Shown here piece by piece: positions 1 through 64,000 of a DNA stretch of 64,000 nucleotides. This DNA is from Tetradesmus obliquus (taxonomy: Eukaryota; Chlorophyta; Chlorophyceae; Sphaeropleales; Scenedesmaceae): NCBI GenBank assembly GCA_030272155.1, contig CP126194.1, positions 186,001-250,000 on the forward strand, written 5' to 3'. Position numbers and translations under genes: made by a program. A model generated the notes under the pieces. The model ran no database searches. It was not told the DNA's origin and saw only the letters and a program-made list of their open reading frames with translations. The number at the start of each line of letters is the position of its first letter. The first letter of the stretch is position 1.

Positions 1-741
1 CTGAATGTGGATGTGCAAGTGGATGATAAGGGACGCCCATTCATCAGGCTTGAGGCAGATGGGAAAAGCAGGCCCAGGATCATCAGCTTGGGGATACGCA
101 AGCGGCCACTGCACTGGGCCATGACGGGTTGCCTGCCAGGTGTGCAGCACTTCAAGTTCTGCGAGCCGCGCGCTGCCGCAACTGAAGCAGCTCTGGAGTG
201 CAAGCAGTGTGCATGTTTGATGCCTAATGTGGGTGGCACAGGCGCACGCAACATGCCTGCAAGTGAGGAGCAGCTGATGCGCAAGCTGTACAGGTTGGGA
301 ATATGTGACAGCATGTGCGCGCAAGTGGCAGTAGGGTGGTGGCGAGGCCGGGTCGATTTCTTGCATGCGCAGCGCAGCGTGCTGATTCAAGCAGATGGGA
401 CATGCCATGACACTGGTATGTATGACAACAGCACAGAGAAGCTGTTGCAGCGCAACGTTGCCTTCTGTGCTGCTGCGTATGCCAAGTTCCTGCCAGCAGG
501 CGGCAGTGTGCTGCGGGTGCGCACATGTGAAAGTGACTGGCAGGATTCCCTGGAGACTGGTTTCCAGCTTGCTGCTGGGGGTGGTGTCATTGTGCTGTCA
601 CCAAGCTACTCTGTTGTTATGGTCAGCGCAGGCCGCGGTGTGCAGCGCGCCTTCCCTGAGGCACTGCGAGATGCACTGCCACGTTGTGTGTACACAGAAC
701 GCAACAGCTGGCATGTCCTTCAATGGCGCGCATCTAACTAA
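1..741 (+). CDS. Vsr/EDxHD-like nuclease, 5'-truncated by window edge
   Basis: Only exon 2 is present, from residue 43 of the spliced model to the TAA stop. The catalytic region is intact: VDF near 473-481 on the equivalent copy scale, then ADGTCHD in the middle. Exon 1 and the first part of exon 2 lie upstream of the window. The copy at 2821 carries the full description. Confidence 0.7.
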   Translation: MNVDVQVDDKGRPFIRLEADGKSRPRIISLGIRKRPLHWAMTGCLPGVQHFKFCEPRAAATEAALECKQCACLMPNVGGTGARNMPASEEQLMRKLYRLGICDSMCAQVAVGWWRGRVDFLHAQRSVLIQADGTCHDTGMYDNSTEKLLQRNVAFCAAAYAKFLPAGGSVLRVRTCESDWQDSLETGFQLAAGGGVIVLSPSYSVVMVSAGRGVQRAFPEALRDALPRCVYTERNSWHVLQWRASN

Positions 742-758
742 TAGCAGCACACACTCAC

Positions 759-1637
759 ATAGTATGGTGTGTTGGGGTTGCCAACGTGGTCAATGTTGTC
801 TGTTGTGCCGGTGGTGAACTTGCAGTAGACAGCGCCGTGCACCGCGTTGACGGCGCACACAAAGTGTAGCTTGACTGGTTTGTTGTCCTGGCCCTTGCGC
901 ATCCACTTGCATGGTAGCACAGCATGTACGTTTGCATCATGTGCATCGCAATACACCTTGATGGCGCCGCCTGCTAGGTTGGACATCCAGAGTTTGCACT
1001 CATCAACAAAATAAATTCTGCTCAGCAAGTCTGGCTCATCCTGGAACATCTTGTAGAGCCTCTCTGCTGCAGCCTTTCTCCTGTCTTTCTGCTTGTCTGT
1101 CAGGTCCATCTTTACATCTATTCTTCTGCGCACCAGGTTGGGGTCGACAGCTTTCATGCGCTTCAGCAGTTGCTTGGGCCTGATGTTGTACTTCCTGCAT
1201 AGGCCACCCAGGTACTCATTTTCCTGACAAGCAAGTTTGATTGATGTCCACCATACATGCACGTCGACTTTCTTCTTTGCTTCTGCACTTGGGTAGGCCT
1301 TGACTACCTTGCCAGCTTTGAATGTTTCACTGGCCTTTAATGCCACGTCATCTGGGACTTTTGGGGGTCTGCCCTTGTGCTTGGGAGTTGCCACCGTGCC
1401 ATACTGCTTGAAGTTCTTGTAGTGGGTCATGCAGAAGGAATTCAGGTCCTGTTTGATTTGAGCAGCATGCTTAGGATAGTGTACTCTGTAATAGCCTGCC
1501 GCGCCCTTTGGACTGCCGGCGATGGCTAGCATCGTGAGCACCGCCACCACCGCCGCCACCCGCGCGCCCGTTGACTTGCGGTTGCTCTCCCATCCCAAAG
1601 GGTGCTTGCGCACCATGGACAGCCACCCTGCAGCCAT
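759..1637 (-). CDS. Tc1/mariner-like transposase, exon 1 only (partial)
   Basis: This is exon 1 (residues 1-293: DNA-binding region and first catalytic Asp). The GT donor lies at 758-757, directly after the TAT codon, and exon 2 falls outside the window to the left. Reading through the donor would add six residues and then a TAG. The following spacer is an empty insertion site with central T. Confidence 0.8.
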
Positions 1638-1741
1638 GGATTCAAAACATATGCAGGCGTCAGCTGTGCTTCTGCTAGCAGTGCAAACAGAAATAACATG
1701 TCAGGTCAACCTAATGTTTGCAGCAACCTGGGGTTTGACCA

Positions 1742-1754
1742 GCCTTCTGAAGGC
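1742..1754. repeat. Empty insertion site, 13-bp palindrome, central T
   Basis: GCCTTC-T-GAAGGC. In seven other units the central three bases (CTG here) are replaced by one or two 723-bp elements. It is either an unoccupied target or an excision footprint. Confidence 0.75.
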
Positions 1755-2250
1755 AAAAATGCACATCTTCCTTTGCTGCAGCAGTTCTCAGCCTGCATTG
1801 CAATCCTGCTGCTGCTGTTTCTGGGCAAAGTTGATGAATTGCCTGCCCACCTGTTTATGTTATAGCAGGCCTGCTGCAGCTGCTGCTGGTGGTGCAGCTG
1901 TCCCAAATCCTGCATTACTGTTGTTTGCAATTGCTGGGACCTGCCTGGCCAGCAGCACATTCAGCAGCAGACAGCAGAGTGCAGCTCAGAGGAGGGTGCT
2001 GTCACCTGCTGTAGCCTCTGTTTTTCGAATGCACACTTTGCCAGGCAAGACAGCAGCAGCAGCAGCCTGGTGGTCATGCAGTGCTGCTGCTAAATTTTCA
2101 AAAGCACATTCAGAGCACAGCCTTGTCTTGAAAGACGTTTTAAAAGCAATCCGAATTGTCTGCTGTTGCTGCCGCAGCACGATCGAGCTGGCGTAGCCTG
2201 CACAGGTGTCTTGGACTCACTGGCTCCGTGACCAGGCTGGCTGCCCGGCG

Positions 2251-2282
2251 TCTTACCGGAGAAAATTCTCGGCCCAGTAAGA
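2251..2282. repeat. Interrupted inverted repeat in spacer
   Basis: The outer arms TCTTAC (2251-2256) and GTAAGA (2277-2282) flank an inner GAGAA-AA-TTCTC. The same structure occurs in every spacer. It could form a hairpin in DNA or RNA, or be a remnant of two abutting element ends. No function can be assigned. Confidence 0.45.
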
Positions 2283-2820
2283 TGTAAGAATCAGCTATTA
2301 TGTATGAGGATAAGTTTGCAGCGTGACAGCTGTCTGCATCGAGAGTGGCTGATTCGGCAGCACTTCCCCGTCACGGATTACCTGACTCAAACACAGCTTT
2401 CTCCTGCCGTGCGTCAGCTCAATTTAATTCTTGAATAGATGTTATTACAATGCCAAGAGTGCAGCGACATCAATGCATCCTGCTTGGTAGGGCAACCGTT
2501 GAGACAAGTAACGTGTGGTTCAGTAGCTGGAGCTGCATGAAGCACATGTTAGCACGTACAATAATTAATTTCAACCGTAACAAGTACAATCATTCACGCA
2601 CATCGGCTCAACTCGCCTGCATGTGAACTGCCCATCAACAGCACTGCTGCCCTGGCAGAACTGCCTTGCCACGCGCCCGCGCTTTTCACTCTGGGCCAGT
2701 CTATGCACCAATACACCATCTGACAATTATTATCAGATAACAATCTATCAACTAATCATGCCTGTGGCTGTCCATGCTGGCATACAGTTGAAAACAAAGA
2801 CATAACCACCCAGCTACAGC

Positions 2821-4331
2821 ATGGCACCAGCACATCGCCGGCGCCGTGCGGTGCGCACACACAGGAGCCCAACCAGCAGAGGAGCTGTCAGAAAGGTGAG
2901 CTTGCAGGGAGTGTCAATCAACGACCTGCTGACAGCTGCTAGCTGTCTAGAGTGCAGCCAGCAGCCATATACATTCTAAGCCCTGCAGCAGCAGCAGCAG
3001 CGTGCTCAGCGCTGATCATCCCTAGGCCAGTTGCCAGCCGTACCCGTGCGCTGCTTGTTGTCACGGCATACAAACACCCTGTCCAGCCTGCTGCGCACCA
3101 CATCCCACAAATCTGGCAGCCTCAGTGCATCAGCCATGACAGAGGCAGGTGTGATGTTCATGAATGTGTCACGCAGCGTCCGCTGCAGATCACGCGGTGA
3201 TACATCTGCACCAGTCAGCTGGTAGGTGTTGTACAGATGGTTACGGAAGCTAGCCTTGAGGCTGCCGAATGCATGCTCAATGGGCTGGTTGAAGTCTGGG
3301 GAGTAGGGTGCAATTTGCAGCACCTGCTCTGGGCTGATGCCAACTGCAGCTAGGAGCTCTGCGGCATCTTGCCCGACATGAACACTGGGGTTGTCGAAGA
3401 TGTACAGCGGCGTAGTGCCGCGCGTGCGCTGCTGTTGGTTAGCCTTCTCTGCAAGCTCCTTCATGCAGTGGACAAACTCCAGCTGTGTCATGCTCTTGGC
3501 CTTCACGTTCTTCTTCTTCTTCTGCCTCTTCAACTGCAGGTGCAGGTTTTGCCGGGTTGGCAGCGGAAAGCCTTGTTAGCAGCAGCGCAGCTGAATGTGG
3601 ATGTGCAAGTGGATGATAAGGGACGCCCATTCATCAGGCTTGAGGCAGATGGGAAAAGCAGGCCCAGGATCATCAGCTTGGGGATACGCAAGCGGCCACT
3701 GCACTGGGCCATGACGGGTTGCCTGCCAGGTGTGCAGCACTTCAAGTTCTGCGAGCCGCGCGCTGCCGCAACTGAAGCAGCTCTGGAGTGCAAGCAGTGT
3801 GCATGTTTGATGCCTAATGTGGGTGGCACAGGCGCACGCAACATGCCTGCAAGTGAGGAGCAGCTGATGCGCAAGCTGTACAGGTTGGGAATATGTGACA
3901 GCATGTGCGCGCAAGTGGCAGTAGGGTGGTGGCGAGGCCGGGTCGATTTCTTGCATGCGCAGCGCAGCGTGCTGATTCAAGCAGATGGGACATGCCATGA
4001 CACTGGTATGTATGACAACAGCACAGAGAAGCTGTTGCAGCGCAACGTTGCCTTCTGTGCTGCTGCGTATGCCAAGTTCCTGCCAGCAGGCGGCAGTGTG
4101 CTGCGGGTGCGCACATGTGAAAGTGACTGGCAGGATTCCCTGGAGACTGGTTTCCAGCTTGCTGCTGGGGGTGGTGTCATTGTGCTGTCACCAAGCTACT
4201 CTGTTGTTATGGTCAGCGCAGGCCGCGGTGTGCAGCGCGCCTTCCCTGAGGCACTGCGAGATGCACTGCCACGTTGTGTGTACACAGAACGCAACAGCTG
4301 GCATGTCCTTCAATGGCGCGCATCTAACTAA
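2821..4331 (+). CDS. Probable Vsr/EDxHD-type homing-like endonuclease (two exons)
   Basis: Model: exon 1 2821-2895, intron 2896-3539 (donor AAG|GTGAGC; acceptor CTGCAG|GTG after a long pyrimidine tract at 3501-3533), exon 2 3540-4331, both boundaries phase 0, giving 288 residues. The ATG lies in a good context (CAGCATGGC). Exon 1 encodes an arginine-rich leader (HRRRR, residues 5-9) that could act as a nuclear localisation signal. Exon 2 shows a cysteine pair CKQC at residues 109-112 that might be half a zinc site, then a restriction-like core: E131/E132, VDF with D161, IQADG with D174, H178-D179, and a later VLRVRTCE strand. This order (E, D, x, HD) matches the Vsr-related EDxHD nucleases and DUF559-like folds. 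The expected role is sequence-specific DNA cleavage. The whole catalytic exon lies inside the intron of the antisense transposase. An unspliced reading from an upstream ATG at 3369 is possible, but its leader is antisense to transposase codons. The fold is a motif-level call. Confidence 0.72.
2931..2947. repeat. Perfect 7-bp hairpin inside nuclease intron
   Basis: GACAGCT-GCT-AGCTGTC lies 36 bp after the nuclease 5' splice site and about 60 bp beyond the transposase stop on the other strand. It could be incidental, or affect splicing or transposase 3'-end formation. It is present in every copy. Confidence 0.4.
2986..3000. repeat. (CAG)5 microsatellite
   Basis: Five CAG triplets lie 5 bp past the transposase stop codon and within the nuclease intron. 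The triplet is abundant throughout the unit. The length is the same in the copies I compared. Confidence 0.8.
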
Positions 4332-5227
4332 TAGCAGCACACACTCACATAGTATGGTGTGTTGGGGTTGCCAACGTGGTCAATGTTGTCTGTTGTGCCG
4401 GTGGTGAACTTGCAGTAGACAGCGCCGTGCACCGCGTTGACGGCGCACACAAAGTGTAGCTTGACTGGTTTGTTGTCCTGGCCCTTGCGCATCCACTTGC
4501 ATGGTAGCACAGCATGTACGTTTGCATCATGTGCATCGCAATACACCTTGATGGCGCCGCCTGCTAGGTTGGACATCCAGAGTTTGCACTCATCAACAAA
4601 ATAAATTCTGCTCAGCAAGTCTGGCTCATCCTGGAACATCTTGTAGAGCCTCTCTGCTGCAGCCTTTCTCCTGTCTTTCTGCTTGTCTGTCAGGTCCATC
4701 TTTACATCTATTCTTCTGCGCACCAGGTTGGGGTCGACAGCTTTCATGCGCTTCAGCAGTTGCTTGGGCCTGATGTTGTACTTCCTGCATAGGCCACCCA
4801 GGTACTCATTTTCCTGACAAGCAAGTTTGATTGATGTCCACCATACATGCACGTCGACTTTCTTCTTTGCTTCTGCACTTGGGTAGGCCTTGACTACCTT
4901 GCCAGCTTTGAATGTTTCACTGGCCTTTAATGCCACGTCATCTGGGACTTTTGGGGGTCTGCCCTTGTGCTTGGGAGTTGCCACCGTGCCATACTGCTTG
5001 AAGTTCTTGTAGTGGGTCATGCAGAAGGAATTCAGGTCCTGTTTGATTTGAGCAGCATGCTTAGGATAGTGTACTCTGTAATAGCCTGCCGCGCCCTTTG
5101 GACTGCCGGCGATGGCTAGCATCGTGAGCACCGCCACCACCGCCGCCACCCGCGCGCCCGTTGACTTGCGGTTGCTCTCCCATCCCAAAGGGTGCTTGCG
5201 CACCATGGACAGCCACCCTGCAGCCAT
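3006..5227 (-). CDS. Tc1/mariner-type DDE transposase (two exons)
   Basis: Model: exon 1 5227-4349, intron 4348-3534 (donor TAT|GTGAGTG; acceptor CACCTGCAG|TTG), exon 2 3533-3006, phase 0, 468 residues. Transposases of this family bind terminal inverted repeats and cut and paste the element. Visible: a GRPPK linker at 89-93, like the GRPR motif between helix-turn-helix domains; a DLTDKQKDRR segment near 178-187 that leads into the catalytic core in this family; the first catalytic residue D212 in IYFVDE; D340 in YIFDN; and E379 in SPDFNQPIEH. There are 38 residues between the last two (DD38E by my count). The domain runs smoothly only if the exons are joined: exon 1 has the first Asp and exon 2 the other two catalytic residues. 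Residues 27-41 are unusually hydrophobic, so translation may start later (Met8 or Met36). The family core seems to begin near residue 42. Terminal inverted repeats were not found by eye. Confidence 0.85.
3534..3539. promoter_or_regulatory. Shared palindromic 3' splice site, both strands
   Basis: CTGCAG reads the same on both strands. On plus its AG ends at 3539 and nuclease exon 2 starts at 3540. On minus its AG ends at 3534 and transposase exon 2 starts at 3533. Both exons continue in the expected frame. A second in-frame plus-strand acceptor (GTGCAG) ends at 3545 and would remove two residues. Equivalent hexamers lie at 7844, 11434, 15024, 18614, 22924, 26514, 30104, 34414, 39447, 43037, 47347, 51657, 55247, 58837 and 63147. 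Confidence 0.65.
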
Positions 5228-7130
5228 GGATTCAAAACATATGCAGGCGTCAGCTGTGCTTCTGCTAGCAGTGCAAACAGAAATAACATGTCAGGTCAAC
5301 CTAATGTTTGCAGCAACCTGGGGTTTGACCAGCCTTCACTAGGCACTGGTACGAAAGTAGCGCAAAGGCAGCATACTCATTGAATGCAACTTTCAACAAC
5401 GAATCTAAATCAAATTGAGCCACTATATGGGGTGCTGTGTAACTTGAGTAAAGTGCTTGCAAACCACCTGCTGCGCCCCGACTCTTTGAATTTTCGCGGG
5501 TCTGTTATCTGCTGCTTTCTGCTGCTATAGGGCGCTGCTGCCTGCACATATGTATTCATGTAACCGGTTCTACTTCTGGGCAGCACTTGCTGGCTGATCA
5601 GGCTCTGCAGTTGTGGTGTGCCAAGTGCCCTGCCGCTGTTGTTGCGGTCTGCTGTCTGGCCCTGTACGTTGTGCGCTGCGCTGCTGCTGCTAATCTTGTT
5701 GCGGATCACCGATCGACGTTTCAGCATTACAGGCAGCTGCTGCGCGTGTGCAGCTAGGGTGGTTGAGCACAGTTGGTTGAGTGCTGCCATTCCACACACT
5801 CTCCTGCAGACATTCATCTTGTGTGATCACGCTGAATTCTGGAGCTGAAAAGAACTAGCAGTTTGGAGCGGGCGCTGCAAGCAGGTGAGGTGCCTGCAGG
5901 ACAGCTGACATGCAAGCAAACCAAGGCAGCAGGTTCAGCAGCTGTGCCTTGCTGTACCTACCACAAGCAGCAGGTTGCTGTGCCAGCATGGCTTTCTGTT
6001 TGTGTGCTATGTGGCTTTGTCTCATATCTGGGATGCTAGGTTCGTACCCTACCCCACTGAAGGCAAAAATGCACATCTTCCTTTGCTGCAGCAGTTCTCA
6101 GCCTGCATTGCAATCCTGCTGCTGCTGTTTCTGGGCAAAGTTGATGAATTGCCTGCCCACCTGTTTATGTTATAGCAGGCCTGCTGCAGCTGCTGCTGGT
6201 GGTGCAGCTGTCCCAAATCCTGCATTACTGTTGTTTGCAATTGCTGGGACCTGCCTGGCCAGCAGCACATTCAGCAGCAGACAGCAGAGTGCAGCTCAGA
6301 GGAGGGTGCTGTCACCTGCTGTAGCCTCTGTTTTTCGAATGCACACTTTGCCAGGCAAGACAGCAGCAGCAGCAGCCTGGTGGTCATGCAGTGCTGCTGC
6401 TAAATTTTCAAAAGCACATTCAGAGCACAGCCTTGTCTTGAAAGACGTTTTAAAAGCAATCCGAATTGTCTGCTGTTGCTGCCGCAGCACGATCGAGCTG
6501 GCGTAGCCTGCACAGGTGTCTTGGACTCACTGGCTCCGTGACCAGGCTGGCTGCCCGGCGTCTTACCGGAGAAAATTCTCGGCCCAGTAAGATGTAAGAA
6601 TCAGCTATTATGTATGAGGATAAGTTTGCAGCGTGACAGCTGTCTGCATCGAGAGTGGCTGATTCGGCAGCACTTCCCCGTCACGGATTACCTGACTCAA
6701 ACACAGCTTTCTCCTGCCGTGCGTCAGCTCAATTTAATTCTTGAATAGATGTTATTACAATGCCAAGAGTGCAGCGACATCAATGCATCCTGCTTGGTAG
6801 GGCAACCGTTGAGACAAGTAACGTGTGGTTCAGTAGCTGGAGCTGCATGAAGCACATGTTAGCACGTACAATAATTAATTTCAACCGTAACAAGTACAAT
6901 CATTCACGCACATCGGCTCAACTCGCCTGCATGTGAACTGCCCATCAACAGCACTGCTGCCCTGGCAGAACTGCCTTGCCACGCGCCCGCGCTTTTCACT
7001 CTGGGCCAGTCTATGCACCAATACACCATCTGACAATTATTATCAGATAACAATCTATCAACTAATCATGCCTGTGGCTGTCCATGCTGGCATACAGTTG
7101 AAAACAAAGACATAACCACCCAGCTACAGC
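5228..7130. other. Intergenic spacer carrying one 723-bp insert
   Basis: Same layout as the spacer at 1638-2820 but interrupted at 5337-6059 by the mobile element. The rest (CAG/CTG-rich block, inverted repeats) follows from 6060. Confidence 0.6.
5337..6059. mobile_element. 723-bp non-autonomous element with imperfect inverted ends
   Basis: It runs from CACTAGG to CCCCACTG and replaces the three central bases of the empty-site palindrome, between CCTT and AAGG. The left end CACTAGGCACTGGTACGAA pairs with the reverse complement of the right end, CAGTGGGGTAGGGTACGAA, at 13 of 19 positions. Counting the flanking GCCTTC and inner TAGC gives 22 of 30. No direct target duplication is visible. It encodes no recognisable protein; the longest minus-strand frame (135 codons, 5410-5817) has no known motif and looks incidental. 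The CACTA start recalls CACTA (En/Spm) elements but the other end is CACTG, so the family is unassigned. It lies 110 bp upstream of the transposase ATG and may alter its promoter. Confidence 0.7.
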
Positions 7131-8641
7131 ATGGCACCAGCACATCGCCGGCGCCGTGCGGTGCGCACACACAGGAGCCCAACCAGCAGAGGAGCTGTCA
7201 GAAAGGTGAGCTTGCAGGGAGTGTCAATCAACGACCTGCTGACAGCTGCTAGCTGTCTAGAGTGCAGCCAGCAGCCATATACATTCTAAGCCCTGCAGCA
7301 GCAGCAGCAGCGTGCTCAGCGCTGATCATCCCTAGGCCAGTTGCCAGCCGTACCCGTGCGCTGCTTGTTGTCACGGCATACAAACACCCTGTCCAGCCTG
7401 CTGCGCACCACATCCCACAAATCTGGCAGCCTCAGTGCATCAGCCATGACAGAGGCAGGTGTGATGTTCATGAATGTGTCACGCAGCGTCCGCTGCAGAT
7501 CACGCGGTGATACATCTGCACCAGTCAGCTGGTAGGTGTTGTACAGATGGTTACGGAAGCTAGCCTTGAGGCTGCCGAATGCATGCTCAATGGGCTGGTT
7601 GAAGTCTGGGGAGTAGGGTGCAATTTGCAGCACCTGCTCTGGGCTGATGCCAACTGCAGCTAGGAGCTCTGCGGCATCTTGCCCGACATGAACACTGGGG
7701 TTGTCGAAGATGTACAGCGGCGTAGTGCCGCGCGTGCGCTGCTGTTGGTTAGCCTTCTCTGCAAGCTCCTTCATGCAGTGGACAAACTCCAGCTGTGTCA
7801 TGCTCTTGGCCTTCACGTTCTTCTTCTTCTTCTGCCTCTTCAACTGCAGGTGCAGGTTTTGCCGGGTTGGCAGCGGAAAGCCTTGTTAGCAGCAGCGCAG
7901 CTGAATGTGGATGTGCAAGTGGATGATAAGGGACGCCCATTCATCAGGCTTGAGGCAGATGGGAAAAGCAGGCCCAGGATCATCAGCTTGGGGATACGCA
8001 AGCGGCCACTGCACTGGGCCATGACGGGTTGCCTGCCAGGTGTGCAGCACTTCAAGTTCTGCGAGCCGCGCGCTGCCGCAACTGAAGCAGCTCTGGAGTG
8101 CAAGCAGTGTGCATGTTTGATGCCTAATGTGGGTGGCACAGGCGCACGCAACATGCCTGCAAGTGAGGAGCAGCTGATGCGCAAGCTGTACAGGTTGGGA
8201 ATATGTGACAGCATGTGCGCGCAAGTGGCAGTAGGGTGGTGGCGAGGCCGGGTCGATTTCTTGCATGCGCAGCGCAGCGTGCTGATTCAAGCAGATGGGA
8301 CATGCCATGACACTGGTATGTATGACAACAGCACAGAGAAGCTGTTGCAGCGCAACGTTGCCTTCTGTGCTGCTGCGTATGCCAAGTTCCTGCCAGCAGG
8401 CGGCAGTGTGCTGCGGGTGCGCACATGTGAAAGTGACTGGCAGGATTCCCTGGAGACTGGTTTCCAGCTTGCTGCTGGGGGTGGTGTCATTGTGCTGTCA
8501 CCAAGCTACTCTGTTGTTATGGTCAGCGCAGGCCGCGGTGTGCAGCGCGCCTTCCCTGAGGCACTGCGAGATGCACTGCCACGTTGTGTGTACACAGAAC
8601 GCAACAGCTGGCATGTCCTTCAATGGCGCGCATCTAACTAA
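7131..8641 (+). CDS. Vsr/EDxHD-like nuclease, copy 2
   Basis: Exon 1 7131-7205, exon 2 7850-8641. It lies just downstream of an insert-bearing spacer, so its upstream 1.07 kb is unchanged while the element sits farther away. Confidence 0.7.
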
Positions 8642-9537
8642 TAGCAGCACACACTCACATAGTATGGTGTGTTGGGGTTGCCAACGTGGTCAATGTTGTC
8701 TGTTGTGCCGGTGGTGAACTTGCAGTAGACAGCGCCGTGCACCGCGTTGACGGCGCACACAAAGTGTAGCTTGACTGGTTTGTTGTCCTGGCCCTTGCGC
8801 ATCCACTTGCATGGTAGCACAGCATGTACGTTTGCATCATGTGCATCGCAATACACCTTGATGGCGCCGCCTGCTAGGTTGGACATCCAGAGTTTGCACT
8901 CATCAACAAAATAAATTCTGCTCAGCAAGTCTGGCTCATCCTGGAACATCTTGTAGAGCCTCTCTGCTGCAGCCTTTCTCCTGTCTTTCTGCTTGTCTGT
9001 CAGGTCCATCTTTACATCTATTCTTCTGCGCACCAGGTTGGGGTCGACAGCTTTCATGCGCTTCAGCAGTTGCTTGGGCCTGATGTTGTACTTCCTGCAT
9101 AGGCCACCCAGGTACTCATTTTCCTGACAAGCAAGTTTGATTGATGTCCACCATACATGCACGTCGACTTTCTTCTTTGCTTCTGCACTTGGGTAGGCCT
9201 TGACTACCTTGCCAGCTTTGAATGTTTCACTGGCCTTTAATGCCACGTCATCTGGGACTTTTGGGGGTCTGCCCTTGTGCTTGGGAGTTGCCACCGTGCC
9301 ATACTGCTTGAAGTTCTTGTAGTGGGTCATGCAGAAGGAATTCAGGTCCTGTTTGATTTGAGCAGCATGCTTAGGATAGTGTACTCTGTAATAGCCTGCC
9401 GCGCCCTTTGGACTGCCGGCGATGGCTAGCATCGTGAGCACCGCCACCACCGCCGCCACCCGCGCGCCCGTTGACTTGCGGTTGCTCTCCCATCCCAAAG
9501 GGTGCTTGCGCACCATGGACAGCCACCCTGCAGCCAT
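7316..9537 (-). CDS. Tc1/mariner-type transposase, copy 2
   Basis: Exon 1 9537-8659, exon 2 7843-7316. Its upstream site is empty (central A). Confidence 0.83.
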
Positions 9538-10720
9538 GGATTCAAAACATATGCAGGCGTCAGCTGTGCTTCTGCTAGCAGTGCAAACAGAAATAACATG
9601 TCAGGTCAACCTAATGTTTGCAGCAACCTGGGGTTTGACCAGCCTTCAGAAGGCAAAAATGCACATCTTCCTTTGCTGCAGCAGTTCTCAGCCTGCATTG
9701 CAATCCTGCTGCTGCTGTTTCTGGGCAAAGTTGATGAATTGCCTGCCCACCTGTTTATGTTATAGCAGGCCTGCTGCAGCTGCTGCTGGTGGTGCAGCTG
9801 TCCCAAATCCTGCATTACTGTTGTTTGCAATTGCTGGGACCTGCCTGGCCAGCAGCACATTCAGCAGCAGACAGCAGAGTGCAGCTCAGAGGAGGGTGCT
9901 GTCACCTGCTGTAGCCTCTGTTTTTCGAATGCACACTTTGCCAGGCAAGACAGCAGCAGCAGCAGCCTGGTGGTCATGCAGTGCTGCTGCTAAATTTTCA
10001 AAAGCACATTCAGAGCACAGCCTTGTCTTGAAAGACGTTTTAAAAGCAATCCGAATTGTCTGCTGTTGCTGCCGCAGCACGATCGAGCTGGCGTAGCCTG
10101 CACAGGTGTCTTGGACTCACTGGCTCCGTGACCAGGCTGGCTGCCCGGCGTCTTACCGGAGAAAATTCTCGGCCCAGTAAGATGTAAGAATCAGCTATTA
10201 TGTATGAGGATAAGTTTGCAGCGTGACAGCTGTCTGCATCGAGAGTGGCTGATTCGGCAGCACTTCCCCGTCACGGATTACCTGACTCAAACACAGCTTT
10301 CTCCTGCCGTGCGTCAGCTCAATTTAATTCTTGAATAGATGTTATTACAATGCCAAGAGTGCAGCGACATCAATGCATCCTGCTTGGTAGGGCAACCGTT
10401 GAGACAAGTAACGTGTGGTTCAGTAGCTGGAGCTGCATGAAGCACATGTTAGCACGTACAATAATTAATTTCAACCGTAACAAGTACAATCATTCACGCA
10501 CATCGGCTCAACTCGCCTGCATGTGAACTGCCCATCAACAGCACTGCTGCCCTGGCAGAACTGCCTTGCCACGCGCCCGCGCTTTTCACTCTGGGCCAGT
10601 CTATGCACCAATACACCATCTGACAATTATTATCAGATAACAATCTATCAACTAATCATGCCTGTGGCTGTCCATGCTGGCATACAGTTGAAAACAAAGA
10701 CATAACCACCCAGCTACAGC
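9538..10720. other. Intergenic spacer, empty-site type A
   Basis: 1,183 bp. It differs visibly from the 1638 spacer only at the palindrome centre (A at 9648). Confidence 0.6.
9642..9654. repeat. Empty insertion site palindrome, central A
   Basis: GCCTTC-A-GAAGGC: the reverse-complement state of the T form at 1742. Confidence 0.75.
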
Positions 10721-12231
10721 ATGGCACCAGCACATCGCCGGCGCCGTGCGGTGCGCACACACAGGAGCCCAACCAGCAGAGGAGCTGTCAGAAAGGTGAG
10801 CTTGCAGGGAGTGTCAATCAACGACCTGCTGACAGCTGCTAGCTGTCTAGAGTGCAGCCAGCAGCCATATACATTCTAAGCCCTGCAGCAGCAGCAGCAG
10901 CGTGCTCAGCGCTGATCATCCCTAGGCCAGTTGCCAGCCGTACCCGTGCGCTGCTTGTTGTCACGGCATACAAACACCCTGTCCAGCCTGCTGCGCACCA
11001 CATCCCACAAATCTGGCAGCCTCAGTGCATCAGCCATGACAGAGGCAGGTGTGATGTTCATGAATGTGTCACGCAGCGTCCGCTGCAGATCACGCGGTGA
11101 TACATCTGCACCAGTCAGCTGGTAGGTGTTGTACAGATGGTTACGGAAGCTAGCCTTGAGGCTGCCGAATGCATGCTCAATGGGCTGGTTGAAGTCTGGG
11201 GAGTAGGGTGCAATTTGCAGCACCTGCTCTGGGCTGATGCCAACTGCAGCTAGGAGCTCTGCGGCATCTTGCCCGACATGAACACTGGGGTTGTCGAAGA
11301 TGTACAGCGGCGTAGTGCCGCGCGTGCGCTGCTGTTGGTTAGCCTTCTCTGCAAGCTCCTTCATGCAGTGGACAAACTCCAGCTGTGTCATGCTCTTGGC
11401 CTTCACGTTCTTCTTCTTCTTCTGCCTCTTCAACTGCAGGTGCAGGTTTTGCCGGGTTGGCAGCGGAAAGCCTTGTTAGCAGCAGCGCAGCTGAATGTGG
11501 ATGTGCAAGTGGATGATAAGGGACGCCCATTCATCAGGCTTGAGGCAGATGGGAAAAGCAGGCCCAGGATCATCAGCTTGGGGATACGCAAGCGGCCACT
11601 GCACTGGGCCATGACGGGTTGCCTGCCAGGTGTGCAGCACTTCAAGTTCTGCGAGCCGCGCGCTGCCGCAACTGAAGCAGCTCTGGAGTGCAAGCAGTGT
11701 GCATGTTTGATGCCTAATGTGGGTGGCACAGGCGCACGCAACATGCCTGCAAGTGAGGAGCAGCTGATGCGCAAGCTGTACAGGTTGGGAATATGTGACA
11801 GCATGTGCGCGCAAGTGGCAGTAGGGTGGTGGCGAGGCCGGGTCGATTTCTTGCATGCGCAGCGCAGCGTGCTGATTCAAGCAGATGGGACATGCCATGA
11901 CACTGGTATGTATGACAACAGCACAGAGAAGCTGTTGCAGCGCAACGTTGCCTTCTGTGCTGCTGCGTATGCCAAGTTCCTGCCAGCAGGCGGCAGTGTG
12001 CTGCGGGTGCGCACATGTGAAAGTGACTGGCAGGATTCCCTGGAGACTGGTTTCCAGCTTGCTGCTGGGGGTGGTGTCATTGTGCTGTCACCAAGCTACT
12101 CTGTTGTTATGGTCAGCGCAGGCCGCGGTGTGCAGCGCGCCTTCCCTGAGGCACTGCGAGATGCACTGCCACGTTGTGTGTACACAGAACGCAACAGCTG
12201 GCATGTCCTTCAATGGCGCGCATCTAACTAA
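10721..12231 (+). CDS. Vsr/EDxHD-like nuclease, copy 3
   Basis: Exon 1 10721-10795, exon 2 11440-12231. All catalytic motifs are retained. Confidence 0.7.
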
Positions 12232-13127
12232 TAGCAGCACACACTCACATAGTATGGTGTGTTGGGGTTGCCAACGTGGTCAATGTTGTCTGTTGTGCCG
12301 GTGGTGAACTTGCAGTAGACAGCGCCGTGCACCGCGTTGACGGCGCACACAAAGTGTAGCTTGACTGGTTTGTTGTCCTGGCCCTTGCGCATCCACTTGC
12401 ATGGTAGCACAGCATGTACGTTTGCATCATGTGCATCGCAATACACCTTGATGGCGCCGCCTGCTAGGTTGGACATCCAGAGTTTGCACTCATCAACAAA
12501 ATAAATTCTGCTCAGCAAGTCTGGCTCATCCTGGAACATCTTGTAGAGCCTCTCTGCTGCAGCCTTTCTCCTGTCTTTCTGCTTGTCTGTCAGGTCCATC
12601 TTTACATCTATTCTTCTGCGCACCAGGTTGGGGTCGACAGCTTTCATGCGCTTCAGCAGTTGCTTGGGCCTGATGTTGTACTTCCTGCATAGGCCACCCA
12701 GGTACTCATTTTCCTGACAAGCAAGTTTGATTGATGTCCACCATACATGCACGTCGACTTTCTTCTTTGCTTCTGCACTTGGGTAGGCCTTGACTACCTT
12801 GCCAGCTTTGAATGTTTCACTGGCCTTTAATGCCACGTCATCTGGGACTTTTGGGGGTCTGCCCTTGTGCTTGGGAGTTGCCACCGTGCCATACTGCTTG
12901 AAGTTCTTGTAGTGGGTCATGCAGAAGGAATTCAGGTCCTGTTTGATTTGAGCAGCATGCTTAGGATAGTGTACTCTGTAATAGCCTGCCGCGCCCTTTG
13001 GACTGCCGGCGATGGCTAGCATCGTGAGCACCGCCACCACCGCCGCCACCCGCGCGCCCGTTGACTTGCGGTTGCTCTCCCATCCCAAAGGGTGCTTGCG
13101 CACCATGGACAGCCACCCTGCAGCCAT
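10906..13127 (-). CDS. Tc1/mariner-type transposase, copy 3
   Basis: Exon 1 13127-12249, exon 2 11433-10906. The upstream site is empty (central T). Confidence 0.83.
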
Positions 13128-14310
13128 GGATTCAAAACATATGCAGGCGTCAGCTGTGCTTCTGCTAGCAGTGCAAACAGAAATAACATGTCAGGTCAAC
13201 CTAATGTTTGCAGCAACCTGGGGTTTGACCAGCCTTCTGAAGGCAAAAATGCACATCTTCCTTTGCTGCAGCAGTTCTCAGCCTGCATTGCAATCCTGCT
13301 GCTGCTGTTTCTGGGCAAAGTTGATGAATTGCCTGCCCACCTGTTTATGTTATAGCAGGCCTGCTGCAGCTGCTGCTGGTGGTGCAGCTGTCCCAAATCC
13401 TGCATTACTGTTGTTTGCAATTGCTGGGACCTGCCTGGCCAGCAGCACATTCAGCAGCAGACAGCAGAGTGCAGCTCAGAGGAGGGTGCTGTCACCTGCT
13501 GTAGCCTCTGTTTTTCGAATGCACACTTTGCCAGGCAAGACAGCAGCAGCAGCAGCCTGGTGGTCATGCAGTGCTGCTGCTAAATTTTCAAAAGCACATT
13601 CAGAGCACAGCCTTGTCTTGAAAGACGTTTTAAAAGCAATCCGAATTGTCTGCTGTTGCTGCCGCAGCACGATCGAGCTGGCGTAGCCTGCACAGGTGTC
13701 TTGGACTCACTGGCTCCGTGACCAGGCTGGCTGCCCGGCGTCTTACCGGAGAAAATTCTCGGCCCAGTAAGATGTAAGAATCAGCTATTATGTATGAGGA
13801 TAAGTTTGCAGCGTGACAGCTGTCTGCATCGAGAGTGGCTGATTCGGCAGCACTTCCCCGTCACGGATTACCTGACTCAAACACAGCTTTCTCCTGCCGT
13901 GCGTCAGCTCAATTTAATTCTTGAATAGATGTTATTACAATGCCAAGAGTGCAGCGACATCAATGCATCCTGCTTGGTAGGGCAACCGTTGAGACAAGTA
14001 ACGTGTGGTTCAGTAGCTGGAGCTGCATGAAGCACATGTTAGCACGTACAATAATTAATTTCAACCGTAACAAGTACAATCATTCACGCACATCGGCTCA
14101 ACTCGCCTGCATGTGAACTGCCCATCAACAGCACTGCTGCCCTGGCAGAACTGCCTTGCCACGCGCCCGCGCTTTTCACTCTGGGCCAGTCTATGCACCA
14201 ATACACCATCTGACAATTATTATCAGATAACAATCTATCAACTAATCATGCCTGTGGCTGTCCATGCTGGCATACAGTTGAAAACAAAGACATAACCACC
14301 CAGCTACAGC
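13128..14310. other. Intergenic spacer, empty-site type T
   Basis: 1,183 bp with the palindrome at 13232-13244. Confidence 0.6.
13232..13244. repeat. Empty insertion site palindrome, central T
   Basis: GCCTTC-T-GAAGGC, identical to the site at 1742. Confidence 0.75.
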
Positions 14311-15821
14311 ATGGCACCAGCACATCGCCGGCGCCGTGCGGTGCGCACACACAGGAGCCCAACCAGCAGAGGAGCTGTCAGAAAGGTGAGCTTGCAGGGA
14401 GTGTCAATCAACGACCTGCTGACAGCTGCTAGCTGTCTAGAGTGCAGCCAGCAGCCATATACATTCTAAGCCCTGCAGCAGCAGCAGCAGCGTGCTCAGC
14501 GCTGATCATCCCTAGGCCAGTTGCCAGCCGTACCCGTGCGCTGCTTGTTGTCACGGCATACAAACACCCTGTCCAGCCTGCTGCGCACCACATCCCACAA
14601 ATCTGGCAGCCTCAGTGCATCAGCCATGACAGAGGCAGGTGTGATGTTCATGAATGTGTCACGCAGCGTCCGCTGCAGATCACGCGGTGATACATCTGCA
14701 CCAGTCAGCTGGTAGGTGTTGTACAGATGGTTACGGAAGCTAGCCTTGAGGCTGCCGAATGCATGCTCAATGGGCTGGTTGAAGTCTGGGGAGTAGGGTG
14801 CAATTTGCAGCACCTGCTCTGGGCTGATGCCAACTGCAGCTAGGAGCTCTGCGGCATCTTGCCCGACATGAACACTGGGGTTGTCGAAGATGTACAGCGG
14901 CGTAGTGCCGCGCGTGCGCTGCTGTTGGTTAGCCTTCTCTGCAAGCTCCTTCATGCAGTGGACAAACTCCAGCTGTGTCATGCTCTTGGCCTTCACGTTC
15001 TTCTTCTTCTTCTGCCTCTTCAACTGCAGGTGCAGGTTTTGCCGGGTTGGCAGCGGAAAGCCTTGTTAGCAGCAGCGCAGCTGAATGTGGATGTGCAAGT
15101 GGATGATAAGGGACGCCCATTCATCAGGCTTGAGGCAGATGGGAAAAGCAGGCCCAGGATCATCAGCTTGGGGATACGCAAGCGGCCACTGCACTGGGCC
15201 ATGACGGGTTGCCTGCCAGGTGTGCAGCACTTCAAGTTCTGCGAGCCGCGCGCTGCCGCAACTGAAGCAGCTCTGGAGTGCAAGCAGTGTGCATGTTTGA
15301 TGCCTAATGTGGGTGGCACAGGCGCACGCAACATGCCTGCAAGTGAGGAGCAGCTGATGCGCAAGCTGTACAGGTTGGGAATATGTGACAGCATGTGCGC
15401 GCAAGTGGCAGTAGGGTGGTGGCGAGGCCGGGTCGATTTCTTGCATGCGCAGCGCAGCGTGCTGATTCAAGCAGATGGGACATGCCATGACACTGGTATG
15501 TATGACAACAGCACAGAGAAGCTGTTGCAGCGCAACGTTGCCTTCTGTGCTGCTGCGTATGCCAAGTTCCTGCCAGCAGGCGGCAGTGTGCTGCGGGTGC
15601 GCACATGTGAAAGTGACTGGCAGGATTCCCTGGAGACTGGTTTCCAGCTTGCTGCTGGGGGTGGTGTCATTGTGCTGTCACCAAGCTACTCTGTTGTTAT
15701 GGTCAGCGCAGGCCGCGGTGTGCAGCGCGCCTTCCCTGAGGCACTGCGAGATGCACTGCCACGTTGTGTGTACACAGAACGCAACAGCTGGCATGTCCTT
15801 CAATGGCGCGCATCTAACTAA
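14311..15821 (+). CDS. Vsr/EDxHD-like nuclease, copy 4
   Basis: Exon 1 14311-14385, exon 2 15030-15821. The copy spans the seam at 15081 between the two 15,080-bp higher-order repeats. Confidence 0.7.
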
Positions 15822-16717
15822 TAGCAGCACACACTCACATAGTATGGTGTGTTGGGGTTGCCAACGTGGTCAATGTTGTCTGTTGTGCCGGTGGTGAACT
15901 TGCAGTAGACAGCGCCGTGCACCGCGTTGACGGCGCACACAAAGTGTAGCTTGACTGGTTTGTTGTCCTGGCCCTTGCGCATCCACTTGCATGGTAGCAC
16001 AGCATGTACGTTTGCATCATGTGCATCGCAATACACCTTGATGGCGCCGCCTGCTAGGTTGGACATCCAGAGTTTGCACTCATCAACAAAATAAATTCTG
16101 CTCAGCAAGTCTGGCTCATCCTGGAACATCTTGTAGAGCCTCTCTGCTGCAGCCTTTCTCCTGTCTTTCTGCTTGTCTGTCAGGTCCATCTTTACATCTA
16201 TTCTTCTGCGCACCAGGTTGGGGTCGACAGCTTTCATGCGCTTCAGCAGTTGCTTGGGCCTGATGTTGTACTTCCTGCATAGGCCACCCAGGTACTCATT
16301 TTCCTGACAAGCAAGTTTGATTGATGTCCACCATACATGCACGTCGACTTTCTTCTTTGCTTCTGCACTTGGGTAGGCCTTGACTACCTTGCCAGCTTTG
16401 AATGTTTCACTGGCCTTTAATGCCACGTCATCTGGGACTTTTGGGGGTCTGCCCTTGTGCTTGGGAGTTGCCACCGTGCCATACTGCTTGAAGTTCTTGT
16501 AGTGGGTCATGCAGAAGGAATTCAGGTCCTGTTTGATTTGAGCAGCATGCTTAGGATAGTGTACTCTGTAATAGCCTGCCGCGCCCTTTGGACTGCCGGC
16601 GATGGCTAGCATCGTGAGCACCGCCACCACCGCCGCCACCCGCGCGCCCGTTGACTTGCGGTTGCTCTCCCATCCCAAAGGGTGCTTGCGCACCATGGAC
16701 AGCCACCCTGCAGCCAT
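14496..16717 (-). CDS. Tc1/mariner-type transposase, copy 4
   Basis: Exon 1 16717-15839, exon 2 15023-14496. The upstream site is empty (central T). Confidence 0.83.
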
Positions 16718-17900
16718 GGATTCAAAACATATGCAGGCGTCAGCTGTGCTTCTGCTAGCAGTGCAAACAGAAATAACATGTCAGGTCAACCTAATGTTTG
16801 CAGCAACCTGGGGTTTGACCAGCCTTCTGAAGGCAAAAATGCACATCTTCCTTTGCTGCAGCAGTTCTCAGCCTGCATTGCAATCCTGCTGCTGCTGTTT
16901 CTGGGCAAAGTTGATGAATTGCCTGCCCACCTGTTTATGTTATAGCAGGCCTGCTGCAGCTGCTGCTGGTGGTGCAGCTGTCCCAAATCCTGCATTACTG
17001 TTGTTTGCAATTGCTGGGACCTGCCTGGCCAGCAGCACATTCAGCAGCAGACAGCAGAGTGCAGCTCAGAGGAGGGTGCTGTCACCTGCTGTAGCCTCTG
17101 TTTTTCGAATGCACACTTTGCCAGGCAAGACAGCAGCAGCAGCAGCCTGGTGGTCATGCAGTGCTGCTGCTAAATTTTCAAAAGCACATTCAGAGCACAG
17201 CCTTGTCTTGAAAGACGTTTTAAAAGCAATCCGAATTGTCTGCTGTTGCTGCCGCAGCACGATCGAGCTGGCGTAGCCTGCACAGGTGTCTTGGACTCAC
17301 TGGCTCCGTGACCAGGCTGGCTGCCCGGCGTCTTACCGGAGAAAATTCTCGGCCCAGTAAGATGTAAGAATCAGCTATTATGTATGAGGATAAGTTTGCA
17401 GCGTGACAGCTGTCTGCATCGAGAGTGGCTGATTCGGCAGCACTTCCCCGTCACGGATTACCTGACTCAAACACAGCTTTCTCCTGCCGTGCGTCAGCTC
17501 AATTTAATTCTTGAATAGATGTTATTACAATGCCAAGAGTGCAGCGACATCAATGCATCCTGCTTGGTAGGGCAACCGTTGAGACAAGTAACGTGTGGTT
17601 CAGTAGCTGGAGCTGCATGAAGCACATGTTAGCACGTACAATAATTAATTTCAACCGTAACAAGTACAATCATTCACGCACATCGGCTCAACTCGCCTGC
17701 ATGTGAACTGCCCATCAACAGCACTGCTGCCCTGGCAGAACTGCCTTGCCACGCGCCCGCGCTTTTCACTCTGGGCCAGTCTATGCACCAATACACCATC
17801 TGACAATTATTATCAGATAACAATCTATCAACTAATCATGCCTGTGGCTGTCCATGCTGGCATACAGTTGAAAACAAAGACATAACCACCCAGCTACAGC
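16718..17900. other. Intergenic spacer, empty-site type T
   Basis: 1,183 bp with the palindrome at 16822-16834. It is the higher-order counterpart of 1638-2820. Confidence 0.6.
16822..16834. repeat. Empty insertion site palindrome, central T
   Basis: GCCTTC-T-GAAGGC, 15,080 bp from the site at 1742. Confidence 0.75.
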
Positions 17901-19411
17901 ATGGCACCAGCACATCGCCGGCGCCGTGCGGTGCGCACACACAGGAGCCCAACCAGCAGAGGAGCTGTCAGAAAGGTGAGCTTGCAGGGAGTGTCAATCA
18001 ACGACCTGCTGACAGCTGCTAGCTGTCTAGAGTGCAGCCAGCAGCCATATACATTCTAAGCCCTGCAGCAGCAGCAGCAGCGTGCTCAGCGCTGATCATC
18101 CCTAGGCCAGTTGCCAGCCGTACCCGTGCGCTGCTTGTTGTCACGGCATACAAACACCCTGTCCAGCCTGCTGCGCACCACATCCCACAAATCTGGCAGC
18201 CTCAGTGCATCAGCCATGACAGAGGCAGGTGTGATGTTCATGAATGTGTCACGCAGCGTCCGCTGCAGATCACGCGGTGATACATCTGCACCAGTCAGCT
18301 GGTAGGTGTTGTACAGATGGTTACGGAAGCTAGCCTTGAGGCTGCCGAATGCATGCTCAATGGGCTGGTTGAAGTCTGGGGAGTAGGGTGCAATTTGCAG
18401 CACCTGCTCTGGGCTGATGCCAACTGCAGCTAGGAGCTCTGCGGCATCTTGCCCGACATGAACACTGGGGTTGTCGAAGATGTACAGCGGCGTAGTGCCG
18501 CGCGTGCGCTGCTGTTGGTTAGCCTTCTCTGCAAGCTCCTTCATGCAGTGGACAAACTCCAGCTGTGTCATGCTCTTGGCCTTCACGTTCTTCTTCTTCT
18601 TCTGCCTCTTCAACTGCAGGTGCAGGTTTTGCCGGGTTGGCAGCGGAAAGCCTTGTTAGCAGCAGCGCAGCTGAATGTGGATGTGCAAGTGGATGATAAG
18701 GGACGCCCATTCATCAGGCTTGAGGCAGATGGGAAAAGCAGGCCCAGGATCATCAGCTTGGGGATACGCAAGCGGCCACTGCACTGGGCCATGACGGGTT
18801 GCCTGCCAGGTGTGCAGCACTTCAAGTTCTGCGAGCCGCGCGCTGCCGCAACTGAAGCAGCTCTGGAGTGCAAGCAGTGTGCATGTTTGATGCCTAATGT
18901 GGGTGGCACAGGCGCACGCAACATGCCTGCAAGTGAGGAGCAGCTGATGCGCAAGCTGTACAGGTTGGGAATATGTGACAGCATGTGCGCGCAAGTGGCA
19001 GTAGGGTGGTGGCGAGGCCGGGTCGATTTCTTGCATGCGCAGCGCAGCGTGCTGATTCAAGCAGATGGGACATGCCATGACACTGGTATGTATGACAACA
19101 GCACAGAGAAGCTGTTGCAGCGCAACGTTGCCTTCTGTGCTGCTGCGTATGCCAAGTTCCTGCCAGCAGGCGGCAGTGTGCTGCGGGTGCGCACATGTGA
19201 AAGTGACTGGCAGGATTCCCTGGAGACTGGTTTCCAGCTTGCTGCTGGGGGTGGTGTCATTGTGCTGTCACCAAGCTACTCTGTTGTTATGGTCAGCGCA
19301 GGCCGCGGTGTGCAGCGCGCCTTCCCTGAGGCACTGCGAGATGCACTGCCACGTTGTGTGTACACAGAACGCAACAGCTGGCATGTCCTTCAATGGCGCG
19401 CATCTAACTAA
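17901..19411 (+). CDS. Vsr/EDxHD-like nuclease, copy 5
   Basis: Exon 1 17901-17975, exon 2 18620-19411. Confidence 0.7.
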
Positions 19412-20307
19412 TAGCAGCACACACTCACATAGTATGGTGTGTTGGGGTTGCCAACGTGGTCAATGTTGTCTGTTGTGCCGGTGGTGAACTTGCAGTAGAC
19501 AGCGCCGTGCACCGCGTTGACGGCGCACACAAAGTGTAGCTTGACTGGTTTGTTGTCCTGGCCCTTGCGCATCCACTTGCATGGTAGCACAGCATGTACG
19601 TTTGCATCATGTGCATCGCAATACACCTTGATGGCGCCGCCTGCTAGGTTGGACATCCAGAGTTTGCACTCATCAACAAAATAAATTCTGCTCAGCAAGT
19701 CTGGCTCATCCTGGAACATCTTGTAGAGCCTCTCTGCTGCAGCCTTTCTCCTGTCTTTCTGCTTGTCTGTCAGGTCCATCTTTACATCTATTCTTCTGCG
19801 CACCAGGTTGGGGTCGACAGCTTTCATGCGCTTCAGCAGTTGCTTGGGCCTGATGTTGTACTTCCTGCATAGGCCACCCAGGTACTCATTTTCCTGACAA
19901 GCAAGTTTGATTGATGTCCACCATACATGCACGTCGACTTTCTTCTTTGCTTCTGCACTTGGGTAGGCCTTGACTACCTTGCCAGCTTTGAATGTTTCAC
20001 TGGCCTTTAATGCCACGTCATCTGGGACTTTTGGGGGTCTGCCCTTGTGCTTGGGAGTTGCCACCGTGCCATACTGCTTGAAGTTCTTGTAGTGGGTCAT
20101 GCAGAAGGAATTCAGGTCCTGTTTGATTTGAGCAGCATGCTTAGGATAGTGTACTCTGTAATAGCCTGCCGCGCCCTTTGGACTGCCGGCGATGGCTAGC
20201 ATCGTGAGCACCGCCACCACCGCCGCCACCCGCGCGCCCGTTGACTTGCGGTTGCTCTCCCATCCCAAAGGGTGCTTGCGCACCATGGACAGCCACCCTG
20301 CAGCCAT
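18086..20307 (-). CDS. Tc1/mariner-type transposase, copy 5
   Basis: Exon 1 20307-19429, exon 2 18613-18086. A 723-bp insert lies 110 bp upstream of its ATG. Confidence 0.83.
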
Positions 20308-22210
20308 GGATTCAAAACATATGCAGGCGTCAGCTGTGCTTCTGCTAGCAGTGCAAACAGAAATAACATGTCAGGTCAACCTAATGTTTGCAGCAACCTG
20401 GGGTTTGACCAGCCTTCACTAGGCACTGGTACGAAAGTAGCGCAAAGGCAGCATACTCATTGAATGCAACTTTCAACAACGAATCTAAATCAAATTGAGC
20501 CACTATATGGGGTGCTGTGTAACTTGAGTAAAGTGCTTGCAAACCACCTGCTGCGCCCCGACTCTTTGAATTTTCGCGGGTCTGTTATCTGCTGCTTTCT
20601 GCTGCTATAGGGCGCTGCTGCCTGCACATATGTATTCATGTAACCGGTTCTACTTCTGGGCAGCACTTGCTGGCTGATCAGGCTCTGCAGTTGTGGTGTG
20701 CCAAGTGCCCTGCCGCTGTTGTTGCGGTCTGCTGTCTGGCCCTGTACGTTGTGCGCTGCGCTGCTGCTGCTAATCTTGTTGCGGATCACCGATCGACGTT
20801 TCAGCATTACAGGCAGCTGCTGCGCGTGTGCAGCTAGGGTGGTTGAGCACAGTTGGTTGAGTGCTGCCATTCCACACACTCTCCTGCAGACATTCATCTT
20901 GTGTGATCACGCTGAATTCTGGAGCTGAAAAGAACTAGCAGTTTGGAGCGGGCGCTGCAAGCAGGTGAGGTGCCTGCAGGACAGCTGACATGCAAGCAAA
21001 CCAAGGCAGCAGGTTCAGCAGCTGTGCCTTGCTGTACCTACCACAAGCAGCAGGTTGCTGTGCCAGCATGGCTTTCTGTTTGTGTGCTATGTGGCTTTGT
21101 CTCATATCTGGGATGCTAGGTTCGTACCCTACCCCACTGAAGGCAAAAATGCACATCTTCCTTTGCTGCAGCAGTTCTCAGCCTGCATTGCAATCCTGCT
21201 GCTGCTGTTTCTGGGCAAAGTTGATGAATTGCCTGCCCACCTGTTTATGTTATAGCAGGCCTGCTGCAGCTGCTGCTGGTGGTGCAGCTGTCCCAAATCC
21301 TGCATTACTGTTGTTTGCAATTGCTGGGACCTGCCTGGCCAGCAGCACATTCAGCAGCAGACAGCAGAGTGCAGCTCAGAGGAGGGTGCTGTCACCTGCT
21401 GTAGCCTCTGTTTTTCGAATGCACACTTTGCCAGGCAAGACAGCAGCAGCAGCAGCCTGGTGGTCATGCAGTGCTGCTGCTAAATTTTCAAAAGCACATT
21501 CAGAGCACAGCCTTGTCTTGAAAGACGTTTTAAAAGCAATCCGAATTGTCTGCTGTTGCTGCCGCAGCACGATCGAGCTGGCGTAGCCTGCACAGGTGTC
21601 TTGGACTCACTGGCTCCGTGACCAGGCTGGCTGCCCGGCGTCTTACCGGAGAAAATTCTCGGCCCAGTAAGATGTAAGAATCAGCTATTATGTATGAGGA
21701 TAAGTTTGCAGCGTGACAGCTGTCTGCATCGAGAGTGGCTGATTCGGCAGCACTTCCCCGTCACGGATTACCTGACTCAAACACAGCTTTCTCCTGCCGT
21801 GCGTCAGCTCAATTTAATTCTTGAATAGATGTTATTACAATGCCAAGAGTGCAGCGACATCAATGCATCCTGCTTGGTAGGGCAACCGTTGAGACAAGTA
21901 ACGTGTGGTTCAGTAGCTGGAGCTGCATGAAGCACATGTTAGCACGTACAATAATTAATTTCAACCGTAACAAGTACAATCATTCACGCACATCGGCTCA
22001 ACTCGCCTGCATGTGAACTGCCCATCAACAGCACTGCTGCCCTGGCAGAACTGCCTTGCCACGCGCCCGCGCTTTTCACTCTGGGCCAGTCTATGCACCA
22101 ATACACCATCTGACAATTATTATCAGATAACAATCTATCAACTAATCATGCCTGTGGCTGTCCATGCTGGCATACAGTTGAAAACAAAGACATAACCACC
22201 CAGCTACAGC
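20308..22210. other. Intergenic spacer carrying one 723-bp insert
   Basis: 1,903 bp; counterpart of 5228-7130 in the second higher-order repeat. Confidence 0.6.
20417..21139. mobile_element. 723-bp non-autonomous element, copy 2
   Basis: Same ends, same orientation and same flanks (CCTT/AAGG) as the copy at 5337. Confidence 0.7.
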
Positions 22211-23721
22211 ATGGCACCAGCACATCGCCGGCGCCGTGCGGTGCGCACACACAGGAGCCCAACCAGCAGAGGAGCTGTCAGAAAGGTGAGCTTGCAGGGA
22301 GTGTCAATCAACGACCTGCTGACAGCTGCTAGCTGTCTAGAGTGCAGCCAGCAGCCATATACATTCTAAGCCCTGCAGCAGCAGCAGCAGCGTGCTCAGC
22401 GCTGATCATCCCTAGGCCAGTTGCCAGCCGTACCCGTGCGCTGCTTGTTGTCACGGCATACAAACACCCTGTCCAGCCTGCTGCGCACCACATCCCACAA
22501 ATCTGGCAGCCTCAGTGCATCAGCCATGACAGAGGCAGGTGTGATGTTCATGAATGTGTCACGCAGCGTCCGCTGCAGATCACGCGGTGATACATCTGCA
22601 CCAGTCAGCTGGTAGGTGTTGTACAGATGGTTACGGAAGCTAGCCTTGAGGCTGCCGAATGCATGCTCAATGGGCTGGTTGAAGTCTGGGGAGTAGGGTG
22701 CAATTTGCAGCACCTGCTCTGGGCTGATGCCAACTGCAGCTAGGAGCTCTGCGGCATCTTGCCCGACATGAACACTGGGGTTGTCGAAGATGTACAGCGG
22801 CGTAGTGCCGCGCGTGCGCTGCTGTTGGTTAGCCTTCTCTGCAAGCTCCTTCATGCAGTGGACAAACTCCAGCTGTGTCATGCTCTTGGCCTTCACGTTC
22901 TTCTTCTTCTTCTGCCTCTTCAACTGCAGGTGCAGGTTTTGCCGGGTTGGCAGCGGAAAGCCTTGTTAGCAGCAGCGCAGCTGAATGTGGATGTGCAAGT
23001 GGATGATAAGGGACGCCCATTCATCAGGCTTGAGGCAGATGGGAAAAGCAGGCCCAGGATCATCAGCTTGGGGATACGCAAGCGGCCACTGCACTGGGCC
23101 ATGACGGGTTGCCTGCCAGGTGTGCAGCACTTCAAGTTCTGCGAGCCGCGCGCTGCCGCAACTGAAGCAGCTCTGGAGTGCAAGCAGTGTGCATGTTTGA
23201 TGCCTAATGTGGGTGGCACAGGCGCACGCAACATGCCTGCAAGTGAGGAGCAGCTGATGCGCAAGCTGTACAGGTTGGGAATATGTGACAGCATGTGCGC
23301 GCAAGTGGCAGTAGGGTGGTGGCGAGGCCGGGTCGATTTCTTGCATGCGCAGCGCAGCGTGCTGATTCAAGCAGATGGGACATGCCATGACACTGGTATG
23401 TATGACAACAGCACAGAGAAGCTGTTGCAGCGCAACGTTGCCTTCTGTGCTGCTGCGTATGCCAAGTTCCTGCCAGCAGGCGGCAGTGTGCTGCGGGTGC
23501 GCACATGTGAAAGTGACTGGCAGGATTCCCTGGAGACTGGTTTCCAGCTTGCTGCTGGGGGTGGTGTCATTGTGCTGTCACCAAGCTACTCTGTTGTTAT
23601 GGTCAGCGCAGGCCGCGGTGTGCAGCGCGCCTTCCCTGAGGCACTGCGAGATGCACTGCCACGTTGTGTGTACACAGAACGCAACAGCTGGCATGTCCTT
23701 CAATGGCGCGCATCTAACTAA
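22211..23721 (+). CDS. Vsr/EDxHD-like nuclease, copy 6
   Basis: Exon 1 22211-22285, exon 2 22930-23721. Confidence 0.7.
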
Positions 23722-24617
23722 TAGCAGCACACACTCACATAGTATGGTGTGTTGGGGTTGCCAACGTGGTCAATGTTGTCTGTTGTGCCGGTGGTGAACT
23801 TGCAGTAGACAGCGCCGTGCACCGCGTTGACGGCGCACACAAAGTGTAGCTTGACTGGTTTGTTGTCCTGGCCCTTGCGCATCCACTTGCATGGTAGCAC
23901 AGCATGTACGTTTGCATCATGTGCATCGCAATACACCTTGATGGCGCCGCCTGCTAGGTTGGACATCCAGAGTTTGCACTCATCAACAAAATAAATTCTG
24001 CTCAGCAAGTCTGGCTCATCCTGGAACATCTTGTAGAGCCTCTCTGCTGCAGCCTTTCTCCTGTCTTTCTGCTTGTCTGTCAGGTCCATCTTTACATCTA
24101 TTCTTCTGCGCACCAGGTTGGGGTCGACAGCTTTCATGCGCTTCAGCAGTTGCTTGGGCCTGATGTTGTACTTCCTGCATAGGCCACCCAGGTACTCATT
24201 TTCCTGACAAGCAAGTTTGATTGATGTCCACCATACATGCACGTCGACTTTCTTCTTTGCTTCTGCACTTGGGTAGGCCTTGACTACCTTGCCAGCTTTG
24301 AATGTTTCACTGGCCTTTAATGCCACGTCATCTGGGACTTTTGGGGGTCTGCCCTTGTGCTTGGGAGTTGCCACCGTGCCATACTGCTTGAAGTTCTTGT
24401 AGTGGGTCATGCAGAAGGAATTCAGGTCCTGTTTGATTTGAGCAGCATGCTTAGGATAGTGTACTCTGTAATAGCCTGCCGCGCCCTTTGGACTGCCGGC
24501 GATGGCTAGCATCGTGAGCACCGCCACCACCGCCGCCACCCGCGCGCCCGTTGACTTGCGGTTGCTCTCCCATCCCAAAGGGTGCTTGCGCACCATGGAC
24601 AGCCACCCTGCAGCCAT
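22396..24617 (-). CDS. Tc1/mariner-type transposase, copy 6
   Basis: Exon 1 24617-23739, exon 2 22923-22396. The upstream site is empty (central A). Confidence 0.83.
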
Positions 24618-25800
24618 GGATTCAAAACATATGCAGGCGTCAGCTGTGCTTCTGCTAGCAGTGCAAACAGAAATAACATGTCAGGTCAACCTAATGTTTG
24701 CAGCAACCTGGGGTTTGACCAGCCTTCAGAAGGCAAAAATGCACATCTTCCTTTGCTGCAGCAGTTCTCAGCCTGCATTGCAATCCTGCTGCTGCTGTTT
24801 CTGGGCAAAGTTGATGAATTGCCTGCCCACCTGTTTATGTTATAGCAGGCCTGCTGCAGCTGCTGCTGGTGGTGCAGCTGTCCCAAATCCTGCATTACTG
24901 TTGTTTGCAATTGCTGGGACCTGCCTGGCCAGCAGCACATTCAGCAGCAGACAGCAGAGTGCAGCTCAGAGGAGGGTGCTGTCACCTGCTGTAGCCTCTG
25001 TTTTTCGAATGCACACTTTGCCAGGCAAGACAGCAGCAGCAGCAGCCTGGTGGTCATGCAGTGCTGCTGCTAAATTTTCAAAAGCACATTCAGAGCACAG
25101 CCTTGTCTTGAAAGACGTTTTAAAAGCAATCCGAATTGTCTGCTGTTGCTGCCGCAGCACGATCGAGCTGGCGTAGCCTGCACAGGTGTCTTGGACTCAC
25201 TGGCTCCGTGACCAGGCTGGCTGCCCGGCGTCTTACCGGAGAAAATTCTCGGCCCAGTAAGATGTAAGAATCAGCTATTATGTATGAGGATAAGTTTGCA
25301 GCGTGACAGCTGTCTGCATCGAGAGTGGCTGATTCGGCAGCACTTCCCCGTCACGGATTACCTGACTCAAACACAGCTTTCTCCTGCCGTGCGTCAGCTC
25401 AATTTAATTCTTGAATAGATGTTATTACAATGCCAAGAGTGCAGCGACATCAATGCATCCTGCTTGGTAGGGCAACCGTTGAGACAAGTAACGTGTGGTT
25501 CAGTAGCTGGAGCTGCATGAAGCACATGTTAGCACGTACAATAATTAATTTCAACCGTAACAAGTACAATCATTCACGCACATCGGCTCAACTCGCCTGC
25601 ATGTGAACTGCCCATCAACAGCACTGCTGCCCTGGCAGAACTGCCTTGCCACGCGCCCGCGCTTTTCACTCTGGGCCAGTCTATGCACCAATACACCATC
25701 TGACAATTATTATCAGATAACAATCTATCAACTAATCATGCCTGTGGCTGTCCATGCTGGCATACAGTTGAAAACAAAGACATAACCACCCAGCTACAGC
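24618..25800. other. Intergenic spacer, empty-site type A
   Basis: 1,183 bp with the palindrome at 24722-24734. Confidence 0.6.
24722..24734. repeat. Empty insertion site palindrome, central A
   Basis: GCCTTC-A-GAAGGC, 15,080 bp from the site at 9642. Confidence 0.75.
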
Positions 25801-27311
25801 ATGGCACCAGCACATCGCCGGCGCCGTGCGGTGCGCACACACAGGAGCCCAACCAGCAGAGGAGCTGTCAGAAAGGTGAGCTTGCAGGGAGTGTCAATCA
25901 ACGACCTGCTGACAGCTGCTAGCTGTCTAGAGTGCAGCCAGCAGCCATATACATTCTAAGCCCTGCAGCAGCAGCAGCAGCGTGCTCAGCGCTGATCATC
26001 CCTAGGCCAGTTGCCAGCCGTACCCGTGCGCTGCTTGTTGTCACGGCATACAAACACCCTGTCCAGCCTGCTGCGCACCACATCCCACAAATCTGGCAGC
26101 CTCAGTGCATCAGCCATGACAGAGGCAGGTGTGATGTTCATGAATGTGTCACGCAGCGTCCGCTGCAGATCACGCGGTGATACATCTGCACCAGTCAGCT
26201 GGTAGGTGTTGTACAGATGGTTACGGAAGCTAGCCTTGAGGCTGCCGAATGCATGCTCAATGGGCTGGTTGAAGTCTGGGGAGTAGGGTGCAATTTGCAG
26301 CACCTGCTCTGGGCTGATGCCAACTGCAGCTAGGAGCTCTGCGGCATCTTGCCCGACATGAACACTGGGGTTGTCGAAGATGTACAGCGGCGTAGTGCCG
26401 CGCGTGCGCTGCTGTTGGTTAGCCTTCTCTGCAAGCTCCTTCATGCAGTGGACAAACTCCAGCTGTGTCATGCTCTTGGCCTTCACGTTCTTCTTCTTCT
26501 TCTGCCTCTTCAACTGCAGGTGCAGGTTTTGCCGGGTTGGCAGCGGAAAGCCTTGTTAGCAGCAGCGCAGCTGAATGTGGATGTGCAAGTGGATGATAAG
26601 GGACGCCCATTCATCAGGCTTGAGGCAGATGGGAAAAGCAGGCCCAGGATCATCAGCTTGGGGATACGCAAGCGGCCACTGCACTGGGCCATGACGGGTT
26701 GCCTGCCAGGTGTGCAGCACTTCAAGTTCTGCGAGCCGCGCGCTGCCGCAACTGAAGCAGCTCTGGAGTGCAAGCAGTGTGCATGTTTGATGCCTAATGT
26801 GGGTGGCACAGGCGCACGCAACATGCCTGCAAGTGAGGAGCAGCTGATGCGCAAGCTGTACAGGTTGGGAATATGTGACAGCATGTGCGCGCAAGTGGCA
26901 GTAGGGTGGTGGCGAGGCCGGGTCGATTTCTTGCATGCGCAGCGCAGCGTGCTGATTCAAGCAGATGGGACATGCCATGACACTGGTATGTATGACAACA
27001 GCACAGAGAAGCTGTTGCAGCGCAACGTTGCCTTCTGTGCTGCTGCGTATGCCAAGTTCCTGCCAGCAGGCGGCAGTGTGCTGCGGGTGCGCACATGTGA
27101 AAGTGACTGGCAGGATTCCCTGGAGACTGGTTTCCAGCTTGCTGCTGGGGGTGGTGTCATTGTGCTGTCACCAAGCTACTCTGTTGTTATGGTCAGCGCA
27201 GGCCGCGGTGTGCAGCGCGCCTTCCCTGAGGCACTGCGAGATGCACTGCCACGTTGTGTGTACACAGAACGCAACAGCTGGCATGTCCTTCAATGGCGCG
27301 CATCTAACTAA
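25801..27311 (+). CDS. Vsr/EDxHD-like nuclease, copy 7
   Basis: Exon 1 25801-25875, exon 2 26520-27311. Confidence 0.7.
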
Positions 27312-28207
27312 TAGCAGCACACACTCACATAGTATGGTGTGTTGGGGTTGCCAACGTGGTCAATGTTGTCTGTTGTGCCGGTGGTGAACTTGCAGTAGAC
27401 AGCGCCGTGCACCGCGTTGACGGCGCACACAAAGTGTAGCTTGACTGGTTTGTTGTCCTGGCCCTTGCGCATCCACTTGCATGGTAGCACAGCATGTACG
27501 TTTGCATCATGTGCATCGCAATACACCTTGATGGCGCCGCCTGCTAGGTTGGACATCCAGAGTTTGCACTCATCAACAAAATAAATTCTGCTCAGCAAGT
27601 CTGGCTCATCCTGGAACATCTTGTAGAGCCTCTCTGCTGCAGCCTTTCTCCTGTCTTTCTGCTTGTCTGTCAGGTCCATCTTTACATCTATTCTTCTGCG
27701 CACCAGGTTGGGGTCGACAGCTTTCATGCGCTTCAGCAGTTGCTTGGGCCTGATGTTGTACTTCCTGCATAGGCCACCCAGGTACTCATTTTCCTGACAA
27801 GCAAGTTTGATTGATGTCCACCATACATGCACGTCGACTTTCTTCTTTGCTTCTGCACTTGGGTAGGCCTTGACTACCTTGCCAGCTTTGAATGTTTCAC
27901 TGGCCTTTAATGCCACGTCATCTGGGACTTTTGGGGGTCTGCCCTTGTGCTTGGGAGTTGCCACCGTGCCATACTGCTTGAAGTTCTTGTAGTGGGTCAT
28001 GCAGAAGGAATTCAGGTCCTGTTTGATTTGAGCAGCATGCTTAGGATAGTGTACTCTGTAATAGCCTGCCGCGCCCTTTGGACTGCCGGCGATGGCTAGC
28101 ATCGTGAGCACCGCCACCACCGCCGCCACCCGCGCGCCCGTTGACTTGCGGTTGCTCTCCCATCCCAAAGGGTGCTTGCGCACCATGGACAGCCACCCTG
28201 CAGCCAT
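25986..28207 (-). CDS. Tc1/mariner-type transposase, copy 7
   Basis: Exon 1 28207-27329, exon 2 26513-25986. The upstream site is empty (central T). Confidence 0.83.
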
Positions 28208-29390
28208 GGATTCAAAACATATGCAGGCGTCAGCTGTGCTTCTGCTAGCAGTGCAAACAGAAATAACATGTCAGGTCAACCTAATGTTTGCAGCAACCTG
28301 GGGTTTGACCAGCCTTCTGAAGGCAAAAATGCACATCTTCCTTTGCTGCAGCAGTTCTCAGCCTGCATTGCAATCCTGCTGCTGCTGTTTCTGGGCAAAG
28401 TTGATGAATTGCCTGCCCACCTGTTTATGTTATAGCAGGCCTGCTGCAGCTGCTGCTGGTGGTGCAGCTGTCCCAAATCCTGCATTACTGTTGTTTGCAA
28501 TTGCTGGGACCTGCCTGGCCAGCAGCACATTCAGCAGCAGACAGCAGAGTGCAGCTCAGAGGAGGGTGCTGTCACCTGCTGTAGCCTCTGTTTTTCGAAT
28601 GCACACTTTGCCAGGCAAGACAGCAGCAGCAGCAGCCTGGTGGTCATGCAGTGCTGCTGCTAAATTTTCAAAAGCACATTCAGAGCACAGCCTTGTCTTG
28701 AAAGACGTTTTAAAAGCAATCCGAATTGTCTGCTGTTGCTGCCGCAGCACGATCGAGCTGGCGTAGCCTGCACAGGTGTCTTGGACTCACTGGCTCCGTG
28801 ACCAGGCTGGCTGCCCGGCGTCTTACCGGAGAAAATTCTCGGCCCAGTAAGATGTAAGAATCAGCTATTATGTATGAGGATAAGTTTGCAGCGTGACAGC
28901 TGTCTGCATCGAGAGTGGCTGATTCGGCAGCACTTCCCCGTCACGGATTACCTGACTCAAACACAGCTTTCTCCTGCCGTGCGTCAGCTCAATTTAATTC
29001 TTGAATAGATGTTATTACAATGCCAAGAGTGCAGCGACATCAATGCATCCTGCTTGGTAGGGCAACCGTTGAGACAAGTAACGTGTGGTTCAGTAGCTGG
29101 AGCTGCATGAAGCACATGTTAGCACGTACAATAATTAATTTCAACCGTAACAAGTACAATCATTCACGCACATCGGCTCAACTCGCCTGCATGTGAACTG
29201 CCCATCAACAGCACTGCTGCCCTGGCAGAACTGCCTTGCCACGCGCCCGCGCTTTTCACTCTGGGCCAGTCTATGCACCAATACACCATCTGACAATTAT
29301 TATCAGATAACAATCTATCAACTAATCATGCCTGTGGCTGTCCATGCTGGCATACAGTTGAAAACAAAGACATAACCACCCAGCTACAGC
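28208..29390. other. Intergenic spacer, empty-site type T
   Basis: 1,183 bp with the palindrome at 28312-28324. It is the last spacer of the second higher-order repeat. Confidence 0.6.
28312..28324. repeat. Empty insertion site palindrome, central T
   Basis: GCCTTC-T-GAAGGC. This is the last T-type site; all later empty sites are A-type. Confidence 0.75.
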
Positions 29391-30901
29391 ATGGCACCAG
29401 CACATCGCCGGCGCCGTGCGGTGCGCACACACAGGAGCCCAACCAGCAGAGGAGCTGTCAGAAAGGTGAGCTTGCAGGGAGTGTCAATCAACGACCTGCT
29501 GACAGCTGCTAGCTGTCTAGAGTGCAGCCAGCAGCCATATACATTCTAAGCCCTGCAGCAGCAGCAGCAGCGTGCTCAGCGCTGATCATCCCTAGGCCAG
29601 TTGCCAGCCGTACCCGTGCGCTGCTTGTTGTCACGGCATACAAACACCCTGTCCAGCCTGCTGCGCACCACATCCCACAAATCTGGCAGCCTCAGTGCAT
29701 CAGCCATGACAGAGGCAGGTGTGATGTTCATGAATGTGTCACGCAGCGTCCGCTGCAGATCACGCGGTGATACATCTGCACCAGTCAGCTGGTAGGTGTT
29801 GTACAGATGGTTACGGAAGCTAGCCTTGAGGCTGCCGAATGCATGCTCAATGGGCTGGTTGAAGTCTGGGGAGTAGGGTGCAATTTGCAGCACCTGCTCT
29901 GGGCTGATGCCAACTGCAGCTAGGAGCTCTGCGGCATCTTGCCCGACATGAACACTGGGGTTGTCGAAGATGTACAGCGGCGTAGTGCCGCGCGTGCGCT
30001 GCTGTTGGTTAGCCTTCTCTGCAAGCTCCTTCATGCAGTGGACAAACTCCAGCTGTGTCATGCTCTTGGCCTTCACGTTCTTCTTCTTCTTCTGCCTCTT
30101 CAACTGCAGGTGCAGGTTTTGCCGGGTTGGCAGCGGAAAGCCTTGTTAGCAGCAGCGCAGCTGAATGTGGATGTGCAAGTGGATGATAAGGGACGCCCAT
30201 TCATCAGGCTTGAGGCAGATGGGAAAAGCAGGCCCAGGATCATCAGCTTGGGGATACGCAAGCGGCCACTGCACTGGGCCATGACGGGTTGCCTGCCAGG
30301 TGTGCAGCACTTCAAGTTCTGCGAGCCGCGCGCTGCCGCAACTGAAGCAGCTCTGGAGTGCAAGCAGTGTGCATGTTTGATGCCTAATGTGGGTGGCACA
30401 GGCGCACGCAACATGCCTGCAAGTGAGGAGCAGCTGATGCGCAAGCTGTACAGGTTGGGAATATGTGACAGCATGTGCGCGCAAGTGGCAGTAGGGTGGT
30501 GGCGAGGCCGGGTCGATTTCTTGCATGCGCAGCGCAGCGTGCTGATTCAAGCAGATGGGACATGCCATGACACTGGTATGTATGACAACAGCACAGAGAA
30601 GCTGTTGCAGCGCAACGTTGCCTTCTGTGCTGCTGCGTATGCCAAGTTCCTGCCAGCAGGCGGCAGTGTGCTGCGGGTGCGCACATGTGAAAGTGACTGG
30701 CAGGATTCCCTGGAGACTGGTTTCCAGCTTGCTGCTGGGGGTGGTGTCATTGTGCTGTCACCAAGCTACTCTGTTGTTATGGTCAGCGCAGGCCGCGGTG
30801 TGCAGCGCGCCTTCCCTGAGGCACTGCGAGATGCACTGCCACGTTGTGTGTACACAGAACGCAACAGCTGGCATGTCCTTCAATGGCGCGCATCTAACTA
30901 A
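29391..30901 (+). CDS. Vsr/EDxHD-like nuclease, copy 8
   Basis: Exon 1 29391-29465, exon 2 30110-30901. Confidence 0.7.
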
Positions 30902-31797
30902 TAGCAGCACACACTCACATAGTATGGTGTGTTGGGGTTGCCAACGTGGTCAATGTTGTCTGTTGTGCCGGTGGTGAACTTGCAGTAGACAGCGCCGTGC
31001 ACCGCGTTGACGGCGCACACAAAGTGTAGCTTGACTGGTTTGTTGTCCTGGCCCTTGCGCATCCACTTGCATGGTAGCACAGCATGTACGTTTGCATCAT
31101 GTGCATCGCAATACACCTTGATGGCGCCGCCTGCTAGGTTGGACATCCAGAGTTTGCACTCATCAACAAAATAAATTCTGCTCAGCAAGTCTGGCTCATC
31201 CTGGAACATCTTGTAGAGCCTCTCTGCTGCAGCCTTTCTCCTGTCTTTCTGCTTGTCTGTCAGGTCCATCTTTACATCTATTCTTCTGCGCACCAGGTTG
31301 GGGTCGACAGCTTTCATGCGCTTCAGCAGTTGCTTGGGCCTGATGTTGTACTTCCTGCATAGGCCACCCAGGTACTCATTTTCCTGACAAGCAAGTTTGA
31401 TTGATGTCCACCATACATGCACGTCGACTTTCTTCTTTGCTTCTGCACTTGGGTAGGCCTTGACTACCTTGCCAGCTTTGAATGTTTCACTGGCCTTTAA
31501 TGCCACGTCATCTGGGACTTTTGGGGGTCTGCCCTTGTGCTTGGGAGTTGCCACCGTGCCATACTGCTTGAAGTTCTTGTAGTGGGTCATGCAGAAGGAA
31601 TTCAGGTCCTGTTTGATTTGAGCAGCATGCTTAGGATAGTGTACTCTGTAATAGCCTGCCGCGCCCTTTGGACTGCCGGCGATGGCTAGCATCGTGAGCA
31701 CCGCCACCACCGCCGCCACCCGCGCGCCCGTTGACTTGCGGTTGCTCTCCCATCCCAAAGGGTGCTTGCGCACCATGGACAGCCACCCTGCAGCCAT
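29576..31797 (-). CDS. Tc1/mariner-type transposase, copy 8
   Basis: Exon 1 31797-30919, exon 2 30103-29576. One insert lies upstream. Confidence 0.83.
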
Positions 31798-33700
31798 GGA
31801 TTCAAAACATATGCAGGCGTCAGCTGTGCTTCTGCTAGCAGTGCAAACAGAAATAACATGTCAGGTCAACCTAATGTTTGCAGCAACCTGGGGTTTGACC
31901 AGCCTTCACTAGGCACTGGTACGAAAGTAGCGCAAAGGCAGCATACTCATTGAATGCAACTTTCAACAACGAATCTAAATCAAATTGAGCCACTATATGG
32001 GGTGCTGTGTAACTTGAGTAAAGTGCTTGCAAACCACCTGCTGCGCCCCGACTCTTTGAATTTTCGCGGGTCTGTTATCTGCTGCTTTCTGCTGCTATAG
32101 GGCGCTGCTGCCTGCACATATGTATTCATGTAACCGGTTCTACTTCTGGGCAGCACTTGCTGGCTGATCAGGCTCTGCAGTTGTGGTGTGCCAAGTGCCC
32201 TGCCGCTGTTGTTGCGGTCTGCTGTCTGGCCCTGTACGTTGTGCGCTGCGCTGCTGCTGCTAATCTTGTTGCGGATCACCGATCGACGTTTCAGCATTAC
32301 AGGCAGCTGCTGCGCGTGTGCAGCTAGGGTGGTTGAGCACAGTTGGTTGAGTGCTGCCATTCCACACACTCTCCTGCAGACATTCATCTTGTGTGATCAC
32401 GCTGAATTCTGGAGCTGAAAAGAACTAGCAGTTTGGAGCGGGCGCTGCAAGCAGGTGAGGTGCCTGCAGGACAGCTGACATGCAAGCAAACCAAGGCAGC
32501 AGGTTCAGCAGCTGTGCCTTGCTGTACCTACCACAAGCAGCAGGTTGCTGTGCCAGCATGGCTTTCTGTTTGTGTGCTATGTGGCTTTGTCTCATATCTG
32601 GGATGCTAGGTTCGTACCCTACCCCACTGAAGGCAAAAATGCACATCTTCCTTTGCTGCAGCAGTTCTCAGCCTGCATTGCAATCCTGCTGCTGCTGTTT
32701 CTGGGCAAAGTTGATGAATTGCCTGCCCACCTGTTTATGTTATAGCAGGCCTGCTGCAGCTGCTGCTGGTGGTGCAGCTGTCCCAAATCCTGCATTACTG
32801 TTGTTTGCAATTGCTGGGACCTGCCTGGCCAGCAGCACATTCAGCAGCAGACAGCAGAGTGCAGCTCAGAGGAGGGTGCTGTCACCTGCTGTAGCCTCTG
32901 TTTTTCGAATGCACACTTTGCCAGGCAAGACAGCAGCAGCAGCAGCCTGGTGGTCATGCAGTGCTGCTGCTAAATTTTCAAAAGCACATTCAGAGCACAG
33001 CCTTGTCTTGAAAGACGTTTTAAAAGCAATCCGAATTGTCTGCTGTTGCTGCCGCAGCACGATCGAGCTGGCGTAGCCTGCACAGGTGTCTTGGACTCAC
33101 TGGCTCCGTGACCAGGCTGGCTGCCCGGCGTCTTACCGGAGAAAATTCTCGGCCCAGTAAGATGTAAGAATCAGCTATTATGTATGAGGATAAGTTTGCA
33201 GCGTGACAGCTGTCTGCATCGAGAGTGGCTGATTCGGCAGCACTTCCCCGTCACGGATTACCTGACTCAAACACAGCTTTCTCCTGCCGTGCGTCAGCTC
33301 AATTTAATTCTTGAATAGATGTTATTACAATGCCAAGAGTGCAGCGACATCAATGCATCCTGCTTGGTAGGGCAACCGTTGAGACAAGTAACGTGTGGTT
33401 CAGTAGCTGGAGCTGCATGAAGCACATGTTAGCACGTACAATAATTAATTTCAACCGTAACAAGTACAATCATTCACGCACATCGGCTCAACTCGCCTGC
33501 ATGTGAACTGCCCATCAACAGCACTGCTGCCCTGGCAGAACTGCCTTGCCACGCGCCCGCGCTTTTCACTCTGGGCCAGTCTATGCACCAATACACCATC
33601 TGACAATTATTATCAGATAACAATCTATCAACTAATCATGCCTGTGGCTGTCCATGCTGGCATACAGTTGAAAACAAAGACATAACCACCCAGCTACAGC
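31798..33700. other. Intergenic spacer carrying one 723-bp insert
   Basis: 1,903 bp with the insert at 31907-32629. Confidence 0.6.
31907..32629. mobile_element. 723-bp non-autonomous element, copy 3
   Basis: Ends CACTAGG and CCCCACTG between CCTT and AAGG, in the same orientation as the other copies. Confidence 0.7.
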
Positions 33701-35211
33701 ATGGCACCAGCACATCGCCGGCGCCGTGCGGTGCGCACACACAGGAGCCCAACCAGCAGAGGAGCTGTCAGAAAGGTGAGCTTGCAGGGAGTGTCAATCA
33801 ACGACCTGCTGACAGCTGCTAGCTGTCTAGAGTGCAGCCAGCAGCCATATACATTCTAAGCCCTGCAGCAGCAGCAGCAGCGTGCTCAGCGCTGATCATC
33901 CCTAGGCCAGTTGCCAGCCGTACCCGTGCGCTGCTTGTTGTCACGGCATACAAACACCCTGTCCAGCCTGCTGCGCACCACATCCCACAAATCTGGCAGC
34001 CTCAGTGCATCAGCCATGACAGAGGCAGGTGTGATGTTCATGAATGTGTCACGCAGCGTCCGCTGCAGATCACGCGGTGATACATCTGCACCAGTCAGCT
34101 GGTAGGTGTTGTACAGATGGTTACGGAAGCTAGCCTTGAGGCTGCCGAATGCATGCTCAATGGGCTGGTTGAAGTCTGGGGAGTAGGGTGCAATTTGCAG
34201 CACCTGCTCTGGGCTGATGCCAACTGCAGCTAGGAGCTCTGCGGCATCTTGCCCGACATGAACACTGGGGTTGTCGAAGATGTACAGCGGCGTAGTGCCG
34301 CGCGTGCGCTGCTGTTGGTTAGCCTTCTCTGCAAGCTCCTTCATGCAGTGGACAAACTCCAGCTGTGTCATGCTCTTGGCCTTCACGTTCTTCTTCTTCT
34401 TCTGCCTCTTCAACTGCAGGTGCAGGTTTTGCCGGGTTGGCAGCGGAAAGCCTTGTTAGCAGCAGCGCAGCTGAATGTGGATGTGCAAGTGGATGATAAG
34501 GGACGCCCATTCATCAGGCTTGAGGCAGATGGGAAAAGCAGGCCCAGGATCATCAGCTTGGGGATACGCAAGCGGCCACTGCACTGGGCCATGACGGGTT
34601 GCCTGCCAGGTGTGCAGCACTTCAAGTTCTGCGAGCCGCGCGCTGCCGCAACTGAAGCAGCTCTGGAGTGCAAGCAGTGTGCATGTTTGATGCCTAATGT
34701 GGGTGGCACAGGCGCACGCAACATGCCTGCAAGTGAGGAGCAGCTGATGCGCAAGCTGTACAGGTTGGGAATATGTGACAGCATGTGCGCGCAAGTGGCA
34801 GTAGGGTGGTGGCGAGGCCGGGTCGATTTCTTGCATGCGCAGCGCAGCGTGCTGATTCAAGCAGATGGGACATGCCATGACACTGGTATGTATGACAACA
34901 GCACAGAGAAGCTGTTGCAGCGCAACGTTGCCTTCTGTGCTGCTGCGTATGCCAAGTTCCTGCCAGCAGGCGGCAGTGTGCTGCGGGTGCGCACATGTGA
35001 AAGTGACTGGCAGGATTCCCTGGAGACTGGTTTCCAGCTTGCTGCTGGGGGTGGTGTCATTGTGCTGTCACCAAGCTACTCTGTTGTTATGGTCAGCGCA
35101 GGCCGCGGTGTGCAGCGCGCCTTCCCTGAGGCACTGCGAGATGCACTGCCACGTTGTGTGTACACAGAACGCAACAGCTGGCATGTCCTTCAATGGCGCG
35201 CATCTAACTAA
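33701..35211 (+). CDS. Vsr/EDxHD-like nuclease, copy 9
   Basis: Exon 1 33701-33775, exon 2 34420-35211. Confidence 0.7.
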
Positions 35212-36107
35212 TAGCAGCACACACTCACATAGTATGGTGTGTTGGGGTTGCCAACGTGGTCAATGTTGTCTGTTGTGCCGGTGGTGAACTTGCAGTAGAC
35301 AGCGCCGTGCACCGCGTTGACGGCGCACACAAAGTGTAGCTTGACTGGTTTGTTGTCCTGGCCCTTGCGCATCCACTTGCATGGTAGCACAGCATGTACG
35401 TTTGCATCATGTGCATCGCAATACACCTTGATGGCGCCGCCTGCTAGGTTGGACATCCAGAGTTTGCACTCATCAACAAAATAAATTCTGCTCAGCAAGT
35501 CTGGCTCATCCTGGAACATCTTGTAGAGCCTCTCTGCTGCAGCCTTTCTCCTGTCTTTCTGCTTGTCTGTCAGGTCCATCTTTACATCTATTCTTCTGCG
35601 CACCAGGTTGGGGTCGACAGCTTTCATGCGCTTCAGCAGTTGCTTGGGCCTGATGTTGTACTTCCTGCATAGGCCACCCAGGTACTCATTTTCCTGACAA
35701 GCAAGTTTGATTGATGTCCACCATACATGCACGTCGACTTTCTTCTTTGCTTCTGCACTTGGGTAGGCCTTGACTACCTTGCCAGCTTTGAATGTTTCAC
35801 TGGCCTTTAATGCCACGTCATCTGGGACTTTTGGGGGTCTGCCCTTGTGCTTGGGAGTTGCCACCGTGCCATACTGCTTGAAGTTCTTGTAGTGGGTCAT
35901 GCAGAAGGAATTCAGGTCCTGTTTGATTTGAGCAGCATGCTTAGGATAGTGTACTCTGTAATAGCCTGCCGCGCCCTTTGGACTGCCGGCGATGGCTAGC
36001 ATCGTGAGCACCGCCACCACCGCCGCCACCCGCGCGCCCGTTGACTTGCGGTTGCTCTCCCATCCCAAAGGGTGCTTGCGCACCATGGACAGCCACCCTG
36101 CAGCCAT
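33886..36107 (-). CDS. Tc1/mariner-type transposase, copy 9
   Basis: Exon 1 36107-35229, exon 2 34413-33886. Two tandem inserts lie upstream, making this the copy with the most altered 5' region. Confidence 0.83.
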
Positions 36108-36216
36108 GGATTCAAAACATATGCAGGCGTCAGCTGTGCTTCTGCTAGCAGTGCAAACAGAAATAACATGTCAGGTCAACCTAATGTTTGCAGCAACCTG
36201 GGGTTTGACCAGCCTT

Positions 36217-36939
36217 CACTAGGCACTGGTACGAAAGTAGCGCAAAGGCAGCATACTCATTGAATGCAACTTTCAACAACGAATCTAAATCAAATTGAGC
36301 CACTATATGGGGTGCTGTGTAACTTGAGTAAAGTGCTTGCAAACCACCTGCTGCGCCCCGACTCTTTGAATTTTCGCGGGTCTGTTATCTGCTGCTTTCT
36401 GCTGCTATAGGGCGCTGCTGCCTGCACATATGTATTCATGTAACCGGTTCTACTTCTGGGCAGCACTTGCTGGCTGATCAGGCTCTGCAGTTGTGGTGTG
36501 CCAAGTGCCCTGCCGCTGTTGTTGCGGTCTGCTGTCTGGCCCTGTACGTTGTGCGCTGCGCTGCTGCTGCTAATCTTGTTGCGGATCACCGATCGACGTT
36601 TCAGCATTACAGGCAGCTGCTGCGCGTGTGCAGCTAGGGTGGTTGAGCACAGTTGGTTGAGTGCTGCCATTCCACACACTCTCCTGCAGACATTCATCTT
36701 GTGTGATCACGCTGAATTCTGGAGCTGAAAAGAACTAGCAGTTTGGAGCGGGCGCTGCAAGCAGGTGAGGTGCCTGCAGGACAGCTGACATGCAAGCAAA
36801 CCAAGGCAGCAGGTTCAGCAGCTGTGCCTTGCTGTACCTACCACAAGCAGCAGGTTGCTGTGCCAGCATGGCTTTCTGTTTGTGTGCTATGTGGCTTTGT
36901 CTCATATCTGGGATGCTAGGTTCGTACCCTACCCCACTG
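36217..36939. mobile_element. 723-bp element, first of a head-to-tail pair
   Basis: The left flank is CCTT. The right end CCCCACTG abuts the next copy's CACTAGG with no extra base. Confidence 0.72.
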
Positions 36940-37662
36940 CACTAGGCACTGGTACGAAAGTAGCGCAAAGGCAGCATACTCATTGAATGCAACTTTCAAC
37001 AACGAATCTAAATCAAATTGAGCCACTATATGGGGTGCTGTGTAACTTGAGTAAAGTGCTTGCAAACCACCTGCTGCGCCCCGACTCTTTGAATTTTCGC
37101 GGGTCTGTTATCTGCTGCTTTCTGCTGCTATAGGGCGCTGCTGCCTGCACATATGTATTCATGTAACCGGTTCTACTTCTGGGCAGCACTTGCTGGCTGA
37201 TCAGGCTCTGCAGTTGTGGTGTGCCAAGTGCCCTGCCGCTGTTGTTGCGGTCTGCTGTCTGGCCCTGTACGTTGTGCGCTGCGCTGCTGCTGCTAATCTT
37301 GTTGCGGATCACCGATCGACGTTTCAGCATTACAGGCAGCTGCTGCGCGTGTGCAGCTAGGGTGGTTGAGCACAGTTGGTTGAGTGCTGCCATTCCACAC
37401 ACTCTCCTGCAGACATTCATCTTGTGTGATCACGCTGAATTCTGGAGCTGAAAAGAACTAGCAGTTTGGAGCGGGCGCTGCAAGCAGGTGAGGTGCCTGC
37501 AGGACAGCTGACATGCAAGCAAACCAAGGCAGCAGGTTCAGCAGCTGTGCCTTGCTGTACCTACCACAAGCAGCAGGTTGCTGTGCCAGCATGGCTTTCT
37601 GTTTGTGTGCTATGTGGCTTTGTCTCATATCTGGGATGCTAGGTTCGTACCCTACCCCACTG
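36940..37662. mobile_element. 723-bp element, second of a head-to-tail pair
   Basis: It begins directly at CACTAGG and ends CCCCACTG before AAGG. The exact 723-bp period fixes the element's boundaries. Confidence 0.72.
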
Positions 37663-38733
37663 AAGGCAAAAATGCACATCTTCCTTTGCTGCAGCAGTTC
37701 TCAGCCTGCATTGCAATCCTGCTGCTGCTGTTTCTGGGCAAAGTTGATGAATTGCCTGCCCACCTGTTTATGTTATAGCAGGCCTGCTGCAGCTGCTGCT
37801 GGTGGTGCAGCTGTCCCAAATCCTGCATTACTGTTGTTTGCAATTGCTGGGACCTGCCTGGCCAGCAGCACATTCAGCAGCAGACAGCAGAGTGCAGCTC
37901 AGAGGAGGGTGCTGTCACCTGCTGTAGCCTCTGTTTTTCGAATGCACACTTTGCCAGGCAAGACAGCAGCAGCAGCAGCCTGGTGGTCATGCAGTGCTGC
38001 TGCTAAATTTTCAAAAGCACATTCAGAGCACAGCCTTGTCTTGAAAGACGTTTTAAAAGCAATCCGAATTGTCTGCTGTTGCTGCCGCAGCACGATCGAG
38101 CTGGCGTAGCCTGCACAGGTGTCTTGGACTCACTGGCTCCGTGACCAGGCTGGCTGCCCGGCGTCTTACCGGAGAAAATTCTCGGCCCAGTAAGATGTAA
38201 GAATCAGCTATTATGTATGAGGATAAGTTTGCAGCGTGACAGCTGTCTGCATCGAGAGTGGCTGATTCGGCAGCACTTCCCCGTCACGGATTACCTGACT
38301 CAAACACAGCTTTCTCCTGCCGTGCGTCAGCTCAATTTAATTCTTGAATAGATGTTATTACAATGCCAAGAGTGCAGCGACATCAATGCATCCTGCTTGG
38401 TAGGGCAACCGTTGAGACAAGTAACGTGTGGTTCAGTAGCTGGAGCTGCATGAAGCACATGTTAGCACGTACAATAATTAATTTCAACCGTAACAAGTAC
38501 AATCATTCACGCACATCGGCTCAACTCGCCTGCATGTGAACTGCCCATCAACAGCACTGCTGCCCTGGCAGAACTGCCTTGCCACGCGCCCGCGCTTTTC
38601 ACTCTGGGCCAGTCTATGCACCAATACACCATCTGACAATTATTATCAGATAACAATCTATCAACTAATCATGCCTGTGGCTGTCCATGCTGGCATACAG
38701 TTGAAAACAAAGACATAACCACCCAGCTACAGC

Positions 38734-40244
38734 ATGGCACCAGCACATCGCCGGCGCCGTGCGGTGCGCACACACAGGAGCCCAACCAGCAGAGGAGCTG
38801 TCAGAAAGGTGAGCTTGCAGGGAGTGTCAATCAACGACCTGCTGACAGCTGCTAGCTGTCTAGAGTGCAGCCAGCAGCCATATACATTCTAAGCCCTGCA
38901 GCAGCAGCAGCAGCGTGCTCAGCGCTGATCATCCCTAGGCCAGTTGCCAGCCGTACCCGTGCGCTGCTTGTTGTCACGGCATACAAACACCCTGTCCAGC
39001 CTGCTGCGCACCACATCCCACAAATCTGGCAGCCTCAGTGCATCAGCCATGACAGAGGCAGGTGTGATGTTCATGAATGTGTCACGCAGCGTCCGCTGCA
39101 GATCACGCGGTGATACATCTGCACCAGTCAGCTGGTAGGTGTTGTACAGATGGTTACGGAAGCTAGCCTTGAGGCTGCCGAATGCATGCTCAATGGGCTG
39201 GTTGAAGTCTGGGGAGTAGGGTGCAATTTGCAGCACCTGCTCTGGGCTGATGCCAACTGCAGCTAGGAGCTCTGCGGCATCTTGCCCGACATGAACACTG
39301 GGGTTGTCGAAGATGTACAGCGGCGTAGTGCCGCGCGTGCGCTGCTGTTGGTTAGCCTTCTCTGCAAGCTCCTTCATGCAGTGGACAAACTCCAGCTGTG
39401 TCATGCTCTTGGCCTTCACGTTCTTCTTCTTCTTCTGCCTCTTCAACTGCAGGTGCAGGTTTTGCCGGGTTGGCAGCGGAAAGCCTTGTTAGCAGCAGCG
39501 CAGCTGAATGTGGATGTGCAAGTGGATGATAAGGGACGCCCATTCATCAGGCTTGAGGCAGATGGGAAAAGCAGGCCCAGGATCATCAGCTTGGGGATAC
39601 GCAAGCGGCCACTGCACTGGGCCATGACGGGTTGCCTGCCAGGTGTGCAGCACTTCAAGTTCTGCGAGCCGCGCGCTGCCGCAACTGAAGCAGCTCTGGA
39701 GTGCAAGCAGTGTGCATGTTTGATGCCTAATGTGGGTGGCACAGGCGCACGCAACATGCCTGCAAGTGAGGAGCAGCTGATGCGCAAGCTGTACAGGTTG
39801 GGAATATGTGACAGCATGTGCGCGCAAGTGGCAGTAGGGTGGTGGCGAGGCCGGGTCGATTTCTTGCATGCGCAGCGCAGCGTGCTGATTCAAGCAGATG
39901 GGACATGCCATGACACTGGTATGTATGACAACAGCACAGAGAAGCTGTTGCAGCGCAACGTTGCCTTCTGTGCTGCTGCGTATGCCAAGTTCCTGCCAGC
40001 AGGCGGCAGTGTGCTGCGGGTGCGCACATGTGAAAGTGACTGGCAGGATTCCCTGGAGACTGGTTTCCAGCTTGCTGCTGGGGGTGGTGTCATTGTGCTG
40101 TCACCAAGCTACTCTGTTGTTATGGTCAGCGCAGGCCGCGGTGTGCAGCGCGCCTTCCCTGAGGCACTGCGAGATGCACTGCCACGTTGTGTGTACACAG
40201 AACGCAACAGCTGGCATGTCCTTCAATGGCGCGCATCTAACTAA
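38734..40244 (+). CDS. Vsr/EDxHD-like nuclease, copy 10
   Basis: Exon 1 38734-38808, exon 2 39453-40244. Confidence 0.7.
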
Positions 40245-41140
40245 TAGCAGCACACACTCACATAGTATGGTGTGTTGGGGTTGCCAACGTGGTCAATGTT
40301 GTCTGTTGTGCCGGTGGTGAACTTGCAGTAGACAGCGCCGTGCACCGCGTTGACGGCGCACACAAAGTGTAGCTTGACTGGTTTGTTGTCCTGGCCCTTG
40401 CGCATCCACTTGCATGGTAGCACAGCATGTACGTTTGCATCATGTGCATCGCAATACACCTTGATGGCGCCGCCTGCTAGGTTGGACATCCAGAGTTTGC
40501 ACTCATCAACAAAATAAATTCTGCTCAGCAAGTCTGGCTCATCCTGGAACATCTTGTAGAGCCTCTCTGCTGCAGCCTTTCTCCTGTCTTTCTGCTTGTC
40601 TGTCAGGTCCATCTTTACATCTATTCTTCTGCGCACCAGGTTGGGGTCGACAGCTTTCATGCGCTTCAGCAGTTGCTTGGGCCTGATGTTGTACTTCCTG
40701 CATAGGCCACCCAGGTACTCATTTTCCTGACAAGCAAGTTTGATTGATGTCCACCATACATGCACGTCGACTTTCTTCTTTGCTTCTGCACTTGGGTAGG
40801 CCTTGACTACCTTGCCAGCTTTGAATGTTTCACTGGCCTTTAATGCCACGTCATCTGGGACTTTTGGGGGTCTGCCCTTGTGCTTGGGAGTTGCCACCGT
40901 GCCATACTGCTTGAAGTTCTTGTAGTGGGTCATGCAGAAGGAATTCAGGTCCTGTTTGATTTGAGCAGCATGCTTAGGATAGTGTACTCTGTAATAGCCT
41001 GCCGCGCCCTTTGGACTGCCGGCGATGGCTAGCATCGTGAGCACCGCCACCACCGCCGCCACCCGCGCGCCCGTTGACTTGCGGTTGCTCTCCCATCCCA
41101 AAGGGTGCTTGCGCACCATGGACAGCCACCCTGCAGCCAT
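38919..41140 (-). CDS. Tc1/mariner-type transposase, copy 10
   Basis: Exon 1 41140-40262, exon 2 39446-38919. The upstream site is empty (central A). Confidence 0.83.
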
Positions 41141-42323
41141 GGATTCAAAACATATGCAGGCGTCAGCTGTGCTTCTGCTAGCAGTGCAAACAGAAATAAC
41201 ATGTCAGGTCAACCTAATGTTTGCAGCAACCTGGGGTTTGACCAGCCTTCAGAAGGCAAAAATGCACATCTTCCTTTGCTGCAGCAGTTCTCAGCCTGCA
41301 TTGCAATCCTGCTGCTGCTGTTTCTGGGCAAAGTTGATGAATTGCCTGCCCACCTGTTTATGTTATAGCAGGCCTGCTGCAGCTGCTGCTGGTGGTGCAG
41401 CTGTCCCAAATCCTGCATTACTGTTGTTTGCAATTGCTGGGACCTGCCTGGCCAGCAGCACATTCAGCAGCAGACAGCAGAGTGCAGCTCAGAGGAGGGT
41501 GCTGTCACCTGCTGTAGCCTCTGTTTTTCGAATGCACACTTTGCCAGGCAAGACAGCAGCAGCAGCAGCCTGGTGGTCATGCAGTGCTGCTGCTAAATTT
41601 TCAAAAGCACATTCAGAGCACAGCCTTGTCTTGAAAGACGTTTTAAAAGCAATCCGAATTGTCTGCTGTTGCTGCCGCAGCACGATCGAGCTGGCGTAGC
41701 CTGCACAGGTGTCTTGGACTCACTGGCTCCGTGACCAGGCTGGCTGCCCGGCGTCTTACCGGAGAAAATTCTCGGCCCAGTAAGATGTAAGAATCAGCTA
41801 TTATGTATGAGGATAAGTTTGCAGCGTGACAGCTGTCTGCATCGAGAGTGGCTGATTCGGCAGCACTTCCCCGTCACGGATTACCTGACTCAAACACAGC
41901 TTTCTCCTGCCGTGCGTCAGCTCAATTTAATTCTTGAATAGATGTTATTACAATGCCAAGAGTGCAGCGACATCAATGCATCCTGCTTGGTAGGGCAACC
42001 GTTGAGACAAGTAACGTGTGGTTCAGTAGCTGGAGCTGCATGAAGCACATGTTAGCACGTACAATAATTAATTTCAACCGTAACAAGTACAATCATTCAC
42101 GCACATCGGCTCAACTCGCCTGCATGTGAACTGCCCATCAACAGCACTGCTGCCCTGGCAGAACTGCCTTGCCACGCGCCCGCGCTTTTCACTCTGGGCC
42201 AGTCTATGCACCAATACACCATCTGACAATTATTATCAGATAACAATCTATCAACTAATCATGCCTGTGGCTGTCCATGCTGGCATACAGTTGAAAACAA
42301 AGACATAACCACCCAGCTACAGC
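41141..42323. other. Intergenic spacer, empty-site type A
   Basis: 1,183 bp with the palindrome at 41245-41257. Confidence 0.6.
41245..41257. repeat. Empty insertion site palindrome, central A
   Basis: GCCTTC-A-GAAGGC. Confidence 0.75.
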
Positions 42324-43834
42324 ATGGCACCAGCACATCGCCGGCGCCGTGCGGTGCGCACACACAGGAGCCCAACCAGCAGAGGAGCTGTCAGAAAGGT
42401 GAGCTTGCAGGGAGTGTCAATCAACGACCTGCTGACAGCTGCTAGCTGTCTAGAGTGCAGCCAGCAGCCATATACATTCTAAGCCCTGCAGCAGCAGCAG
42501 CAGCGTGCTCAGCGCTGATCATCCCTAGGCCAGTTGCCAGCCGTACCCGTGCGCTGCTTGTTGTCACGGCATACAAACACCCTGTCCAGCCTGCTGCGCA
42601 CCACATCCCACAAATCTGGCAGCCTCAGTGCATCAGCCATGACAGAGGCAGGTGTGATGTTCATGAATGTGTCACGCAGCGTCCGCTGCAGATCACGCGG
42701 TGATACATCTGCACCAGTCAGCTGGTAGGTGTTGTACAGATGGTTACGGAAGCTAGCCTTGAGGCTGCCGAATGCATGCTCAATGGGCTGGTTGAAGTCT
42801 GGGGAGTAGGGTGCAATTTGCAGCACCTGCTCTGGGCTGATGCCAACTGCAGCTAGGAGCTCTGCGGCATCTTGCCCGACATGAACACTGGGGTTGTCGA
42901 AGATGTACAGCGGCGTAGTGCCGCGCGTGCGCTGCTGTTGGTTAGCCTTCTCTGCAAGCTCCTTCATGCAGTGGACAAACTCCAGCTGTGTCATGCTCTT
43001 GGCCTTCACGTTCTTCTTCTTCTTCTGCCTCTTCAACTGCAGGTGCAGGTTTTGCCGGGTTGGCAGCGGAAAGCCTTGTTAGCAGCAGCGCAGCTGAATG
43101 TGGATGTGCAAGTGGATGATAAGGGACGCCCATTCATCAGGCTTGAGGCAGATGGGAAAAGCAGGCCCAGGATCATCAGCTTGGGGATACGCAAGCGGCC
43201 ACTGCACTGGGCCATGACGGGTTGCCTGCCAGGTGTGCAGCACTTCAAGTTCTGCGAGCCGCGCGCTGCCGCAACTGAAGCAGCTCTGGAGTGCAAGCAG
43301 TGTGCATGTTTGATGCCTAATGTGGGTGGCACAGGCGCACGCAACATGCCTGCAAGTGAGGAGCAGCTGATGCGCAAGCTGTACAGGTTGGGAATATGTG
43401 ACAGCATGTGCGCGCAAGTGGCAGTAGGGTGGTGGCGAGGCCGGGTCGATTTCTTGCATGCGCAGCGCAGCGTGCTGATTCAAGCAGATGGGACATGCCA
43501 TGACACTGGTATGTATGACAACAGCACAGAGAAGCTGTTGCAGCGCAACGTTGCCTTCTGTGCTGCTGCGTATGCCAAGTTCCTGCCAGCAGGCGGCAGT
43601 GTGCTGCGGGTGCGCACATGTGAAAGTGACTGGCAGGATTCCCTGGAGACTGGTTTCCAGCTTGCTGCTGGGGGTGGTGTCATTGTGCTGTCACCAAGCT
43701 ACTCTGTTGTTATGGTCAGCGCAGGCCGCGGTGTGCAGCGCGCCTTCCCTGAGGCACTGCGAGATGCACTGCCACGTTGTGTGTACACAGAACGCAACAG
43801 CTGGCATGTCCTTCAATGGCGCGCATCTAACTAA
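42324..43834 (+). CDS. Vsr/EDxHD-like nuclease, copy 11
   Basis: Exon 1 42324-42398, exon 2 43043-43834. Confidence 0.7.
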
Positions 43835-44730
43835 TAGCAGCACACACTCACATAGTATGGTGTGTTGGGGTTGCCAACGTGGTCAATGTTGTCTGTTGTG
43901 CCGGTGGTGAACTTGCAGTAGACAGCGCCGTGCACCGCGTTGACGGCGCACACAAAGTGTAGCTTGACTGGTTTGTTGTCCTGGCCCTTGCGCATCCACT
44001 TGCATGGTAGCACAGCATGTACGTTTGCATCATGTGCATCGCAATACACCTTGATGGCGCCGCCTGCTAGGTTGGACATCCAGAGTTTGCACTCATCAAC
44101 AAAATAAATTCTGCTCAGCAAGTCTGGCTCATCCTGGAACATCTTGTAGAGCCTCTCTGCTGCAGCCTTTCTCCTGTCTTTCTGCTTGTCTGTCAGGTCC
44201 ATCTTTACATCTATTCTTCTGCGCACCAGGTTGGGGTCGACAGCTTTCATGCGCTTCAGCAGTTGCTTGGGCCTGATGTTGTACTTCCTGCATAGGCCAC
44301 CCAGGTACTCATTTTCCTGACAAGCAAGTTTGATTGATGTCCACCATACATGCACGTCGACTTTCTTCTTTGCTTCTGCACTTGGGTAGGCCTTGACTAC
44401 CTTGCCAGCTTTGAATGTTTCACTGGCCTTTAATGCCACGTCATCTGGGACTTTTGGGGGTCTGCCCTTGTGCTTGGGAGTTGCCACCGTGCCATACTGC
44501 TTGAAGTTCTTGTAGTGGGTCATGCAGAAGGAATTCAGGTCCTGTTTGATTTGAGCAGCATGCTTAGGATAGTGTACTCTGTAATAGCCTGCCGCGCCCT
44601 TTGGACTGCCGGCGATGGCTAGCATCGTGAGCACCGCCACCACCGCCGCCACCCGCGCGCCCGTTGACTTGCGGTTGCTCTCCCATCCCAAAGGGTGCTT
44701 GCGCACCATGGACAGCCACCCTGCAGCCAT
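42509..44730 (-). CDS. Tc1/mariner-type transposase, copy 11
   Basis: Exon 1 44730-43852, exon 2 43036-42509. One insert lies upstream. Confidence 0.83.
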
Positions 44731-46633
44731 GGATTCAAAACATATGCAGGCGTCAGCTGTGCTTCTGCTAGCAGTGCAAACAGAAATAACATGTCAGGTC
44801 AACCTAATGTTTGCAGCAACCTGGGGTTTGACCAGCCTTCACTAGGCACTGGTACGAAAGTAGCGCAAAGGCAGCATACTCATTGAATGCAACTTTCAAC
44901 AACGAATCTAAATCAAATTGAGCCACTATATGGGGTGCTGTGTAACTTGAGTAAAGTGCTTGCAAACCACCTGCTGCGCCCCGACTCTTTGAATTTTCGC
45001 GGGTCTGTTATCTGCTGCTTTCTGCTGCTATAGGGCGCTGCTGCCTGCACATATGTATTCATGTAACCGGTTCTACTTCTGGGCAGCACTTGCTGGCTGA
45101 TCAGGCTCTGCAGTTGTGGTGTGCCAAGTGCCCTGCCGCTGTTGTTGCGGTCTGCTGTCTGGCCCTGTACGTTGTGCGCTGCGCTGCTGCTGCTAATCTT
45201 GTTGCGGATCACCGATCGACGTTTCAGCATTACAGGCAGCTGCTGCGCGTGTGCAGCTAGGGTGGTTGAGCACAGTTGGTTGAGTGCTGCCATTCCACAC
45301 ACTCTCCTGCAGACATTCATCTTGTGTGATCACGCTGAATTCTGGAGCTGAAAAGAACTAGCAGTTTGGAGCGGGCGCTGCAAGCAGGTGAGGTGCCTGC
45401 AGGACAGCTGACATGCAAGCAAACCAAGGCAGCAGGTTCAGCAGCTGTGCCTTGCTGTACCTACCACAAGCAGCAGGTTGCTGTGCCAGCATGGCTTTCT
45501 GTTTGTGTGCTATGTGGCTTTGTCTCATATCTGGGATGCTAGGTTCGTACCCTACCCCACTGAAGGCAAAAATGCACATCTTCCTTTGCTGCAGCAGTTC
45601 TCAGCCTGCATTGCAATCCTGCTGCTGCTGTTTCTGGGCAAAGTTGATGAATTGCCTGCCCACCTGTTTATGTTATAGCAGGCCTGCTGCAGCTGCTGCT
45701 GGTGGTGCAGCTGTCCCAAATCCTGCATTACTGTTGTTTGCAATTGCTGGGACCTGCCTGGCCAGCAGCACATTCAGCAGCAGACAGCAGAGTGCAGCTC
45801 AGAGGAGGGTGCTGTCACCTGCTGTAGCCTCTGTTTTTCGAATGCACACTTTGCCAGGCAAGACAGCAGCAGCAGCAGCCTGGTGGTCATGCAGTGCTGC
45901 TGCTAAATTTTCAAAAGCACATTCAGAGCACAGCCTTGTCTTGAAAGACGTTTTAAAAGCAATCCGAATTGTCTGCTGTTGCTGCCGCAGCACGATCGAG
46001 CTGGCGTAGCCTGCACAGGTGTCTTGGACTCACTGGCTCCGTGACCAGGCTGGCTGCCCGGCGTCTTACCGGAGAAAATTCTCGGCCCAGTAAGATGTAA
46101 GAATCAGCTATTATGTATGAGGATAAGTTTGCAGCGTGACAGCTGTCTGCATCGAGAGTGGCTGATTCGGCAGCACTTCCCCGTCACGGATTACCTGACT
46201 CAAACACAGCTTTCTCCTGCCGTGCGTCAGCTCAATTTAATTCTTGAATAGATGTTATTACAATGCCAAGAGTGCAGCGACATCAATGCATCCTGCTTGG
46301 TAGGGCAACCGTTGAGACAAGTAACGTGTGGTTCAGTAGCTGGAGCTGCATGAAGCACATGTTAGCACGTACAATAATTAATTTCAACCGTAACAAGTAC
46401 AATCATTCACGCACATCGGCTCAACTCGCCTGCATGTGAACTGCCCATCAACAGCACTGCTGCCCTGGCAGAACTGCCTTGCCACGCGCCCGCGCTTTTC
46501 ACTCTGGGCCAGTCTATGCACCAATACACCATCTGACAATTATTATCAGATAACAATCTATCAACTAATCATGCCTGTGGCTGTCCATGCTGGCATACAG
46601 TTGAAAACAAAGACATAACCACCCAGCTACAGC
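44731..46633. other. Intergenic spacer carrying one 723-bp insert
   Basis: 1,903 bp with the insert at 44840-45562. Confidence 0.6.
44840..45562. mobile_element. 723-bp non-autonomous element, copy 6
   Basis: Single insert with the standard ends and flanks. The next spacer is also occupied. Confidence 0.7.
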
Positions 46634-48144
46634 ATGGCACCAGCACATCGCCGGCGCCGTGCGGTGCGCACACACAGGAGCCCAACCAGCAGAGGAGCTG
46701 TCAGAAAGGTGAGCTTGCAGGGAGTGTCAATCAACGACCTGCTGACAGCTGCTAGCTGTCTAGAGTGCAGCCAGCAGCCATATACATTCTAAGCCCTGCA
46801 GCAGCAGCAGCAGCGTGCTCAGCGCTGATCATCCCTAGGCCAGTTGCCAGCCGTACCCGTGCGCTGCTTGTTGTCACGGCATACAAACACCCTGTCCAGC
46901 CTGCTGCGCACCACATCCCACAAATCTGGCAGCCTCAGTGCATCAGCCATGACAGAGGCAGGTGTGATGTTCATGAATGTGTCACGCAGCGTCCGCTGCA
47001 GATCACGCGGTGATACATCTGCACCAGTCAGCTGGTAGGTGTTGTACAGATGGTTACGGAAGCTAGCCTTGAGGCTGCCGAATGCATGCTCAATGGGCTG
47101 GTTGAAGTCTGGGGAGTAGGGTGCAATTTGCAGCACCTGCTCTGGGCTGATGCCAACTGCAGCTAGGAGCTCTGCGGCATCTTGCCCGACATGAACACTG
47201 GGGTTGTCGAAGATGTACAGCGGCGTAGTGCCGCGCGTGCGCTGCTGTTGGTTAGCCTTCTCTGCAAGCTCCTTCATGCAGTGGACAAACTCCAGCTGTG
47301 TCATGCTCTTGGCCTTCACGTTCTTCTTCTTCTTCTGCCTCTTCAACTGCAGGTGCAGGTTTTGCCGGGTTGGCAGCGGAAAGCCTTGTTAGCAGCAGCG
47401 CAGCTGAATGTGGATGTGCAAGTGGATGATAAGGGACGCCCATTCATCAGGCTTGAGGCAGATGGGAAAAGCAGGCCCAGGATCATCAGCTTGGGGATAC
47501 GCAAGCGGCCACTGCACTGGGCCATGACGGGTTGCCTGCCAGGTGTGCAGCACTTCAAGTTCTGCGAGCCGCGCGCTGCCGCAACTGAAGCAGCTCTGGA
47601 GTGCAAGCAGTGTGCATGTTTGATGCCTAATGTGGGTGGCACAGGCGCACGCAACATGCCTGCAAGTGAGGAGCAGCTGATGCGCAAGCTGTACAGGTTG
47701 GGAATATGTGACAGCATGTGCGCGCAAGTGGCAGTAGGGTGGTGGCGAGGCCGGGTCGATTTCTTGCATGCGCAGCGCAGCGTGCTGATTCAAGCAGATG
47801 GGACATGCCATGACACTGGTATGTATGACAACAGCACAGAGAAGCTGTTGCAGCGCAACGTTGCCTTCTGTGCTGCTGCGTATGCCAAGTTCCTGCCAGC
47901 AGGCGGCAGTGTGCTGCGGGTGCGCACATGTGAAAGTGACTGGCAGGATTCCCTGGAGACTGGTTTCCAGCTTGCTGCTGGGGGTGGTGTCATTGTGCTG
48001 TCACCAAGCTACTCTGTTGTTATGGTCAGCGCAGGCCGCGGTGTGCAGCGCGCCTTCCCTGAGGCACTGCGAGATGCACTGCCACGTTGTGTGTACACAG
48101 AACGCAACAGCTGGCATGTCCTTCAATGGCGCGCATCTAACTAA
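46634..48144 (+). CDS. Vsr/EDxHD-like nuclease, copy 12
   Basis: Exon 1 46634-46708, exon 2 47353-48144. Confidence 0.7.
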
Positions 48145-49040
48145 TAGCAGCACACACTCACATAGTATGGTGTGTTGGGGTTGCCAACGTGGTCAATGTT
48201 GTCTGTTGTGCCGGTGGTGAACTTGCAGTAGACAGCGCCGTGCACCGCGTTGACGGCGCACACAAAGTGTAGCTTGACTGGTTTGTTGTCCTGGCCCTTG
48301 CGCATCCACTTGCATGGTAGCACAGCATGTACGTTTGCATCATGTGCATCGCAATACACCTTGATGGCGCCGCCTGCTAGGTTGGACATCCAGAGTTTGC
48401 ACTCATCAACAAAATAAATTCTGCTCAGCAAGTCTGGCTCATCCTGGAACATCTTGTAGAGCCTCTCTGCTGCAGCCTTTCTCCTGTCTTTCTGCTTGTC
48501 TGTCAGGTCCATCTTTACATCTATTCTTCTGCGCACCAGGTTGGGGTCGACAGCTTTCATGCGCTTCAGCAGTTGCTTGGGCCTGATGTTGTACTTCCTG
48601 CATAGGCCACCCAGGTACTCATTTTCCTGACAAGCAAGTTTGATTGATGTCCACCATACATGCACGTCGACTTTCTTCTTTGCTTCTGCACTTGGGTAGG
48701 CCTTGACTACCTTGCCAGCTTTGAATGTTTCACTGGCCTTTAATGCCACGTCATCTGGGACTTTTGGGGGTCTGCCCTTGTGCTTGGGAGTTGCCACCGT
48801 GCCATACTGCTTGAAGTTCTTGTAGTGGGTCATGCAGAAGGAATTCAGGTCCTGTTTGATTTGAGCAGCATGCTTAGGATAGTGTACTCTGTAATAGCCT
48901 GCCGCGCCCTTTGGACTGCCGGCGATGGCTAGCATCGTGAGCACCGCCACCACCGCCGCCACCCGCGCGCCCGTTGACTTGCGGTTGCTCTCCCATCCCA
49001 AAGGGTGCTTGCGCACCATGGACAGCCACCCTGCAGCCAT
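46819..49040 (-). CDS. Tc1/mariner-type transposase, copy 12
   Basis: Exon 1 49040-48162, exon 2 47346-46819. One insert lies upstream. Confidence 0.83.
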
Positions 49041-50943
49041 GGATTCAAAACATATGCAGGCGTCAGCTGTGCTTCTGCTAGCAGTGCAAACAGAAATAAC
49101 ATGTCAGGTCAACCTAATGTTTGCAGCAACCTGGGGTTTGACCAGCCTTCACTAGGCACTGGTACGAAAGTAGCGCAAAGGCAGCATACTCATTGAATGC
49201 AACTTTCAACAACGAATCTAAATCAAATTGAGCCACTATATGGGGTGCTGTGTAACTTGAGTAAAGTGCTTGCAAACCACCTGCTGCGCCCCGACTCTTT
49301 GAATTTTCGCGGGTCTGTTATCTGCTGCTTTCTGCTGCTATAGGGCGCTGCTGCCTGCACATATGTATTCATGTAACCGGTTCTACTTCTGGGCAGCACT
49401 TGCTGGCTGATCAGGCTCTGCAGTTGTGGTGTGCCAAGTGCCCTGCCGCTGTTGTTGCGGTCTGCTGTCTGGCCCTGTACGTTGTGCGCTGCGCTGCTGC
49501 TGCTAATCTTGTTGCGGATCACCGATCGACGTTTCAGCATTACAGGCAGCTGCTGCGCGTGTGCAGCTAGGGTGGTTGAGCACAGTTGGTTGAGTGCTGC
49601 CATTCCACACACTCTCCTGCAGACATTCATCTTGTGTGATCACGCTGAATTCTGGAGCTGAAAAGAACTAGCAGTTTGGAGCGGGCGCTGCAAGCAGGTG
49701 AGGTGCCTGCAGGACAGCTGACATGCAAGCAAACCAAGGCAGCAGGTTCAGCAGCTGTGCCTTGCTGTACCTACCACAAGCAGCAGGTTGCTGTGCCAGC
49801 ATGGCTTTCTGTTTGTGTGCTATGTGGCTTTGTCTCATATCTGGGATGCTAGGTTCGTACCCTACCCCACTGAAGGCAAAAATGCACATCTTCCTTTGCT
49901 GCAGCAGTTCTCAGCCTGCATTGCAATCCTGCTGCTGCTGTTTCTGGGCAAAGTTGATGAATTGCCTGCCCACCTGTTTATGTTATAGCAGGCCTGCTGC
50001 AGCTGCTGCTGGTGGTGCAGCTGTCCCAAATCCTGCATTACTGTTGTTTGCAATTGCTGGGACCTGCCTGGCCAGCAGCACATTCAGCAGCAGACAGCAG
50101 AGTGCAGCTCAGAGGAGGGTGCTGTCACCTGCTGTAGCCTCTGTTTTTCGAATGCACACTTTGCCAGGCAAGACAGCAGCAGCAGCAGCCTGGTGGTCAT
50201 GCAGTGCTGCTGCTAAATTTTCAAAAGCACATTCAGAGCACAGCCTTGTCTTGAAAGACGTTTTAAAAGCAATCCGAATTGTCTGCTGTTGCTGCCGCAG
50301 CACGATCGAGCTGGCGTAGCCTGCACAGGTGTCTTGGACTCACTGGCTCCGTGACCAGGCTGGCTGCCCGGCGTCTTACCGGAGAAAATTCTCGGCCCAG
50401 TAAGATGTAAGAATCAGCTATTATGTATGAGGATAAGTTTGCAGCGTGACAGCTGTCTGCATCGAGAGTGGCTGATTCGGCAGCACTTCCCCGTCACGGA
50501 TTACCTGACTCAAACACAGCTTTCTCCTGCCGTGCGTCAGCTCAATTTAATTCTTGAATAGATGTTATTACAATGCCAAGAGTGCAGCGACATCAATGCA
50601 TCCTGCTTGGTAGGGCAACCGTTGAGACAAGTAACGTGTGGTTCAGTAGCTGGAGCTGCATGAAGCACATGTTAGCACGTACAATAATTAATTTCAACCG
50701 TAACAAGTACAATCATTCACGCACATCGGCTCAACTCGCCTGCATGTGAACTGCCCATCAACAGCACTGCTGCCCTGGCAGAACTGCCTTGCCACGCGCC
50801 CGCGCTTTTCACTCTGGGCCAGTCTATGCACCAATACACCATCTGACAATTATTATCAGATAACAATCTATCAACTAATCATGCCTGTGGCTGTCCATGC
50901 TGGCATACAGTTGAAAACAAAGACATAACCACCCAGCTACAGC
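49041..50943. other. Intergenic spacer carrying one 723-bp insert
   Basis: 1,903 bp with the insert at 49150-49872. Confidence 0.6.
49150..49872. mobile_element. 723-bp non-autonomous element, copy 7
   Basis: Single insert with the standard ends and flanks. Confidence 0.7.
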
Positions 50944-52454
50944 ATGGCACCAGCACATCGCCGGCGCCGTGCGGTGCGCACACACAGGAGCCCAACCAGC
51001 AGAGGAGCTGTCAGAAAGGTGAGCTTGCAGGGAGTGTCAATCAACGACCTGCTGACAGCTGCTAGCTGTCTAGAGTGCAGCCAGCAGCCATATACATTCT
51101 AAGCCCTGCAGCAGCAGCAGCAGCGTGCTCAGCGCTGATCATCCCTAGGCCAGTTGCCAGCCGTACCCGTGCGCTGCTTGTTGTCACGGCATACAAACAC
51201 CCTGTCCAGCCTGCTGCGCACCACATCCCACAAATCTGGCAGCCTCAGTGCATCAGCCATGACAGAGGCAGGTGTGATGTTCATGAATGTGTCACGCAGC
51301 GTCCGCTGCAGATCACGCGGTGATACATCTGCACCAGTCAGCTGGTAGGTGTTGTACAGATGGTTACGGAAGCTAGCCTTGAGGCTGCCGAATGCATGCT
51401 CAATGGGCTGGTTGAAGTCTGGGGAGTAGGGTGCAATTTGCAGCACCTGCTCTGGGCTGATGCCAACTGCAGCTAGGAGCTCTGCGGCATCTTGCCCGAC
51501 ATGAACACTGGGGTTGTCGAAGATGTACAGCGGCGTAGTGCCGCGCGTGCGCTGCTGTTGGTTAGCCTTCTCTGCAAGCTCCTTCATGCAGTGGACAAAC
51601 TCCAGCTGTGTCATGCTCTTGGCCTTCACGTTCTTCTTCTTCTTCTGCCTCTTCAACTGCAGGTGCAGGTTTTGCCGGGTTGGCAGCGGAAAGCCTTGTT
51701 AGCAGCAGCGCAGCTGAATGTGGATGTGCAAGTGGATGATAAGGGACGCCCATTCATCAGGCTTGAGGCAGATGGGAAAAGCAGGCCCAGGATCATCAGC
51801 TTGGGGATACGCAAGCGGCCACTGCACTGGGCCATGACGGGTTGCCTGCCAGGTGTGCAGCACTTCAAGTTCTGCGAGCCGCGCGCTGCCGCAACTGAAG
51901 CAGCTCTGGAGTGCAAGCAGTGTGCATGTTTGATGCCTAATGTGGGTGGCACAGGCGCACGCAACATGCCTGCAAGTGAGGAGCAGCTGATGCGCAAGCT
52001 GTACAGGTTGGGAATATGTGACAGCATGTGCGCGCAAGTGGCAGTAGGGTGGTGGCGAGGCCGGGTCGATTTCTTGCATGCGCAGCGCAGCGTGCTGATT
52101 CAAGCAGATGGGACATGCCATGACACTGGTATGTATGACAACAGCACAGAGAAGCTGTTGCAGCGCAACGTTGCCTTCTGTGCTGCTGCGTATGCCAAGT
52201 TCCTGCCAGCAGGCGGCAGTGTGCTGCGGGTGCGCACATGTGAAAGTGACTGGCAGGATTCCCTGGAGACTGGTTTCCAGCTTGCTGCTGGGGGTGGTGT
52301 CATTGTGCTGTCACCAAGCTACTCTGTTGTTATGGTCAGCGCAGGCCGCGGTGTGCAGCGCGCCTTCCCTGAGGCACTGCGAGATGCACTGCCACGTTGT
52401 GTGTACACAGAACGCAACAGCTGGCATGTCCTTCAATGGCGCGCATCTAACTAA
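50944..52454 (+). CDS. Vsr/EDxHD-like nuclease, copy 13
   Basis: Exon 1 50944-51018, exon 2 51663-52454. Confidence 0.7.
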
Positions 52455-53350
52455 TAGCAGCACACACTCACATAGTATGGTGTGTTGGGGTTGCCAACGT
52501 GGTCAATGTTGTCTGTTGTGCCGGTGGTGAACTTGCAGTAGACAGCGCCGTGCACCGCGTTGACGGCGCACACAAAGTGTAGCTTGACTGGTTTGTTGTC
52601 CTGGCCCTTGCGCATCCACTTGCATGGTAGCACAGCATGTACGTTTGCATCATGTGCATCGCAATACACCTTGATGGCGCCGCCTGCTAGGTTGGACATC
52701 CAGAGTTTGCACTCATCAACAAAATAAATTCTGCTCAGCAAGTCTGGCTCATCCTGGAACATCTTGTAGAGCCTCTCTGCTGCAGCCTTTCTCCTGTCTT
52801 TCTGCTTGTCTGTCAGGTCCATCTTTACATCTATTCTTCTGCGCACCAGGTTGGGGTCGACAGCTTTCATGCGCTTCAGCAGTTGCTTGGGCCTGATGTT
52901 GTACTTCCTGCATAGGCCACCCAGGTACTCATTTTCCTGACAAGCAAGTTTGATTGATGTCCACCATACATGCACGTCGACTTTCTTCTTTGCTTCTGCA
53001 CTTGGGTAGGCCTTGACTACCTTGCCAGCTTTGAATGTTTCACTGGCCTTTAATGCCACGTCATCTGGGACTTTTGGGGGTCTGCCCTTGTGCTTGGGAG
53101 TTGCCACCGTGCCATACTGCTTGAAGTTCTTGTAGTGGGTCATGCAGAAGGAATTCAGGTCCTGTTTGATTTGAGCAGCATGCTTAGGATAGTGTACTCT
53201 GTAATAGCCTGCCGCGCCCTTTGGACTGCCGGCGATGGCTAGCATCGTGAGCACCGCCACCACCGCCGCCACCCGCGCGCCCGTTGACTTGCGGTTGCTC
53301 TCCCATCCCAAAGGGTGCTTGCGCACCATGGACAGCCACCCTGCAGCCAT
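51129..53350 (-). CDS. Tc1/mariner-type transposase, copy 13
   Basis: Exon 1 53350-52472, exon 2 51656-51129. The upstream site is empty (central A). Confidence 0.83.
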
Positions 53351-54533
53351 GGATTCAAAACATATGCAGGCGTCAGCTGTGCTTCTGCTAGCAGTGCAAA
53401 CAGAAATAACATGTCAGGTCAACCTAATGTTTGCAGCAACCTGGGGTTTGACCAGCCTTCAGAAGGCAAAAATGCACATCTTCCTTTGCTGCAGCAGTTC
53501 TCAGCCTGCATTGCAATCCTGCTGCTGCTGTTTCTGGGCAAAGTTGATGAATTGCCTGCCCACCTGTTTATGTTATAGCAGGCCTGCTGCAGCTGCTGCT
53601 GGTGGTGCAGCTGTCCCAAATCCTGCATTACTGTTGTTTGCAATTGCTGGGACCTGCCTGGCCAGCAGCACATTCAGCAGCAGACAGCAGAGTGCAGCTC
53701 AGAGGAGGGTGCTGTCACCTGCTGTAGCCTCTGTTTTTCGAATGCACACTTTGCCAGGCAAGACAGCAGCAGCAGCAGCCTGGTGGTCATGCAGTGCTGC
53801 TGCTAAATTTTCAAAAGCACATTCAGAGCACAGCCTTGTCTTGAAAGACGTTTTAAAAGCAATCCGAATTGTCTGCTGTTGCTGCCGCAGCACGATCGAG
53901 CTGGCGTAGCCTGCACAGGTGTCTTGGACTCACTGGCTCCGTGACCAGGCTGGCTGCCCGGCGTCTTACCGGAGAAAATTCTCGGCCCAGTAAGATGTAA
54001 GAATCAGCTATTATGTATGAGGATAAGTTTGCAGCGTGACAGCTGTCTGCATCGAGAGTGGCTGATTCGGCAGCACTTCCCCGTCACGGATTACCTGACT
54101 CAAACACAGCTTTCTCCTGCCGTGCGTCAGCTCAATTTAATTCTTGAATAGATGTTATTACAATGCCAAGAGTGCAGCGACATCAATGCATCCTGCTTGG
54201 TAGGGCAACCGTTGAGACAAGTAACGTGTGGTTCAGTAGCTGGAGCTGCATGAAGCACATGTTAGCACGTACAATAATTAATTTCAACCGTAACAAGTAC
54301 AATCATTCACGCACATCGGCTCAACTCGCCTGCATGTGAACTGCCCATCAACAGCACTGCTGCCCTGGCAGAACTGCCTTGCCACGCGCCCGCGCTTTTC
54401 ACTCTGGGCCAGTCTATGCACCAATACACCATCTGACAATTATTATCAGATAACAATCTATCAACTAATCATGCCTGTGGCTGTCCATGCTGGCATACAG
54501 TTGAAAACAAAGACATAACCACCCAGCTACAGC
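53351..54533. other. Intergenic spacer, empty-site type A
   Basis: 1,183 bp with the palindrome at 53455-53467. Confidence 0.6.
53455..53467. repeat. Empty insertion site palindrome, central A
   Basis: GCCTTC-A-GAAGGC. Confidence 0.75.
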
Positions 54534-56044
54534 ATGGCACCAGCACATCGCCGGCGCCGTGCGGTGCGCACACACAGGAGCCCAACCAGCAGAGGAGCTG
54601 TCAGAAAGGTGAGCTTGCAGGGAGTGTCAATCAACGACCTGCTGACAGCTGCTAGCTGTCTAGAGTGCAGCCAGCAGCCATATACATTCTAAGCCCTGCA
54701 GCAGCAGCAGCAGCGTGCTCAGCGCTGATCATCCCTAGGCCAGTTGCCAGCCGTACCCGTGCGCTGCTTGTTGTCACGGCATACAAACACCCTGTCCAGC
54801 CTGCTGCGCACCACATCCCACAAATCTGGCAGCCTCAGTGCATCAGCCATGACAGAGGCAGGTGTGATGTTCATGAATGTGTCACGCAGCGTCCGCTGCA
54901 GATCACGCGGTGATACATCTGCACCAGTCAGCTGGTAGGTGTTGTACAGATGGTTACGGAAGCTAGCCTTGAGGCTGCCGAATGCATGCTCAATGGGCTG
55001 GTTGAAGTCTGGGGAGTAGGGTGCAATTTGCAGCACCTGCTCTGGGCTGATGCCAACTGCAGCTAGGAGCTCTGCGGCATCTTGCCCGACATGAACACTG
55101 GGGTTGTCGAAGATGTACAGCGGCGTAGTGCCGCGCGTGCGCTGCTGTTGGTTAGCCTTCTCTGCAAGCTCCTTCATGCAGTGGACAAACTCCAGCTGTG
55201 TCATGCTCTTGGCCTTCACGTTCTTCTTCTTCTTCTGCCTCTTCAACTGCAGGTGCAGGTTTTGCCGGGTTGGCAGCGGAAAGCCTTGTTAGCAGCAGCG
55301 CAGCTGAATGTGGATGTGCAAGTGGATGATAAGGGACGCCCATTCATCAGGCTTGAGGCAGATGGGAAAAGCAGGCCCAGGATCATCAGCTTGGGGATAC
55401 GCAAGCGGCCACTGCACTGGGCCATGACGGGTTGCCTGCCAGGTGTGCAGCACTTCAAGTTCTGCGAGCCGCGCGCTGCCGCAACTGAAGCAGCTCTGGA
55501 GTGCAAGCAGTGTGCATGTTTGATGCCTAATGTGGGTGGCACAGGCGCACGCAACATGCCTGCAAGTGAGGAGCAGCTGATGCGCAAGCTGTACAGGTTG
55601 GGAATATGTGACAGCATGTGCGCGCAAGTGGCAGTAGGGTGGTGGCGAGGCCGGGTCGATTTCTTGCATGCGCAGCGCAGCGTGCTGATTCAAGCAGATG
55701 GGACATGCCATGACACTGGTATGTATGACAACAGCACAGAGAAGCTGTTGCAGCGCAACGTTGCCTTCTGTGCTGCTGCGTATGCCAAGTTCCTGCCAGC
55801 AGGCGGCAGTGTGCTGCGGGTGCGCACATGTGAAAGTGACTGGCAGGATTCCCTGGAGACTGGTTTCCAGCTTGCTGCTGGGGGTGGTGTCATTGTGCTG
55901 TCACCAAGCTACTCTGTTGTTATGGTCAGCGCAGGCCGCGGTGTGCAGCGCGCCTTCCCTGAGGCACTGCGAGATGCACTGCCACGTTGTGTGTACACAG
56001 AACGCAACAGCTGGCATGTCCTTCAATGGCGCGCATCTAACTAA
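54534..56044 (+). CDS. Vsr/EDxHD-like nuclease, copy 14
   Basis: Exon 1 54534-54608, exon 2 55253-56044. Confidence 0.7.
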
Positions 56045-56940
56045 TAGCAGCACACACTCACATAGTATGGTGTGTTGGGGTTGCCAACGTGGTCAATGTT
56101 GTCTGTTGTGCCGGTGGTGAACTTGCAGTAGACAGCGCCGTGCACCGCGTTGACGGCGCACACAAAGTGTAGCTTGACTGGTTTGTTGTCCTGGCCCTTG
56201 CGCATCCACTTGCATGGTAGCACAGCATGTACGTTTGCATCATGTGCATCGCAATACACCTTGATGGCGCCGCCTGCTAGGTTGGACATCCAGAGTTTGC
56301 ACTCATCAACAAAATAAATTCTGCTCAGCAAGTCTGGCTCATCCTGGAACATCTTGTAGAGCCTCTCTGCTGCAGCCTTTCTCCTGTCTTTCTGCTTGTC
56401 TGTCAGGTCCATCTTTACATCTATTCTTCTGCGCACCAGGTTGGGGTCGACAGCTTTCATGCGCTTCAGCAGTTGCTTGGGCCTGATGTTGTACTTCCTG
56501 CATAGGCCACCCAGGTACTCATTTTCCTGACAAGCAAGTTTGATTGATGTCCACCATACATGCACGTCGACTTTCTTCTTTGCTTCTGCACTTGGGTAGG
56601 CCTTGACTACCTTGCCAGCTTTGAATGTTTCACTGGCCTTTAATGCCACGTCATCTGGGACTTTTGGGGGTCTGCCCTTGTGCTTGGGAGTTGCCACCGT
56701 GCCATACTGCTTGAAGTTCTTGTAGTGGGTCATGCAGAAGGAATTCAGGTCCTGTTTGATTTGAGCAGCATGCTTAGGATAGTGTACTCTGTAATAGCCT
56801 GCCGCGCCCTTTGGACTGCCGGCGATGGCTAGCATCGTGAGCACCGCCACCACCGCCGCCACCCGCGCGCCCGTTGACTTGCGGTTGCTCTCCCATCCCA
56901 AAGGGTGCTTGCGCACCATGGACAGCCACCCTGCAGCCAT
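54719..56940 (-). CDS. Tc1/mariner-type transposase, copy 14
   Basis: Exon 1 56940-56062, exon 2 55246-54719. The upstream site is empty (central A). Confidence 0.83.
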
Positions 56941-58123
56941 GGATTCAAAACATATGCAGGCGTCAGCTGTGCTTCTGCTAGCAGTGCAAACAGAAATAAC
57001 ATGTCAGGTCAACCTAATGTTTGCAGCAACCTGGGGTTTGACCAGCCTTCAGAAGGCAAAAATGCACATCTTCCTTTGCTGCAGCAGTTCTCAGCCTGCA
57101 TTGCAATCCTGCTGCTGCTGTTTCTGGGCAAAGTTGATGAATTGCCTGCCCACCTGTTTATGTTATAGCAGGCCTGCTGCAGCTGCTGCTGGTGGTGCAG
57201 CTGTCCCAAATCCTGCATTACTGTTGTTTGCAATTGCTGGGACCTGCCTGGCCAGCAGCACATTCAGCAGCAGACAGCAGAGTGCAGCTCAGAGGAGGGT
57301 GCTGTCACCTGCTGTAGCCTCTGTTTTTCGAATGCACACTTTGCCAGGCAAGACAGCAGCAGCAGCAGCCTGGTGGTCATGCAGTGCTGCTGCTAAATTT
57401 TCAAAAGCACATTCAGAGCACAGCCTTGTCTTGAAAGACGTTTTAAAAGCAATCCGAATTGTCTGCTGTTGCTGCCGCAGCACGATCGAGCTGGCGTAGC
57501 CTGCACAGGTGTCTTGGACTCACTGGCTCCGTGACCAGGCTGGCTGCCCGGCGTCTTACCGGAGAAAATTCTCGGCCCAGTAAGATGTAAGAATCAGCTA
57601 TTATGTATGAGGATAAGTTTGCAGCGTGACAGCTGTCTGCATCGAGAGTGGCTGATTCGGCAGCACTTCCCCGTCACGGATTACCTGACTCAAACACAGC
57701 TTTCTCCTGCCGTGCGTCAGCTCAATTTAATTCTTGAATAGATGTTATTACAATGCCAAGAGTGCAGCGACATCAATGCATCCTGCTTGGTAGGGCAACC
57801 GTTGAGACAAGTAACGTGTGGTTCAGTAGCTGGAGCTGCATGAAGCACATGTTAGCACGTACAATAATTAATTTCAACCGTAACAAGTACAATCATTCAC
57901 GCACATCGGCTCAACTCGCCTGCATGTGAACTGCCCATCAACAGCACTGCTGCCCTGGCAGAACTGCCTTGCCACGCGCCCGCGCTTTTCACTCTGGGCC
58001 AGTCTATGCACCAATACACCATCTGACAATTATTATCAGATAACAATCTATCAACTAATCATGCCTGTGGCTGTCCATGCTGGCATACAGTTGAAAACAA
58101 AGACATAACCACCCAGCTACAGC
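56941..58123. other. Intergenic spacer, empty-site type A
   Basis: 1,183 bp with the palindrome at 57045-57057. Confidence 0.6.
57045..57057. repeat. Empty insertion site palindrome, central A
   Basis: GCCTTC-A-GAAGGC, second of two consecutive A-type sites. Confidence 0.75.
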
Positions 58124-59634
58124 ATGGCACCAGCACATCGCCGGCGCCGTGCGGTGCGCACACACAGGAGCCCAACCAGCAGAGGAGCTGTCAGAAAGGT
58201 GAGCTTGCAGGGAGTGTCAATCAACGACCTGCTGACAGCTGCTAGCTGTCTAGAGTGCAGCCAGCAGCCATATACATTCTAAGCCCTGCAGCAGCAGCAG
58301 CAGCGTGCTCAGCGCTGATCATCCCTAGGCCAGTTGCCAGCCGTACCCGTGCGCTGCTTGTTGTCACGGCATACAAACACCCTGTCCAGCCTGCTGCGCA
58401 CCACATCCCACAAATCTGGCAGCCTCAGTGCATCAGCCATGACAGAGGCAGGTGTGATGTTCATGAATGTGTCACGCAGCGTCCGCTGCAGATCACGCGG
58501 TGATACATCTGCACCAGTCAGCTGGTAGGTGTTGTACAGATGGTTACGGAAGCTAGCCTTGAGGCTGCCGAATGCATGCTCAATGGGCTGGTTGAAGTCT
58601 GGGGAGTAGGGTGCAATTTGCAGCACCTGCTCTGGGCTGATGCCAACTGCAGCTAGGAGCTCTGCGGCATCTTGCCCGACATGAACACTGGGGTTGTCGA
58701 AGATGTACAGCGGCGTAGTGCCGCGCGTGCGCTGCTGTTGGTTAGCCTTCTCTGCAAGCTCCTTCATGCAGTGGACAAACTCCAGCTGTGTCATGCTCTT
58801 GGCCTTCACGTTCTTCTTCTTCTTCTGCCTCTTCAACTGCAGGTGCAGGTTTTGCCGGGTTGGCAGCGGAAAGCCTTGTTAGCAGCAGCGCAGCTGAATG
58901 TGGATGTGCAAGTGGATGATAAGGGACGCCCATTCATCAGGCTTGAGGCAGATGGGAAAAGCAGGCCCAGGATCATCAGCTTGGGGATACGCAAGCGGCC
59001 ACTGCACTGGGCCATGACGGGTTGCCTGCCAGGTGTGCAGCACTTCAAGTTCTGCGAGCCGCGCGCTGCCGCAACTGAAGCAGCTCTGGAGTGCAAGCAG
59101 TGTGCATGTTTGATGCCTAATGTGGGTGGCACAGGCGCACGCAACATGCCTGCAAGTGAGGAGCAGCTGATGCGCAAGCTGTACAGGTTGGGAATATGTG
59201 ACAGCATGTGCGCGCAAGTGGCAGTAGGGTGGTGGCGAGGCCGGGTCGATTTCTTGCATGCGCAGCGCAGCGTGCTGATTCAAGCAGATGGGACATGCCA
59301 TGACACTGGTATGTATGACAACAGCACAGAGAAGCTGTTGCAGCGCAACGTTGCCTTCTGTGCTGCTGCGTATGCCAAGTTCCTGCCAGCAGGCGGCAGT
59401 GTGCTGCGGGTGCGCACATGTGAAAGTGACTGGCAGGATTCCCTGGAGACTGGTTTCCAGCTTGCTGCTGGGGGTGGTGTCATTGTGCTGTCACCAAGCT
59501 ACTCTGTTGTTATGGTCAGCGCAGGCCGCGGTGTGCAGCGCGCCTTCCCTGAGGCACTGCGAGATGCACTGCCACGTTGTGTGTACACAGAACGCAACAG
59601 CTGGCATGTCCTTCAATGGCGCGCATCTAACTAA
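58124..59634 (+). CDS. Vsr/EDxHD-like nuclease, copy 15
   Basis: Exon 1 58124-58198, exon 2 58843-59634. Confidence 0.7.
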
Positions 59635-60530
59635 TAGCAGCACACACTCACATAGTATGGTGTGTTGGGGTTGCCAACGTGGTCAATGTTGTCTGTTGTG
59701 CCGGTGGTGAACTTGCAGTAGACAGCGCCGTGCACCGCGTTGACGGCGCACACAAAGTGTAGCTTGACTGGTTTGTTGTCCTGGCCCTTGCGCATCCACT
59801 TGCATGGTAGCACAGCATGTACGTTTGCATCATGTGCATCGCAATACACCTTGATGGCGCCGCCTGCTAGGTTGGACATCCAGAGTTTGCACTCATCAAC
59901 AAAATAAATTCTGCTCAGCAAGTCTGGCTCATCCTGGAACATCTTGTAGAGCCTCTCTGCTGCAGCCTTTCTCCTGTCTTTCTGCTTGTCTGTCAGGTCC
60001 ATCTTTACATCTATTCTTCTGCGCACCAGGTTGGGGTCGACAGCTTTCATGCGCTTCAGCAGTTGCTTGGGCCTGATGTTGTACTTCCTGCATAGGCCAC
60101 CCAGGTACTCATTTTCCTGACAAGCAAGTTTGATTGATGTCCACCATACATGCACGTCGACTTTCTTCTTTGCTTCTGCACTTGGGTAGGCCTTGACTAC
60201 CTTGCCAGCTTTGAATGTTTCACTGGCCTTTAATGCCACGTCATCTGGGACTTTTGGGGGTCTGCCCTTGTGCTTGGGAGTTGCCACCGTGCCATACTGC
60301 TTGAAGTTCTTGTAGTGGGTCATGCAGAAGGAATTCAGGTCCTGTTTGATTTGAGCAGCATGCTTAGGATAGTGTACTCTGTAATAGCCTGCCGCGCCCT
60401 TTGGACTGCCGGCGATGGCTAGCATCGTGAGCACCGCCACCACCGCCGCCACCCGCGCGCCCGTTGACTTGCGGTTGCTCTCCCATCCCAAAGGGTGCTT
60501 GCGCACCATGGACAGCCACCCTGCAGCCAT
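58309..60530 (-). CDS. Tc1/mariner-type transposase, copy 15
   Basis: Exon 1 60530-59652, exon 2 58836-58309. One insert lies upstream. Confidence 0.83.
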
Positions 60531-62433
60531 GGATTCAAAACATATGCAGGCGTCAGCTGTGCTTCTGCTAGCAGTGCAAACAGAAATAACATGTCAGGTC
60601 AACCTAATGTTTGCAGCAACCTGGGGTTTGACCAGCCTTCACTAGGCACTGGTACGAAAGTAGCGCAAAGGCAGCATACTCATTGAATGCAACTTTCAAC
60701 AACGAATCTAAATCAAATTGAGCCACTATATGGGGTGCTGTGTAACTTGAGTAAAGTGCTTGCAAACCACCTGCTGCGCCCCGACTCTTTGAATTTTCGC
60801 GGGTCTGTTATCTGCTGCTTTCTGCTGCTATAGGGCGCTGCTGCCTGCACATATGTATTCATGTAACCGGTTCTACTTCTGGGCAGCACTTGCTGGCTGA
60901 TCAGGCTCTGCAGTTGTGGTGTGCCAAGTGCCCTGCCGCTGTTGTTGCGGTCTGCTGTCTGGCCCTGTACGTTGTGCGCTGCGCTGCTGCTGCTAATCTT
61001 GTTGCGGATCACCGATCGACGTTTCAGCATTACAGGCAGCTGCTGCGCGTGTGCAGCTAGGGTGGTTGAGCACAGTTGGTTGAGTGCTGCCATTCCACAC
61101 ACTCTCCTGCAGACATTCATCTTGTGTGATCACGCTGAATTCTGGAGCTGAAAAGAACTAGCAGTTTGGAGCGGGCGCTGCAAGCAGGTGAGGTGCCTGC
61201 AGGACAGCTGACATGCAAGCAAACCAAGGCAGCAGGTTCAGCAGCTGTGCCTTGCTGTACCTACCACAAGCAGCAGGTTGCTGTGCCAGCATGGCTTTCT
61301 GTTTGTGTGCTATGTGGCTTTGTCTCATATCTGGGATGCTAGGTTCGTACCCTACCCCACTGAAGGCAAAAATGCACATCTTCCTTTGCTGCAGCAGTTC
61401 TCAGCCTGCATTGCAATCCTGCTGCTGCTGTTTCTGGGCAAAGTTGATGAATTGCCTGCCCACCTGTTTATGTTATAGCAGGCCTGCTGCAGCTGCTGCT
61501 GGTGGTGCAGCTGTCCCAAATCCTGCATTACTGTTGTTTGCAATTGCTGGGACCTGCCTGGCCAGCAGCACATTCAGCAGCAGACAGCAGAGTGCAGCTC
61601 AGAGGAGGGTGCTGTCACCTGCTGTAGCCTCTGTTTTTCGAATGCACACTTTGCCAGGCAAGACAGCAGCAGCAGCAGCCTGGTGGTCATGCAGTGCTGC
61701 TGCTAAATTTTCAAAAGCACATTCAGAGCACAGCCTTGTCTTGAAAGACGTTTTAAAAGCAATCCGAATTGTCTGCTGTTGCTGCCGCAGCACGATCGAG
61801 CTGGCGTAGCCTGCACAGGTGTCTTGGACTCACTGGCTCCGTGACCAGGCTGGCTGCCCGGCGTCTTACCGGAGAAAATTCTCGGCCCAGTAAGATGTAA
61901 GAATCAGCTATTATGTATGAGGATAAGTTTGCAGCGTGACAGCTGTCTGCATCGAGAGTGGCTGATTCGGCAGCACTTCCCCGTCACGGATTACCTGACT
62001 CAAACACAGCTTTCTCCTGCCGTGCGTCAGCTCAATTTAATTCTTGAATAGATGTTATTACAATGCCAAGAGTGCAGCGACATCAATGCATCCTGCTTGG
62101 TAGGGCAACCGTTGAGACAAGTAACGTGTGGTTCAGTAGCTGGAGCTGCATGAAGCACATGTTAGCACGTACAATAATTAATTTCAACCGTAACAAGTAC
62201 AATCATTCACGCACATCGGCTCAACTCGCCTGCATGTGAACTGCCCATCAACAGCACTGCTGCCCTGGCAGAACTGCCTTGCCACGCGCCCGCGCTTTTC
62301 ACTCTGGGCCAGTCTATGCACCAATACACCATCTGACAATTATTATCAGATAACAATCTATCAACTAATCATGCCTGTGGCTGTCCATGCTGGCATACAG
62401 TTGAAAACAAAGACATAACCACCCAGCTACAGC
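60531..62433. other. Intergenic spacer carrying one 723-bp insert
   Basis: 1,903 bp with the insert at 60640-61362. It is the last full spacer in the window. Confidence 0.6.
60640..61362. mobile_element. 723-bp non-autonomous element, copy 8
   Basis: Single insert with the standard ends and flanks. Confidence 0.7.
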
Positions 62434-63944
62434 ATGGCACCAGCACATCGCCGGCGCCGTGCGGTGCGCACACACAGGAGCCCAACCAGCAGAGGAGCTG
62501 TCAGAAAGGTGAGCTTGCAGGGAGTGTCAATCAACGACCTGCTGACAGCTGCTAGCTGTCTAGAGTGCAGCCAGCAGCCATATACATTCTAAGCCCTGCA
62601 GCAGCAGCAGCAGCGTGCTCAGCGCTGATCATCCCTAGGCCAGTTGCCAGCCGTACCCGTGCGCTGCTTGTTGTCACGGCATACAAACACCCTGTCCAGC
62701 CTGCTGCGCACCACATCCCACAAATCTGGCAGCCTCAGTGCATCAGCCATGACAGAGGCAGGTGTGATGTTCATGAATGTGTCACGCAGCGTCCGCTGCA
62801 GATCACGCGGTGATACATCTGCACCAGTCAGCTGGTAGGTGTTGTACAGATGGTTACGGAAGCTAGCCTTGAGGCTGCCGAATGCATGCTCAATGGGCTG
62901 GTTGAAGTCTGGGGAGTAGGGTGCAATTTGCAGCACCTGCTCTGGGCTGATGCCAACTGCAGCTAGGAGCTCTGCGGCATCTTGCCCGACATGAACACTG
63001 GGGTTGTCGAAGATGTACAGCGGCGTAGTGCCGCGCGTGCGCTGCTGTTGGTTAGCCTTCTCTGCAAGCTCCTTCATGCAGTGGACAAACTCCAGCTGTG
63101 TCATGCTCTTGGCCTTCACGTTCTTCTTCTTCTTCTGCCTCTTCAACTGCAGGTGCAGGTTTTGCCGGGTTGGCAGCGGAAAGCCTTGTTAGCAGCAGCG
63201 CAGCTGAATGTGGATGTGCAAGTGGATGATAAGGGACGCCCATTCATCAGGCTTGAGGCAGATGGGAAAAGCAGGCCCAGGATCATCAGCTTGGGGATAC
63301 GCAAGCGGCCACTGCACTGGGCCATGACGGGTTGCCTGCCAGGTGTGCAGCACTTCAAGTTCTGCGAGCCGCGCGCTGCCGCAACTGAAGCAGCTCTGGA
63401 GTGCAAGCAGTGTGCATGTTTGATGCCTAATGTGGGTGGCACAGGCGCACGCAACATGCCTGCAAGTGAGGAGCAGCTGATGCGCAAGCTGTACAGGTTG
63501 GGAATATGTGACAGCATGTGCGCGCAAGTGGCAGTAGGGTGGTGGCGAGGCCGGGTCGATTTCTTGCATGCGCAGCGCAGCGTGCTGATTCAAGCAGATG
63601 GGACATGCCATGACACTGGTATGTATGACAACAGCACAGAGAAGCTGTTGCAGCGCAACGTTGCCTTCTGTGCTGCTGCGTATGCCAAGTTCCTGCCAGC
63701 AGGCGGCAGTGTGCTGCGGGTGCGCACATGTGAAAGTGACTGGCAGGATTCCCTGGAGACTGGTTTCCAGCTTGCTGCTGGGGGTGGTGTCATTGTGCTG
63801 TCACCAAGCTACTCTGTTGTTATGGTCAGCGCAGGCCGCGGTGTGCAGCGCGCCTTCCCTGAGGCACTGCGAGATGCACTGCCACGTTGTGTGTACACAG
63901 AACGCAACAGCTGGCATGTCCTTCAATGGCGCGCATCTAACTAA
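62434..63944 (+). CDS. Vsr/EDxHD-like nuclease, copy 16
   Basis: Exon 1 62434-62508, exon 2 63153-63944. Complete despite lying near the window end. Confidence 0.7.
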
Positions 63945-64000
63945 TAGCAGCACACACTCACATAGTATGGTGTGTTGGGGTTGCCAACGTGGTCAATGTT
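62619..64000 (-). CDS. Tc1/mariner-type transposase, copy 16, truncated by window edge
   Basis: Exon 2 63146-62619 is complete (second Asp and Glu of the triad). Only the last 13 codons of exon 1 (64000-63962) are inside the window, followed by the GTGAGTG donor. Confidence 0.8.

Follow-up and report, generated by a model that had tools for sequence, protein, structure and literature searches.

Likely antisense nesting of a transposase gene and a putative nuclease gene in a tandem transposon-like array of Tetradesmus obliquus

The locus: a tandem array of units X and elements Y

The window analyzed here is a 64,000-nt stretch of a Tetradesmus obliquus contig (CP126194.1), both ends of which lie in the interior of an array that continues past the left and right window edges. 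The array is built of a 3,587-bp unit, X (one complete example at 1750..5336; no strand assigned), and a 723-bp element, Y (5337..6059; likewise unstranded), with 15 complete X copies, all identical, and eight identical Y copies in the window. Two partial X copies at the window ends (1,746 and 2,638 bases) match the corresponding part of X exactly. The termini of X display an inverted repeat of only 5 bp (AAGGC/GCCTT), and no outer transposon ends were seen within the window. The unit is visibly CAG/CTG-rich, which, like its splice signals, would fit a green-algal source; poly(A) signals, looked for in the sequence, gave nothing clear, TRF (longest period covered, 500) reported no tandem repeats, Rfam returned no match on positions 1-11000, and a tRNA search found none.

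The minus strand of X encodes a transposase of the Tc1/mariner-IS630 (DDE_3) type, and its plus strand a putative nuclease. The window contains 16 nuclease starts and 15 complete gene pairs, the pair in the copy at 62434 being truncated and another partial copy lying at the window start. The original prediction had this gene arrangement repeated 16 times, a figure that fits the nuclease starts but not the complete pairs; moreover, as all X copies are identical, the 16-fold repetition represents one sequence that was amplified and provides no independent tests. The same identity makes a substitution-based coding test impossible.

A DDE transposase split by a probable intron

The transposase is encoded by exon 1 (4349..5227, minus strand; 293 codons), comprising the N-terminal region and the motif with the first catalytic aspartate (D1; IYFVDE), and exon 2 (3006..3533, minus strand), comprising the second aspartate (D2; IFDN), the glutamate (E; QPIEH), and the DDE_3 domain. 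Joining them across a proposed 815-nt intron (3534..4348, minus strand; GTGAGT...CTGCAG) at GT-AG boundaries in phase 0 yields an open 468-aa frame. Its catalytic triad consists of D212, D340, and E379, with 127 and 38 residues between them; the first lies in exon 1 and the other two in exon 2, bearing out the earlier claim that the join restores a D-D-E triad. This DDxE spacing falls within the range usual for Tc1/mariner-IS630 transposases, and the NPIE motif occurs with one extra residue (NQPIE).

In profile searches, Pfam DDE_3 matched exon 2 (28.9 bits against a cut-off of 28.6; E 1.2e-6) as the sole Pfam match of the spliced transposase, and scored 31.9 bits on the fragment from D1 to E. 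The NCBIfam IS630 model recovered exon 2 with E 3.9e-7, yet at 29.8 bits against a cut-off of 100, i.e., below its equivalog cut-off. Exon 1 alone matched no transposase family in Pfam, NCBIfam, or PHROGs, and no N-terminal HTH family was matched at the thresholds used; its matches to UBact (E 0.02-0.03), PADLOC Cas1b (E 0.036), and two PHROGs were set aside as chance-level.

An IS630 profile was assembled from 13 plasmid regions (L002-L014), of which 11 were used, L008 and L012 being without a single-frame segment carrying both motifs. Exon 1 residues 175-216, around the first catalytic aspartate, aligned to profile positions 8-49 and exon 2 to positions 122-178; the exon 1 score of 1.1 bits was equalled by 35 of 3000 shuffles, nine of those over the D1 column. 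A phmmer comparison with SETMAR likewise aligned residues 175-222 at 2.4 bits (not significant alone) and a stretch of exon 2 at 11.9 bits, with a whole-sequence E of 0.096. The D1 region and exon 2 align in the right order, the former weakly, and the two exons thus appear to contain complementary portions of a single catalytic domain.

There are 202 in-frame GT-AG combinations between D1 and D2; by a simple consensus score, the proposed donor is the best of 19 usable in frame and the acceptor the best of 21, and a branch-like CTAAC lies 42 nt before the intron's end. Splicing of the transposase intron (4348-3534) is thus well supported indirectly by the domain order across the join, the splice-site ranking, and the matching codon usage of the exons, and we consider it very probable.

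A putative nuclease on the opposite strand

The plus-strand gene would comprise an arginine-rich, NLS-like exon 1 (2821..2895; 25 codons) and an exon 2 (3540..4331) with a VDF...IQADGTCHD core, upstream of which lie cysteines that might bind zinc. The proposed 644-nt intron (2896..3539, plus strand) begins with GTGAGC, ends with a pyrimidine tract followed by CTGCAG, and holds transposase exon 2 in antisense. Joining at its GT-AG boundaries, again in phase 0, gives an open 288-aa frame. Pfam DUF559 aligned to this protein below its cut-off (E 0.22 at spliced residues 127-192 and E 0.16 on a fragment; 11.9-12.3 bits against 20.6), and a PDB search extending to E 10 was empty. The series of motifs (E..L, Q, VDF, IQADG, and H) is one that we take to resemble DUF559/Vsr proteins, with Q replacing the usual E, a substitution that leaves nuclease activity not assured. 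The sub-threshold DUF559 match and the motifs together are the basis for calling it a putative DUF559/Vsr-like nuclease, and hence for the label of nuclease given originally. A match to a PHROG regulator (E 0.1) was set aside as chance-level.

The donor at 2896 is the best of eight, and its AGGTGAG[CT] occurs nowhere else on the two strands of the unit. The acceptor at 3540 ranks joint third of 48, with 3469 and 3638 scoring higher and 3583 and 3730 equally, and no CTRAY branch-like site occurs in the last 120 nt of the intron. Using either transposase exon as codon table, the exon 2 frame is the best of six, once narrowly; neither exon 1 (25 codons) nor the initial 57 codons of exon 2 give a codon or frame signal. 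As a control, the first 110 bases of the intron, with the exon 1 frame continued, scored +0.33 to +0.44, above both exon 1 and early exon 2; as this presumed non-coding stretch scores higher, the codon measure cannot be relied on at lengths this short. Splicing of the nuclease intron (2896-3539) is, in our estimate, moderately probable. The splicing proposed in the original prediction accordingly stands well for the transposase and is only plausible for the nuclease, given the acceptor rank, the missing exon 1 codon signal and CTRAY site, and an in-frame ATG at 3378.

Translation from this ATG would give a nuclease without splicing, its extension lying antisense to transposase exon 2 sequence, and a second in-frame ATG is present at 3711 (exon 2 residue 58). 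They open the foremost alternative, namely one-way nesting, in which the transposase is spliced and an unspliced nuclease, starting at 3378 or 3711, lies antisense inside its intron. The DUF559-like core begins downstream of both ATGs, which, with the silent exon 1 and an acceptor at 3540 that is not the top scorer, makes such a gene a real possibility. Nonetheless, we lean away from it: the unit's strongest donor follows the ATG at 2821, the N-terminus encoded there is basic, and over 3354-3539, with codon usage taken from the remainder of the nuclease, the nuclease frame scores -0.25 against +0.17 for the transposase frame (the other tables applied to this segment contain the transposase and make the comparison circular).

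Proposed interlocking of the two genes

If both introns are spliced as proposed, the transposase intron (4348-3534, minus strand) contains nuclease exon 2 and the nuclease intron (2896-3539, plus strand) contains transposase exon 2, the spliced coding sequences having zero bases in common. Our analysis reproduced the coordinates, strands, GT-AG ends, phases, and open frames (288 and 468 aa) first given for the two genes, as well as the placement of each second exon within the partner's intron. The second exons are separated by the six bases of a CTGCAG palindrome (3534..3539, both strands), which would act as the 3' splice site of both introns. CTGCAG is common in the unit (eight observed, about nine expected); hence, an acceptor common to both introns is unsurprising by itself. 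GTGAG[CT] occurs at four sites in the 3,590-bp unit, counting both strands (3.6 expected), two of the four being the proposed donors, and the probabilities of finding it in each usable window are ~0.13 and 0.08, or ~0.01 jointly with the phase requirement not yet included. We regard these figures as supportive, not overwhelming.

The coding potential of the locus was assessed in two further ways. The two longest stop-to-stop frames, of 325 and 320 codons, lie above the corresponding 95th percentiles under a Markov null (251 and 192), but the longest null frame reached 365. In codon cross-tests among the three coding segments, the proposed frame was the best of six in all six comparisons, one of them narrowly (-0.068 against -0.081). 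On the evidence for the two introns, an antisense nesting of the transposase and nuclease genes is likely, and the balance tips slightly toward their reciprocal interlocking. Antisense genes nested in introns are a known arrangement, and the present locus is alike in placing an opposite-strand gene inside an intron but differs in that the nesting would be reciprocal; our literature searches showed nothing equal, a statement confined to the literature searched.

Read on the opposite strand, the pyrimidine tract before the nuclease acceptor (3495-3539) corresponds to the Lys-rich beginning of transposase exon 2 (KRQKKKKNVKAK), by virtue of which a single stretch may serve two constraints.

Element Y and the joints between X units

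Y has imperfect terminal inverted repeats that match at 17 of 25 terminal positions, including a GGTACGAA..TAGC core, a level equalled by 7 of 200000 random pairs drawn from the unit. It starts with CACTAGG and ends with CCCCACTG and, the Y-Y contact excepted, is flanked by GCCTT on one side and AAGGC on the other. The window has 16 joints between consecutive X copies: six contain one Y, one contains two (1,446 bp), five consist of CAG (9647..9649; also at 24727, 41250, 53460, and 57050), and four of CTG (1747..1749; also at 13237, 16827, and 28317; no strand applies to either type). Every one of the nine Y-less joints is thus exactly three bases long. Neither Y nor these joints featured in the original prediction.

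The excision footprints of Sleeping Beauty are likewise CAG or CTG, left because its 3-nt overhangs are unable to pair (PMC3952818, PMC7351741, PMC3432063); the 3-nt overhangs at excision are described in PMC7351741, and the resulting TAC[A/T]GTA at excision sites in PMC3432063. Given the terminal triplets of Y, CAC and CTG, annealing of comparable overhangs would be expected to give C-[A/T]-[C/G], a formula that both observed joint types satisfy. This suggests that the three-base joints are scars of Y excision, although the CAG/CTG richness of the unit somewhat weakens the footprint argument. In our view, no other feature of the window is as informative about mechanism as Y and the CAG/CTG joints. 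The excision events may have been few: a single one with a segregating mismatch, or two, with array segments duplicated afterwards.

Alternatively, the joints might be 3-bp CWG target duplications of X itself, or plain recombination scars, rather than footprints of Y; mobility of X could likewise produce joints of 3 bp, and in a CAG/CTG-rich sequence such triplets are at hand. This reading appears improbable to us, as an X flanked by Y has CTG on its left and CAC on its right, i.e., no duplication, and both CAG and CTG are present, as expected from the resolution of mismatched Y overhangs. An insertion of Y with a 3-bp target duplication was rejected on account of its terminal triplets, CAC and CTG.

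Within the array, there is no TA target duplication around Y, which is flanked by TT and AA; the outer array ends lie beyond the window. At 36217..37662, two Y copies abut directly with zero bases between them, and this contact has neither scar nor duplication. Excision of Y as proposed here does not account for this scarless contact or for the TT/AA flanks in place of TA/TA.

The perfect identity of the copies may reflect recent amplification or a contribution of the assembly. That the array itself, or its perfect identity, is an artefact of repeat assembly is prompted by the 15 identical X and eight identical Y copies over 64 kb, but we think it rather unlikely: the four joint types follow in irregular order and would presumably have needed some read support, and the gene and joint structure is in any case independent of copy number.

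Searches for relatives

A related-locus search confirmed no relatives among viral and genome contigs. For the nuclease, tblastn found no match in phages and two weak matches in plasmids, from Rhizobium (H1, E 0.5) and Streptomyces camelliae (H2, E 0.3). The DNA of the former has a longer open frame on the opposite strand, and its E of 8e-6 in a small comparison set reflects the tiny database only. A pattern of the ADGTCHD type recovered 13 viral stretches whose similarity to the nuclease was confined to short local alignments (lowest E among them, 0.20). DUF559 was found in one of three plasmid records in one set and none of ten in the other (13 in all), and the neighbors of the single match are annotated as DUF2726. 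The DNA of Y had no match in phages.

For the transposase, tblastn against plasmids recovered 130 records with the whole protein, and the 20 of these that were listed all match exon 2 only and are mostly annotated as IS630 or unannotated; exon 2 alone recovered 126. Exon 1 alone gave no match there, and pattern searches with the transposase motifs found none. The lack of close relatives in the collections searched would also suit a decayed locus, in which a nuclease-bearing insertion broke the transposase gene and left the pieces as pseudogene remnants, but this is very improbable, as all frames are open, in-phase GT-AG removal restores the D-D-E triad, and codon usage agrees across the exons.

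Comparison with known systems and a proposed mechanism

Among the closest parallels in organization is KolobokP (Kojima and Bao, PMC9587614), in which a transposase and a complementary-strand nuclease are combined with excisable terminal direct repeats that have their own inverted repeats, and which forms multimers whose internal-internal joints are attributed to repeat excision. Both systems combine a DDD/E transposase with a nuclease encoded on the complementary strand, and in both an internal unit takes turns with direct repeats, which measure about 450 or 660 bp in KolobokP (PMC9587614) and 723 bp in our array. The (repeat-internal)n pattern with a repeat that appears excisable is also seen here. 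They differ in that KolobokP pairs a Kolobok transposase with a His-Me finger nuclease, against DDE_3 and a DUF559-like protein (by a sub-threshold match) here, and has 3-4-bp microdeletions in place of 3-nt CAG/CTG; neither gene interlocking nor introns in either gene are described for it in the portion of PMC9587614 available to us. A further lineage named in that source, KolobokE, has a PD-D/ExK exonuclease-like protein. The likeness of our array to KolobokP is therefore one of apparent working, not of membership.

With Sleeping Beauty and other Tc1/mariner-IS630 elements, the array has in common the DDE_3 domain with its D-D-E triad and 3-nt CAG/CTG sequences, here probable scars (PMC3952818, PMC7351741, PMC3432063). 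It departs from them in its second gene, intron, composite layout, lack of a visible TA duplication, and NQPIE motif. YqaJ exonuclease domains, for their part, are of the PD-(D/E)XK class. One is found in ISL2EU, a two-ORF eukaryotic DNA transposon that encodes a transposase and a YqaJ-domain protein (PMC4482050); its transposase is of another superfamily, and a gene interlock is not mentioned in the part of that source at hand.

The explanation that we cautiously favor is that the locus is a eukaryotic composite DNA transposon of the Tc1/mariner-IS630 type, multimerized as a tandem array. Two spliced genes would lie on opposite strands of its internal unit X, one for a DDE transposase and one for a putative PD-(D/E)XK-like nuclease, with each exon 2 inside the partner's intron. 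Y, with its own terminal inverted repeats, would be the substrate of the X transposase, and its excision by 3-nt staggered cuts would leave CAG or CTG between two X copies. Recombination between identical units would enlarge the array, and the nuclease may stimulate it. The sequence itself shows the array, Y, the joints, the open frames, and the triad across the transposase join, whereas splicing, excision, and the roles of both proteins are inferred. What weighs against this explanation is that neither the nuclease nor exon 1 has a homologue in the collections searched, and that similarity through the joins amounts to the weak D1 alignment. The rank of the 3540 acceptor, the missing codon signal in nuclease exon 1 and early exon 2, the imperfect inverted repeats of Y, the lack of TA target duplications and of outer ends in the window, and the CAG/CTG richness of the unit count against it as well.

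A stronger version, which strikes us as unlikely, holds that the transposase of a mariner-type composite transposon and a homing-like nuclease have become fused as a single antisense locus with reciprocal interlocking; splicing would free each protein and prevent mRNA pairing, the transposase would cut out Y, and the nuclease would cut array joints and drive growth, producing a self-amplifying tandem transposon convergent with KolobokP.

On the favored explanation, if RNA confirms both introns, this compact mobile element would hold two opposite-strand protein genes, each hosting its partner's exon and separated by splicing only. Independently of the introns, the CAG/CTG joints would allow excision within a multimer to be read from the sequence, and the idea of repeat excision with nuclease-driven multimerization, drawn from KolobokP, would become testable in a second transposase superfamily. 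The two predicted pre-mRNAs would be complementary to each other along most of their extent, with spliced coding sequences free of complementary bases; splicing would hence separate two genes that could otherwise form dsRNA, and the interlock might possibly serve as an expression switch or in self-silencing.

Retention of the transposase intron would add six further residues (4328-4348) before a stop, giving a 299-aa product without D2 and E that could possibly function as a repressor.
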